The translations under genes were made by a program, and so were the position numbers. DNA of 64,000 bases from Pseudalkalibacillus sp. SCS-8 (GTDB lineage: Bacteria; Bacillota; Bacilli; Bacillales; Fictibacillaceae). Positions 1 through 64,000 of this stretch are shown here, one piece after another (the stretch's first letter is position 1; every line of letters begins with the position of its first letter). The stretch spans positions 3,410,001 to 3,474,000 of the forward strand of contig NZ_CP143541.1 in NCBI RefSeq assembly GCF_040126055.1. The letters are read 5' to 3'. The notes below the pieces were generated by a model. The model made no database searches, was not told the origin of the DNA, and worked only from the letters and a program-made list of their open reading frames with translations.

Positions 1-582
1 CTCACCTACCTCTGGTGCTTTTCCTTCAGGTGCGAACGTGTCGAACCAATGCTTGAATTCGTCATCAGTGAGCACTTTTTTAAAGTGTTCGGCTGCCGCC
101 TTCCAAAACTTGCCGAGCGTCGGAGATACCGGGTATCCTTTTTCCGCATATTCAATTGCCGGTGCCAGCACTTCTGTTAATGGGAGCTTTCCGAATCGTT
201 CCGATAAAGCAGCCCACGCGCTTGGTGCTCCCGGAACGGTTACCGGGGTCCAGCCGAATTTCGGGATTTCCTCCATCCCTCTTTCCTTTAAGGCCTCGAT
301 TGAAATCGACTGTGGTGAAGGTCCGCTCGCGTTCAAGCCATGGAGCTTTCCTTTCATCCAAACGAGTGCAAAAGCATCTCCTCCGATTCCGTTCGACGTC
401 GGTTCGACAACGGTCAGGCAAGCAGCTGTCGCGATGGCAGCATCGACTGCGTTCCCGCCTTTTTTCAAAATGTCGAGACCGGCCTGCGCCGCCAATGGCT
501 GTGATGTCGCTACCATGCCTTTCTTAGCGAAGGTTGTCATTCTTTGTGATGGATATGGGTTGTATAAATAATCCTGATTCAT
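1..582 (-). CDS. gamma-glutamyltransferase family protein, N-terminal part (runs off window)
   Basis: The reading frame is open from the window edge, so the C-terminal part, including the autocleavage threonine, is not visible. The visible 194 residues match the start of the gamma-glutamyltranspeptidase large subunit: MVATSQPLAAQAGLDILKKG near residue 22, then GNAVDAAIA, and VEPTSNGIGGDAF near residue 55. Family members transfer or hydrolyse gamma-glutamyl groups, for example from glutathione. No signal peptide is seen, so it resembles the cytoplasmic YwrD-type branch rather than secreted Ggt; that is inference. The ATG at 580-582 is preferred because GAGAGG lies 9 nt upstream; an in-frame ATG at 589-591 is too close to that site. 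Confidence 0.85.
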   Translation of the reverse strand, partial: MNQDYLYNPYPSQRMTTFAKKGMVATSQPLAAQAGLDILKKGGNAVDAAIATAACLTVVEPTSNGIGGDAFALVWMKGKLHGLNASGPSPQSISIEALKERGMEEIPKFGWTPVTVPGAPSAWAALSERFGKLPLTEVLAPAIEYAEKGYPVSPTLGKFWKAAAEHFKKVLTDDEFKHWFDTFAPEGKAPEVGE

Positions 583-654
583 CTCTTTCATCCTCTCAAT
601 TGTTGGCAAAACTGCTATGTCCATTATATCGAGAATGAGCGGATGTTCAATGAT

Positions 655-835
655 TTTGTCTGAAAATTCTGTTTAGGTATAGGGATTTTTGAGTTAACAT
701 GTGGAATTTTCGTTGAATTAGGTGATTTTACGCCTAGCTTGGGGAATTTTGGGCCTGCCTTGTGGAAATTTCTCCTCAGCTTGGGTAATTTTCTCCGCGA
801 CTTGTGGAATTTCACGCTCAGCTTGGGGAATTCAG
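655..835. repeat. degenerate 21-bp tandem array, about 7 units
   Basis: The motif CTTGKGGAATTT recurs at 738, 759, 780, 801 and 822, exactly 21 bp apart, with weaker copies near 698 and 718. It fills the gap between the ATP synthase terminator and the gamma-glutamyltransferase start. Because 21 is a multiple of 3 the array is open on the minus strand as a seven-residue periodic peptide, which I regard as a by-product. Confidence 0.85.
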
Positions 836-870
836 TATCTTTTTACTAGAAAATCCCCTCTACTGATCCT

Positions 871-907
871 AATAAAAAAAGACCCCTTCGTTCCCGAAAG
901 GGTCTTC
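871..907 (-). terminator. intrinsic terminator of the atp operon
   Basis: Arms AAGACCC and GGGTCTT flank the hairpin; on the minus strand it is followed by a run of seven T. It starts 6 bp after the atpC stop codon. Confidence 0.9.
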
Positions 908-912
908 CTTGT

Positions 913-1335
<423 letters not shown>

Positions 1336-1341
1336 TTAATC

Positions 1342-2799
<1,458 letters not shown>

Positions 2800-2808
2800 T
2801 CAATTCGT

Positions 2809-3720
<912 letters not shown>

Positions 3721-3754
3721 TTATGATCCGAAAGAAAACGTTGATTGTATTGGA

Positions 3755-6379
<2,625 letters not shown>

Positions 6380-6458
6380 TCATACATAAGGAATGGCGAG
6401 GTCCCACATAGAACTTCGCCATTATGAAAACTACTGGTCAGGCTAATCGTTAAGGCTA

Positions 6459-6671
<213 letters not shown>

Positions 6672-6784
6672 TTAAATTTCCTCCTTGGAATGTATTAGTT
6701 TTATAATTTCTTCCCATAAATGGGGTTGTTCATATTGGAAATAAAGAGTTGTGTTGCCTTAGGTTCAAGAGTTAAGACTGAAAC

Positions 6785-7894
<1,110 letters not shown>

Positions 7895-7898
<4 letters not shown>

Positions 7899-8122
7899 TG
7901 GTCCTCTTCTCCAAAAAATCGTTGTATTAACTTGATCGTCCCGTATACTCCTGCTGCCAAGCCAAGAAACAGCCCGATGATCATAAGGAACGGACCTGTA
8001 CCAAACGTTCGGTCCAACCATATACCTCCGAAGACGCCGACTAGAATGGATCCAACCATTTGCGAGAGAATTCCAGACATTAGGGCCATCGAATAGAGAG
8101 GTGATCGTTTATCCGTGCGCAT
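7895..8122 (-). CDS. atpZ: AtpZ/AtpI family protein
   Basis: This 75-residue protein has two membrane helices (MVGSILVGVFGGIWLDRTFG and LMIIGLFLGLAAGVYGTIKL). It is the AtpZ-type small protein found as the first gene of many Bacillus atp operons, where it works with AtpI in ion supply or ring assembly. The ATG at 8120-8122 is used because AAGGGG is 8 nt upstream; GTG three codons earlier overlaps it. The stop overlaps atpI as ATGA. Confidence 0.85.
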
Positions 8123-8264
8123 AAGCCGCACCCCTTTTCTTAGGACTTGGTCGAGGGATTCAGATGTAAAAATCCGGTAAAAATGCGGAGTTTCAAACGA
8201 GAACTAAAAAGTTGTCGGATGCTTATAATGATAGGCATGAAAACCTTATCATACATCCTTTGTA

Positions 8265-8293
8265 AGAATACTATAGCCACTAATACATGTCAA
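8265..8293 (-). promoter_or_regulatory. sigma-A promoter of the atp operon
   Basis: TTGACA (8288-8293) and TATTCT (8265-8270) are separated by exactly 17 bp on the minus strand, 140 bp upstream of atpZ. This leaves a leader of about 135 nt. Confidence 0.75.
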
Positions 8294-8365
8294 TTGCGTT
8301 AAAGCCAATTTCCATGGTAAGATTTGAAAACTTTTTGAACCTTTTTCCCATGTGTGTTCAGCGTA

Positions 8366-8995
8366 TTACTTCGTACCGAACAAACGGTCTCCTGCATCAC
8401 CGAGACCTGGGACGATGTACCCCTTTTCATTCAGGTATTCATCCAGTGCCCCTAGATAGATATCCACATCAGGATGGGCTTCTTGAACCATTTTGACACC
8501 TTCAGGCGCAGCGATCAGACACATGAGCTTGATGTTTTGTGCCCCGCGCTTCTTCAGGGACTCAATTGCAGCAACGGCAGAACCGCCTGTCGCAAGCATC
8601 GGATCGATTACGATGAGTTCACGTTCTTCAACATCACTAGGAAGTTTCACATAATACTCAACCGGTTGGAGCGTTTCCGGATCACGGTATAGACCGACGT
8701 GTCCGACCTTGGCCGCTGGAATCAGCTTCAAAATGCCATCAACCATGCCAAGTCCTGCACGAAGGATCGGCACCAATCCTAGCTTTTTACCCGCAATTGT
8801 GTAGGCTTTCGCTTCAGAAACAGGTGTTTTCACTGTCACTTCTTGCAGGGGAAGTTCGCGTGTGATTTCAAAAGCCATCAATGCTGCAACCTCATCGACA
8901 AGCTCTCTGAATTCCTTCGTTCCAGTGGTCACATCACGAATATATGTAATCTTATGTTGGATCAGCGGGTGTTCCAGAACGTGTACTTTACTCAT
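8366..8995 (-). CDS. upp: uracil phosphoribosyltransferase
   Basis: This 209-residue cytosolic enzyme salvages uracil, making UMP from uracil and PRPP. The PRPP-binding loop [10 protein letters not shown] is at residues 131-140 and the C-terminal uracil-binding segment is [18 protein letters not shown]. Full length for the family. The ATG has AAAGGAGAG upstream. It lies just before the atp operon, as in B. subtilis. I see no PyrR-type attenuator in its leader. Confidence 0.98.
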
Positions 8996-9166
8996 TCATC
9001 ATCTCTCCTTTAAAAGTGTATGAGACTTACAAGTTGTCTTAATACCTATCATCCTAGGTACAGACAGGTTTTTTGCCTCTCGAAAATTGTACAGAAAATC
9101 CGGGCCAAGTTCAACACGATCGAGCAGGAAAGTGTCCCCTCCCCCAAAAACAGTACAATCTAATCA

Positions 9167-9277
9167 AAGTGTCAGGCACTTTCAGAGAAGCCTTGTCCGG
9201 CGCGGGGTCTGAGTTGGTGCCTGACACCCAACGGCCCCCTTACTCCCCCAACGGGTTGAGAATGGTGCCTGACACCA
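9167..9277. repeat. GTGTCAGGCAC palindromic element, locus 1
   Basis: GTGTCAGGCAC (9168-9178) is followed by its inverse GTGCCTGACAC at 9216-9226 and again at 9265-9275. The first pair can fold as an 11-bp stem. The same arrangement occurs at 23.53 kb. It fills the upp-glyA gap together with the glyA terminator; the remainder of 8996-9293 shows nothing recognisable. Confidence 0.85.
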
Positions 9278-9293
9278 CTACCGAGACCACAAT

Positions 9294-9323
9294 AAAAAGG
9301 ATGACCGCTCGGGGTCATCCTTT
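9294..9323 (-). terminator. intrinsic terminator of glyA
   Basis: Arms AAGGATGACC and GGTCATCCTT form the stem, followed by a T run on the minus strand. Confidence 0.85.
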
Positions 9324-9431
9324 CCTTCTCTTCTACTATTTTGGTTCTTTCTATTATGTCTTTCTATTATTTTGCTTTTCTTCTCAACAACTATTTTGCG
9401 ATCCAGTCCTTTGTCTTATAAGGATCGATAT

Positions 9432-10667
9432 TTATTCGTACAGCTTGTATTTGGAGGAGAGCGTTTCGACGCGTTCGCTCGCTTCCTTCATTACCTGCTC
9501 ATCATCCGGGCTGCGTAGGACAAGTGCGATGATGGATGCGATTTCCTTCATGTCATCTGCATCGAATCCTCTCGTCGTAACCGCTGCTGTACCGAGGCGC
9601 AAACCACTTGTGACGAACGGGCTTTCAGGATCGAACGGTATCGTGTTCTTGTTCGTCGTAATGCCGATATCATCAAGAAGACGCTCCGCAACTTTCCCCG
9701 TCACGTTCATGCTTCGTACGTCGACAAGCAAGAGATGGTTATCCGTACCACCGGATACAAGTGACAATCCTTCTTCCTTCAATGCATCACCTAGAGCGCG
9801 GGCATTGTCCACAATCGCTTTCGTATATGTGCGGAAGTCGTCCTGAAGCGCTTCTCCAAACGCGACTGCTTTCGCAGCGATGACGTGCATCAATGGACCA
9901 CCCTGGATCCCTGGGAAGATTGATTTATCGATCTTCTTCGCAAACTCTTCCTTACAAAGAATCAAACCGCCACGAGGGCCTCGCAACGTCTTGTGCGTCG
10001 TCGACGTCACAAAGTCTGCATAAGGGACCGGGCTCTGGTGTAGTCCTGTCGCAACAAGACCGGCAATGTGCGCCATGTCGACCATCAAGTATGCTCCGAC
10101 TTCATCAGCGATTTCGCGGAACTTCTTGAAGTCGATTTGTCTTGGGTAAGCGCTTGCACCTGCAACAATCAGCTTCGGTTGGTGTTCTCTCGCTAACGCT
10201 AATACATCATCATACTGGATCGTATGGTCTTTCTCATCCACGCCGTACTCGACAAAGTTATAAAGCTTACCACTGAAGTTGACTGGGCTTCCGTGTGTCA
10301 GGTGACCGCCATGTGACAAGTTCATTCCAAGCACGGTATCGCCTGGCTCCAATACTGTGAAATAGACCCCCATGTTCGCTTGAGCACCAGAATGCGGCTG
10401 CACATTTGCATGCTCTGCGCCAAACAATTTCTTGGCACGGTCTCTCGCTAGATTTTCTACGACATCAACGTGTTCACAGCCGCCATAATAACGACGTCCA
10501 GGGTAGCCTTCTGCATATTTGTTCGTAAGGACAGACCCTTGCGCTTCCATGACCGCCTGGCTTACAAAGTTCTCGGACGCGATTAATTCAATCTTGTTTC
10601 GCTGTCGTCCTAATTCTTCCTGTATCGAGTTGAATAATTCTGCATCTTGCTTCTGAAGTTGTTCCAT
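9432..10667 (-). CDS. glyA: serine hydroxymethyltransferase
   Basis: This 411-residue PLP enzyme interconverts serine and glycine, loading one-carbon units on tetrahydrofolate. The PLP lysine is Lys226 in [14 protein letters not shown]. The N-terminal [11 protein letters not shown] and the HLTHG segment near residue 122 are conserved. Start ATG has AAGGAGTGAAATC upstream. A TTCGAA-centred dyad at 10697-10706 lies in the 5' region; glyA is PurR-controlled in B. subtilis, but this dyad is too weak a match to claim as a PurBox. Confidence 0.98.
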
Positions 10668-10826
10668 GATTTCACTCCTTTACTGACCTCTAAACGATTT
10701 CGAAATTTTGCAACGCTTCTATTTTATCATTATTACTATAGTCCCGTAATGGTAAACACACCTTTTTATTGAAGAGTTCTGTAAAAAAGGATTCTAAATC
10801 CACGCGTCAACTGTCATAACACCACT

Positions 10827-10866
10827 AAAAAACCGACCTCAGGAGACATGCTCCCAAGATCGGTTC
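10827..10866 (-). terminator. intrinsic terminator of the ywlG group
   Basis: An imperfect hairpin with arms AACCGATC and GGTCGGTT and inner GGAG/CTCC pairing ends in six T on the minus strand, 20 bp after the ywlG stop. Confidence 0.8.
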
Positions 10867-10886
10867 ATCATCGTTCAATATTCATA

Positions 10887-11459
10887 TTAAAATGACGTCA
10901 ATTCTTCTTTGGCTGGGTAGACAGCTCGTTCGCCCCCGATCAATTTCGGACGGGTACGTGCTAAGGTGACGTGCGCATGGCCGATCGACTTCACCTTTGA
11001 CCTCACAGGAACAGCAACGTGCTTCAAATGCATACCGATGAACGTATCCCCGATGTCGATTCCAGCATCTGCTGAAATGTGTTCAACAATTACAGGGTCA
11101 CTCAAATGGTGGTAGGCATAAGTTGCAAGTGCTCCACCGGCAGATCTTACCGGCACCACGGTTACGATTTCATAGCCACGTGCAATTGCAGTCTCCCGCT
11201 CCATGACAAGAGCTCGGTTCAAATGTTCACAGCATTGAAAGGCAATTTGGACACCGGTTTTGTTCCGGAATTGAGTAATTCCCTCGTAAAGCTGGTGGGC
11301 AACATCCATCGTTCCGGAAGTGCCGATCACTTCACCTAACACTTCGCTTGTGCTGGCACCGACAACTAACAAATGATTTTGAGACAAAGGTGTTGCTTGC
11401 TCCAGATCCTCCAGGGCTTCGACAACTTGAGGTTGAATCTGATGCAACGTTTCGTCCAT
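10887..11459 (-). CDS. ywlG: YwlG family (UPF0340/DUF436) protein
   Basis: This 190-residue soluble protein matches the conserved TIGR01440-type family: [20 protein letters not shown] near residue 31 and [14 protein letters not shown] near 101. The biochemical role is unknown. The start ATG has AAAGGAAGAG upstream. It sits 49 bp after rpiB, the B. subtilis order, and the two are probably cotranscribed. Confidence 0.9.
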
Positions 11460-11508
11460 TACACTCTTCCTTTCTCTATTTCCCCTTTAATCGGGAAAAA
11501 GCTGTGTG

Positions 11509-11958
11509 TCATTCCACACCCATTGCTTCAACGTCTTTAATTTTGTTCACACGGCGTTCGTGACGACCGCCTTCAAATTCCGTTTGCAACCAAACCTTTG
11601 CAATTTCTTTTGCGAGACCAGGTCCGATGATTCGTTCTCCCATCGCCAATACGTTGGAATCATTGTGCAGTCTCGTCACTTTTGCACTGAATAGGTCATG
11701 GACAAGCGCACAGCGGACACCTTTCACTTTATTCGCTGTGATCGACATTCCGATTCCTGTTCCACAAATGAGGATGCCACGATCCGCTTCCCCTTTGGAT
11801 ACTTTTTCAGCGACAGGGAGGGCATAATCCGGGTAATCGACGGAATCTTCACAGTTACAGCCGACGTCTTCATATTCAACGCCAATCTCATCCATAACTT
11901 CTTTTATATCTTCTTTGATCTTGTAACCTGCATGGTCACTTCCGATTGCAACTTTCAT
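11509..11958 (-). CDS. rpiB: ribose-5-phosphate isomerase B
   Basis: This 149-residue enzyme of the RpiB/LacAB family interconverts ribose 5-phosphate and ribulose 5-phosphate. N-terminal MKVAIGSDHAGY, the catalytic Cys65 in CGTGIGMS and the HNDSNVLAMGER segment are all present. The start ATG at 11956-11958 has TGGAGG upstream; the frame extends to 12024 but those residues are unlike the family. It corresponds to ywlF of B. subtilis. Confidence 0.95.
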   Translation of the reverse strand: MKVAIGSDHAGYKIKEDIKEVMDEIGVEYEDVGCNCEDSVDYPDYALPVAEKVSKGEADRGILICGTGIGMSITANKVKGVRCALVHDLFSAKVTRLHNDSNVLAMGERIIGPGLAKEIAKVWLQTEFEGGRHERRVNKIKDVEAMGVE

Positions 11959-12070
11959 TGATAAAAAGCCTCCAGTGGTTTGATGTTTTCCTACATTGTA
12001 AAGGGAATGACGATCGACTTTCAACAGAACGGATTCCCTATCTTTTTTATCGCAGTTTTTGCTCAGATTT

Positions 12071-12664
12071 TCAACTATATTTTGTAGCCAACTTTTGTAT
12101 CAGTTCGTCCAATTCTTCATAAGTTTGACAATATACTTCTTTTGGACCACCGTATGGGTCTGAAACATCCATGGCCGGTACGGTCTGCTCAAGCTCCTGG
12201 GCTTCTTTCACCAAATTTCCGATCTGCTTCTCCAGGGCTAGACGCTTGGCTTTCTCGCCTTCATCGAGCTCATACAGATCCATTCGCGCTTGTTCAATTT
12301 TGTCGTAAAGCTGCTCTAATTTGTCAAACGTTTCTTTATTCTCCAACACATGTTCCTTCAATGTAGAAACATGGCTCATTTTGGATGGGAATTGAGCAAC
12401 AATCGCCTGTTTATGTCGCGAAGTCATCGTCAGGATCAAATCCGCCCAATCTACGAGATCCTGTGTAAGAGGTTGTGAGCGATGGTCGATTTCGATTCCA
12501 TTATCCTTCAACACTTCGATTGATTGGTGGCTGGCAGGACTTCCCTCAGCTGCAAACAATCCTGCTGATTTCACTTGAATCGAGCCATTGGCATGATATT
12601 TCATCAACGCCTCTGCCATCGGGCTCCGACATGTATTTCCAGTACAAACGAATAAAATGTTCAT
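12071..12664 (-). CDS. ywlE: protein arginine phosphatase / low-molecular-weight phosphatase with coiled-coil insert
   Basis: The P-loop CTGNTCRS is at residues 7-14. Thr11 is the residue that makes YwlE-type enzymes select phosphoarginine in Bacillus, where they reverse McsB marks. The general acid lies in DPYGG (Asp169). B. subtilis YwlE is about 150 residues; this one is 197. The extra length is a charged, helical stretch at about 109-165 (KLEQLYDKIEQARMDLYELD), placed between TLKEHV and DPYGG. Arginine phosphatase activity is inferred from Thr11 and synteny. Confidence 0.88.
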   Translation of the reverse strand: MNILFVCTGNTCRSPMAEALMKYHANGSIQVKSAGLFAAEGSPASHQSIEVLKDNGIEIDHRSQPLTQDLVDWADLILTMTSRHKQAIVAQFPSKMSHVSTLKEHVLENKETFDKLEQLYDKIEQARMDLYELDEGEKAKRLALEKQIGNLVKEAQELEQTVPAMDVSDPYGGPKEVYCQTYEELDELIQKLATKYS

Positions 12665-12757
12665 CCTAAGCCTCCTAATGGTAGCTTGTCTGTTCTATTG
12701 GGTATTTACTCTTATTCTAATTCATCGCTCAAGAATGGTTCAACTTTGTTAAAGGAT

Positions 12758-13309
12758 TCACCACAACAGTTTCAGACCGAAGGACAATAAAATACATCCG
12801 CCTAGCGCCTCGCCATAGGATCCGAACCATTTCTGGGTCTTACGCCCGATGAAGAGCCCTAACCATGTCAATCCCATGCTGATCATACCAAACAGTAGGA
12901 TCGTCACAATGATTTTCGCTCCAAAAATACCTAGGCTTAACCCGACAGAAAAGCTGTCAAGGCTGACACTGACTGCAAATAACCAGACACCGAGACCCTT
13001 TGGGGTAATCAATGGTTCATCGGTGGATCGGAAGGAGGAATAGATCATCTGGACACCAAGGATGACCAGCAAAATTCCACCAATCCACGTTGCAAGATTC
13101 CCGAAATATATCGTTAACTGTTTTCCTACAGACATGCCTAATAAAGGCATGACCATATGGAATACACCGATTAGCATACCGATTTTGAAAATTTGACGGA
13201 GACGTAGCGTAATCATCCCCATTCCCAATCCCATGGAAAAAGCGTCCATCCCGAGTGCACATGCCATGATTGTCAGTGTGACCAATTCGCCGAGCATCGC
13301 AGTATCCAC
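12758..13309 (-). CDS. mntP: manganese efflux pump MntP
   Basis: This 183-residue membrane protein with six hydrophobic segments belongs to the MntP (DUF204) family that exports Mn2+. The internal repeat shows as two aspartate motifs: [12 protein letters not shown] near the start and [12 protein letters not shown] near residue 111. I start it at GTG 13307-13309, 6 nt after GGGGGAG; an internal ATG four codons on is possible. It corresponds to ywlD. No yybP-ykoY Mn riboswitch is visible upstream. Confidence 0.9.
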
Positions 13310-13344
13310 GTACGTCTCCCCCTTCACCCCTACTCCAACCTATG

Positions 13345-13368
13345 CATGTCTATTTCGAATTAGACATG
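13345..13368. promoter_or_regulatory. 24-bp near-perfect palindrome, candidate operator
   Basis: Arms CATGTCTA (13345-13352) and TAGACATG (13361-13368) flank the self-complementary centre TTCGAA; 22 of 24 positions are symmetric. It lies between the divergent mntP and kinase genes, 36 bp from the mntP start. Confidence 0.6.
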
Positions 13369-13402
13369 TCTTCCAATTTACAGGAAAAAACTCGATGGGT
13401 TC

Positions 13403-13432
13403 GAAGGAATCTATACTCTCTATCGTGAATGT
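13403..13432 (+). promoter_or_regulatory. candidate sigma-H promoter of the kinA-like gene
   Basis: GAAGGAATC (-35) and CGTGAATGT (-10) are 12 bp apart, close to the sigma-H pattern RnAGGAwWW / RnnGAATww. The start codon is about 50 bp beyond the expected start site. B. subtilis kinA is also sigma-H dependent. Confidence 0.65.
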
Positions 13433-13489
13433 ATAGTTGGATACTTTTTATTATCAGGCGTGGACAAATTATTAGAGCGGAGGATCAGC

Positions 13490-15694
13490 ATGAACCATTC
13501 CAAGTCTCAGACCTCACAATATAAAAATCGTAAAGCTTCCCTGGCCAAAACATACGAGTTCGAGGTGGCTGACCAGGTTCAAGACAGCTTGATGTTCATT
13601 GTAGAGAAGAAAGAATCCACCTACCATTTCATCACATGCCAAGGAGCCCTGCTCCAGAAGTTCGGTTACGAGGACGATGCCTTCAACGGAAAACAGATTG
13701 ATGAGTGTCTTCCGAAATACCATGCAATCAGGAGAGCCATATCGTATGATCGGGCATGGGAAGGAAACTCAGTTACATATGAAGATACATTAAATGGCAT
13801 ACCCTATATGGGCGCCGTATCCCCTGTCTATGATGAGAAAGGCGAAGTGACCCGCTTGCAGGGATTCTGTGTGGACATGAGCAAGAAAAAACGAGCTGAA
13901 GAAAAGCTGAAGGAGAGGGAGTACTATTTCCGGACCCTTTTCAACTATCATCCTGATGGGATCTTTACATTAAATAAAGACGGCCGGTTCCTTTTTATCA
14001 ACCCCGCCGTTTCACAAATTTGCGGTTACGATGAACATGAATTGTATCAGACTCATTTCATGCCATTGATCGTGCCTGAGGAAAGGCAAAAGGCAGAGGA
14101 CTTTTTCCATCGAGCGAAACAGGGAGAAATGCTCCATTTCGAGACATCTGTCTTCCACAAGGATGGTCATCAAATCGACCTGCAGGTCACGAACATTCCA
14201 ATCAACATTGATGGGGAGATACACAGTATTTACGGCATCGTCAAGGATATTTCATGCAGGAAAAAAAGCGAAAAAGAGCTCCACCATTTAAGGCATCGGA
14301 TTGCTTCGATGATTTATCAATCTGCTGACTCCATTGCGGTCTTTGATCTGAAAAATCATCTGATCAGTGCAAACCCCGCCTTTGAAGCCTTTTACGGGTG
14401 GACGGAAGAAGAGTTGATTGGAAAGACGGTCCCATACATACCAGAAGAAGAATTGAAAACATACCTACATATTATTAATAAGGTGAAAAAAGGAGAAAAA
14501 TTTACAGGACTGGAATCAACACGCATTCGAAAAGACGGGACGAAGTTTTACGTAAGCGTGACGTTCTCACCACTTCATGATGAAGACGGAGACATAATCG
14601 GTTATTCAGCAATCACAAGGGATATCCACTCCCAGAAGATTGCACAAGAGGCCCTTCGGAAAAAGAACGAACAGTACCAAATCATCACCGAACATACGAT
14701 GGATTTAATCAGTGTGTTCAATGCAGATGGACAGATCATGTACTCCTCTCCCTCTCATTATGCCGTCCTTGGATATGAGAGTGGTTCTTTCACAGACCTG
14801 GAATGGACAGAGATCGTCCATCCTGAGGATTTACCTGATTTGCTGAAATCGATCGCCAATCTGAAAAACTCCAAGCAATCGATGAAAATGGAGGTCCGAG
14901 TGAAGAATTCGGAAGGCCAATGGCTTACTCTTGAAACATACGGAACAGCGGTCGTCAATCATAAAGAGGAAGTCGATTCCATTGTCACCATTTCCCGTGA
15001 CATCACAGAACGAAAGAAAACGGAGGACTTTTTACGAAAGTCGGAAAAGCTTGCGGTATTAGGACAGCTTGCAGCAGGAATTGCTCACGAAATAAGGAAT
15101 CCGCTCACCTCCTTGAAAGGATTCACACACCTGTTGAGGGCGAACGCATCTGAAGAAGAGCATGACTATTATCAAATCATGCTTTCTGAGCTTGAGCGAA
15201 TCAACACCATTGTCGGTGAGTTCATGATGCTTGCGAAGCCACAACCGAAAAATGTGAAGAAAAACGATATAGGGAGGGTTCTGAAGGAAGCTGCTTCGCT
15301 ATTAGAAGCTCAAGCCAACCTTCATAGTATTGAATTCATCCTCGACCTCGACTCGGAGCTTTTCCTTGAATGCGAGGCGGACCAATTGAAGCAGGTCTTC
15401 ATTAACCTGATGAAAAATGGAATTGAAGCGATGGAGGATGACGGAAAGCTTCTTAAGATTAAAGCGAAAAAGGAGCAGGACGCGATTGTCATCTCTTTTA
15501 AAGATGATGGCTGCGGAATCCCGCAGGATAAGATCGATCATATCGGGGAGCCGTTCTATACGACGAAGGAAAAAGGAACAGGCCTCGGCATGATGATTTG
15601 CAATAAAATCATCGAAAACCATAACGGCAAGCTTGAAATTGAAAGTGAAGTCGATAAAGGAACGGTCGTCACCCTTACCTTTCCAAAAGCATGA
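13490..15694 (+). CDS. KinA-like sporulation sensor histidine kinase, four PAS domains
   Basis: This 734-residue soluble kinase has no membrane segment. Four PAS-type domains lie at about residues 30-135, 145-255, 260-378 and 395-505, each ending in the typical GxxxDI(S/T) strand. The phosphoacceptor is His533 in IAHEIRNPLTSLKGF, the version that docks Spo0F in KinA-E enzymes. The ATPase domain has NGIEAM, DDGCGIP and KGTGLGM. It probably feeds phosphate to Spo0F (31.3 kb). The start ATG at 13490 has GGAGG 6 nt upstream; a GTG ten codons earlier lacks one. A terminator follows. Confidence 0.9.
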   Translation: MNHSKSQTSQYKNRKASLAKTYEFEVADQVQDSLMFIVEKKESTYHFITCQGALLQKFGYEDDAFNGKQIDECLPKYHAIRRAISYDRAWEGNSVTYEDTLNGIPYMGAVSPVYDEKGEVTRLQGFCVDMSKKKRAEEKLKEREYYFRTLFNYHPDGIFTLNKDGRFLFINPAVSQICGYDEHELYQTHFMPLIVPEERQKAEDFFHRAKQGEMLHFETSVFHKDGHQIDLQVTNIPINIDGEIHSIYGIVKDISCRKKSEKELHHLRHRIASMIYQSADSIAVFDLKNHLISANPAFEAFYGWTEEELIGKTVPYIPEEELKTYLHIINKVKKGEKFTGLESTRIRKDGTKFYVSVTFSPLHDEDGDIIGYSAITRDIHSQKIAQEALRKKNEQYQIITEHTMDLISVFNADGQIMYSSPSHYAVLGYESGSFTDLEWTEIVHPEDLPDLLKSIANLKNSKQSMKMEVRVKNSEGQWLTLETYGTAVVNHKEEVDSIVTISRDITERKKTEDFLRKSEKLAVLGQLAAGIAHEIRNPLTSLKGFTHLLRANASEEEHDYYQIMLSELERINTIVGEFMMLAKPQPKNVKKNDIGRVLKEAASLLEAQANLHSIEFILDLDSELFLECEADQLKQVFINLMKNGIEAMEDDGKLLKIKAKKEQDAIVISFKDDGCGIPQDKIDHIGEPFYTTKEKGTGLGMMICNKIIENHNGKLEIESEVDKGTVVTLTFPKA

Positions 15695-15700
15695 AGATGA

Positions 15701-15733
15701 AGAAGGCCGCATAATGCGGCCTTCTTTCATTTT
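15701..15733 (+). terminator. intrinsic terminator after the kinA-like gene
   Basis: A perfect stem GAAGGCCGCA/TGCGGCCTTC with a 3-nt loop is followed by TTTCATTTT, 7 bp after the stop codon. Confidence 0.9.
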
Positions 15734-15735
15734 GG

Positions 15736-16050
15736 TAGTTAATCCTGCCCTATGTTCAGCTTTTTCTCCGTTTTGAGGGAGGATAGCGCCTTTATCTTAC
15801 CCTAACTTCAGTATTTTCCCGCTTTTCGGGGAGGATAGCGCCTTTACCTTTCCCTAACTTCATCTTTTCCTCGGTTTTCGGGGAGGATAGCGCCTTTACC
15901 TTTCCCTCATTTCACCTTTTTCTCAGTTTTCGGGTAGGATAGCGCCTTTATCCTACCCCAACTTCAGCTTTTTCCCAGTTTTCGGGTAGGATAGCGCCTT
16001 TACCTTTCCCTAACTTCAGCCTTTCCTCGGTTTTCGGGGAGGATAGCGCC
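15736..16050. repeat. 52-bp tandem array, 6 units
   Basis: GGATAGCGCC recurs at 15781, 15833, 15885, 15937, 15989 and 16041, exactly 52 bp apart each time. In the best units GGGTAGGATA pairs with TATCCTACCC across a 7-nt loop. Each unit has a CGGTTTTCGGG-like box. The array sits between two convergent transcription units, outside both terminators. Confidence 0.95.
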
Positions 16051-16070
16051 CAAAAAAACTCCTCAATTAG

Positions 16071-16100
16071 AAAAAGCTGATCCAATGGATCAGCTTCCTT
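16071..16100 (-). terminator. intrinsic terminator of the ywlC transcript
   Basis: The stem AAGCTGATCC/GGATCAGCTT is followed on the minus strand by TTTTTC; it abuts the ywlC stop codon. Confidence 0.85.
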
Positions 16101-17150
16101 TTATTTTTCAGTCAGCACTTGGTTGCCAGCTGCTTTTAAAAGCCGGTTCATGAGCGCTTCTCCTATTCCTTCGATTGGATACATTTCGGCGAGGATCACA
16201 TCAACATCAGTGTCATCGAACGCACGAAGCTGATGATACAGCTTTTGTGCAATCCCTTCGACATGACGAACAGAACCGAGTCTCTTCACTTCATCTGCGG
16301 AAATCTCGTCTGCGAGTTCATCACTGACGAGGATCCCTACCTTCTTTCCGTCCGCTCGATACTGGTCAACACATGACTGGAAGAACGCCATCGATCCGTC
16401 CACTAACAATAAGGGTGCATCCGGTGCGTAGTGCGTATATTTCATTCCAGGAGATTTCGGGATTTGTTCTTGTTCAAACAATGCGTTATCCCAGACGACA
16501 TGGTCAACGACGGACTCAAGCTGTTGTTTGGATACGCCACCTGGTCTGAGAATCGTCACTTGTTCGCCAATCACCTCGACGACCGTCGATTCAAGCCCGA
16601 CACCCGTCGTTCCGGCATCGATGATTCCTTTTATACGACCATTCAAATCTTTATAGACATGCTCACCGATCGTCGGGCTAGGTTTACCCGACCGGTTCGC
16701 ACTCGGTGCTGCAATCGGTACCCCAGCTGCTTCAATTAAAGCCAACGCGACAGGATGGTCCGGCATGCGTATCCCCACACTCGTCAGGCCAGCTGTCGTA
16801 CGGTCTGCAATGGATTCTTTTTTCGGTAAAATAATCGTAAGCGGCCCTGGCCAGAATGCATCCATCAAGCGCTTAGCGGTTTCCGACCATGAAGCGGCAG
16901 CCTGCTCGAGCTGTTTTTCATTTGCGATATGCACAATCAGTGGATTGTCGCTCGGGCGACCTTTTGCTTTGAAAATTTTTTCGATTGCAGAATTTGAGCA
17001 CGCATTGGCTCCAAGTCCATAAACGGTCTCGGTAGGAAAAGCAATGACCTCTCCTTCTCTTATCCACATCGCCGCCTCTTGTATTGCCGGATGCTCGGTT
17101 AAGTTATCCACATTTTCCACATTCCATTTTGTCGTTATCAACTGTTCCAT
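16101..17150 (-). CDS. ywlC: L-threonylcarbamoyladenylate synthase (Sua5/TsaC)
   Basis: This 349-residue enzyme makes threonylcarbamoyl-AMP for the t6A37 modification of tRNAs. The N-terminal YrdC domain (about 15-205) has GEVIAFPTETVYGLG, the SDNPLIVHI segment and APSANRSGKPSPT; the C-terminal Sua5 domain follows SPGMKYTHYAP near residue 235. The ATG at 17148-17150 is preferred; GGAG lies about 11 nt upstream. The 5' end of the gene is unusually rich in TTATCCACA boxes (separate entry). Confidence 0.94.
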   Translation of the reverse strand: MEQLITTKWNVENVDNLTEHPAIQEAAMWIREGEVIAFPTETVYGLGANACSNSAIEKIFKAKGRPSDNPLIVHIANEKQLEQAAASWSETAKRLMDAFWPGPLTIILPKKESIADRTTAGLTSVGIRMPDHPVALALIEAAGVPIAAPSANRSGKPSPTIGEHVYKDLNGRIKGIIDAGTTGVGLESTVVEVIGEQVTILRPGGVSKQQLESVVDHVVWDNALFEQEQIPKSPGMKYTHYAPDAPLLLVDGSMAFFQSCVDQYRADGKKVGILVSDELADEISADEVKRLGSVRHVEGIAQKLYHQLRAFDDTDVDVILAEMYPIEGIGEALMNRLLKAAGNQVLTEK

Positions 17151-17242
17151 GTGGGTAAATACTCCTTTAAACGATAGATTATACCGGGCTTTCCACATTT
17201 TACCCACAAGCTTTCCGGATTTGTGGATATCGTTGTGGATAA
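17060..17242. promoter_or_regulatory. DnaA-box cluster at the 5' end of ywlC
   Basis: Perfect TTATCCACA boxes occur at 17060-17068 and 17104-17112 on the plus strand and at 17234-17242 on the minus strand. One-mismatch boxes lie at 17113-17121 (TTTTCCACA), 17150-17158 (minus, TTACCCACA), 17200-17208 (TTACCCACA) and 17222-17230 (minus). That is seven boxes in 183 bp, spanning the ywlC start and upstream gap. I recall DnaA-binding clusters near ywlC in B. subtilis, from memory only. Confidence 0.8.
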
Positions 17243-17288
17243 CGTTGTGTACAAGAGGAATCTGACAATGCTTTCACCGGACTACTCC

Positions 17289-17732
17289 CTAGCCCATCTC
17301 GACTAAATGGCGTTTCATAATAGCGATTTGGTCGCGATCATATTGTTTGAGATGGGGGGTGTTAAGGAGCTCTTCCGGCACTTGGTCATACGGGACTTCA
17401 GTAAACCCGAGTGCGTAGAAGATGGAGGTCACGCGCGTCAACAGGTAGACCGTCTGGACACCTTGATGATCGGCGAGCCGTATGATTGCTTTCAGTAAGC
17501 GAAGCAATAACTCCTCTGAGGAATACTCTTTATCTAACACAAGCGATCGTATGAGCCCAACATCACCATTCCGTTCAAGTCCGACTGTTCCTGCCATTTT
17601 CTTTTTGTCCGTTTCCAATATGATGAACGTCTGGATGCACTGTTCGATTCCTTCACTTGATAACCCGGCCTGCGCTACAAATTGTTTAATAGATGGGGCA
17701 TCGTTCGTTTCTGCGGGACGAAACGATAACAT
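17289..17732 (-). CDS. ywlB: GNAT family N-acetyltransferase YwlB
   Basis: This 147-residue protein has the GNAT fold: MLSFRPAETNDAPSIKQFV at the start, the MAGTVGLERNGDVGLIRSLVLD strand pair at about 46-67, and FYALGFTEVPYDQVPEELL near the C-terminus. The layout resembles the ArgA-like acetyltransferase branch, but the substrate is unknown. It corresponds to ywlB between spoIIR and ywlC in B. subtilis. Confidence 0.85.
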   Translation of the reverse strand: MLSFRPAETNDAPSIKQFVAQAGLSSEGIEQCIQTFIILETDKKKMAGTVGLERNGDVGLIRSLVLDKEYSSEELLLRLLKAIIRLADHQGVQTVYLLTRVTSIFYALGFTEVPYDQVPEELLNTPHLKQYDRDQIAIMKRHLVEMG

Positions 17733-17804
17733 CTCACCCTCTCCTTTCTAGCAATTCTACTCTATTCTATGAAAGGAGAGAAGAGAATATCCCATTTTTA
17801 TAAA

Positions 17805-17841
17805 AAGCAGAAGTGTCCGCTCAAACGAGAGATCACTTCTC
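17805..17841 (-). terminator. probable terminator of spoIIR
   Basis: Arms AGAAGTG and CACTTCT close a hairpin followed on the minus strand by TGCTTTTTA. The loop is long, so strength is uncertain. Confidence 0.55.
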
Positions 17842-17870
17842 ACATGTAAAAGAAGAAGGAATCTATTAGT

Positions 17871-18515
17871 TTAGGCAAATAGATTCCCGAGTGCGATTGT
17901 AATTTTTTCAAAAAGCTCGAAGACGAAGAATTTCACTTCTGCATCTTTCTCAAGCTTTTCGCCTGAATTGTCCACAGCTTGGACTTCATCATTTTCGGAT
18001 TCAACAGCGTCACCATTTTCAAAGTCGAGGAAGCATAGCGGCGGGAATAATACACACCACCAGTTCGCGCCTTTCGCTTCTCCGATTGAGATCAATACAG
18101 CCTCGTACTCACCCGCAGGGTAGATGAAATCCCCGTAAAGCTTCGTTGGAAAAGCGACGTTTCCGAAATCGACCGAAAAGCTTTCCTTGATGCCTTGATT
18201 CGTCAACGCTTGCTGGACGATTTGTTTGATGGATGGGAGCTCACGCTTGATGATTGCTCTCGCGTCCTCCAGCGATTCGATTCCAAAAACCCATTCTGTG
18301 ATCTGTCGGTTGACCTCATCGCGGATCGACCGTTTCAATTCCTGATCAGCTGCAGAATCACTGTTTGCAAGGATACGTAATCGGATCGATTCTTCTGGAA
18401 TCATTTGCTCTGGAATATCATTGAATGAAGCATTCGCTACCTTTATTTGTGTTTCATAGAATACGACCATTATCATCAAAATCAATAGCATCGCTACGAT
18501 TGTTTTCCGTTTCAT
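17871..18515 (-). CDS. spoIIR: stage II sporulation protein R
   Basis: This 214-residue protein starts with a signal-type segment (IVAMLLILMIMVVFY at residues 6-20) and continues with the SpoIIR core: ESIRLRILANSDSAADQELKR near 42, VDFGNVAFPTKLYG near 115, and GEYEAVLISIGEAKGANWWC near 133-152. SpoIIR is made in the forespore under sigma-F and exported to trigger SpoIIGA processing of pro-sigma-E in the mother cell. I could not find a convincing sigma-F promoter. It is next to prmC as in B. subtilis. Confidence 0.95.
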   Translation of the reverse strand: MKRKTIVAMLLILMIMVVFYETQIKVANASFNDIPEQMIPEESIRLRILANSDSAADQELKRSIRDEVNRQITEWVFGIESLEDARAIIKRELPSIKQIVQQALTNQGIKESFSVDFGNVAFPTKLYGDFIYPAGEYEAVLISIGEAKGANWWCVLFPPLCFLDFENGDAVESENDEVQAVDNSGEKLEKDAEVKFFVFELFEKITIALGNLFA

Positions 18516-18627
18516 CTCTCACCCACACCCTTTCTGGTAAACAGTGTGGACGACGATCGGAATTTTTATACTCGTAATCTATTTAATTTCTTTTCTAGTA
18601 TTTTTCCCTGAATTGTCCTCTTTTGGT

Positions 18628-19494
18628 TTACTCGATCCTACCGATGACGATCCGTTGTTTGCCATTGATATCGATGAGCACTTCGGTCTCGACATCTTCA
18701 CCGAACTGTTCCTCTAAAAGGGAAGCGACCTTGTCCCCTTGATCAAAACCGACCTCAAAAGCAACCAACGCACGGTCGTTGAGGACCTCTGGCAGCTGCC
18801 GGATAATCTTCCGGTAAAAGTAGTAGCCGTCTTCTCCTCCGACAAGCGCCCTAATCGGCTCATGCGCCTTGACGGTTTCATCAAGTGTTTCGATGTCGGA
18901 CTCAGGGATATACGGAGGATTTGAAACGACGATATCAAACTTCTCACCAGATCCCAGGAACGGCTGTAGCAGGTCCCCCTGCATCCAGCGGACTTCCGCT
19001 CCAAGCCTCTCACTATTCTGACGCGCCACATCCAGTGAGGCTTTAGCAATATCGATGCCAGTCACTTCGAATGATGGCTTCTCAAGCTTCAACGTCGTTG
19101 CAATGATTCCGCTGCCTGTTCCGATATCGACTACACGGAGGTCCTTTTTCCCTTTAAAAAAGCTGGGAATTCGCTCCAGAACAGATAGGACAAGCTCTTC
19201 TGTCTCAGGTCTCGGAATCAGGACTTCAGGGCTTACCGTAAACGGCCTCCCATAAAATTCTTCCGTCTTCGTCAAATATTGAATCGGTATACCCTCACCA
19301 TGCTGTTCGACGAACGTCTTAAACTGGAGTTGCTGTTCCTCCGTCAACTCACGCTCAAAGGACGACAGCATCTCGCTCCGCCTGATTTGCAGGACATGGC
19401 AAAGCAACCATTCCGCCGCATTAGGCTCTCGATTCTTTTGTTTTAAAAAAGAAGAAGCCCAACGGAGGGCTTCAATCACATTCATTCGACTCAT
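18628..19494 (-). CDS. prmC: release factor glutamine methyltransferase
   Basis: This 288-residue SAM-dependent enzyme methylates the GGQ glutamine of release factors. The SAM motif DIGTGSG is at 123-129 and the catalytic NPPY at 192-195. The ATG overlaps the prfA stop codon by one base (TAATG), so it is translationally coupled to its substrate gene. Confidence 0.97.
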   Translation of the reverse strand: MSRMNVIEALRWASSFLKQKNREPNAAEWLLCHVLQIRRSEMLSSFERELTEEQQLQFKTFVEQHGEGIPIQYLTKTEEFYGRPFTVSPEVLIPRPETEELVLSVLERIPSFFKGKKDLRVVDIGTGSGIIATTLKLEKPSFEVTGIDIAKASLDVARQNSERLGAEVRWMQGDLLQPFLGSGEKFDIVVSNPPYIPESDIETLDETVKAHEPIRALVGGEDGYYFYRKIIRQLPEVLNDRALVAFEVGFDQGDKVASLLEEQFGEDVETEVLIDINGKQRIVIGRIE

Positions 19495-20564
19495 TATGCT
19501 TCCGCCTGTTTCATCGCGTTCGTCTGTTCTTCAAGAATCAACGCTTCAATGAATTCTTCCACTTTTCCTTGCAGGATTTGATCGAGCTTTTGGATCGTCA
19601 AGCCGATACGGTGATCGGTTACACGGTTTTGCGGGAAGTTGTACGTACGGATACGCTCCGAACGGTCTCCTGTCCCAACTGCCGACTTACGGTTCGCCGC
19701 GTACTCATCCATTGCTTCCTGCTGGAATTTATCATAAATACGAGCGCGTAGTACTTTCATCGCTTTTTCCTTGTTCTTGATCTGGGATTTTTCATCCTGA
19801 CAGGAGACGACGATTCCTGTCGGCTCGTGCGTCAGTCGAACAGCTGACATCGTCGTGTTGACGGACTGTCCACCCGGTCCACTTGATGCAAACGTGTCGA
19901 CGCGGATATCTTTTTCATGGATGTCGATTTCAACTTCTTCCGCTTCAGGTAAAACCGCAACCGTAGCTGTAGATGTATGAATTCGTCCACCAGATTCTGT
20001 CGTCGGAACACGTTGCACACGGTGCGCGCCGTTTTCATACTTCAGCTTGGAATACGCACCTGCACCGTTAACCATGAAAATGATCTCTTTATATCCGCCA
20101 AGCTCCGTGTAGCTTGCTTCGATGATTTCCGATTTCCAGCCTTGCATTTCAGCATAACGGCTATACATTTTATATAAATCCGCAGCAAATAGAGCGGCTT
20201 CGTCTCCGCCAGCTGCTCCACGGATTTCGATGATAACGTTCTTGTCATCATTCGGGTCTTTCGGCAACAAGAGAACCTTCAATTTCTGAGTAAGCTCTTC
20301 ATGACGCTCCTTCAGCTCAGAAAGCTCCATTTTGACCATTTCGCGCATTTCAGCATCGAGCTTCTCTTCAAGCATTTGCTCTGCGCCTTCCAGTTCTTCT
20401 GTCACTTCTTTATACTCGCGGAACGTCGTTACCGTTTCCTCGATATCCGATTGTTCCTTCGAGTATTCTCTCAGCTTTTTCGAATCACTGATTACATCAG
20501 GATCACTCAAAAGTTCATTCAATTTATCATATCGATCTTCAATAGCTTGTAATCGCTCTAACAC
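19494..20564 (-). CDS. prfA: peptide chain release factor 1
   Basis: This 356-residue factor reads UAA and UAG. The catalytic GGQ is at residues 231-233 in [10 protein letters not shown], and Gln233 is the PrmC target. The codon-reading PTTESGG segment is near 188. The start is a GTG at 20562-20564 with GGATGG upstream. The transcript begins at a strong promoter 175 bp upstream and its leader contains an intergenic repeat (20592-20680). Confidence 0.97.
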
Positions 20565-20591
20565 ACCTGTTCACCATCCCAATTTATCGTT

Positions 20592-20680
20592 ATGAAAAGC
20601 GGAAGCGCCTTGACTTGTCCTTGGCGTACTGACTTCGACATGAAGTGGTCCAAGTATAGTGGCGCTGATGCTAGACAAAA
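20592..20680. repeat. Bacillaceae-type intergenic repeat, in the prfA leader
   Basis: The element begins AAAGCGGAAGCGCCTTG and ends GGCGCTGATGCTAGACA, with AGCGCC/GGCGCT able to pair. I recognise this style of repeat from many Bacillus genomes, from memory. Its centre (20626-20639, GTACTGACTTCGAC) is shared exactly with the element at 56.8 kb. It is transcribed as part of the prfA leader. Confidence 0.7.
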
Positions 20681-20739
20681 CTTCTTCGAACCCCAGGTCC
20701 TACTTTTCTTCACGTATCAAAAAGTTGCTTAACATTAAC

Positions 20740-20768
20740 ATTATAGTATACGTCCAGGAGGTCGTCAA
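20740..20768 (-). promoter_or_regulatory. sigma-A promoter of prfA-prmC
   Basis: TTGACG (20763-20768) and TATAAT (20740-20745) are separated by 17 bp on the minus strand. Confidence 0.8.
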
Positions 20769-20873
20769 AGTACAGTTTGGTTTGAATTTGCAGGTTTTAT
20801 ATGGAATTTTGCGCAGACGATGTCTTTTCAGATTCAGGATTTATGTATGCGGGTATGGTTTTACAGGTGCTGT

Positions 20874-21203
20874 TTAGATCTTGGCATTATACTTAATCTG
20901 TTCATAATCAGAACGACATTGATTCATTCGGATTGCAGCGGTCAACGATTCAATGACCACCTGCTCATCGGTTATGATGCTGAATACGTGCGAGGATGTA
21001 GCGAAATGGCCGAAAAAATGCGTACAGCCTTGAAAACGTTTGTTTTCCGATGTCCACTTACTTGGTTGATAAGGGACGATGAAATTACCCATTTCTTCAT
21101 AAATCGGGTCTAATGGCTCGGTTTTCAAACGCTTCAATAGCGCAGGCAGATTTTCCGGTTCTTCGCCTCCCCATTGGCTTCCGTTGGCGTCGATGTATAG
21201 CAT
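20874..21203 (-). CDS. hypothetical protein, 109 residues
   Basis: I do not recognise this family. The product is a small soluble protein starting MLYIDANGSQWGGEE, with a GCTHFFGHFATSSHVFSI segment near residues 57-74 that looks structured and could hold a metal or active site (Cys, two His), which is speculation. The ATG at 21201-21203 has AAAGGGG 9 nt upstream. It diverges from the CoA-disulfide reductase gene. Coding character is supported by the good ribosome site and a coherent protein-like composition. Confidence 0.65.
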   Translation of the reverse strand: MLYIDANGSQWGGEEPENLPALLKRLKTEPLDPIYEEMGNFIVPYQPSKWTSENKRFQGCTHFFGHFATSSHVFSIITDEQVVIESLTAAIRMNQCRSDYEQIKYNAKI

Positions 21204-21327
21204 GTGCAAAAACCCCTTTCACCATGTAAGATTCGAACGTGAAAGGGCATTCTTGAGTGTATAATGAAAGAAGAAGAGATCTGACATACTAAGATATAGA
21301 ACTTATTCATTGAAAGGAGTCGTGCAA

Positions 21328-22662
21328 ATGAATTACGTGATTATCGGCGGGGATGCTGCTGGCATGAGTGCCGCCATGCAAATTGTTCGAAATGACCCGG
21401 ATGCGAAGATTACGACGCTTGAAAAAGGCGACATCTATTCATACGGTCAATGCGGCCTTCCTTATGTGATCAGCGGATTGATTCCGGAAGCTGAGGACCT
21501 GATTGCGAGAGATGTTGAAACCTTCAGGGAGAAGTACGGAATTGATGCGAAGGTGTTCCATGAGGTAACGAATGTCGACACCGAAAACAAGATGGTAAGT
21601 GGTCAGAATACACAAACAGGTGAATCTTTTACATATGACTATGACCGTTTGTTGGTTGCGACTGGCGTAAGCCCGATCGTACCCGATTGGGACGGGAAGG
21701 ACCTGGATGGCATCCATACGCTGAAAACCATCCCGGACGCGAAGGCGATCATGGAGAGTCTCGATCATGACGTCGAGCAGGTAACGGTCATCGGTGGAGG
21801 CTACATCGGGCTTGAAATGGCGGAGAGCTTCGTTCATCTTGGTAAAAAAGTGCGCCTTATCGAGCGGAACGAACAAGTAGCTAAAATTTTCGATGAAGAT
21901 ATGGCAGCTTACATTCATAAAGAGGCTGAAAAGCATGGCGTTGAGCTTTGTTTCAGCGAACAGGTTGAGGCTTTTGAAGGAGATGGCCGAGTCGAAGCCG
22001 TCGTGACGGATAAGAATACTTACAAGTCCGATCTCGTGTTGATTGCGATCGGCGTTAAACCGAATACGGACTTCCTTTCTGAAACCCCGGTGCACATGAA
22101 TGAAAAAGGTGCAGTCATTGTTGATGCTTATATGAAGACGAACGTTGAGGGCGTGTATGCTGCCGGGGATTGTGCGACCCACTATCACCGGGTAAAAGAA
22201 GCCAACGACCACATTCCGCTCGGTACAACGGCAAACAAGCAAGGGCGTATTGCAGGAATCAACATGATTGACCAGCATAAGGCATTCCAAGGGATCGTCG
22301 GAACGTCGGTGATCAAGTTCATGGATCTCACCTTGGGACGAACCGGCCTGTCTGAACGTGAGGCGAAAGCGTTGAATTTCCCTTATGATACGGTGACGAC
22401 TGAAGCGAAGGATATCGCAGGCTACTATCCAGGCGCTGAAAAGCTTCATGTAAAGCTGCTTTTCAACACGCAAAACCAACGCCTTCTTGGCGGCCAATTC
22501 ATCGGTAAGCACGGGGTGGATAAGCGCGTCGACGTCCTCGCAATGGCGCTGTTCCACAAGATGAGCCTGCACGACCTTGAGGACCTGGATTTGAGCTATG
22601 CGCCTCCATACAACGGTGTGTGGGATCCAATCCAACAGGCTGCAAGAAGAGCGAAACGGTAA
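21328..22662 (+). CDS. CoA-disulfide reductase / FAD-dependent pyridine nucleotide oxidoreductase
   Basis: This 444-residue flavoprotein has the FAD-binding [10 protein letters not shown] at the N-terminus, a single redox cysteine Cys42 in YGQCGLPY, the NAD(P)H-binding [13 protein letters not shown] near 152, and the second FAD site GVYAAGDCA near 269. The single-cysteine pattern fits CoA-disulfide reductases and NADH oxidases/peroxidases rather than two-cysteine enzymes. Reduction of CoA disulfide is the likely role. The ATG at 21328 has AAAGGAG 8 nt upstream. Confidence 0.85.
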
Positions 22663-22744
22663 GCTTGGAGAGCGTTTAGGGGATTTTGATTTGATGGTGA
22701 ACGAGGGTTGAGGGACAGCTAAACAGTTGATGGCGGAGTACTCG

Positions 22745-22915
22745 GACTGGGCTTAGCTGAACACTCAGCCACTTATGATCCGATTTTGGGCGTTTACGAT
22801 CCGAAATTAGTGATTTACTATCCAATTTAGTGCATTTACTATCCGATTTGGAGCAAATACTATCCGATATGATGCGTTTACTATCCGAATTGGACCAAAT
22901 ACTCTCCAAACGCGG
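22745..22915. repeat. 21-bp tandem array, about 8 units
   Basis: Units of the form TTTACTATCCGATTTGGAGC repeat with a 21-bp period between the convergent CoA-disulfide reductase and lipoprotein genes. The sequence is unrelated to the 21-bp array at 0.7 kb. Confidence 0.9.
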
Positions 22916-22948
22916 CATTCCGGTTTTATAAAATAAAAAACCAGACAG

Positions 22949-22985
22949 GAAAAGGGGCGGACCAAGGGTGGTCGCCCCTTTCTTT
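22949..22985. terminator. bidirectional intrinsic terminator
   Basis: GGGGCGGACC/GGTCGCCCC form a strong stem with TTTCTTT on the plus side and TTTTCC on the minus side, between convergent genes. Confidence 0.8.
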
Positions 22986-22987
22986 AG

Positions 22988-23455
22988 CTATCGTGTATCT
23001 AAGCGGATATGAAATTTGTATCGGGGAACTGCTAATTGGACCGCATCTCTGATTTCATTCCTCATGTCCTTCAATTGCTTTTTTGAAGAATCCTTAGGCG
23101 CATTCACATGGATCCAAGCATGATTCCCATTGATCGACACGAACTGGGCATTCCGACCCGTCGCATCTTTCACAGCTTCACGGATTTTATCCTGATCATC
23201 ACTGATCGTAAAACGCTTAGACGTCAAATTCCGATAGCTGTTTGGATTCTGGTTCGACTCGGAAATATAGCTCCGATTCGGTTGCCGGTTGGTCGCGTGA
23301 TAATTAATGATCCCGTGACCTACGAGAGGATTTTTGTTCTCTTTCGTTTCATATGCAGAAGGCTCTTTGCTGGCGATCTCCTCCGTTGTTGGAGGCTCCA
23401 TCGGTGAACAAGCAGCTAAGAGCGTCAATGCACTAAGAAAGACTGCTTTTTTCAA
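22988..23455 (-). CDS. lipoprotein, possibly YhcN/YlaJ sporulation family
   Basis: This protein of about 155 residues begins MKKAVFLSALTLLAAC, a signal peptide with the lipobox LAAC. The C-terminal half (VKDATGRNAQFVSINGNHAWIHVN near 92-115, then a basic helix) resembles the small domain of YhcN/YlaJ spore lipoproteins; that assignment is tentative. A TTG start at 23453-23455, 6 nt after GGGGGTG, gives the normal MKK lipoprotein start. It has its own gap on both sides, so it is probably monocistronic. Confidence 0.7.
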   Translation of the reverse strand: MKKAVFLSALTLLAACSPMEPPTTEEIASKEPSAYETKENKNPLVGHGIINYHATNRQPNRSYISESNQNPNSYRNLTSKRFTISDDQDKIREAVKDATGRNAQFVSINGNHAWIHVNAPKDSSKKQLKDMRNEIRDAVQLAVPRYKFHIRLDTR

Positions 23456-23530
23456 GATATACACCCCCGTATGTTTAGCATAACCCCGAATCCAACCAAC
23501 TCCCGTGACAAATAATGGATTGAATTGTCA

Positions 23531-23659
23531 CAGTGTCAGGCACTTTTTGAAGCCGTTGCGCAGCAAGGCTTTTTGGGAAGTGCCTGACACCATCTGAAAC
23601 TCCTGACACCAACTCAAACTCCTTGGCCCGCAAGGCTTCTTCGGAAGTGCCTGACACCA
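23531..23659. repeat. GTGTCAGGCAC palindromic element, locus 2
   Basis: GTGTCAGGCAC at 23533-23543 is followed by GTGCCTGACAC at 23580-23590 and 23647-23657, plus a partial CTCCTGACACC near 23601. The order and spacing match locus 1 at 9.17 kb. A 63-residue minus-strand frame inside it is a repeat artefact. Confidence 0.85.
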
Positions 23660-23670
23660 CTGCCAATTCA

Positions 23671-23699
23671 AAAAAGGAACCGCGGGTGCGGTTCCTTCC
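23671..23699 (-). terminator. intrinsic terminator of tdk
   Basis: AAGGAACCG/CGGTTCCTT stem followed by TTTTTT on the minus strand. Confidence 0.85.
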
Positions 23700-23755
23700 T
23701 TATTCAGCCTTATTTACGTTTTTACTGTTGGGTGTTCACTGATTTTTCTGTTCGT

Positions 23756-24370
23756 TCAGTTTGTTTGCGGTTGTTCTTCTGTGCGCATTTTGGGATGTTC
23801 AGGTACTTCGTGACAGTGTCTGCAGCGTGGTTCGTATGATTCCGATGCTCCGACCAGGATGATCGGATCGTTGTAGGAGGCTGGTTTGCCATCAATCAAG
23901 CGCTGTGTACGACTCGCGGGACTTCCGCAAACGAGACATACAGCATGAAGCTTCGTCACACTCTCCGCTACTGCCATCAGATCTGGCACAAAGCCGAACG
24001 GTTCTCCTCTGAAGTCTTGGTCAAGTCCGGCGACGATCACACGCTTGCCACTGTTCGCGAGCTGTTGGATGACCTCTACAATCTCCTCATCAAAGAACTG
24101 CACCTCATCAATCGCGACGACTTCCGTGTCGAATGAAACGATGTTTGAAATTTCTGCTGAATCCTTGACCGGAAGCGCAATTATTGAGGTCCCGTTATGA
24201 GAAACCACTTCTTCTTTACTGTATCGATCATCAAGTAATGGCTTGAAGACTTGTACCTTCTGCTTTCCGAACGTGGCACGGCGAACACGTCGGATCAACT
24301 CCTCTGATTTCCCCGAAAACATGCTGCCACAGATCAGTTCGACCCAACCATCTTTTTTCATTACGTACAT
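23756..24370 (-). CDS. tdk: thymidine kinase
   Basis: This 204-residue type II thymidine kinase phosphorylates thymidine in salvage. P-loop GSMFSGKS is at 15-22, the Walker B-like [10 protein letters not shown] near 89, and the lid zinc site is CxxC (CLVC) with CRHC at the C-terminus. The ATG at 24368-24370 has AAGGGAG 8 nt upstream; the upstream frame start at 24391 overlaps it. Confidence 0.96.
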
Positions 24371-24570
24371 GTCCGTATCTCCCTTCGCCACTTTCCTTAA
24401 ACGTAAAAATTTCCGAATTCTTCTCTCTATGTATTCTTTGTATATTGTAACAAATCATAAGTATATAAATTGATCTTTTTTCTCATCAATTTGACAAAAA
24501 AATTGGTTTTTGACATCAAAAACCATGTATCGCAGACGTTTTTAGCTCTAATTTCAACCAATTTAACGAA

Positions 24571-24715
24571 GATCTACGAAAAAAATCAAAACATCTACAA
24601 AAATTAGAGATTATCTACAAAAAAATAAATTTATCTTCAAAAACTAAAAATTATCTGCAAAAATGAAAAATTATCTACAAAAATCAAAAATCATCTACAA
24701 AAACCAAAAAAACGG
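24571..24715. repeat. 20-bp tandem array, 7 units
   Basis: The motif ATCTACAA recurs with exact 20-bp spacing (units at 24571, 24591, 24611, 24631, 24651, 24671, 24691). It is very AT-rich and lies between the rpmE terminator and the tdk start. The remainder of 24371-24570 is AT-rich upstream DNA of tdk without a clear site. Confidence 0.9.
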
Positions 24716-24761
24716 CTACTTAAGCCTATAGAATGAGCTTCCACAATCATCATTAAGAAGT

Positions 24762-24797
24762 AAAAAACAGGCAAGAGGGCGATCCCCTGCCTGTTTA
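24762..24797 (-). terminator. intrinsic terminator of rpmE
   Basis: AAACAGGCA/TGCCTGTTT stem with an inner GGG/CCC pairing; a T6 run follows on the minus strand. Confidence 0.85.
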
Positions 24798-24806
24798 AAG
24801 ACCTTA

Positions 24807-25007
24807 TTACTTAAGGTTGTATTTTTTCTTAAAGCGATCAACACGTCCACCAGCGTCAGCAAACTTCTGACGACCTGTGTAGAACGGATGACATTCAGAA
24901 CAGATTTCAACGCGAATATCTTCTTTGATCGAACCTGTTTCAAATTCATTTCCACAAGCACAAGAGACTTTCGCTTTTTTGTAATCTGGATGGATTGCTT
25001 GTTTCAT
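24807..25007 (-). CDS. rpmE: 50S ribosomal protein L31, zinc-binding type
   Basis: This 66-residue ribosomal protein carries the four zinc cysteines Cys16, Cys18, Cys36 and Cys39, which marks the C+ form that is displaced by YtiA-type L31 during zinc starvation in B. subtilis. The ATG at 25005-25007 ([11 protein letters not shown]) has AAGGAG 9 nt upstream. It follows rho by 93 bp. Confidence 0.97.
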
Positions 25008-25100
25008 CCTATTCATCTCCTTCTGCCCTGATCCCCTTAGGAACAGAGTTATTTGCACACATGAGGTAGTATATCAATTTTCCAGCCAAAATTCAACAAA

Positions 25101-26384
25101 CTATTTTACGGTCATTTTTTTGCTTTGTCCACCGTATCGTTCTTTCTCGAACATGTGGAAGAATTCCTCATTGGTCTTCGTTTTCTTGACTCGTCTCATG
25201 AAATGCTCGATAAAGTCGTATGAGTCGTCCATGGTTTTACGGATCGCCCATAAATGCTCAAGATGTTCTTTCGCAATAAGCATTTCCTCTTTACGTGTTC
25301 CAGAACGGCGAATATCGATAGCTGGGAAGATACGGCGCTCAGCCAACTTCCGATCAAGATGAAGCTCCATGTTCCCTGTTCCTTTAAACTCTTCATAGAT
25401 GACATCGTCCATGCGAGAGCCTGTCTCGACAAGAGCGGTCGCAAGAATCGTCAAGCTTCCCCCGTCCTCGATGTTACGGGCAGCCCCGAAGAAACGCTTC
25501 GGCTTATGGAACGCAGCAGGGTCGATACCACCAGATAACGTTCGTCCACTTGGCGGAATGACAAGGTTGTATGCTCGTGCCAAACGAGTAATGCTATCCA
25601 TCAGAATGACAACATCCTTCTTGTGCTCAACGAGACGCATCGCACGCTCAAGTACCAGCTCAGCAACCTTGATATGGTTTTCAGGCACTTCATCAAATGT
25701 CGAGCTGACAACATCGCCTTGAACAGAACGCTCGATGTCTGTTACTTCCTCTGGACGCTCATCAATCAATAGGACGATCAGCTCTGTGTCAGGATGGTTC
25801 GTCGTGACGCTATGAGCGATTTCTTTTAAAAGTGTCGTCTTACCGGCTTTCGGCGGTGCGACAATCAATCCACGCTGTCCGAATCCGACCGGCGAAATCA
25901 TGTCCATGATTCTTGTCGACACATTTTTCGCAGAGGTTTCGAGCGTCATCTTCTGCTCTGGGTATAACGGTGTCAATGCTGGGAAATGGACGCGTTCTTT
26001 CGCCGTGTCTGGATCTTCACCGTTGACAGCCGCCACATGCAAGAGTCCGTAATACCGTTCGTTCTCCTTTGGCGGTCGTACTTTACCGGACACCTTGTCC
26101 CCATTTCGCAAATCAAAACGACGGATTTGGGATGCCGAAATATAAATATCCTCTGAGCTTGGAGAATAGTTGATCGGACGTAAGAAGCCGAACCCTTCTG
26201 TCGGGATGACTTCAAGAATCCCTTCCATGAAGGAAAGATCTTCTTTTTCAGCTTGCGCCTTCAAAATGGCGAAAATAAGCTCCCTTTTCGTCAGCTTACT
26301 GTAATAGGAAATTTTCAGTTCCTTGGCTCTCTCATAGAGATCCTTAAGTTTCATATTTTCTAATTGTGATAAATTAAATGACAT
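25101..26384 (-). CDS. rho: transcription termination factor Rho
   Basis: This 427-residue hexameric RNA helicase ends transcription at Rho-dependent sites. The N-terminal helical region ([19 protein letters not shown]), the RNA-binding CSD with GFGFLR near 64-69, Walker A PPKAGKT at 177-183 and the Q/R loop segments are all conserved. The ATG at 26382-26384 is preceded only by a weak GTGG site. The 360-bp gap upstream suggests an extended leader, which would suit autoregulation as known for rho. Confidence 0.96.
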
Positions 26385-26693
26385 AGTACACCACTTTTCA
26401 TGCATATTTAATCAATCATTTCATCGTTACATAATGAAATTGAATGTATGGGTTTAATTTCGACAGACCTCAGCTGTACTTATACTTTCGTCATAGATTT
26501 CGTTTTTTGGAACGTTTTATTATAGGGACACGCCTTGGAAGGAATGAAAACGTTAATTAGAAGTGTATGTTGAAAGAAGTAATTGAAGCAAAAAAGCAAT
26601 AGATACTCTTATTTTACCCAAAATCAGCTGCAATAATCAAGAAAATTGCAAGCACCAAGTATTGGAGCGCCTTTTTCATCAGTACCATTAGGT
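26385..26693. other. rho upstream region, no gene
   Basis: A 5' leader is likely: a TATAAT -10 element lies at 26519-26524 on the minus strand, but no good -35 is spaced to it. No open frame with a ribosome site or clear hairpin was found. Confidence 0.4.
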
Positions 26694-26732
26694 GAAAAGA
26701 AGCACAATGCCGCCCTTTACAAGCGGCATTGT
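26694..26732 (-). terminator. intrinsic terminator of glpX
   Basis: CAATGCCGC/GCGGCATTG stem, followed by TGCTTCTTTT on the minus strand, 12 bp after glpX. Confidence 0.75.
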
Positions 26733-26743
26733 ATATTTTGGAA

Positions 26744-27715
26744 TCAGGTTGGTTTAATGACCAGATTCGGTTTTTTCTTCAAACTGTGTTTCCCATCGAT
26801 AAAGCGGACTGTACCGGATTTCGCCCTCATGACGACGGATTGAGTCGTTCCACTCGCTCCTTTGAACCGGACACCCTTCAAAAGCTCGCCATCCGTTACA
26901 CCAGTCGCGGCAAAAATGGCATCATCACCCTTGACGATGTCCTCCATTCGAAGTACACGATGGATATCTTCAATGCCCATCTTCTTGCAACGCGCAAGCT
27001 CTTCCTCTGTTTGAGGCAAAAGCTTCCCTTGAAGCTCACCGCCGAGGCATTTCAACGCAACTGCGGCAATGACGCCTTCTGGGGCACCTCCACTACCAAA
27101 GAGGATATCCACTCCTGTATCCTCGAACGCTGTATTGATGGCTGCAGCAACATCACCATCCTGGATCAATTTGATACGAGCTCCTGCTTCCCGGATTTCA
27201 TCGATCATTTTCCGATGGCGTTCGCGATCAAGGATGACAGCGACAATGTCTTCGATGTCCTTGTTCTTTGCGTTTGCGACCGCTTTCAAGTTATCCAATA
27301 CCGAAGCGTTGATATCGACTTTTCCGACAGCCTCAGGACCTACTGCAATCTTGTCCATGTACATGTCTGGTGCATGCAAAAGGTTGCCATGATCCGCAAC
27401 TGCAAGGACAGCGAGGGCATTCCATGTTCCATTTGCCACAATGTTCGTTCCTTCGAGTGGATCGACCGCGACATCGACACGCGGACCAAATCCGGTTCCC
27501 AGCTTTTCTCCGATATAAAGCATCGGAGCCTCGTCCATTTCTCCCTCTCCGATTACGACGGTACCCTTCATCGGGACTGTATCGAAGACGTCTCTCATTG
27601 CAGAGGTCGCCGCATCATCCGCTTCTTCCTTCCTTCCTCTTCCCATCCATCGGGCAGAGGCTAGAGCAGCTGCTTCTGTAACACGGACAAGCTCCATTGA
27701 TAAACTTCTTTCCAT
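26744..27715 (-). CDS. glpX: class II fructose-1,6-bisphosphatase
   Basis: This 323-residue gluconeogenic enzyme hydrolyses fructose 1,6-bisphosphate. The lithium-sensitive phosphatase metal motif appears as [13 protein letters not shown] near 54 and [12 protein letters not shown] near 82; the C-terminal [13 protein letters not shown]-like block ([13 protein letters not shown]) is conserved. ATG 27713-27715 has GGGGGA upstream. It lies between murA and rho, the B. subtilis position. Confidence 0.96.
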
Positions 27716-27866
27716 ACCTATTCCCCCTACGGTTCCATTTTTCCTTTATTCGTTACTTGCTTTTTTACGATGGTGCTCTGCTACATTTCATTGTTGGTTA
27801 TCGCTTAATTCGGGAACTTTCCACATGCGTCTCGCACCAATCTACCAACCAGACCAACAATCCCTT

Positions 27867-27915
27867 AACAGTACAAAGTGTACCAAGTATCGGTCCTGGT
27901 ACACCTTGTAAATGT
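27867..27915. other. long inverted repeat 10 bp after murA
   Basis: GTGTACCA and TGGTACAC form the core, extended by TACAA/TTGTA and AACA/TGTT with small bulges. No T run follows on either strand, so it may be an mRNA 3'-end stabiliser or part of a Rho-dependent end rather than an intrinsic terminator. Confidence 0.6.
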
Positions 27916-27924
27916 TACACGAGT

Positions 27925-29211
27925 TTATGATTGGTTCACTTCATTGAGTTCTTCAACATCGAAGTTTTCACGCCAAACCTTCGCTCCAAGGCCTTTAAGC
28001 TTTTGGACAAGGTTTTCATAACCCCGATCAATATGTTCGATGTTCGAGATTTCAGTGACGCCCTTTGCCATCAAGCCTGCGACCACGAGTGAAGCACCTG
28101 CTCTTAAGTCTGTCGCTTTCACCTTAGCACCTTCAAGCGGTGTTGGTCCATTGATGATCGCCGAGCGACCTTCCACCTTGATATTCGCACCCATACGTCT
28201 CAATTCATCAATATGCTTGAAGCGAGAGCTGTAAATCGTATCGGTTACGATGCTTGTTCCTTCTGTACTCGTCAGAAGGGCTGTGAATGGCTGCTGCAAA
28301 TCGGTCGCAAAACCAGGGTAAACGAGCGTTTTCACATCGACACCATTGAACTCGCGATCTCGTTTGACGAAAACAGAGTCATCGGATTCTTCGATATGAA
28401 CTCCCATTTCTCGCAGCTTGGCAATCAATGATTCCAAGTGAAGAGGAATGACGTTATCAATTGTGACCCCGTTCCCCATTGCAGCCGCCATGATCATGAA
28501 CGTTCCAGCTTCAATACGGTCTGGGATGATGGAGTGACGGCAGCCGTGCAGGCTGTCTACACCATCAATACGGATCACATCTGTTCCTGCTCCCTTAATC
28601 TTCGCACCCATGCTGGATAGTAGCGTTGCAACGTCAATGATTTCAGGTTCTTTCGCTGCGTTTTCGATAATGGTCCGTCCTTTGGCACGGACAGCAGCAA
28701 GCATGATATTAATCGTTGCTCCAACACTGACGACATCAAGGTAGATTCTTGCACCGACAAGTTCATCGGCACGGAGATAGATTGCACCTTGTTCATTCGT
28801 AACCGTCGCACCTAGTGCTTGAAATCCTTTTATATGCTGATCAATTGGTCTAGGGCCAAGATTACATCCCCCTGGCAAACCGATGACCGCTTTCTTGAAT
28901 CGCCCAAGCATTGCACCCATTAAATAATAGGAGGCTCTCAGTTTTTTCACTTTCCCATTCGGAAGTGGCATTGAAATCATATTTTCTGGGTTCACAATCA
29001 AGGAGTCGTTCTCCAGATGTGCTTCACCACCGATGTCTTCTAATAAATCACGTAAGATGCCGACGTCCGAGATGTTTGGGAGATGGTCGATCGTAACGGT
29101 CGAATCAGCCAGGATTGCAGCAGGAATCAGCGCTACTGCACTATTCTTGGCTCCACTGATCTGTACCGTTCCTTCTAAGGGATGTCCACCCTCGATCATT
29201 AATTTCTCCAT
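27925..29211 (-). CDS. murA: UDP-N-acetylglucosamine 1-carboxyvinyltransferase
   Basis: This 428-residue enzyme makes the first committed step of peptidoglycan synthesis, adding enolpyruvate to UDP-GlcNAc. The fosfomycin-target cysteine is Cys116 in [13 protein letters not shown], and Lys22/Asn23 are in ISGAKNSAV. By position (between tal and glpX) it is the MurAB (MurZ) paralogue of Bacillus. The start ATG has a GGGAGA-type site. Confidence 0.96.
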
Positions 29212-29320
29212 TTGTTTCTCCCTTCTTCGTCTCCAATAATCAAGAAGTCATGACACGTTACACTTATTGTAAGCAAAAAATCCTTATTCATCCATAATTT
29301 ACCTAGGAAAAAATCTGAAA

Positions 29321-29974
29321 TTATCCATTGTTCCCTTGGCTCTTATTCCAATCAGCCAAAAACTTTTCAATCCCTTGATCTGTCAATGGGTGGTTCATCA
29401 GTTGATGAAGTACCTTGGCCGGAATCGTTGCAATGTGCGCACCACGTAACGCTGCTTCCGTAACATGGATCGGATGACGAATCGATGCCGCGATGATTTG
29501 AGACTCGATCCTATGGATATTGAAAATCTCTGCAATCTCAGAAATGAGAGAGAGTCCGTCTTGTCCGATATCATCAAGTCTACCAAGGAATGGCGAAACG
29601 TAGGTTGCTCCTGCACGTGCAGCTAGCAAAGCTTGGTTCGCTGAGAAAATCAACGTTACATTCGTCTTGATCCCAAGCTCCGTGAACGTTTTGACCGCTT
29701 TCAAGCCGTCTTTTGTCATCGGTACTTTTACTGTGATGTTAGGGGCGATTGCAGCTAACTCTTTCCCCTCTTCAATCATTTCCTCATATTTCAAACCGAT
29801 TACTTCTGCACTTACAGATTCAGAGACGAACGAGGTGATTTCACGTAAACGATCATGAAAATCGACCCCTTCCTTTGCGACTAATGAAGGATTTGTCGTT
29901 ACGCCTCCTAAGATTCCAAGCTCATGGGCTTCGCGAATCTCATCAACATTCGCTGAATCAATAAAAAATTTCAT
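29321..29974 (-). CDS. tal: transaldolase (fructose-6-phosphate aldolase-like type)
   Basis: This 217-residue small-type transaldolase acts in the non-oxidative pentose phosphate pathway. The Schiff-base lysine is Lys83 in TVKVPMT, and the N-terminus [15 protein letters not shown] and [14 protein letters not shown] are diagnostic. The ATG at 29972-29974 has AAGGAGTG upstream; the frame continues to 30067 but without family similarity. It corresponds to ywjH. Confidence 0.96.
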
Positions 29975-30068
29975 GGGTCGTTTCACTCCTTGTGTTTTAA
30001 AACGTTCGAAAGCAGTTTTAACTATTCGTGGGTTTAATTTGGGGTGGAGGGATATGTATTCCAACAAT

Positions 30069-30104
30069 GCTTTTAAGGAAACCGAAGAACGGTTTCCTTA
30101 AGCA
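30069..30104 (-). terminator. strong hairpin after fbaA, probable terminator
   Basis: TGCTTTTAAGGAAACCG and CGGTTTCCTTAAGCA are complementary apart from a two-base bulge. The tract after it is not T-rich, so it may also act as a processing or stability hairpin between fbaA and tal. Confidence 0.6.
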
Positions 30105-30125
30105 TCATGAGATAGAATTGATCAA

Positions 30126-30989
30126 TTACGCTTTGTTCGAAGAACCGAATTCACGCATTTTGCCTTTAACTGTTTCCTTGATGGCTTCACGTGCTGGTCC
30201 CATGTATTTACGTGGGTCATAAAGCTCAGGTTTTTCAGCAAGCACTTCACGTACAGCTTTTGAAGCTGAAATCTGGCTTTCAGTGTTTACATTGATTTTC
30301 GCATGTCCGAAAGAGATCGCCTTCTTGACGTCTTTTGTCGGAATACCTGTACCTCCATGAAGAACAAGTGGTACACCAGTCAACTCACTGATTTCTTTCA
30401 TACGATCGAATCCAAGGTTCGGTTCACCTTTATAAGGTCCGTGAACAGAACCAAGAGCTGGAGCGAAACAATCAACGCCAGTTTCACGGATCAATTGGTC
30501 ACACTCAGCTGGAATCGCATAAGCTGCTTCTGCATCATCAACGATCACATCGTCTTCTTGTCCGCCGATACGGCCTAATTCCGCTTCGACTGATACACCA
30601 ACAGCGTGTGCAACATCTACAACCTTCTTCGTTAATGCGATGTTCTCTTCAAGTGGATAGTGAGAGCCGTCGATCATAACAGATGTGAATCCAGCATTGA
30701 TCGCTTGTACACACTTTTCAAAGCTTGAACCGTGGTCAAGGTGAATGGCAACAGGAACTGTCACATTGTATTCTTCCATAAGGGATTCAACAAGGTTGAC
30801 AACCGTTTTGAAGCCACCCATGTAACGTGCTGCTCCTTCAGAGACACCACAGATAAGCGGAGATTTCTCTTCTTCTGCAGCTTGTAGAATCGCCTGAGTG
30901 AACTCCAGGTTATTCAAGTTATATTGACCAACTGCGTAACCTTCCGCTTTGGCTTTTTCAAGCATTTCCTTCATTGAAACTAAAGGCAT
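30126..30989 (-). CDS. fbaA: class II fructose-bisphosphate aldolase
   Basis: This 287-residue zinc aldolase splits fructose 1,6-bisphosphate in glycolysis. The catalytic Asp85 and zinc ligand His86 are in HLDHGSS, and later zinc ligands lie in SVHGPYKG and VLHGGTGIP. The ATG at 30987-30989 has AAGGAGG 9 nt upstream; a TTG two codons earlier is too close. An extended -10 promoter lies about 110 bp upstream. Confidence 0.97.
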
Positions 30990-31096
30990 TGACAATTTCC
31001 TCCTTGTGTTTCGGGTTTTTGTCGACCCGTTTTATTCAAGTGCCAGTCTTACGTATGTAAGGCGCTCGCACAATGATTTCATTTCTTATAAAAACA

Positions 31097-31105
31097 ATTA
31101 TAGCA
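31097..31105 (-). promoter_or_regulatory. extended -10 promoter element of fbaA
   Basis: TGCTATAAT on the minus strand (TATAAT at 31097-31102) lies 107 bp upstream of fbaA; no good -35 is seen, as is usual for extended -10 promoters. Confidence 0.6.
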
Positions 31106-31140
31106 TATCAATTTTAGTTAAAAACCGCAATGCATACACA

Positions 31141-31241
31141 AATAGGGTTGACTCCGAAGCCTTCTCCTATCCTACTGCAGACAAATTCACAGTGAACATT
31201 GTCATACCGAGGTGTCGCGCTTCTGAATCAACCCCTATTAT
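31141..31241. repeat. 100-bp inverted-repeat element, foldable
   Basis: The ends AATAGGGTTGACTCCGAAGC and GCTTCTGAATCAACCCCTATT are complementary over about 20 bp with one bulge. Inside, GACAA-TTCAC and GTGAA-TTGTC form a second dyad. It lies between spo0F (ends 31259) and the fbaA promoter. Confidence 0.7.
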
Positions 31242-31258
31242 TCTCTTTGTTACGCGAT

Positions 31259-31627
31259 TTATGAGCGTATGGGTAAATTTTCCTTGACGACCTTCCGGAT
31301 CTCATCGATATCAAAAGGCTTCGCAAAATGGGTGATTGCACCTAGTTCCATCGCTTCATGAATCATGTCCAGCTCTCCATATGCCGTCATGATGATGACA
31401 CCAACATCGCTGTCCACTTTTTTCACTCTTCGTAAGATTTCCAATCCATCCATTCCTGGAATCTTCATGTCAAGGATCAACAAGTCCGGCTTTTCGTTCT
31501 TTACGATTGAAAGGGCTTGGACTCCATTCGCAGCTTGAAAGGTTTTATATCCTTCTTTTTTGAAAATTTCATTCAATAGGATTCGAATACCATACTGGTC
31601 ATCCACGATCAGTATCTTTGCTTTCAT
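31259..31627 (-). CDS. spo0F: sporulation phosphorelay response regulator Spo0F
   Basis: This 122-residue single-domain receiver passes phosphate from the sporulation kinases to Spo0B. The phosphoacceptor is Asp53 in [13 protein letters not shown] (Asp54 in B. subtilis), with the acidic pair Asp9-Asp10 in VDDQYGIR, Thr81 and Lys103-Pro in [23 protein letters not shown] in the first helix is the kinase- and Spo0B-docking face. A sigma-H-like promoter lies about 60 bp upstream. Two KinA-like kinases are encoded in this window. Confidence 0.98.
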
Positions 31628-31686
31628 TCCTTATCACACCCTAGCTTCCTTGTTGTTTTAATGCCCATTGTACATATCTCTTTACA

Positions 31687-31715
31687 AGATTCGCTTAATT
31701 TTTCAAAACTCCTGC
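31687..31715 (-). promoter_or_regulatory. candidate sigma-H promoter of spo0F
   Basis: GCAGGAGTT (31707-31715) and AGCGAATCT (31687-31695), 11 bp apart on the minus strand, fit the sigma-H pattern. A TGACGAT close to the Spo0A box TGNCGAA lies just upstream. spo0F has a sigma-H promoter in B. subtilis. Confidence 0.7.
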
Positions 31716-31795
31716 TCTATCGTCAAAATCTACCATTCATTTTAAAATTTTATGATTTCGTGACGAAACGTTATACTAATCGGGAGGTGATTGAC

Positions 31796-32320
31796 ATGCT
31801 GAAAATATTCACGACTCAACTATTCGGGATTTTCCGTAAGATACAAGAACATGAGGAAGAGCGGGTTGAGGATTGCGCCCGCCTTCTCGCACAGTCTGTA
31901 ATCGGTGACGGAAAGGTGTACATAAAAGGATTTAATGAACTGGAAAGCATCCCTCACGTCATTATGGAAAGCGAGGAGCGAATCTCTTCCATGTTGCCCT
32001 ATACAAACGAAGTTGAGCTTCGACCTGAAGATGCACTGCTCATTTTTATAAAAACAACAGATGACGAGCGGCTGACTGAATTATTGGACCAAGCAAAGTC
32101 TGCTGGGACCTCCACTATAACGGTCGGTGCAGTGGAGAAAGGCGAAGAACCTGGTACGGATGAGTTTCATATTGATACGAAGCTTCTTCAAGGACTCGTT
32201 CCGGATGATGAAGGGAGACGAATCGGTTATCCGACTTTCATGTGTGCCCTTTATGTGTACTATGCGCTCTTCTTCACTTTATCAGAGATGCTTGAAGAAT
32301 ACGGAATGAATGAAGGATAA
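31796..32320 (+). CDS. ywjG: YwjG family (DUF2529) protein
   Basis: This 174-residue soluble protein is the conserved DUF2529 product that sits between spo0F and pyrG in Bacillus; its function is unknown. The fold looks SIS-like (GKVYIKGFNELESIPHVIMES; RPEDALLIFIKTTDDERLTELL), which is an impression. The ATG at 31796 has GGGAGG 8 nt upstream; the frame upstream of it overlaps the spo0F promoter. Confidence 0.88.
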   Translation: MLKIFTTQLFGIFRKIQEHEEERVEDCARLLAQSVIGDGKVYIKGFNELESIPHVIMESEERISSMLPYTNEVELRPEDALLIFIKTTDDERLTELLDQAKSAGTSTITVGAVEKGEEPGTDEFHIDTKLLQGLVPDDEGRRIGYPTFMCALYVYYALFFTLSEMLEEYGMNEG

Positions 32321-32423
32321 TCCTCCATAGAACCACGCCTAAATTTTAAAAGAATTAAATTTTTTGTATTTTTTTAATATCTTAGCAGGAGAACTGTAAA
32401 AAGATGGAGAAACCTATGTATAA

Positions 32424-32447
32424 AGTGTGACAAAAGTCACTCTTTTT
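32424..32447 (+). terminator. possible weak terminator of ywjG
   Basis: AGTGTGAC and GTCACT pair across AAAA, followed by CTTTTT. Confidence 0.5.
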
Positions 32448-32650
32448 CGCCTTAACCTACAGTCCGACCTCCCCCTCCCTTTTTAAGCAGAGTCTACCAA
32501 CTCCTCCCTCAAGCTTTGAACGCAAACAATCATTACCCGTAATGATACTTCCACTCGGCTGTATGGCGGCTACATATTCTGTGGCAGTAAGGACCTTACA
32601 AGTTATGTTCATTCCGCAACCAGCGTCGGAATGTTCATAACTTGTTTTGG
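32448..32650 (+). other. gap with orphan terminator-like hairpin
   Basis: ACAAGTTATG-TT-CATTCCG at 32598 pairs with CGGAATG-TT-CATAACTTGT ending near 32645, followed by TTGGTTTT on the plus strand. No gene with a ribosome site precedes it. A small dyad ATCATTAC/GTAATGAT is at 32529-32546. A short non-coding transcript is possible but no clear promoter was found. Confidence 0.4.
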
Positions 32651-32664
32651 TTTTAAGGAGCCTT

Positions 32665-33090
32665 TTGGGATACGAGAAAAACTTCTATCCTTACCTCAAA
32701 ACACGAAAATGCTCATTTGAGGTCATATAACCCCTTTTATGTGCCCTGAAAACGCGGAAATGCTAATTTCGGGGCATATAAACCTCTCTTATCTGCCCCG
32801 AAAACGTGAAAAATGCTAATTTCGGGGCATATAACCCCCTTTTATGTGCCCTGAAAACGTGAAAATACTGATTTCGGGGCATATAAACCTCTTTTATGTG
32901 CCCCGAAAACGTGGAAATGCTGATTTCGGGGCATATAAACCTCTTTTATGTGCCCCGAAAACGTGGAAATGCTAATTTCGGGGCATATAAACCTCTCTTA
33001 TCTGCCCCGAAAACGTGGAAATGCTAATTTCGGGGCATATAAACCTCTCTTATCTGCCCCGAAAACGCGAAAATCCCAATTTTGGGGTTC
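32665..33090. repeat. 52-bp tandem array, 7-8 units
   Basis: GGGGCATATAA units start at 32719 (variant), 32771, 32824, 32876, 32928, 32980 and 33032; spacing is 52 bp with one 53. GGGGCATATAAA pairs with TTTATGTGCCCC across about 5 nt in each unit. On the minus strand each unit has ACGTTTTCGGGG. It lies between the convergent ywjG and pyrG genes. Confidence 0.95.
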
Positions 33091-33101
33091 CCGTACCAAA
33101 T

Positions 33102-33131
33102 AAAAACCGGTCGGACATCATCCGACCGGCT
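33102..33131 (-). terminator. intrinsic terminator of pyrG
   Basis: CCGGTCGGA/TCCGACCGG stem followed by TTTTTATTT on the minus strand. Confidence 0.92.
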
Positions 33132-33138
33132 TCCATAT

Positions 33139-34794
<1,656 letters not shown>

Positions 34795-34898
34795 TTATCA
34801 GTATGCCGAAATACATCAGTATTCAGTACGGGGTGCTTCAAATGATTCGAAATGCTTAACATCAGCTCAAATAAAAGCTTGAGAAAATAGGTTTCTTA

Positions 34899-34953
34899 AA
34901 AAACAAAAAAACAAAAGCGTCACCAAACCCACATGGGGGGCGCTTTTGTTTTG
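34899..34953 (-). promoter_or_regulatory. pyrG leader attenuator (terminator with C-rich strand)
   Basis: On the minus strand ACAAAAGCG, then CCCCCC, a loop, and CGCTTTTGT followed by a T run form an intrinsic terminator between the promoter and pyrG. The C6 tract (34935-34940) can pair with G residues added at the 5' end of the transcript. Confidence 0.85.
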
Positions 34954-35005
34954 AATGTTTGTGTTATATATCATTTGTTTGAATTCATTATAGACTATAA
35001 GTAAA

Positions 35006-35045
35006 GCCCAAAAATGATTTTATCGACTTTGCCATTAAAAGTCAA
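35006..35045 (-). promoter_or_regulatory. sigma-A promoter of pyrG with GGGC start site
   Basis: TTGACT (35040-35045) and TAAAAT (35017-35022) are 17 bp apart. Seven bases after the -10 the transcript would begin at 35009 as GGGCUU, the start used for reiterative G addition in B. subtilis pyrG. Confidence 0.85.
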
Positions 35046-35051
35046 GGCTTA

Positions 35052-35594
35052 TTATCGATCTTCATCCTCGTCTGTTGCATCTTCGAGATCGTCGCTCTCA
35101 TCATCGTCTGATAGCTCGGTTTCCTCGTCGTCGAAATCAACGTAATCATCGTCTTCTTCGTCAACGTCCTCTTCACTATCATCGTCCTCATCGTCAACAT
35201 CGAAGTCTTCCTCAAGATCATCGAAATCCTCTTCCAATTCATCTTCGAATTCTTCGAAGTCATCATCTTCATATTCTGCTTTTACACGCTTGCCTTTTCG
35301 TTTCTTCGGTTTGATTGTCGTCGCAAGCTCTTCTTCACTGCTTTCAACCGGATACCAGACTTTAAGACCCCACTGGTTGTCACCGATACAAACGAAACGA
35401 CCATCGATATTGATGTCTGTGTAGAACTGGGCAACGCGTTTCTTCTGTTCGTCGCGGTCCATTTCACGGATTTTTGAAACCTGCTCCATCAATTCAGTGA
35501 ATGGTGTCGGTTTCTTGTTTTCTTTTAAAATATGAAATGCGATTTCAAGCATTGAAACTTCTTTCAATTCTTCCTTAGAATACGTATCGAGCAT
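35052..35594 (-). CDS. rpoE: RNA polymerase delta subunit
   Basis: This 180-residue Gram-positive RNA polymerase subunit has a folded N-terminal HARE domain (1-90, with FYTDINIDGRFVCIG near 57) and a disordered, almost wholly acidic tail (110-180, D/E runs). Delta aids promoter selectivity and core recycling. ATG 35592-35594 fits the family start. The pyrG promoter -35 touches the region just after its stop codon. Confidence 0.96.
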   Translation of the reverse strand: MLDTYSKEELKEVSMLEIAFHILKENKKPTPFTELMEQVSKIREMDRDEQKKRVAQFYTDINIDGRFVCIGDNQWGLKVWYPVESSEEELATTIKPKKRKGKRVKAEYEDDDFEEFEDELEEDFDDLEEDFDVDDEDDDSEEDVDEEDDDYVDFDDEETELSDDDESDDLEDATDEDEDR

Positions 35595-35780
35595 CTAAAG
35601 GCACGTCCTTTCTACTTATGGATCGATATCGTGAACCAGCCTCAGTCGGACTGTTCTATACAATCAAGCTCGGTAACTGCTGACCAAGCCATATCTAACG
35701 TAATCATACCATCCATTATAAACAATTTCTCGGATGATATGCTATACCTGTGCATAATTTTTTCAAATTATTTTCAATGC

Positions 35781-35812
35781 AAAAAGAATCACCTCGAATC
35801 CTCGAGGTGACT
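35781..35812 (-). terminator. intrinsic terminator of the icmF operon
   Basis: TCACCTCGA/TCGAGGTGA perfect stem followed by TTCTTTTT on the minus strand, 15 bp after icmF. Confidence 0.9.
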
Positions 35813-35827
35813 CCATTTCAGACTCTA

Positions 35828-38800
35828 TTACATGTTTCGGCGGTACTTTCCTCCGACTTCGTATAGGGCACGGGTGATTTGTCCGAGGCTTGCATAGCGG
35901 ACGGTCGTCATCAGTTCAGCAAACAAGTTGCCGCCGCTTAGCGCTGTCTGCTTCAAGCGCTGCAACGCTTCTGCCGTTTTGTCCCCATGCTTTTCCTGGA
36001 ATTCTCGCAAATGCTTGATTTGCTGTTCCTTCTCCTCTTTCGTTGCCCGTGCCAGCTGAAGGTTGAAGTCCTCTTCAGATGGAGGATTCGGGTTCAAGTA
36101 CGTATTCACGCCGATGATTGGCAATGAACCATCGTGCTTCTTCATCTCGTAATACATGGATTCTTCTTGGATCTTACCGCGCTGATATTGTGTCTCCATC
36201 GCACCGAGGACGCCACCACGAGCATTTATGCGTTCGAACTCCTTCAACACAGCTTCTTCCACTAGGTCGGTCAGTTCTTCGATGATGAAGGACCCTTGCA
36301 AGGAGTTTTCGTTCTTCGCAAGTCCAAGCTCCTTCGTAATGATCATCTGGATCGCCATCGCACGGCGGACGGATTCTTCAGTCGGTGTTGTGATTGCTTC
36401 GTCATACGAGTTTGTATGAAGTGAGTTACAGTTATCATAGATCGCCATCAACGCTTGTAGCGTCGTACGGATATCGTTGAAGTCGATTTCTTGCGCGTGC
36501 AAGGAACGACCTGATGTCTGAATGTGATATTTCAGCTTCTGGCTGCGCTCATTTGCTTTGTATTTATTTTTCATGACGGTCGCCCAAATTCTTCGTGCAA
36601 CACGGCCGATGACGGTATACTCCGGATCAAGACCGTTACTGAAGAAGAATGATAGGTTCGGTGCGAATGTGTTGATGTCCATTCCTCGGCTCAAGTAGTA
36701 CTCGACATACGTAAAGCCGTTCGCAAGCGTCAACGCAAGCTGGGTGATTGGGTTCGCGCCAGCTTCAGCGATATGATAGCCAGAGATTGAAACAGAATAA
36801 TAGTTTCGCACTTTATTTTCGATAAAGTATTCTTGGATGTCACCCATCAGACGCAATGCAAATTCGGTTGAGAAGATACATGTATTCTGACCTTGATCCT
36901 CCTTCAGGATGTCAGCCTGAACCGTACCACGAACGACAGCAAGCGTCTTCGCACGGATGTCCGCTTCTTCCTCCGCATTCGGCTTTCGGCCATTCTCCTC
37001 TTCAAAACGAGAGAGCTGCTGATCGATTGCTGTATTCATATACATCGCAAGAATGATCGGCGCTGGACCATTGATCGTCATGGAGACAGATGTTGTCGGT
37101 GATGTCAGATCGAAGCCTGCATACAGCTTCTTCATGTCATCGAGCGTACAAATGCTGACGCCACTCTCGCCGACCTTACCGTAGATGTCCGGTCGATGAT
37201 CCGGGTCTTCTCCATACAACGTGACGGAATCGAATGCTGTAGAAAGACGTTTCGCTTCATCATCCTTTGATAGGTAATGGAAACGGCGGTTCGTACGTTC
37301 CGGCGTACCTTCCCCGGCAAACTGACGTTTCGGATCTTCACCTTTTCGTTTGAAAGGGAATACGCCAGCAGTAAACGGAAAACGTCCAGGTACATTCTCA
37401 AGCAGGGACCAGCGAACGATTTCGCCCCAATCCTTGAACTTAGGAAGAGCGACCTTTGGTATATCAAGACCTGCAAGGCTGCGGGTCTTCAGCTCCGTCA
37501 CAATTTCCTTATCGCGGATCTTCGTCACGAATTCATCCTTGCTGTATTGTTCCTTCAATGTGTCCCATCCGTCTAAAACTTCTTTGACTTCTGGGTGGAT
37601 CTTTTTCTCATAGTTGGTTTTCACATCATTCAACGTACGGATTGTCACATCGCCATCTGCATTCGTTTCTTCGATGGCTTCTAACGTTCCTTCGATCTGG
37701 AACAGTTTACGTGCCGATTCAGACTGCTCTGAAACGAACTCATGATAGTTACGGACCGTATGGACGATATCATTCAAATAACCGACGCGATCCGGAGGGA
37801 TGATCATGTTTTGCTTTTCGACTTTGCCTTCACTGCTCAAGGATGTTGTCCATCCAAGGTTGAATTTGTCATTCAACACATTGACTAATGCATTGAAGAG
37901 GATGTTCGTCCCTTGATCGTTGAACTGGCTTGCGATTGTTCCGTAAACCGGCATTTCTTCAGGATCTTTATCAAAGAGTGTGCGGCTTCGTTGATACGTT
38001 TTCCGCACCTCACGAAGGGCATCCTCAGAGCCTTTGCGGTCAAACTTGTTGATGGCGATCAAATCGGCGAAATCGATCATATCGATTTTTTCCAATTGGG
38101 ACGGAGCACCGAATTCGCTCGTCATCACATACATGGAGACGTCGGAGATTTCCACGATTTCAGCGTTCCCCTGCCCGATTCCGCTCGTCTCGACGATGAT
38201 CAGGTCGTATCCAGCCGCTTTCACGACTGCAAGCGCATCATTGATCGCTCCGGACAATTCTGTCTTCGATCCACGTGTCGCAAGGCTTCGCATATAAACG
38301 CGAGGTGAATGGATCGCGTTCATACGGATCCGGTCTCCAAGCAATGCTCCGCCTGTCTTCTGTTTCGTCGGGTCGACCGAGATGATGGCGATCGTTTTAT
38401 CGTCGAATTCATTCAAGTAGCGGCGGACGAGCTCATCTGTCAAAGAGCTTTTACCCGCTCCTCCTGTACCTGTGATTCCGAGTACAGGAACATCCTTCGC
38501 CATATCCTTCAATTGTGTTAGCGCTTTTTCTGCTGTCGCAGCCATTTCGGCTTCCTTCACTTTTCCGAAGTTCTCTGCAGCGGTAATGAGACGTGCTACC
38601 GCTCTAGGCTCTCGCAATGGCAGGTGCTCCAGCTCATCCTTCAATTCCGTGATGGTCGGGAAATCGCACTCCTTCACCATCTCATTTATCATGCCTTGAA
38701 GGCCTAATTTCCGACCGTCTTCAGGCGAGAAGATTCGTGCGACTCCATAATCATGGAGTTCCTTGATCTCCTTCGGAATGATGACCCCGCCGCCGCCTCC

Positions 38801-39091
38801 GTAAACGCGGATGTGGGAAGCACCATGTTCCTTTAGAAGATCGACCATGTATTTGAAGTATTCAACGTGTCCGCCTTGATAAGAGGAAACAGCAATACCC
38901 TGTACATCCTCCTGGATGGCAGCCTGGACGACTTCGTCAACGGAACGGTTGTGGCCGAGGTGGATGACTTCCGCTCCACTTGCCTGGATGATCCTTCTCA
39001 TAATATTGATGGAAGCATCATGTCCGTCGAACAAGCTTGCTGCCGTAACGAACCGAACGGGATGCTTCGGCTTGTAAATTTCGGTTTCCAT
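35828..39091 (-). CDS. icmF: fused isobutyryl-CoA mutase IcmF
   Basis: This 1087-residue enzyme interconverts isobutyryl-CoA and n-butyryl-CoA (and pivalyl-CoA in some relatives) with adenosylcobalamin. Order of domains: B12-binding (DGHDAS at 22-27, lower-ligand His24; [10 protein letters not shown] follows), a MeaI-type GTPase with P-loop GTGGAGKSS near 208-216, a linker, and the TIM-barrel substrate domain with RTLSG-like and [15 protein letters not shown] blocks near 840-860. The ATG at 39089-39091 has AAAGGAG 10 nt upstream. It is the last gene of the operon. Confidence 0.94.
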
Positions 39092-39183
39092 GATAGGCTT
39101 ACTCCTTTCTATGTTCAAAACCTTGATTGATCTTTATGTTTGATTATTTTTCTAAATGGCGTTTTGTAACAGTCGCCAGCTAT

Positions 39184-39825
39184 TTAAACATGTGTTGTCG
39201 TCTGATCCATCGCGATGCCATTCAAGAGCAGCTGGATCTGGAACTGCGTATAGCTCTCTAACGTATGTTCCTTCTGTAGCACCCAACGTCTGAATGTCCA
39301 CATCTGACCCTGCGTCATGATGTTATGGGCAAGGAGATTCACTTCTTTTTCCGTAAGCGACAGGTTCCCCGCATCCACGGAACGTTGGATCAGCTTTTCA
39401 AACATGCCTGTCATTTCGATTTCTTTTCTTAGGACGTATGGAAGCGCCTCGTCAGACAACGATTTCGCTTCCTGATACATGACAAGCACTTCATCCTGCA
39501 TTTCATCCATTACTTTAAAATACGCGGCAATGGCCTCTTTGAGCCTGTTAATGCCTGGCTGATCCATGACAATTTCACTTTGAAGCCTTGAGCGTACTTC
39601 ATCGTAAATCGAGTCACACACCAGATAAAGGACGTCTTCCTTCGTCCGGATATATTCATAAAGCGTACCGATGCTGAAACCTGCTGCCTTGGCGATTTCT
39701 CTTGTAGTCGTCCGGTGAAATCCTTTTTCTTTGAAAAGAGTCACTGCTGCTTTCACCATTTCTTCTCTACGCTTCTGAATGAGCTTTTCATCTTTGACTA
39801 ATGATGGTACTTTCTTTTTCCCCAA
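39184..39825 (-). CDS. TetR family transcriptional regulator
   Basis: This 213-residue regulator has an N-terminal helix-turn-helix (AAVTLFKEKGFHRTTTREIAKAAG, about 26-49, then IGTLYEYI) and a helical ligand domain. Its place inside the acyl-CoA operon suggests it senses acyl-CoA and controls these genes, like FadR; this is inference. The start is TTG 39823-39825, 8 nt after AGAGG, 3 bp past the meaB stop. Confidence 0.88.
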   Translation of the reverse strand: MGKKKVPSLVKDEKLIQKRREEMVKAAVTLFKEKGFHRTTTREIAKAAGFSIGTLYEYIRTKEDVLYLVCDSIYDEVRSRLQSEIVMDQPGINRLKEAIAAYFKVMDEMQDEVLVMYQEAKSLSDEALPYVLRKEIEMTGMFEKLIQRSVDAGNLSLTEKEVNLLAHNIMTQGQMWTFRRWVLQKEHTLESYTQFQIQLLLNGIAMDQTTTHV

Positions 39826-39828
39826 ACC

Positions 39829-40803
39829 TCATCCCTCTTTCGTAGTCGTATCTTGTGACTCAGAAGGGTTCCGCCTTTGAGTCCATTCCGACAAGATCGT
39901 ATCAGCGGCTGTGTAAGGATCGATCTCCCTGCGTGCAATCTGTTCTCTCCAGCTTCCTTTTTCGTTCTCTTTCTCAATCAGGCGCATCAGCTCGTAATGG
40001 ACGACCTCCAGCACCTCTTCTTGCAGAATCCGGGTCTGCTTTCGCTTTCCTTCTCCACTATCCTTCAAATACTGACCATGCTCTTTGAACCGATCCCAAA
40101 GCTCTTTAAGCCCTTTATTTTGAGTCGAAATCGTTTGGGCGATCGGGGGACGCCATTCCGCATCATGCTTCACAAGGTCAAGCATCCCTTCAATCTCGGT
40201 CATTAGCTTTGAAACCCCGGGTAGATCTGCTTTATTGATAATGAACAAATCAGCGATCTCCATGATCCCGGCTTTGAACACCTGGACGACATCTCCGCTT
40301 CCAGGATTCAATACAACGGCCGTTGTGTCGGCAACCTTCATGATGTCGAGTTCGGATTGACCGACGCCGACCGTTTCGACGAGAATGACATCGAATCCGT
40401 ATGCATCCATAAGCCGGACAGCTTCCTTCGTCGTCCTCGCAAGACCCCCAAGACTTCCACGTGTGCCCATGCTTCGGATATACACACCTGCGTCTGTAAA
40501 ATGATCCGCCATCCGGACGCGGTCCCCGAGCAGTGCCCCTCCGCTGAAGGGACTTGTCGGGTCGACCGCAACGATTCCGACGGTCATTTTTTTCGATCGT
40601 AAAAACTGGATGAGCCGATTGACGAGGGAGCTCTTCCCGGCACCCGGAGAACCAGTGATTCCGATGATATGCGCACCTTTCCCTTGATCATGTACGGCCT
40701 TTAAAATTTCAAGCTTATCCGGATGGTCATTTTCAAAGTGACTGATTCCTCGGGCTAACGCTCTCATGTCCCTATCTATCAATCTTTTCGCGAGCTCGTG
40801 CAT
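39829..40803 (-). CDS. meaB: MeaB-type GTPase, mutase chaperone
   Basis: This 324-residue G3E GTPase has P-loop GSPGAGKS at 51-58, [21 protein letters not shown] near 82, VETVGVGQSE near 147 and NKAD near 193. MeaB proteins load and protect adenosylcobalamin mutases. IcmF already contains a fused GTPase, so a second client such as methylmalonyl-CoA mutase is likely elsewhere. ATG has GGGAGGAG upstream. Confidence 0.93.
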   Translation of the reverse strand: MHELAKRLIDRDMRALARGISHFENDHPDKLEILKAVHDQGKGAHIIGITGSPGAGKSSLVNRLIQFLRSKKMTVGIVAVDPTSPFSGGALLGDRVRMADHFTDAGVYIRSMGTRGSLGGLARTTKEAVRLMDAYGFDVILVETVGVGQSELDIMKVADTTAVVLNPGSGDVVQVFKAGIMEIADLFIINKADLPGVSKLMTEIEGMLDLVKHDAEWRPPIAQTISTQNKGLKELWDRFKEHGQYLKDSGEGKRKQTRILQEEVLEVVHYELMRLIEKENEKGSWREQIARREIDPYTAADTILSEWTQRRNPSESQDTTTKEG

Positions 40804-40832
40804 ACGTGCTCCTCCCGTTCAACTGTTGGCGA

Positions 40833-41975
40833 TTAATCTGCGATAAGCATCCTAGAGATGACAAGTCGTTGAATTTCTTGTGTTCCTTCATAAATTTGAG
40901 TGATTTTCGCATCACGCATGTAACGCTCGACTGGATAATCCTTCGTATATCCATATCCGCCATATACCTGAACGGCTTCTGTCGTCACTTCCATCGCGAT
41001 GTCTCCAGCGTACAATTTCGACATTGCGGATTCCTTACCGTATGGAAGTCCTTCACTTTCGCGCCATGCCGCTTGATACGTCAGCAATCGTGCAGCTTCA
41101 ACTTTAGTCGCCATATCGGCAAGCTTGAATCCGATTCCTTGTTGTAAACCGATCGGCTTACCGAACTGGTGGCGCTCTTTTGCATAGTTCGTTGAAGCGT
41201 CAAGTGCCCCTTGCGCAATTCCGACAGCTTGGGCTGCAATTCCGTTACGTCCGCCATCGAGCGTCTGCATCGCAATCTTGAACCCTTCACCTTCTTCTCC
41301 AAGGCGATTTTCCACTGGCACACGGCAATCTTCAAAAATGATTTCAAGCGTCGGGGAGGAACGGATCCCTAGCTTCTTTTCCTTCTTACCAAACGAGAAG
41401 CCTGGCGTTCCTTTTTCAACGATGAACGCCGTGATTCCTTTATGCTTGCTCTCAGGATCTGTAACCGCGAACACCACATAGATCTCCGCGTCTCCAGCGT
41501 TCGTGATGAAAATTTTCGAACCATTCAAGACGTAATGATCGCCATCCAAGCGGGCAGTCGTCTTCATTCTAGAAGCATCGGATCCGGAGCCTGGCTCAGT
41601 CAGTCCATATGCGCCCATTTTCTTCCCTTCAGCCATCGGGCGAAGGAACTTCTGCTTCTGCTCTTCAGTTCCGTACTTATAAACCGGCCAGCCTGCAAGC
41701 GATGTATGAGCTGAAAGTGTAACGCCTGTCGATGCACACACTCTTGAAAGCTCTTCAACCGCAATGACATAGCTCAAGTAATCCGCTCCGATTCCGCCGT
41801 ACTCTTCCGGCCATGGAATCCCTGTCAGTCCGAGCTCAGCCATTTGATCGAATAAGGAACGATCGAATCGTTCTTCCTCATCACGCTCTGCCGCTGTCGG
41901 CTCTACTTCGTTTTTTGCAAAGTCGCGGACCATTTTTCTCAGCATTTCATGTTCTTCAGTCAGTTGGAATTGCAT
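40833..41975 (-). CDS. acyl-CoA dehydrogenase
   Basis: This 380-residue FAD enzyme makes the first oxidation of acyl-CoA beta-oxidation. It has [15 protein letters not shown] near 122, [15 protein letters not shown] near 153, and the C-terminal [15 protein letters not shown] whose glutamate is the usual catalytic base. The chain-length class cannot be told; operon context suggests short or branched substrates. The ATG at 41973-41975 has GGGAGAGG upstream. Confidence 0.92.
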
Positions 41976-42097
41976 GTTTCCCTCTCCCTTTTCCAATTCG
42001 ATGTGAATTTCGATTCAATTTGTATAAAAAAACACTGTTTTTTTCTCATTATTCGATTTTAAAAACTGGAATTCATTAAAAATGACGTTTCGCCTTT

Positions 42098-43240
42098 TTA
42101 CGAATTCATCAAATGCTTGCTGATGACCAACCTCTGGATTTCACTCGTGCCTTCATAGATTTCACACACTTTCGCATCACGGAACAGCCGCTCGACAGGA
42201 TAATCCTTCGTATAGCCGTATCCACCGTGCATTTGGACTGCTTCAATCGCAGATTTCGTCGCTGTCGTAGATGCAAACAGCTTCGCTATGGATGCATCCT
42301 TGCCACACGGTTTACCAAGCGACTTCAGATTTGCAGCCTTATAGGTTAAAAGCTTCGCCGCTTCGACTTCTGTCGCCATGTCTGCGAGCTTGAATCCAAT
42401 CCCTTGCTGAAGCGCGATCGGCTTACCGAATTGCTGTCGTTCCTTCGTGTAGTCCGTCGAATAGCGAAGAGCCGCTTCCGCGATACCGAGTGCTTGTGCA
42501 GCAATCCCGATGCGTCCTGCATCCAGATTGGACATCGCAATCTTGAAGCCCATTCCTTCCTCACCAAGACGGTTTTCCACGGGAACTTTCGCATCCTCAA
42601 AAATGAGTTGGCTCGTATTGGATCCATTCAGCCCCATTTTCTTCTCTTTTTTCCCGACCTGGAATCCAGGTGTGTCCTTATCGACAATGAAAGCCGAAAT
42701 TCCACGGCTGCCTTCGTCCGGATTGGTAGAAGCGAAAACGATATAGACATCCGCTTCTCCAGCATTGGTGATGAAAACCTTCGATCCATTCAGGATGTAA
42801 TGATCCCCATCCCGGACTGCACGTGTTTTCAATCCGCCTGCATCTGATCCGGCTCCTGGTTCCGTCAGACCAAATGCACCGAGGTATTCCCCACTCGCCA
42901 GTTTCGGAACATACTTCTGCTTTTGTTCTTCCGTTCCAAAGTAATAGATTGGATTTGTGCCGACAGAGGTATGGACCGACAAGATGACTCCTACAGTCGC
43001 GCTTACTCTCGATAATTCATTGATTGCGATGATATAGGAGGTGAAATCCATCCCTGCTCCGCCGTATTCTTCCGGAATCGGAATCCCCATCAACCCGAGT
43101 TCACCCATTTTGTCTATGACGGCTCGTGGGAATTCATCTGTTTCATCCATCTTCTCGACGATCGGTTGGATTTCTGCTTCCGCAAAATCACGAACCATTT
43201 TCCGCATCATTTCTTGTTCTTCTGTAAAACGAAGATTCAT
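42098..43240 (-). CDS. acyl-CoA dehydrogenase (second copy)
   Basis: This 380-residue paralogue of the neighbouring enzyme shares its whole architecture: [15 protein letters not shown] near 122, [15 protein letters not shown] near 153 and [15 protein letters not shown] at the end. It probably arose by tandem duplication with substrate divergence. B. subtilis acdA/mmgC are relatives. The ATG at 43238-43240 has AGGGGG 6 nt upstream. There is a 122-bp gap to the next copy. Confidence 0.92.
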
Positions 43241-43269
43241 GGTCATCCCCCTGTCAGTCGATATTTGAC

Positions 43270-44121
43270 TTAGTTGTATTCATAAAATCCTTTGCCTGTC
43301 TTCTTACCTAGCCAGCCTGCCTTCACGTATTTACGCAATAGCGGACACGGTCGGTATTTGTCATCCCCGAACCCTTCATGCAAGGTCTCCATGATATAGA
43401 GACACGTATCAAGTCCGATGAAATCTGCCAATGTCAAAGGCCCCATCGGGTGATTCATTCCGAGCTTCATGACTTCATCGATCGCTTCCGGTTCTGCGAC
43501 TCCTTCATACACGGTATAGATCGCTTCGTTGATCATTGGCATCAACACACGGTTGGAAACGAAACCTGGAAAGTCGTTTACTTCGACCGGCGTCTTGCTG
43601 AGTGTTTTTGTCGTATCTTCAATCACTTTGTAAATTTCATCTGTCGTCGCAAGTCCTCGGATGATTTCAACAAGCTTCATGACGGGTACCGGATTCATGA
43701 AGTGCATGCCGATTACTCTTTCGGGACGATTTGTTGCTGCCGCGATTTCCGTAATCGGTAACGAAGACGTGTTTGTTGCAAGAATCGCATGCTCTGGCGC
43801 GATGTCATCCAAATGAGTGAATAGCTTGCATTTCACTTCAAGGTTTTCGACGACCGCCTCTACGACAAGATCGACATCGGATGCGTTGTTCAAATCGGTT
43901 GATGTCGTCAAACGGGAAAGAACCGCATCTGCTTGTTCCCTCGTCATCCGTTCCTTCTCAACTTGACGGTTCATGTTTTTTGAAATGTATTCCATGCCCT
44001 TCTGCACAAACTCTTCCTTCAAGTCATGTAAAATGACGTTGTATTCAGACTGTGCAAAAACCTGTGCAATTCCTGAGCCCATCTGCCCTGCTCCGACGAC
44101 CATTACGTTTTTGATTTGCAT
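43270..44121 (-). CDS. mmgB: 3-hydroxybutyryl-CoA dehydrogenase
   Basis: This 283-residue NAD-dependent enzyme oxidises 3-hydroxyacyl-CoA. The Rossmann motif [11 protein letters not shown] is at 11-21, the catalytic His in GMHFMNPVP near 138, and the C-terminal domain has [18 protein letters not shown]. The ATG has AAGGAGG upstream and the gene follows the thiolase by 19 bp. Confidence 0.94.
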
Positions 44122-44140
44122 GTATAAGAACCTCCTTGGT

Positions 44141-45328
44141 TTATTGCTTTTCCACTTCGATCATGATTGCGTCACCTTGACCTCCACCGCTACAGATCGC
44201 CGCGATACCGACACCGCCTCCACGACGCTTCAGCTCGTGGATCAATGTAATGATGATACGAGAACCACTTGCCCCAATCGGGTGGCCAAGTGCTACCGCA
44301 CCGCCGTTCACATTCACTTTTTCAGCATCCAGATCAGCAATTTGTGAGCTTGCAAGCGCGACAGCCGCAAAAGCTTCATTCACTTCAAAAAGGTCGATTT
44401 CCGCTAATGATTTTCCGGTTTTCTTAAGTAGTTCATTAATGACGACACCTGGTGTTTCCGGGAAGTTTTCAGGCTCTAAAGCAATGGCTGTATGACCTAG
44501 AATCGTTGCCATCACTTGTTTTCCATCCTTTTTCGCACGTTCTTCGGACATAAGGACAAGTGCGCCCGCTCCATCGTTGACACCAGGGGCATTCCCAGCT
44601 GTTATCGTTCCATCGTGGTCGAATACCGGTCTCAATTTACCGAGTGCGTCAGCAGTCGTATCCTTACGAGGCGCTTCGTCTGCCTCGACAACTACCGGAT
44701 CTCCTTTACGCTGAGGAACCTCAACTGAAACGATTTCCTCAGAAAGTTTTCCGGATTCCATTGCCGCTACCGCTCGCTGGTGACTGCGGTATGCCCATTC
44801 ATCCTGCTGCTCACGCGTAAGGTTGAACTTTCTTGCTGTTTCGTTTCCGTAGTTCCCCATATGCACACCTTTAAAGGAACAGGTAAGTCCATCTGAAACC
44901 ATCGAATCGACGACCTTGCCGTCTCCCATACGGAAGCCCCAGCGTGCTTTCGGCATCATGTAAGGTGCATTACTCATGGACTCCATTCCACCCGCGACAA
45001 CCACTTCTTCATCTCCAGCACGGATGATCTGGTCAGCCATCGTTACACTGCGCATACCGGATGCACATACTTTGTTGACCGTTTCAGTTTTCACTTCCCA
45101 AGGGATACCGGCATGATTAGCAGCCTGGCGTGAAGGGATTTGCCCTTGACCTGCTTGCAGGACACATCCCATGATGACTTCGTCTACATCTTTCGCTGAA
45201 ATACCTGCACGGACAAGCGCTTCTTTAATTGCTGTCCCTCCAAGCTGTGAAGCTGTCAACGAACTAAGTGCACCACCAAATTTTCCAAACGGCGTACGGA
45301 CACCACTGACAATTACGGTCTTCCCCAT
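44141..45328 (-). CDS. mmgA: acetyl-CoA C-acetyltransferase (thiolase)
   Basis: This 395-residue thiolase condenses or cleaves acetoacetyl-CoA. The nucleophile is Cys88 in [10 protein letters not shown], the second cysteine is Cys379 in ICSGGGQG, and the catalytic His is in [10 protein letters not shown] near 348. It is the first gene of the seven-gene operon ending in icmF. AAAGGAGGAG precedes the ATG. No clear promoter lies in the 75 bp before the repeat array. Confidence 0.95.
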
Positions 45329-45407
45329 TTGCTAACTCCTCCTTTAAATTGGTGAATCGCATAAGCATAAGCTTGATTTAAGATCGCTTTTTGCTACTAC
45401 TTACAAA

Positions 45408-45665
45408 GGTTGAGGTGCTCATTTTGGCGTTTCTCGCTTTTCAGCACCTCATTGCTCTCCTTTGAGGTGCTCATTCCGGCGTTTCTCCTTTTTCAGCACC
45501 TCATTGCTCTCCTTTGAGGTGCTCATTTTGGCGTTTCTCGCTTTTCAGCACCTCATTGCTCTCCTTTGAGGTGTTCAATTCGGCGTTTGCCGCTTTTCAG
45601 CACCTCATTGCTCTCGGTTAAGGTGCTCATTCCTGCGTTTCTCCCTTTTCAGCACCTCATTCCCT
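45408..45665. repeat. 52-bp tandem array, 5 units
   Basis: TGAGGTGCTC recurs at about 45411 and every 52 bp after (45463, 45515, 45567, 45619). TGAGGTGCT and AGCACCTCA can pair within a unit or across the unit border. Each unit has CGCTTTTCAGC. It separates the fadF terminator from mmgA. Confidence 0.95.
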
Positions 45666-45704
45666 CTCCAATGACATTGCGAGCGAACGCTCAATCGCCT
45701 ACAT

Positions 45705-45741
45705 AGAAAGAGATCAAGCTCGGGTAGTCACCGAGCTGATC
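45705..45741 (-). terminator. probable terminator of fadF
   Basis: AGATCAAGCTCGG/CCGAGCTGATCT stem with one mismatch, followed by CTCTTTCT on the minus strand. Confidence 0.6.
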
Positions 45742-45808
45742 TATGAGTGTGTTCTGCATGGATGTTATGTCTCGTTCAGCGCACAGGGCGCTTATGCTTT
45801 TCGTTTTC

Positions 45809-47941
45809 TTATTGCGCTACGCGTTGTTCTTCTGTTCCTAATACAGATTTTTCAAGGATTTCAACGACATCAAGTGTTTGTACGTTGTCTTCCACTTCTT
45901 TCGCCTTCGTACCGTCACTGAGCATGGTGAGGCAGTACGGGCATCCGCTTCCGATCATCGTCGGACTTACCTCAAGCGCTTGTTCAGTACGCGCAACATT
46001 CACGCGGTGACCAGCGTCTTCTTCCATCCACATCATTCCGCCCCCTGCTCCACAGCACATGCCGTTTTGACGGTTACGATTCATTTCGACAACTTTGACG
46101 CCCGGAATCGCTTTCAAAATGTCACGTGGCGGTTCATACACTTCGTTGTAGCGTCCGAGGTAGCAGGAGTCATGATACGTAATCGTTTCATCGACTTCAT
46201 GCGACGGCTTCAAGCGGCCTTCACGGATCCAGTCCGCTAACAGCTCTGTATGGTGATAAACCTCAACGCCTTCAAGACCGAAGTCTGGATACTCATTTTT
46301 GAACGTGTTGTATGCGTGAGGGTCGATCGTAATGATTTTCTTCACATTGTGCTTCTCGAATAACTCGATATTTTTCGTCGCAATTTCCTGGAACAAGAAC
46401 TCATTACCGATACGACGTGGTGTATCACCTGAGTTTTTCTCCTTGTTACCGAGGATCGCAAACGTGATACCAGCAGTGTTCATCATGCGTGCCAGTGACA
46501 ACGCAATCTTTTGGCTTCGGTTGTCATAAGAGCCCATTGAACTTACCCAGAACAGGTACTCGAATTCTTCACCCGCTTTTTCGACTTCTTTTACAGTCGG
46601 GATGTGGACATCGTCGTGTCCGTCGCGCCAGTCTTCACGTTCCTTACGGCTCAGCCCCCAAGGATTACCTTGACGTTCAATATTCTGGATAGCGCGCTGA
46701 CCATCAGCATCCATCTTTCCTTCTGTCAGAACGAGATAACGACGCATGTCGATAATCTTGTCGACGTGTTCATTCATGACCGGACATTGATCTTCACAGT
46801 TCCGGCATGTTGTACACGCCCAGATTTCTTCTTCCGTAATGACATCGCCAATGAGGTCGATCGTATATTCGAATCCACGGTTTTCTTCCTCTACAGCAGC
46901 AGCCGTTTCGTCACGGCCAAATCCTTGTGCTGCTAACTGGTTTCCGTTTGTATCACTGAATGCTACAGCCGGTACCCAAGGTGTACGGGATGTAATTGCT
47001 GCACCTTTTTCCGTCAAGTGGTCACGGATTTTGATGATCAAGTCCATCGGTGACAGCATCTTTCCAGTACCAGTAGCTGGACACACATTTGTACAACGTC
47101 CACATTCGACACAAGCGTAAAGATCGACGAGCTGCTTCTGATTGAAGTCCTCAACTTTTCCGACACCGAAAGTTTCCTGTGTCTCATCTTCAAAATCAAT
47201 TGAAGCAAGTCTTCCAACCTTGTGCGTGCGCCCCAGGAAGACGTTGATCGGTCCAGCAATCAAGTGGGCGTGCTTGGATTGTGGTACGTAGACCAAGAAC
47301 GTAAGCAGGATCAACAAGTGAACCCACCAGGAAACGTAGAAAAGGACGGCAGCGCCGGTTTTCCCGACCCATCCGAATAAAAAGGCGATTGCACTTGCGA
47401 CTGGAGCCATCCCGCTCAATTCAAGATCATGCCAGATGATTTCCATTCCGTTCCCGAATAGGACGGAAAGCATCAAACCGCCGATGAACAAAAGGACAAG
47501 TCCTGCTTTAAATCCGCGCTTCAAACGGACAAGCTTCTCAATATAACGGCGATAAAAAGCCCAAATGACGGCTACCAGGATCATCAATGTGACAAGCTCC
47601 TGGAACAGGGTGAATCCTGGATAAAGCGGTCCAAGTGGTAGATGTGCTCCAGGCGAAAGACCTTTCACGATCATATCGATCGCACCGAATTGGACCATGA
47701 TGAATCCATAGAACATCATGACGTGGATGATTCCACTCTTTTTATCCTTCAGTAGCTTCTTCTGCCCGAAAACGTTGACGAGGATGGATTGGAAACGTTC
47801 CTTCATCGTATTGTCGAACTCGGCTTTTTTGCCGAGCTTGATGTACTCGTAACGTGTTTTAACAACGTATGCGAATAAATAAATTCCGTAAGCGGTTACA
47901 AAAATGAATGCAAGCCAGTTGATGATCAATAATGTGTTCAT
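45809..47941 (-). CDS. fadF: membrane Fe-S oxidoreductase FadF
   Basis: This 710-residue protein has a membrane N-terminal third (about five or six helices up to residue 220), two [4Fe-4S] motifs (CVECGRCTNVCP at 277-288 and CTTCRNCEDQCP near 385) and a C-terminal CCG-type cysteine region (CYLGRYNEV, CCGAGGGMM). It resembles heterodisulfide-reductase-like subunits and corresponds to ywjF of B. subtilis, thought to pass electrons from acyl-CoA dehydrogenases to the quinone pool. Its place upstream of two acyl-CoA dehydrogenases agrees. Confidence 0.93.
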   Translation of the reverse strand: MNTLLIINWLAFIFVTAYGIYLFAYVVKTRYEYIKLGKKAEFDNTMKERFQSILVNVFGQKKLLKDKKSGIIHVMMFYGFIMVQFGAIDMIVKGLSPGAHLPLGPLYPGFTLFQELVTLMILVAVIWAFYRRYIEKLVRLKRGFKAGLVLLFIGGLMLSVLFGNGMEIIWHDLELSGMAPVASAIAFLFGWVGKTGAAVLFYVSWWVHLLILLTFLVYVPQSKHAHLIAGPINVFLGRTHKVGRLASIDFEDETQETFGVGKVEDFNQKQLVDLYACVECGRCTNVCPATGTGKMLSPMDLIIKIRDHLTEKGAAITSRTPWVPAVAFSDTNGNQLAAQGFGRDETAAAVEEENRGFEYTIDLIGDVITEEEIWACTTCRNCEDQCPVMNEHVDKIIDMRRYLVLTEGKMDADGQRAIQNIERQGNPWGLSRKEREDWRDGHDDVHIPTVKEVEKAGEEFEYLFWVSSMGSYDNRSQKIALSLARMMNTAGITFAILGNKEKNSGDTPRRIGNEFLFQEIATKNIELFEKHNVKKIITIDPHAYNTFKNEYPDFGLEGVEVYHHTELLADWIREGRLKPSHEVDETITYHDSCYLGRYNEVYEPPRDILKAIPGVKVVEMNRNRQNGMCCGAGGGMMWMEEDAGHRVNVARTEQALEVSPTMIGSGCPYCLTMLSDGTKAKEVEDNVQTLDVVEILEKSVLGTEEQRVAQ

Positions 47942-48035
47942 TAATCGTCTGCCCCCCTCAGTTTTTCATGCAGTTCAATTTGCGGAAGAATTTCACTTGG
48001 ACTTCAATTCTGAATGAAACTAATTTTCTGACATT

Positions 48036-48068
48036 ATTATAGCATACTTTTTAATGAATGAGCATTCA
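48036..48068 (-). promoter_or_regulatory. fadF promoter with overlapping FadR-like palindrome
   Basis: An extended -10 TGCTATAAT (48036-48044) is followed upstream by the palindrome TGAATG-AG-CATTCA (48055-48068), which overlaps the -35 position. Half-sites TGAATG/CATTCA match those of the B. subtilis FadR operator, though the spacing is shorter. Confidence 0.6.
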
Positions 48069-48185
48069 GTCGATGATTTTTTTGGAAAATATTCCGTTAC
48101 CGTGGGTGAGTCATTTTTCCTAATCTTGATAGGAGTGACTTGAATTGGGAATAGTAAGAGGACTACACGTATTGGAGCGGTTTGA

Positions 48186-49382
48186 ATGAACGTGCTGATC
48201 ATACTCGCAATCATGACTGTCATCATTATCGTTTGGGCGTCCGTCGACTATATGCTGGGCCGAAAAAAACACCTGACAGCTACGAACAAATTGAAGCTTG
48301 ACCCAGAAAATGGCCAGTGGTCCTTTTACTCAGAAGGAACTAAATTTTTCAAGCAATATTTTGAGGACTTGAAATCTGCCGAGTCGTTCATTTATGTGCA
48401 ATTTTATATTGTACGAAACGATCCGCTTGGAAAGGAAATGTTTCAAATACTGAAGAAAAAGGCCTCTGATGGCGTAACCGTCTTTTTCGTCGTTGATGCG
48501 CTCGGCAGTCACAAGCTTCCTAAATCGGTCATTGAAAGCCTAGAAGAATCAGGGGTCAATGTGCTTGTCATCGAACGACCTAAATTTCCATACCTATTCT
48601 ATTCCTTCAACAGACGGAATCACCGGAAAATTTCAGTCATTGACGGGGATTTTGCCTATATCGGAGGCTTCAATGTAGGAGAAGAATACCTCGGAAAGGA
48701 TCCGAAATTAGGTCATTGGCGTGATTACCACTTAAGGCTTTCAGGTTCGGTTGTAAAACAGTTCTACGCTCTGATTGATTGGGAATTGAAGCAATCGACT
48801 GCTCAGACCTTTCATTTCGAATTCCCCCCTGTCGAGGAAAAGGGTAAGGAGAAGTTTACATTATTTGCGACCAACGGCGAGCATATGGAGAGCTTTTTCT
48901 TGTCAAAAATCAATGAAGCGAAGGAATCGATTTTCATCGGGACCCCCTATTTCATCCCTGGACGAAAAATCGTACAGGCCTTGAAAACAGCGTGCCAGAA
49001 CGGTATTAAAGTGAAGATCCTCATCCCGATGAGAGCAGATCATCCCTTCGTAAAAGAAGCAGCCATCCCCTTTCTTTTGCCCCTCTTACACGCTGGAGCA
49101 GAGGTATACCGGTATTATCCAGGCTTCTATCACGCAAAGGTATTCATGATCGACAAATCCTTCTGTGATCTCGGAACGGCCAATTTTGACAAAAGAAGCT
49201 TCCATTTGAACAATGAAGTGAATTGCCTGTTTACATCCCAGGAGTTGATTGACACGGTCTTGAAAGTGGTTGATTTCGATTTACAGCAGTCTGAACAGCT
49301 GCAATTGCCTGATTTAACTAAACGATCACTCTTAGAAAGGACAAAAGGCCTTTTTGCAATAACCATTTCAAAATTTTTGTAG
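48186..49382 (+). CDS. clsB: cardiolipin synthase / phospholipase D family
   Basis: This 398-residue enzyme has one N-terminal membrane helix (LIILAIMTVIIIVWASV) and two HKD motifs: HRKISVIDGD at 146 and HAKVFMIDKS at 316, with GTANFDKRS. It would join two phosphatidylglycerols to cardiolipin in the membrane. It has one membrane helix rather than the two of ClsA, like YwjE, and holds the same position next to fadF. GGAGCGG lies 5 nt before the ATG. Confidence 0.9.
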   Translation: MNVLIILAIMTVIIIVWASVDYMLGRKKHLTATNKLKLDPENGQWSFYSEGTKFFKQYFEDLKSAESFIYVQFYIVRNDPLGKEMFQILKKKASDGVTVFFVVDALGSHKLPKSVIESLEESGVNVLVIERPKFPYLFYSFNRRNHRKISVIDGDFAYIGGFNVGEEYLGKDPKLGHWRDYHLRLSGSVVKQFYALIDWELKQSTAQTFHFEFPPVEEKGKEKFTLFATNGEHMESFFLSKINEAKESIFIGTPYFIPGRKIVQALKTACQNGIKVKILIPMRADHPFVKEAAIPFLLPLLHAGAEVYRYYPGFYHAKVFMIDKSFCDLGTANFDKRSFHLNNEVNCLFTSQELIDTVLKVVDFDLQQSEQLQLPDLTKRSLLERTKGLFAITISKFL

Positions 49383-49541
49383 ACATCAAAAAGATCATGG
49401 ATCCCCCATCCTCCAACATGAATCCATGCCGTTTACAGAAGATTGCCATTACGTTACAATAGGATAAATGTTTCCTTAGTGCAAAAATAATGCAATTAAC
49501 TAATAAAACGGCGCTCGGAAAAAAGGAGGAGGATATCATTT

Positions 49542-50174
49542 ATGCTCAAGCTCTTGCATGAATCAATTCCATGGAGTAGTAAAATCAGCTTGCTGACATT
49601 CGGTTTAGCCATCATTTTCTCAATTGCTTCAACCCTTTTTCGCAGTGGATCCAGTCTTCTGGTCAGCTTATTCGTCGTCCTTTTGTTCATCTTGATCGGA
49701 ATTATTGGAGATACGATCGGATTAGCAGCTGCAACATCGAAAGAGGTACACTTCCATGCAATGGCTTCCAAAAAAGTAAAAGGGGCGAAGGAAGCGGCAT
49801 ACATCTCGAAAAATGCTCCTGTATTTTCAAGTTTCTTCAATGATGTTGTCGGTGATATTGCAGGAATTGTCAGTGGAGCTGCTTCTACTGCTGTAGTTTT
49901 TCAGGCTGCGAAAATAATCAATACAACGCAAGGTTCTTTTTTGTTTATTGTGATTACTGTTTTACTTACCAGTGTCATTGCGGCATTAACCGTCGGAGGA
50001 AAAGCCATTTGTAAAACCATAGCCATTTACCAATCAACCAACATCATCATTTTTACGGGAAAATGCATCTATTACTGTAAACCAGTGATAAGAATGTTCA
50101 TGTTTCAGCGACCTACTAAGAAAGCTTATTCCAGCTATGATAAAACCCATAATGTAATCGCAAAAGATCTATAG
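49542..50174 (+). CDS. membrane protein, CorB/CNNM-like N-terminal domain
   Basis: This 210-residue protein has four hydrophobic segments (about 13-32, 38-58, 95-120, 128-150). The stretch FHAMASKKVKGAKEAAYISK with FNDVVGDIAGIVSGA resembles membrane proteins annotated as Mg2+/Co2+ transporter CorB-like in Firmicutes; no CBS or CorC domain follows. Function is uncertain. The start has AAGGAGGAGG upstream. Confidence 0.65.
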   Translation: MLKLLHESIPWSSKISLLTFGLAIIFSIASTLFRSGSSLLVSLFVVLLFILIGIIGDTIGLAAATSKEVHFHAMASKKVKGAKEAAYISKNAPVFSSFFNDVVGDIAGIVSGAASTAVVFQAAKIINTTQGSFLFIVITVLLTSVIAALTVGGKAICKTIAIYQSTNIIIFTGKCIYYCKPVIRMFMFQRPTKKAYSSYDKTHNVIAKDL

Positions 50175-50206
50175 AGTAAAAGGGGTTACTTTTTACATAG
50201 CTGACA

Positions 50207-50241
50207 CAAAAAACAAACGACAGCCCGAGGCTGTCGTTTGT
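50207..50241. terminator. strong intrinsic terminator, mainly minus strand
   Basis: ACAAACGACAGC/GCTGTCGTTTGT perfect 12-bp stem; TTTTTT follows on the minus strand. It separates convergent genes and may serve both. Confidence 0.9.
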
Positions 50242-50244
50242 GAT

Positions 50245-50715
50245 TTATGCGGAAATTTTCGATTGGTTCGGTACATACTTCGGTACAGACCCTTTGACGA
50301 CGACCGTACCCGCTACTACGTCGTGAAGACTCTTGCGATCGGTCCGTAATACCATCATTCCGCAGCTTAAGAGCAGCAGACCTCCGAAAGAAATGACATA
50401 GAAGAACGGAACAACGGCGTAACGTAAAAACATGCAAAAATAACCCGGCGGATTTCCTTTGCGCATTTCAATGCGGATACCAGCCATCCACTTCCCGATC
50501 GTATATCCTCTCGTTATGACCGGAATGACCAACCAATAAATCGCCTCAAGCAAAATCGTAATCCAGTCTCCTCGCCAATTCCCTACAACGAGGAAGCTGA
50601 TGACACTGAGTGGAGCTGTGATGACAAGGAGATCAACAATGACAGCAAGGATCCGCTGCCAAACTGATGCGTAAACATGAACATTCGGACGTTGATTATT
50701 CCTGACCTCGCCCAA
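50245..50715 (-). CDS. RDD family membrane protein
   Basis: This 156-residue protein has the RDD layout: an R-D pair in ASVWQRILAVIVDLLV (residues 16-31), further hydrophobic segments, GYTIGKWMAGIRI near 70, and the terminal DRKSLHDVVAGTVVV. RDD proteins are membrane proteins of mostly unknown role, some linked to ion transport or stress. The terminator at 50207-50241 follows its stop. Confidence 0.85.
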   Translation of the reverse strand: MGEVRNNQRPNVHVYASVWQRILAVIVDLLVITAPLSVISFLVVGNWRGDWITILLEAIYWLVIPVITRGYTIGKWMAGIRIEMRKGNPPGYFCMFLRYAVVPFFYVISFGGLLLLSCGMMVLRTDRKSLHDVVAGTVVVKGSVPKYVPNQSKISA

Positions 50716-50774
50716 GAGCCTCTCCTCCTAAACAATAGCTTGTATAAAACTACTGTATGCACGAGCCGCTTCTT

Positions 50775-51554
50775 TTATTTCGTTGTTTTGTTCACACCAT
50801 TCTGGATGAATGTATCCACGATTTGATTGAACACATGCCACTCTCTGATCGGTACTTCATGGAAAGCATGTCGGACAATTGCAATCCGTGAATTGTGCAC
50901 CAACGTTTCATAATCCTTCACATGAACCTTGATATGCTTTGCATTCTGCCCATAAATGACTAAAGTCGGTGGTTGGATGGAAGGTAGAAGGTGATAGCAG
51001 GAGTATGTGTAGGAAGCGTCATAGAAGTCATACCAATTCTGCGTATTTGTTCTACTTACGGTTTTCCACAGCCTGTCCCGATCTTCCTGCTTGATTCCGT
51101 GACTTGTGGTAAGAATTTTTCCAAGCAGATGAGGCGAGTGCTTAAGTATCTTCATACCGAGCAGGAATTCAGCCTTCAGGAAAGGATTGACCACACGCGG
51201 GAAGCCTCCGCTTAAGATTAGACCAGCCGTACGTTCGGGATACGTCAGCGCAAATTCCTGAGCGACCGAACCACCTGCCGAATAACCACAAATGACAGCT
51301 TTGTCGATATCAAGTGCATCGAGGACAGCGAGAAGCTCCTCAGACAAAAGCTTGATGGTCACAGGTTCATCGATCCCCTCGCTGTCCCCATGGCCGCACA
51401 TATCGTACCGGATCACCCTGTAATGCTCCGTTAAATGATCCTGATAATGAAAGACTTCTTTCCCGAGGCCTGGTGGATGCAGGAATATGACCGGCATCCC
51501 TTCTCCTTTATCGCTGATACTCAGTTGACGGTTATGTACATGCACCATGTCCAA
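50775..51554 (-). CDS. alpha/beta hydrolase
   Basis: This 259-residue enzyme has the alpha/beta hydrolase core: HPPGLG oxyanion loop near 26, nucleophile Ser92 in GYSAGGS, an acid in the LVIYGQNAKHIKV region and a C-terminal His in RHAFHEVPI. The substrate is unknown. A TTG start at 51552-51554, 8 nt after GGAGG, is chosen; an ATG two codons on is possible. It follows the xapX-type gene by 13 bp, so the two are cotranscribed. Confidence 0.85.
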   Translation of the reverse strand: MDMVHVHNRQLSISDKGEGMPVIFLHPPGLGKEVFHYQDHLTEHYRVIRYDMCGHGDSEGIDEPVTIKLLSEELLAVLDALDIDKAVICGYSAGGSVAQEFALTYPERTAGLILSGGFPRVVNPFLKAEFLLGMKILKHSPHLLGKILTTSHGIKQEDRDRLWKTVSRTNTQNWYDFYDASYTYSCYHLLPSIQPPTLVIYGQNAKHIKVHVKDYETLVHNSRIAIVRHAFHEVPIREWHVFNQIVDTFIQNGVNKTTK

Positions 51555-51567
51555 ATAGGGTGCCTCC

Positions 51568-51741
51568 TTAAGTGTTCATGATATAAGGCAATACTGAGAT
51601 GACAAATTTATACCCAAGATAGATTCCAACGATTCCGAGAATTCCCGAAAGAGCTGGTGGTGCAGGAATCGGAAGCTTAAAGAGCGCGAACACGACTCCG
51701 ACGATGAATCCAGATAAAATTGATAACACTGCAATTTTCAT
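51568..51741 (-). CDS. XapX domain (DUF1427) small membrane protein
   Basis: This 57-residue protein starts MKIAVLSILSGFIVGVVFAL and has two membrane helices around the conserved FKLPIPAPPALSGILGIVG loop typical of the XapX family. The function is unknown; members are often near transporters or hydrolases. The ATG at 51739-51741 has TGGAGG 9 nt upstream. It is too short to be found by length alone, but the ribosome site and family motif are clear. Confidence 0.85.
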   Translation of the reverse strand: MKIAVLSILSGFIVGVVFALFKLPIPAPPALSGILGIVGIYLGYKFVISVLPYIMNT

Positions 51742-51779
51742 AGTTGTTTTCCTCCATTTATTTCAGATTGGCTCATTGA

Positions 51780-52150
51780 AATGCCTTTTATTTGTCTCCA
51801 TTTAGCGGTTTTTGCATTTTCAGGGTTGAAACACCCTTTATTTACCCTCATTTTGGAGTTTTTGCGTTTTCAGGGCATTGAAACACCGCTTCTTTACCCT
51901 TATTTTGCGGTTTTTGCGTTTTCAGGGCATTGAAACACCTTTTCTTTACCCTCATTTTGCGGTTTTTGCGTTTTCAGGGCATTGAAACACCTTTTCTTTA
52001 CCCTCATTCTGCGGTTTTTGCGTTTTCAGGGCATTGAAACACCTTTTCTTTACCCTCATTTTGCGGTTTTCGCATTTTCAGAGCATTGAAACACCTTTTC
52101 TTCCCTCATTTTGCGGTTTTCGCATTTTCAGGGCATTGAAACACCACTTC
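51780..52150. repeat. 52-bp tandem array, 7 units
   Basis: CAGGGCATTG recurs at 51871, 51923, 51975 and 52027 with exact 52-bp steps, with variant units at 51821, 52079 and 52129. Each unit has GCGTTTTCAGGG or GCATTTTCAGGG, and AGGG/CCCT arms. It fills the gap between the argS terminator and the xapX-type gene. Confidence 0.95.
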
Positions 52151-52187
52151 ACGTTCCCCATTCCCTAAATCTACAAAAGTTCAATGC

Positions 52188-52230
52188 AAAAAAACAATGC
52201 TCTCTGCACTAGTATGACAGAGAGCATTTA
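52188..52230 (-). terminator. intrinsic terminator of argS
   Basis: AATGCTCTCTG/CAGAGAGCATT stem followed by seven T on the minus strand. Confidence 0.92.
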
Positions 52231-52244
52231 AAAATATGTTCCGA

Positions 52245-53915
52245 TTACATTTTTTCAGGAGCGGAAACCCCGATGAGTTTCGTTCCGTTCTTCAATGTTT
52301 GCTGGACAGCTTTCATCAATGCATATCGTGCCTTGCTTTGTTCAGGATGCTCGTCGTCAAGGACGCGCTCTGCGTTGTAAAAGCTGTGGAGAGCTGATGC
52401 TAGCTCAAACAGATAATTCGTCATCCGATGCGTCGACAGGGTCAACGCTGCGTCGGCTACCGCTTCAGGGAATTCTCCCAGCTTTTTCAACAGATCGTAT
52501 TCTTTTTCAGATTTGATATAGGATAGATCGACATCTTCCTCGATCGAATAGCCTTTCTCTTCCCCTTGACGGAGCATGCTGCATACGCGGGCATGCGCAT
52601 ATTGGATGTAGTAGACCGGATTTTCATTGGAACGGGAGACTGCAAGATCCATGTCGAAATCCAGATGAGAGTCTGAGCTTCGCATTGCGAAGAAGTACCG
52701 CATCGCATCAACGCCGACTTCATCCATCAAATCGCGGAGTGTGACGGCTTTCCCCGTACGCTTACTCATCTTCACCTTTTCACCGTTTTGGAAAAGGCTG
52801 ACGAGCTGGATGATTTGGATCTCCAACTGATCGCGCTCATACCCCATCGCTTCGACGGCCGCTTTCATACGTGGGATGTATCCATGATGGTCCGCTCCCC
52901 AAATGTTGATCAAGGTTTCGAAGCCACGCTGGAACTTGTCAAAATGGTACGCAATATCCGGTGTCAAATACGTGTACGTCCCATCATTTTTGATTAGAAC
53001 ACGATCCTTGTCATCACCGAAATCAGTCGTTCTAAACCATGTGGCGCCATCTTTTTCGTAAGTGACTCCTTTTTCGTGAAGCATCTCTAACGCTCGATCG
53101 ATTTTCCCTGATGTATAAAGAGAGGTCTCTGAGAACCATTCATCAAAGTCAACACGGAACGCTGCGAGATCCTTCTTGATTTTTTCAAGCTCTTTCTCTA
53201 GACCGTATTCACGGAAAAAGTTCAGTCGTTCCTCCTGGTTATAGGAAACGTACTTGTCCCCATCCTTCTCCACCACTTCTTGGGCGAAGCCGATGATGTC
53301 TTTACCATAATAGCCATCCTCCGGCATTTCTGCTTCTTTCCCTAAGGCTTGGAGATAACGGGCTTCTAGAGATAACGCGAGGTTATGGATCTGATTTCCG
53401 GCATCATTGATGTAGTATTCTCGAGAAACGTCGAAACCAGCTTTTTCGAGTAGATTGCATAATGTATCACCGACAGCTGCACCTCGAGCATGACCGAGAT
53501 GGAGGCTTCCTGTCGGGTTCGCTGAGACAAACTCGATCTGGATCTTCTTCTGTTTCCCAACATCTGAGGAACCATAATCATCACCTTCCTCAATGATGGC
53601 AGGAATCAATTGAGTCAGATACTGGTTATCAAAATAGAAATTGATGAATCCTGGTCCAGCTACTTCGATCTTATCAATTGAAGCCTTGGAACGATCGAAA
53701 TGGGCGACCATTTCATCAGCAATTTGACGAGGTGCTTTTTTCGCAATACGAGCAAGCTGCATTGCCATATTCGTCGCAAAGTCCCCATGGTCTTTGTTCT
53801 TCGGAAGCTCAAGGATCACTTCTGGAATTTCTTCTTTTGAAGCGAGCCCAGCTTTGACGACGGATTCTACAATTTCATCTTTCAATCGTTCTTTTACCTG
53901 TTCAACGATATTCAT
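52245..53915 (-). CDS. argS: arginyl-tRNA synthetase
   Basis: This 556-residue class I synthetase charges tRNA-Arg. The HIGH-type motif is HLGHARG at 139-145 and KMSKRTGKA lies near 375; the C-terminal anticodon-binding DALR domain ends in the GVSAPEKM region. The ATG at 53913-53915 overlaps the ywiB stop (ATGA) and has AGGGG upstream. The reading frame extends to 54026 but those residues overlap ywiB. Confidence 0.97.
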
Positions 53916-54349
53916 AATTCTTCCCCTCTCAGCGTGATTGCCAATTCGTGATACCCCGCCTCTTCTCCCTGGAAAAGGACGCGATAGTTTAATGTAAGAT
54001 GGCCTTCTTGCTCCAATTCGTGCCATTCAAAGTCAATGGAATCTGTCTTCGTTGCAATTTGGATCGGACCATAAGGACTTTCATACGTTCCTTCTTTTAA
54101 GCCCCCAGGCGTGAACCGTTGTTTCATCGAAACGGCTCCGCTCCTAATAATTGTAATATCTTCATCTTTGATTTTTATCGTCGTATTCACATTGTCGTTT
54201 TCATTCAGGACTTCATCGTAACGGAGGTACACAGCGTCCGACTTCCTGTAGAGCGTTCCATCAGAAGATAGCTTTGTTTCTTCTTCTTCACCTGAATCGG
54301 TCACTTTCGTATGTAGCATTACTTTTACAGGGATTGGTGTCGCGTCCAC
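53912..54349 (-). CDS. ywiB: YwiB family (DUF1934) protein
   Basis: This beta-rich protein of about 145 residues is the conserved DUF1934 product found upstream of argS in Bacillus; its function is unknown. [14 protein letters not shown] near the start and [15 protein letters not shown] near 75 are conserved features. I start it at GTG 54347-54349 after AAGGAAG; the frame runs to 54385 and the exact start is uncertain. Confidence 0.8.
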
Positions 54350-54390
54350 TCTGCTCACTTCCTTCACTATCATTAACTTACACATTATAT

Positions 54391-54425
54391 AAAAAAAGCG
54401 GTGCCTGTTTCAAGGTGCACCACTG
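54391..54425 (-). terminator. intrinsic terminator of the second kinase
   Basis: AGTGGTGC/GCACCGCT stem with one G-U pair followed by seven T on the minus strand. Confidence 0.8.
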
Positions 54426-54447
54426 TATTGAGAGTCGGGAATATTTT

Positions 54448-56565
54448 CTAACGCTGTGATAAAGGGAGCAATACATCCACTGTCGTGCCTTTTTTGACCG
54501 TACTTGAAAAATGCATCGATCCTTGATGATCCTTGATGATTTTGAAGCTTACCATCAATCCGAGCCCCGTTCCTTTCTCCTTCGTCGTATAGAACGGCTC
54601 GCCTAGTCTAGAAAGGCGATCCTTCGGAATGCCTGGTCCTTCATCCACGATCCTGATAAGAAGATTATTTTTCTCTGCCTTTTTACAGGTGACTGTTATT
54701 GTACCTCCATTCGGCATCACTTCAATCGCATTTTTAATCAGGTTGATGAAGACTTGCTTCAATTGGTTTTCTTCACAATTGATCATTTCTGAACCTGCCT
54801 CCAGATCCATGTTGAACTGGATATTGTGAAGGTTGGCTTGACCTTCTAACAATTTAAGGACATGCGTGATCAGGTTACCGATTTTTTTCTTTTGGAAGCA
54901 GATGCTTTGCGGTTTTGCCAGTACGAGCAGCTCACTGATGATTTGCTCGATCCGGTCTAGTTCGGATAGGACGATCTGATAATACAGTTCTTTCTCAGGA
55001 ACACCGTTTTCAAGCATCTGGATGAAGCCCTTGATTGAGGTGAGTGGATTCCGGATTTCATGCGCGACTGCCGCTGCCAACTCGCCGACAACCGTCAGTT
55101 TTTCGGACCTGCGCAAAAGCTCCTCAGACCGCTTTTCGTCGGTGATGTCCCTTAGAATTCCATACATACCGATGATCTCATTTTCTACGATCATCGGGAA
55201 GCCTATAACTCGAACAATAATGGTGTCTCCATTTTTCCGCTTCATCCGTTTCTCGAATTCTATTGTTTCCCCGCTGAAAATGCTTTCGTATTTCTTAATA
55301 ACTTGTTCTTGATCTTCTTTCAGAAGGAACTCGGAGTAATGCCTTCCGATCTGCTCCGCTTCTGTATAGCCGGTTATTCTAATGATAGCCGGATTTATGC
55401 TTGTTAATTCACCCTTCAAGTTGATGGAATAAATCCCATCAGGGTTATGCAGGAATAAGGAGCGATACTGTCTTTCACTTCTTTGTAACGATCGTTTTGC
55501 TTGATTCTTTTCTGTGACATCCCGGAAGACGGCAAGGACATAGGTATTTCCATTCTCCTTGATTGGAATCGATTTCCCTTCCATTTCAAGGACAACGCCA
55601 TCCGGACGGACGACTTTCATCGGGAACAACTGCTCCATTCGGATGCCTTGCTTAACTTTTTGAATACGTAGATGGGAGTCATTACGATCATCAGAATGGA
55701 TGAATTCATCGATCGGGCGGCCGATTAGATCGCCTTTATCCTTCACGCCCACTAATTGAGCAGCCACATCGTTCACATAAATGATCCGCTCAGAGTCATG
55801 CAAGCATACCGGATCAGGTGAATGTTCCACAAGCTGTCTGTATCGTTGTTCAGATTCGAACAACGCCTCCTGTGTTCTTCGCAAATCGGAATTGTTCCTG
55901 GCGATGCAATAGGCACCAGCTAGCTGACAATCAATATATAGTGGTAAATGGGTAAAGAGGAATTCACTTACCCCTCCATCACTTGCTTTCATCAGGACGT
56001 CAAACGTTTTGATGTCCCCCTCTTGAATCGAGCGAAGACAGTCATCGATTTGCTTTTGATCTGCCTCAACGAATTCCATAAAGGTACTTCCGAGTAATGC
56101 TTGACGATTAGAATGAAGAGTTTGCATCGCCGCATCATTCACGTCACGAATTGTTCCGTCCAAATCAATAAGGAAGATCGGAAAATCATGTCGGTTATCA
56201 ATTGGTGGAAATGCTATTTTTTCTCGGTCTGTTTCCGTTACTGCTTCTTCACATGAACATTGGCGTACCAAGTAATCGACCTTCCCCTGTCCCCCGAAAA
56301 AAGAAAGCTCGACTTTCTTAAATGTCCCATCCAATCGTTGAAGCTCAGCATTATATGGTTTTCCATCAATCATTTTTTCCCGTCGCAACGCAGGAAAGAG
56401 TTGATTGATGGTAAGTTCTTCAGCTTGCCCTTCCCCCAACCAATCCATTAGCGTCTGATTGGCACAGAGTATAGTTCCATCATAGTCTGTTCGTATAAAG
56501 CCATCAGACAGCTGGTCAAGTAAAGCTTGATTCATTTCATATGAGGTGGTGGATGTCTTCTGCAC
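54448..56565 (-). CDS. KinA-like sensor histidine kinase, four PAS domains (second)
   Basis: This 705-residue cytosolic kinase has PAS-type domains at about 15-100, 127-225, 240-350 and 365-475, then the phosphoacceptor His502 in VAHEIRNPLTSIKGF and an ATPase domain with NAIEVM, DEGPGIP and KGTGLGL. The last 230 residues closely match the kinase at 13.5 kb, so both are candidates to phosphorylate Spo0F; the sensor halves differ. The start is GTG 56563-56565, 9 nt after AAAGGGG. Confidence 0.88.
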   Translation of the reverse strand: MQKTSTTSYEMNQALLDQLSDGFIRTDYDGTILCANQTLMDWLGEGQAEELTINQLFPALRREKMIDGKPYNAELQRLDGTFKKVELSFFGGQGKVDYLVRQCSCEEAVTETDREKIAFPPIDNRHDFPIFLIDLDGTIRDVNDAAMQTLHSNRQALLGSTFMEFVEADQKQIDDCLRSIQEGDIKTFDVLMKASDGGVSEFLFTHLPLYIDCQLAGAYCIARNNSDLRRTQEALFESEQRYRQLVEHSPDPVCLHDSERIIYVNDVAAQLVGVKDKGDLIGRPIDEFIHSDDRNDSHLRIQKVKQGIRMEQLFPMKVVRPDGVVLEMEGKSIPIKENGNTYVLAVFRDVTEKNQAKRSLQRSERQYRSLFLHNPDGIYSINLKGELTSINPAIIRITGYTEAEQIGRHYSEFLLKEDQEQVIKKYESIFSGETIEFEKRMKRKNGDTIIVRVIGFPMIVENEIIGMYGILRDITDEKRSEELLRRSEKLTVVGELAAAVAHEIRNPLTSIKGFIQMLENGVPEKELYYQIVLSELDRIEQIISELLVLAKPQSICFQKKKIGNLITHVLKLLEGQANLHNIQFNMDLEAGSEMINCEENQLKQVFINLIKNAIEVMPNGGTITVTCKKAEKNNLLIRIVDEGPGIPKDRLSRLGEPFYTTKEKGTGLGLMVSFKIIKDHQGSMHFSSTVKKGTTVDVLLPLSQR

Positions 56566-56598
56566 AAAACCGTCCCCTTTTTACATCTATTACCTATA

Positions 56599-56627
56599 AA
56601 ATTAGACTTTTATCGTCAATATCCTTC
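56599..56627 (-). promoter_or_regulatory. possible sigma-H promoter of the second kinase
   Basis: GAAGGATAT (56619-56627) is a good -35; the -10 GTCTAATTT (56599-56607), 11 bp away, has TAAT where GAAT is expected. A weak TTGACG is also present. Confidence 0.35.
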
Positions 56628-56710
56628 TTTCGTAGCAGGTGGTTAAGGAATTAGAGGTCTGGACGTATTTCTTGACAATAGGGATGGTGAATCTAGGTTG
56701 ATTTTGTAGT

Positions 56711-56875
56711 TATTCACGACACTCCTGCGGGAAAAGCGAGCCAGGCGAGACCCCACAAGGAGCAATTAAGGATCTTCGACTAACATCCACCACTTCCTGT
56801 GGTAAACGTCGAAGTCAGTACATCCTGTACAAGGGAGGAGGCTCGCGGTTCGCCCGCGGAAAGGGAGTGAATGTC
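56711..56875. repeat. Bacillaceae-type GC-rich intergenic repeat with inserted module
   Basis: Left end ACTCCTGCGGGAAAAGCGAG and right end GGCTCGCGGTTCGCCCGCGG, closing with GGAGTG, form a large dyad known to me from many Bacillus genomes. Between them (about 56760-56835) is an inserted, partly palindromic module holding GTCGAAGTCAGTAC, shared with the element at 20.6 kb. Confidence 0.75.
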
Positions 56876-56898
56876 GAAAAAATCAACAACAACTAATA

Positions 56899-56949
56899 AA
56901 AAAGGGTGAACCCCGATACTGTCCTATCAGACAACAAGGGTCACCCTCT
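56899..56949 (-). terminator. intrinsic terminator of speE-speB
   Basis: AGGGTGA-CCC/GGG-TCACCCT stem with an inner GTC/GAC pairing, followed by six T on the minus strand. Confidence 0.85.
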
Positions 56950-56956
56950 TCTTTTC

Positions 56957-57829
56957 TTATTTCACCCAACCAAGGAGCATTTCGCGAATGAATTTGCTTG
57001 CAGCAATCGGTGTTTGCTCAGAGTGATCATAGATCGGTGCAACCTCGACAAGATCCGCTCCAATCACATTCACGTCCGACTTCGCAATCAAGACAATCGC
57101 TTCAAGCAGCTCTTTTGATGTGATGCCGCCTGCTTCCGCTGTACCCGTTCCTGGAGCATGAGCAGGGTCAAGGACATCAATATCAATCGTTACGTATACA
57201 TTCCGTCCTGCAAGCTTCGGCAAGACTTCCTTCAACGGTTCTGCTACGTCAAACTTCGCCATATACATGCCAGAGTCTTTTGCATATTGGAACTCTTCCT
57301 TCATTCCTGAACGGATGCCGAATGAATAGACATTCTCAGGTCCGATCAACTCACACGCTTTACGGATCGGTGTCGAATGGGAGAGCGGTTCGCCTTCGTA
57401 TTCTTCACGCAGGTCCGCATGTGCATCAATATGGATGATCGCAAAATCATCATACTTCTTATGAAGCGCTTTGAACACTGGCCATGATACGAGGTGTTCG
57501 CCTCCGATTCCGAGCGGGAATTTTCCGGCATCGAGAATCTTTCCGACGTAGTCCTCGATCATGTCGATGCTGTTTTGCGGATTCCCGAACGGAAGCGGGA
57601 TATCTCCTGCATCGTAAAATTTCACTTCTTCAAGCTCGCGGTCCATGTAAGGGCTGTACTCTTCCAATCCAAGAGAGACCTCACGGATTTTAGCAGGACC
57701 GAATCGTGAACCAGGACGGAAGCTGACCGTCCAGTCCATCGGCATGCCATAGATGACGACCTGGCTATCTTCAAGGTCGGGATGACTTTTGATGAACACA
57801 TTACCTGAATACGCTTCTTCAAATCGCAT
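56957..57829 (-). CDS. speB: agmatinase
   Basis: This 290-residue ureohydrolase turns agmatine into putrescine and urea. The binuclear manganese ligands are in GGEHLVSWP (near 108), HIDAHADLR (near 132) and DIDVLDPAHAPG (near 210). ATG has AGGAGG upstream. It follows speE by 10 bp, giving a two-gene polyamine operon that feeds putrescine to SpeE. Confidence 0.95.
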   Translation of the reverse strand: MRFEEAYSGNVFIKSHPDLEDSQVVIYGMPMDWTVSFRPGSRFGPAKIREVSLGLEEYSPYMDRELEEVKFYDAGDIPLPFGNPQNSIDMIEDYVGKILDAGKFPLGIGGEHLVSWPVFKALHKKYDDFAIIHIDAHADLREEYEGEPLSHSTPIRKACELIGPENVYSFGIRSGMKEEFQYAKDSGMYMAKFDVAEPLKEVLPKLAGRNVYVTIDIDVLDPAHAPGTGTAEAGGITSKELLEAIVLIAKSDVNVIGADLVEVAPIYDHSEQTPIAASKFIREMLLGWVK

Positions 57830-57839
57830 GTTAGGCCTC

Positions 57840-58667
57840 CTACTCGACTAAATCACGCACGAACTTAGGCAACGCGAATGCAGCTGTGTGTAATTCCTTC
57901 GTATAGTACTTCGTATCAATTTCATGGAAACGGTCTTCTTCGACCTTCAATGGATCATGCTTTTTCGAGCCGATCGTGAACGTCCACAAACCGCTCGGGT
58001 AAGTCGGGATATTTGCTGTATAAAGTCGCGTTACAGGGAAAATCTCTTTTACGTCACGGTTCACTTGGGAAATGAGGTCCGCTTTGAACCAAGGGTTGTC
58101 CGTTTGAGCGACGAAAATGCCGTCTTCCTTCAATGCCTTGGAGATCCCTTCGTAAAAGCCACGTTCAAATAGCTTTGCAGCTGGACCTACAGGCTCAGTG
58201 GAATCTACCATGATAACGTCATACTCATTCTCACTTTTTGCAATGTGCATGAATCCATCATCCACTTGAACATCAACACGTGGGTCGTCCAGGTCTCCTG
58301 CAATTTCAGGCAAGTATTTTTTCGAATACTCGATCACTTTCCCGTCAATTTCGACCAGCACTGCTTTTTCAACGGATGGGTGCTTCAATACTTCACGGAT
58401 GACGCCTCCATCTCCACCACCGACTACAAGTACGTGCTTCGGGTTCGGGTGTGTAAAGAGCGGGACGTGCGCGACCATTTCATGATAGACGAATTCGTCC
58501 TTTTGCGTTGTCATGACCATGCCATCGAGAACAAGCATGTTCCCGAATTCTTCCGTTTCAATCATATCCAAGCGTTGGAAATCGGTTTGCTCTGTATGTA
58601 GCGTCCGCTTGATTTTCGCTGTAATTCCAAAGCGTTCCGTCTGCTTTTCCGTATACCATAATTCCAT
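57840..58667 (-). CDS. speE: spermidine synthase
   Basis: This 275-residue aminopropyltransferase makes spermidine from putrescine and decarboxylated [17 protein letters not shown] near 82-95 binds the nucleoside, the catalytic Asp is in [10 protein letters not shown] near 150, and the N-terminal [13 protein letters not shown] is typical. It is the first gene of the speE-speB pair. Confidence 0.97.
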
Positions 58668-58867
58668 GATTCATCACCTCATCATATATTCCATCAATCT
58701 TATTTTGAATTGTATCATAGCTCATCTGTTCATCTCGAACGTTACTATTCTTTTCCCGTTCCTTTCAAATCGAACAAGAAAAGTATACTTTATACCACAC
58801 GTTTTGCAAGAAAAATTTATTTCCAGAATGCAAGGATTGTCAGGTCTTAGGATTCTATGTCAGTGAG

Positions 58868-58897
58868 GTTTAGAAAGCTGTCCTCCCTCCCATACTA
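58868..58897 (+). promoter_or_regulatory. forespore (sigma-F/G) promoter of pbpG
   Basis: GTTTA (58868-58872) matches the -35 GYWTA and CATACTA (58891-58897) matches the sigma-G -10 exactly; spacing is 18 bp. The start codon is 30 bp downstream. Confidence 0.7.
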
Positions 58898-58926
58898 GTA
58901 ATAGAAAAGGAAAGGGGGGACCCGCT

Positions 58927-60993
58927 ATGGAAATCATCAAAATTGACCGCTTGAAGAAAAACTGGAAATGGGCCTGGCTATGGATTCGTACGTTGATCCT
59001 TTTATCCATACCGGTCGTTGTAATCGGTTGCGCCTTTTTCATTTATATCCATGTGCTCGGTCCTCCACCATTAAAGGTTCCACAAACGACGGTATTTTAT
59101 GGAGCAGACGGGACGATCATCGGGGAACATGAGCCCCTTGGTCAAAACCGATTCTGGGTCAAGCTTGAGGATGTTTCTCCTGCGCTGATTGAAGCGACCA
59201 TTGCTGTTGAAGATCGTAAATTTTACAATCACCATGGTTTCGACCTCAGACGGATTGCAGCTGCCCTTCTAGCTGACATAAAAGCTGGTGCGAAGGTCCA
59301 AGGGGCGAGTACGATCACCCAGCAATATTCTCGGAATCTATTTCTTGCTCCTGATAAAACGTGGGAGCGGAAGTTGAAGGAAGCTTTTTATGCAGTAAGG
59401 ATTGAAGCGAATTATACCAAGGAAGAGATTTTGCAAGGATACTTGAATACGATCTATTACGGTCATGGAAATTACGGAGTCGAAGCGGCTTCTCAATATT
59501 ATTTCGGAAAATCGGCCAAAGCACTCAATCTTGCAGAAGCAAGTCTTCTTGCAGGAATACCGAAGGGGCCTTCCTATTACAGCCCACTGAAGAACATGGA
59601 AAATGCTAGGGTGCGGCAACAAATCGTATTGGACTCGATGGTTGCCACAGGAAAAATATCAGAAACACAGGCGTTGAAGGCTTATCAGACGCCTATTGAA
59701 ATCATCGGAAAAGCAAGCTTGCCAGAAGAAAAAGCGTCCTACTTCCAGGATGAAGTGGAGTACCTTTTGAAAAACAGAGTAGGTCTTGATCCAGAGGAAG
59801 TCGCACTTGGCGGCTATCACGTCTACACGACGCTCGATACCGAGCTTCAGAAAAAAGCCGATCATTGGGTGGAGAAGACGATACCTGATATTTCGACTAT
59901 CCAGGTCGGCATGGTCGCCCTTGACCCGAGAAGCGGGGACGTGAAAGCGATGGTCGGGGGTCGGTCTTATGAAGAGAGCACCTATAACCGGGCAACCCAG
60001 GCAAGACGTGCACCTGGATCGACCTTCAAGCCGTTCCTCTATTACGCAGCTCTGAAAAAGGGATATACCCCTTCCAGCCTGTTGCGAAGTGAGCCGACGA
60101 CGTTTTATGAAGGGGAAGAAAACCAGTATACCCCTGAAAATTTCGGAAACTATTATGCAAACGAAGAGATCACGTTAGCTCAAGCGATGGCGGTGTCGGA
60201 TAACGTGTATGCTGTGAAGACGAACATCTTCATCGGAACGGACCAGCTCGTCAAAACAGCCAAGGATTTCGGAATCAAGAGCGAGTTGGCTCCAATCCCT
60301 TCCCTTGCTCTCGGAACGAAGCCTGTTGGTGTCCTCGAGATGGTTTCCGCTTACAGTGTTTTTGCGAATAAAGGCGTAAGGAGCGAGCCCCGTTTTATTA
60401 AGAAAATCGTCGATTACAAGGGCGATGTCGTCTATGAACAAGAGGTCGTCAAGAAGCGTGTCATCGATCCAGAATACGCCTATGTAATGACGGACCTTTT
60501 ACGAGGGGTATTTGATCAGCGGCTTAACGATTACACACGGGTGACAGGAGCGTCCATAAGCGGTCTGATTAATCGACCCACAGCAGGAAAGACGGGTTCC
60601 ACAAACTATGACAACTGGATCATCGGGTATACTCCACAACTCGTGACAGGCGTCTGGACAGGCTATGATAAAGGAAAAACGTTGCATGAATTCAATGATG
60701 TGTTGTACTCAAAAAATATTTGGGGACATTTCATGAAGGATGCATTGGCGGATCGCCCTATCGTACAGTTCCGGAAGCCCAAAGGAGTCGTCGGGGTCTA
60801 TATCAATCCGGATAGTGGATTGCTCTCGAACAAAAATTGCCCTGAAAAACGTCTTTCGTATTATATCGCTGGTACAGAGCCGACAGAGTATTGTGAAGGG
60901 AAAGCGCCTGTGAAGGAGAAGAAGCGAACAGCTCCAGATCAACGTGAGCAGCCTGGTATTTTCAAACGGATCTGGCATTGGTTATCGAATTAG
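58927..60993 (+). CDS. pbpG: class A penicillin-binding protein (PBP2d-like)
   Basis: This 688-residue bifunctional enzyme builds peptidoglycan. After one membrane helix (24-43) come the GT51 domain with Glu95 in VEDRKFYNHHG, TQQYSRN near 130, and the transpeptidase with STFK at 365-368, SDN at 424-426 and KTG at 555-557. B. subtilis pbpG (ywhE) acts in forespore germ-cell-wall synthesis, and the promoter here agrees. AAAGGGGGG precedes the ATG. Confidence 0.93.
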   Translation: MEIIKIDRLKKNWKWAWLWIRTLILLSIPVVVIGCAFFIYIHVLGPPPLKVPQTTVFYGADGTIIGEHEPLGQNRFWVKLEDVSPALIEATIAVEDRKFYNHHGFDLRRIAAALLADIKAGAKVQGASTITQQYSRNLFLAPDKTWERKLKEAFYAVRIEANYTKEEILQGYLNTIYYGHGNYGVEAASQYYFGKSAKALNLAEASLLAGIPKGPSYYSPLKNMENARVRQQIVLDSMVATGKISETQALKAYQTPIEIIGKASLPEEKASYFQDEVEYLLKNRVGLDPEEVALGGYHVYTTLDTELQKKADHWVEKTIPDISTIQVGMVALDPRSGDVKAMVGGRSYEESTYNRATQARRAPGSTFKPFLYYAALKKGYTPSSLLRSEPTTFYEGEENQYTPENFGNYYANEEITLAQAMAVSDNVYAVKTNIFIGTDQLVKTAKDFGIKSELAPIPSLALGTKPVGVLEMVSAYSVFANKGVRSEPRFIKKIVDYKGDVVYEQEVVKKRVIDPEYAYVMTDLLRGVFDQRLNDYTRVTGASISGLINRPTAGKTGSTNYDNWIIGYTPQLVTGVWTGYDKGKTLHEFNDVLYSKNIWGHFMKDALADRPIVQFRKPKGVVGVYINPDSGLLSNKNCPEKRLSYYIAGTEPTEYCEGKAPVKEKKRTAPDQREQPGIFKRIWHWLSN

Positions 60994-61029
60994 GAGAGCG
61001 TTTAACGTGAAATGACAAATCCATAAATG

Positions 61030-61069
61030 AAAAAGGGACTGGCCTCGTTTAGAAGCCAATCCCTTTTTC
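61030..61069. terminator. bidirectional terminator after pbpG
   Basis: AAAAAGGGA-TGGC and GCCA-TCCCTTTTT pair around a 10-nt loop, with T runs on both strands. Confidence 0.85.
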
Positions 61070-61182
61070 TGTCCTAGTAAATATGTGTGTAAAGATTACT
61101 TTTTATTTTACTTCATTTTGTGACAATCGGACAGACATTTCACATTTTGTTCAAAAAAAGATTCAAAGATAAAACCATGGAT

Positions 61183-61728
61183 CTAGTTGAGGGCATTCTT
61201 CACATCTTCTGATGCACGATTCCAGAATTCCTCATTATGATCAATCAAGAACTTTTTCAGTAAAGCCTTGGATTTGTCATCCATGTGATCTGCGACAACC
61301 CGCTTCTTCAATGCCTTATCCATGTTATTCACATGCTCAGGCATACTTTTATACCCTCTTCTTGCCTCTGCATCAACTTGCAGCTCACATGCTCCCAATC
61401 CAGCGTAATAAGGTCCCTCACTGGAGCTGTCGACCATGACCCAGACAAGCCAATAGAGCTTTGAATTCGGTGCATCTTCACGGTTTGCCGTAAATTTGAT
61501 GCGCTTTTCAACCGAACTACGCGCATGAAGAGCACCCATGTCGATGAACACTTCTTCATCTGTTGGGTCGACAAAGATCGGTGTGAGGTTATTCAAGTTG
61601 ATCGTACCGACACCATAGCCTCCGTGACCATCCGTCGAGTCTCCGCTTAATATCGTAAAGCCTTGCGTTTTCTTCTGTTTCTTTTCACTGTTCCCTTTAT
61701 TGTTATCGTTATTAAAGAGATCCTTCAT
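61183..61728 (-). CDS. ywhD: YwhD family protein
   Basis: This 180-residue soluble protein is the conserved YwhD product next to pbpG in Bacillus; its function is unknown. The first 35 residues are charged and probably flexible; GFTILSGDSTDGHGGYGVG near 24 and FIDMGALHARSSVEKRIKF near 61 are conserved-looking blocks. The ATG at 61726-61728 has GAGGAGG 8 nt upstream; the frame to 61764 overlaps that site. Confidence 0.85.
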   Translation of the reverse strand: MKDLFNNDNNKGNSEKKQKKTQGFTILSGDSTDGHGGYGVGTINLNNLTPIFVDPTDEEVFIDMGALHARSSVEKRIKFTANREDAPNSKLYWLVWVMVDSSSEGPYYAGLGACELQVDAEARRGYKSMPEHVNNMDKALKKRVVADHMDDKSKALLKKFLIDHNEEFWNRASEDVKNALN

Positions 61729-61834
61729 CCGTAAAACCTCCTCATTAAACATCAACGTCTCCATATAACATATGGTTTTATCTTATCATACAAACGAAAA
61801 CTTATGAATGATTGCGAATTCACCCTTGCACATG

Positions 61835-61858
61835 TGCGGAAAAACGAATATTATAATG
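61835..61858 (+). promoter_or_regulatory. possible PurR-regulated promoter of the purine permease
   Basis: A CGAA-core motif (AAAACGAATATT) overlaps the spacer just before TATAAT, and a second CGAA lies about 50 bp upstream. PurR boxes have a CCGAAC core, so the match is weak. No purine riboswitch is present. Confidence 0.3.
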
Positions 61859-61898
61859 GATGGTTATTAATATTGTTCGTTTTTTGGGGGTTATTCTG

Positions 61899-63206
61899 AT
61901 GTTAACGAAATTTTTCAAGCTTCGAGAAAACCAAACGAGTGTCAAAACCGAAATTATCGCGGGTGTGACGACCTTCTTGACGATGGTCTATATTGTTGTC
62001 GTCAACCCTGGTATTTTGAGTGAAGCCGGAGCACCATTCGATGCAGTCTTCATGGCGACGATTATCGCAACCATCGTCGGAACGTTATGGATGGGGCTGT
62101 TTGCGAATTATCCGATTGCTATTGCGCCCGGCATGGGTTTGAATGCGTATTTTGCTTATTCTGTTGTTGGCGGTATGGAGATTTCCTACGAAGTGGCATT
62201 CGGTGCCGTGTTCATTTCAGGGATTTTATTTGTCATCCTCTCTTTGACGCCATTCCGTAAAAAGCTGATTGAAGCAATTCCATCCAACCTGAAGCACGGC
62301 ATTACGGCAGGTATCGGATTGTTCATTGCTTTCATCGGACTGCGTCTGACCGGTCTAGTCGTTTCTCACCCTGTTAACCTTGTTGCCCTTGGAGATCTTC
62401 ATTCTCCGACAGTGCTTTTGACGTTATTCGGACTAGCTGTGACGTTGATCTTGATGGCCTTGAATGTTCATGGTGCTCTTTTCTTCGGCATGGTCGGCAC
62501 AGGTGTGGTCGCGTATTTTACCGGCCATTTGTCGTTTGAGAAAGTCGTTGCGCTTCCATCGATGCCGGATGCATTCATCTTTGGTAGCCCGATTACAGCG
62601 ATTACGGATATGTTCCAATACGGCCTATACGCTGCTGTGTTCTCCTTCCTTCTTGTTACGATTTTCGATACGACCGGAACAATGATCGGGGTTGCAGAAC
62701 AGGCAGGATTGATGAAGGGGAAAACAATGCCTCGCGCACGTCAAGCACTATTGGCTGATTCGGTCGCCACATCAGTCGGTGCTGTTTTCGGAACAAGTCC
62801 GACGAGTGCATATATCGAGTCCTCTTCCGGTGTTGCAGCTGGAGGACGGACAGGTTTGACGAATATGGTCGTCGCTTTCTTGTTCCTTATCGCCATGTTT
62901 TTCGCCCCACTTGTCGGTGCAATTTCCGGGCTCGCGGCGATCACTGCCCCGACCTTAATCATCGTCGGAAGCTTCATGCTATCAAGCCTCGCTAAGATCG
63001 ATTGGAATACTTTCGATGAAGCGTTCCCAGCATTCTTAATCATACTGACGATGCCTTTAACATCAAGTATTGCGACGGGAATTGCTCTTGGATTCATATC
63101 TTACCCGTTATTGAAAGTCGTACGCGGAAAATGGCGTGAGGTTCATCCGCTCGTCATGCTGTTCGCCGTTTTATTCTTCATCCAACTCGCATTTGTACCA
63201 CACTAA
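61899..63206 (+). CDS. NCS2 family purine (guanine/hypoxanthine) permease
   Basis: This 435-residue transporter of the AzgA-like NCS2 branch has 12 or more hydrophobic segments. IAPGMGLNAYFAYSVV near 82 and TSPTSAYIESSSGVAAGGRTGL near 305 are hallmarks of the PbuG/PbuO group, which imports hypoxanthine, guanine or adenine with protons. The ATG at 61899 has GGGGG 8 nt upstream. Confidence 0.92.
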   Translation: MLTKFFKLRENQTSVKTEIIAGVTTFLTMVYIVVVNPGILSEAGAPFDAVFMATIIATIVGTLWMGLFANYPIAIAPGMGLNAYFAYSVVGGMEISYEVAFGAVFISGILFVILSLTPFRKKLIEAIPSNLKHGITAGIGLFIAFIGLRLTGLVVSHPVNLVALGDLHSPTVLLTLFGLAVTLILMALNVHGALFFGMVGTGVVAYFTGHLSFEKVVALPSMPDAFIFGSPITAITDMFQYGLYAAVFSFLLVTIFDTTGTMIGVAEQAGLMKGKTMPRARQALLADSVATSVGAVFGTSPTSAYIESSSGVAAGGRTGLTNMVVAFLFLIAMFFAPLVGAISGLAAITAPTLIIVGSFMLSSLAKIDWNTFDEAFPAFLIILTMPLTSSIATGIALGFISYPLLKVVRGKWREVHPLVMLFAVLFFIQLAFVPH

Positions 63207-63214
63207 ATAATCAC

Positions 63215-63245
63215 AAACCGCCTATAAAAAATAGGCGGTTTTTTT
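63215..63245 (+). terminator. intrinsic terminator of the purine permease
   Basis: AACCGCCTAT/ATAGGCGGTT stem followed by seven T. Confidence 0.95.
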
Positions 63246-63398
63246 ATGCCATTCGGCTCATCCATGTCAATATGATTTCAATTGGACGGACTAAGGAACT
63301 CTTTTTCTTTATAAACCTTCATCTTCCCTTCATAGGTGCTTAAAAAAACACCTCTATTATGAGGGTTGAAGGATTGAAAAAAGAAGGAGATGAGAAGA

Positions 63399-64000
63399 TT
63401 GGTTCAATCAAAATTCAGACGCCTCGGCATGTTACTTTTCTCTTTATCCCTGGTGATGCTATTCGTCACGATTCCATCTGTACAAGCAAACTCTGAGGAA
63501 GAGGATGATCAGGACGATGGTGTTGAGGTCGTCGCTCACCGAGGAGCAGCAGGATATGCGCCCGAAAACACGATAGCAGCTTTCGAAAAGGCTGTTGATA
63601 TGGACTCGGATTATATCGAACTCGATGTACAGATGAGTAAAGACGGTCAACTCGTTGTCATCCATGATACGACAGTGGATCGGACAACAGACGGAACCGG
63701 AAAAGTGGGAGACCTTACATATGACGCATTACGCGAGCTAGATGCCGGAAGCTGGTTTGCACCTGAATTCAAGGGTGAGCACCTGCCGACGTTGGGTGAA
63801 GTTTTGGATGAATTCCGCGGCAAAACGAAATTCTTGATCGAATTGAAAGCCCCTTCTCTCTACCCTGGAATAGAAGAAAAAGTAGCAAAAGCACTTGAAG
63901 CAAGAGATATGGATGATCCTGAAGACGATTCCGTCATCGTCCAGTCCTTTGATTTCAACTCCATGAAGATGTTCAATGAATTGAATGATGACGTACCGGT
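63399..64000 (+). CDS. secreted glycerophosphodiester phosphodiesterase, N-terminal part
   Basis: The frame is open to the window edge. A signal peptide (LGMLLFSLSLVMLFVTI, cleavage after VQA near residue 30) precedes an acidic linker (SEEEDDQDDG). The catalytic GDPD domain begins VVAHRGAAGYAPENT near 45, then YIELDVQMSKDGQLVVIHD near 71. The enzyme would release glycerol 3-phosphate from phosphodiesters outside the cell, as GlpQ does. A TTG at 63399, 9 nt after AAGGAG, is preferred over the ATG at 63390 that abuts the same site. Confidence 0.88.
   Translation, partial: MVQSKFRRLGMLLFSLSLVMLFVTIPSVQANSEEEDDQDDGVEVVAHRGAAGYAPENTIAAFEKAVDMDSDYIELDVQMSKDGQLVVIHDTTVDRTTDGTGKVGDLTYDALRELDAGSWFAPEFKGEHLPTLGEVLDEFRGKTKFLIELKAPSLYPGIEEKVAKALEARDMDDPEDDSVIVQSFDFNSMKMFNELNDDVP

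Follow-up and report, generated by a model that had tools for sequence, protein, structure and literature searches.

A conserved cluster of predicted DnaA-binding sites at the start of ywlC in Pseudalkalibacillus and other Bacilli

Introduction

DnaA is the protein that starts the copying of bacterial chromosomes. In Pseudalkalibacillus sp. SCS-8, a dense group of DnaA boxes lies away from the origin, at the beginning of ywlC, the gene for an L-threonylcarbamoyladenylate synthase. This raises the question of whether such a cluster serves the gene, the control of replication, or both. The window analyzed here (the whole stretch of 64,000 nucleotides, positions 3,410,001-3,474,000 of NZ_CP143541.1) is part of a single 3,623,697-bp contig. 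As dnaA spans the contig junction, the ywlC cluster lies about 196 kb from dnaA.

A precedent exists in Bacillus subtilis, as described in the available parts of the papers cited here. The interval given as "upstream of ywlC; downstream of ywlB" is region 6, one of eight regions bound by DnaA with high affinity in vitro, and it holds nine sites with a Kd of 0.25 uM for ATP-DnaA and 0.45 uM for ADP-DnaA (PMC4447404). Other high-affinity regions outside oriC are gcp/ydiF, trmE/jag, yqeG/sda, yydA and ywcI/vpr (PMC4447404). B. subtilis ywlC is repressed by DnaA (PMC4447404, PMC12112137, PMC8203912), and expression from a PywlC-lacZ fusion drops as DnaA rises (PMC12112137, PMC8203912). Joint removal of six clusters outside oriC leads to early initiation (Okumura 2012, cited in PMC5295017 and PMC13220808). 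An initial sequence-only reading of the window had pointed to a DnaA-binding region near ywlC in B. subtilis, and this region is real (PMC4447404, PMC8203912, PMC12112137); the two roles that it proposed, regulation of ywlC and titration of DnaA, both have published support in that species (PMC4447404, PMC12112137, PMC5295017, PMC13220808).

DnaA boxes at the start of ywlC

Scanning the window for TTATCCACA with at most one mismatch recovers seven DnaA boxes within 183 bp (17060-17242), three perfect and four with one mismatch, exactly the seven claimed in the sequence-only reading (Table 1). They overlap the ywlC start and the upstream gap, as claimed there: three boxes are wholly contained in the coding sequence, a fourth takes in the initial A of the ATG, and the other three are in the 138 bp that separate ywlC from the GNAT gene. 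The looser pattern TTWTNCACA, with one mismatch, gives two weaker sites (Table 1) and also matches 17198-17206, overlapping the box at 17200. The whole window has 22 boxes with at most one mismatch, against a shuffle mean of 14.3, and seven of these fall within the 183 bp. Dinucleotide shuffling of the window, repeated 200 times, never packed more than three boxes into 200 bp, a number reached in two shuffles, versus the seven observed.

The gene name ywlC, given in the same reading, is correct: the frame at 16101-17150 on the minus strand matches TIGR00057, and the longer open reading frame (16101-17207) matches the Pfam domains Sua5_yciO_yrdC and Sua5_C. The start at 17150 is a prediction, chosen from the AAAGGAG motif and from homologs. 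The candidate TATAAT is absent from the promoter consensus scan because its -35 is poor. Beyond the GNAT gene lie spoIIR, prmC and prfA-like genes.

Table 1. Features around the start of ywlC in window coordinates; offsets refer to the coding strand of ywlC.
Feature	Position	Strand	Evidence or remark
ywlC / tsaC2, L-threonylcarbamoyladenylate synthase, 349 aa	16101..17150	-	NCBIfam TIGR00057 match
DnaA box TTATCCACA, perfect, in ywlC codons	17060..17068	+	+82; at most one mismatch in 8/8 same-genus genomes
DnaA box TTATCCACA, perfect, in ywlC codons	17104..17112	+	+38; perfect in 8/8 same-genus genomes
DnaA box TTTTCCACA, one mismatch, in ywlC codons	17113..17121	+	+29; position used by 34/54 box-bearing family representatives
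DnaA box TTACCCACA, one mismatch, between RBS and first base of ATG	17150..17158	-	8/8 same-genus genomes; atypical of other families
Candidate ribosome-binding site (RBS) AAAGGAG of ywlC	17162..17168	-	sequence
Candidate -10 element TATAAT of ywlC	17178..17183	-	sequence; paired -35 TGGGTA (17201-17206) poor
Weaker box-like site CTTTCCACA	17189..17197	+	TTWTNCACA, one mismatch
DnaA box TTACCCACA, one mismatch, upstream, overlapping the -35 position paired with TATAAT	17200..17208	+	5/8 same-genus genomes
DnaA box ATATCCACA, one mismatch, upstream	17222..17230	-	7/8 same-genus genomes
DnaA box TTATCCACA, perfect, upstream	17234..17242	-	at most one mismatch in 8/8 same-genus genomes
Weaker box-like site TTGTACACA	17246..17254	-	TTWTNCACA, one mismatch
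GNAT acetyltransferase in ywlB position, upstream of ywlC	17289..17732	-	identified only as GNAT protein there

Relation to known DnaA-box loci

Judged from its sequence, the window cluster is the counterpart of the ywlC/ywlB cluster of B. subtilis. It lies at ywlC and downstream of the ywlB counterpart, which is the GNAT protein in that position, and it has several boxes within a few hundred base pairs outside oriC (7 in 183 bp). Both loci carry an array of the TTATNCACA type at the same gene and place, with nine sites in 300 bp in B. subtilis and seven to nine here, depending on the definition, and loci of the B. subtilis group (e.g. B. mojavensis) have the same upstream and intragenic boxes. 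The box positions differ in detail, however, and the genus of the window adds a box over the ribosome-binding site and start codon in 8/8 genomes. DnaA binding was measured at the B. subtilis region, whereas the cluster here is known from sequence alone. As a type of element it is known already, since a DnaA-binding region at ywlC has been published in B. subtilis. We regard it as a real and functional-looking cluster with a predicted DnaA function.

In E. coli, datA and DARS are likewise loci of DnaA boxes outside oriC that influence initiation (PMC5295017). B. subtilis is described in the available part of PMC13220808 as a species without IHF, datA and DARS. The E. coli datA locus depends on IHF and stimulates DnaA to hydrolyze its bound ATP, and no such activity is implied at the ywlC cluster.

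Conservation across the class

Relatives were scored for four or more boxes no farther than 350 bp from the ywlC start. Such a cluster occurs at 86/90 loci of the order, a set composed of 30 of the 34 family genomes and 60 loci chosen from the best-scoring places in 249 genomes, with 7 of the 47 families of the order outside it. It is also present at 78/80 named GTDB loci (some genomes are shared with the order set), including those of Brevibacillus borstelensis, Ammoniphilus resinae and two Listeria species, and at 23/40 further loci of the class, again chosen from best-scoring places; this sampling favors genomes with a YwlC resembling the query. The reversed consensus reached three or more matches at none of these 210 locus records (0/90, 0/80 and 0/40). 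With one representative per family, at least four boxes were found at the ywlC start in 54 of the 67 sampled families of the class. Conservation of the boxes in relatives, which had been suggested as a check on the original observation, thus proved positive by every one of these counts.

Sua5/TsaC genes elsewhere in the phylum gave a different picture: four or more boxes were present in 0/20 regions and three in 1/20, these regions being taken from the best-scoring places out of 118 genomes with a match. A cluster at Sua5/TsaC genes in the wider phylum is unsupported by the regions fetched.

All four exceptions among the 90 order loci belong to one family (f37), where ywlC is without the cluster in 4/4 genomes. 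In the one representative inspected, the gene upstream of ywlC is divergent and presumably, as judged by eye, ohr-like; the promoter side of ywlC seems to have been replaced by this gene. Another observation in this family is that genome G069 has nine boxes behind gcp, yet its ywlC lacks the cluster. The two exceptions among the named loci are an Oscillospiraceae MAG and Pontibacillus salipaludis, which has no box within 350 bp of its ywlC start while most of its relatives have the cluster. Outside the order, ywlC lacks the cluster in 12 of 27 sampled families. Together, the absences in f37, in P. salipaludis and in these families indicate that the cluster is dispensable in some lineages. Where the gene upstream varies, the cluster is mostly kept, next to ywlB-like (58/61), spoIIR-like (13/16) and prmC-like (3/3) genes, the last two group names being assigned by eye against the proteins of the window.

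Other clusters in the same genome

Genome-wide there are 44 perfect boxes, and oriC has 7 and 5 boxes in 200 bp on the two sides of dnaA. Counterparts of the B. subtilis gcp/ydiF, yqeG/sda, rlmH (yydA) and trmE/jag clusters are present: eight boxes in 200 bp between gcp/tsaD and an ABC-F gene, five between yqeG and sda, four and then two more upstream of rlmH, and three between trmE and jag. Three of these were followed across the order, in 30 loci each: three or more boxes are present 3' of gcp at 25 loci, 5' of rlmH at 28 and 5' of trmE at 22, against 0/30 in each case for the reversed consensus.

A further dense cluster follows rlmD, in the space from its 3' end to a yfhD-like gene (genome ~527,219-527,700; 1720-1832 and 2179-2196 of stretch L017), with seven boxes and then two more. 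It is outside the set of eight high-affinity regions in B. subtilis, for which the available part of PMC4447404 gives only a weak region inside rlmCD, with three sites and a Kd of 7.5 uM. Three or more boxes are present 3' of rlmD in 29/30 family loci; as an order-wide feature this cluster was rejected, with 6/30 order-sample loci, two of them from the family itself. The list of clusters, at least six outside oriC, is non-exhaustive because it was seeded from perfect boxes among the matches listed; the other genome stretches with perfect boxes (L010, L012, L016, L018 and L019) have no clump of more than two.

Arrangement around the promoter and proposed function

In the 54 box-bearing families the boxes form two peaks, at about -180 to -60 and at +20 to +60, and in 37 of these families no box starts in -45..+19. 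The typical layout is one array upstream and one inside the gene, separated by a box-poor stretch that covers the promoter, ribosome-binding site and start. The genus of the window departs from this pattern, since a box at -8 occupies the spacer from ribosome-binding site to ATG in 8/8 genomes. Neighboring boxes upstream are often 12, 21 or 22 bp apart, and box-pair distances are in helical phase, with a coherence of 0.40 at 10.5 bp compared with 0.15 for the largest of 500 jittered sets, a figure that shared ancestry inflates.

The best sigma-A-like predicted promoter overlaps a box in 15/54 families, below the 23.5 expected under random placement, and simple occlusion of the promoter by boxes was rejected as a general mechanism. 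Several families have their -35 about 11-13 bp beyond the closest box. The window itself has a box (17200) that does cover the poor -35. The low overlap favors flanking arrays, with DnaA on both sides, over a simple covering of promoter hexamers.

From the sequence pattern and the B. subtilis precedent, it is very probable that cooperative DnaA binding represses ywlC and also titrates DnaA. Binding would be cooperative and would involve the boxes upstream of the ywlC promoter as well as those in the opening codons of the gene, and enough bound DnaA would lower transcription of ywlC. DnaA held at the cluster would be withheld from oriC, adding to the brake on replication initiation. By analogy with B. 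subtilis, we infer that binding and repression would also take place in this organism, where the boxes, their conservation, the constraint inside codons and their placement to either side of promoter and start are all observed.

It is possible, though we consider it rather unlikely, that the cluster is a DnaA sink and nothing else, its location at ywlC being historical and any repression of ywlC an inconsequential side effect. Such a sink would fit the early initiation seen when six clusters are deleted together in B. subtilis (PMC5295017, PMC13220808, available parts). It would also fit the gcp/ydiF cluster, which is bordered by the 3' ends of two genes and therefore has no evident promoter to serve, and which keeps at least three boxes 3' of gcp in 25/30 loci. 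A sink alone agrees poorly with the fixed places of the boxes relative to the ywlC start (+29 in 34, +59 in 27 and +41 in 18 of the 54 families), with their position in codons, a costly place for a sink, with the retention of the cluster despite a different upstream gene, and with boxes that flank promoter and start. Thus, repression of ywlC combined with titration remains our preferred reading, and we infer that gene regulation, not titration alone, kept the cluster at ywlC.

Constraint inside codons

For the 54 box-bearing representatives, synonymous codons were redrawn from each gene's own usage in 300 draws. Between +12 and +120 there are 69 perfect boxes versus 8.3 expected (largest draw 17), and 119 boxes with at most one mismatch versus 47.8 expected (largest draw 60). 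Further into the gene, 43 boxes are observed versus 12.3 expected from +120 to +270, and 12 versus 2.9 from +270 to +399 (largest draw 11); this excess, weaker and continuing, suggests that the null may be somewhat too low. The 13 other family representatives have no in-codon boxes, versus 0.4 expected, so that picking box-bearing sequences hardly alters the totals. In the eight genomes of the window's genus, third codon positions are invariant at 6/9 sites in boxes versus 5/26 outside, and upstream columns at 28/35 in boxes versus 21/70 outside. The protein had earlier been said to tolerate boxes in its codons. The boxes do lie in codons, but "tolerates" is too weak a word for 69 perfect boxes where 8.3 are expected: where boxes lie, the choice among synonymous codons seems to be constrained beyond what the protein requires.

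These counts also bear on the idea that the in-codon boxes are a by-product of a conserved N-terminal peptide (VDN/K ... YPQ) under selection at the protein level, which we judge highly improbable. The amino acids do favor box-like words, since redrawn codons still give the 47.8 boxes mentioned above in the 54 sequences, but this falls short of the 119 observed, and for perfect boxes the peptide would yield 8.3 where there are 69. Moreover, in the window the boxes at 17104-17121 come before the enzyme-domain matches, which begin at residue 20 for TIGR00057 and at about residue 30 for Pfam; this argument is qualified by the closest solved structure, which aligns already from residue 13. Families that lack the cluster have no boxes of this kind. 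Almost no credence is due to a chance or compositional cluster without a DnaA role in this organism: the reversed, uncomplemented consensus did reach a clump of four (one mismatch allowed) in 200 bp once elsewhere in the window, at 51935, but the shuffles, the conservation with no control loci and the synonymous constraint all argue against it.

Implications

Relative to the literature found, what is new is how deeply the cluster is conserved and that it overlaps codons: no publication on either was found for the ywlC cluster, in a search that did not cover Okumura 2012 and Ishikawa 2007, which may discuss conservation.

Five of the six clusters identified outside oriC, in a list of at least six, adjoin RNA-modification genes, namely ywlC (tsaC2), gcp (tsaD), trmE (mnmE), rlmH and rlmD; only yqeG/sda has no such gene adjoining. 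Two of these genes, tsaC2 and tsaD, encode the two universal t6A enzymes. A preference of Bacilli clusters for RNA-modification genes would link DnaA, as initiator of replication, to the modification of tRNA and rRNA; it was noticed post hoc and we hold it to be doubtful.

B. subtilis strains with ywlC deleted show a stringent-response signature, and for suppressor strains an elevated (p)ppGpp level was reported (PMC4634966). The authors discuss slower replication, and DnaA goes unmentioned in the available part of their paper (PMC4634966). Since loss of ywlC induces the stringent response, repression of ywlC by DnaA could form a loop back to replication, possibly from DnaA to YwlC, t6A, (p)ppGpp and replication.

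Here, a cluster studied in one species is found across much of a bacterial class, and some of its boxes are carried by codons of an essential-pathway enzyme. Because boxes lie in codons, a clean test is at hand, in which synonymous recoding removes the intragenic boxes and leaves the protein unchanged. Lineages without the ywlC cluster, at least one of which keeps the gcp cluster (f37, G069), are natural experiments on gene regulation versus titration.
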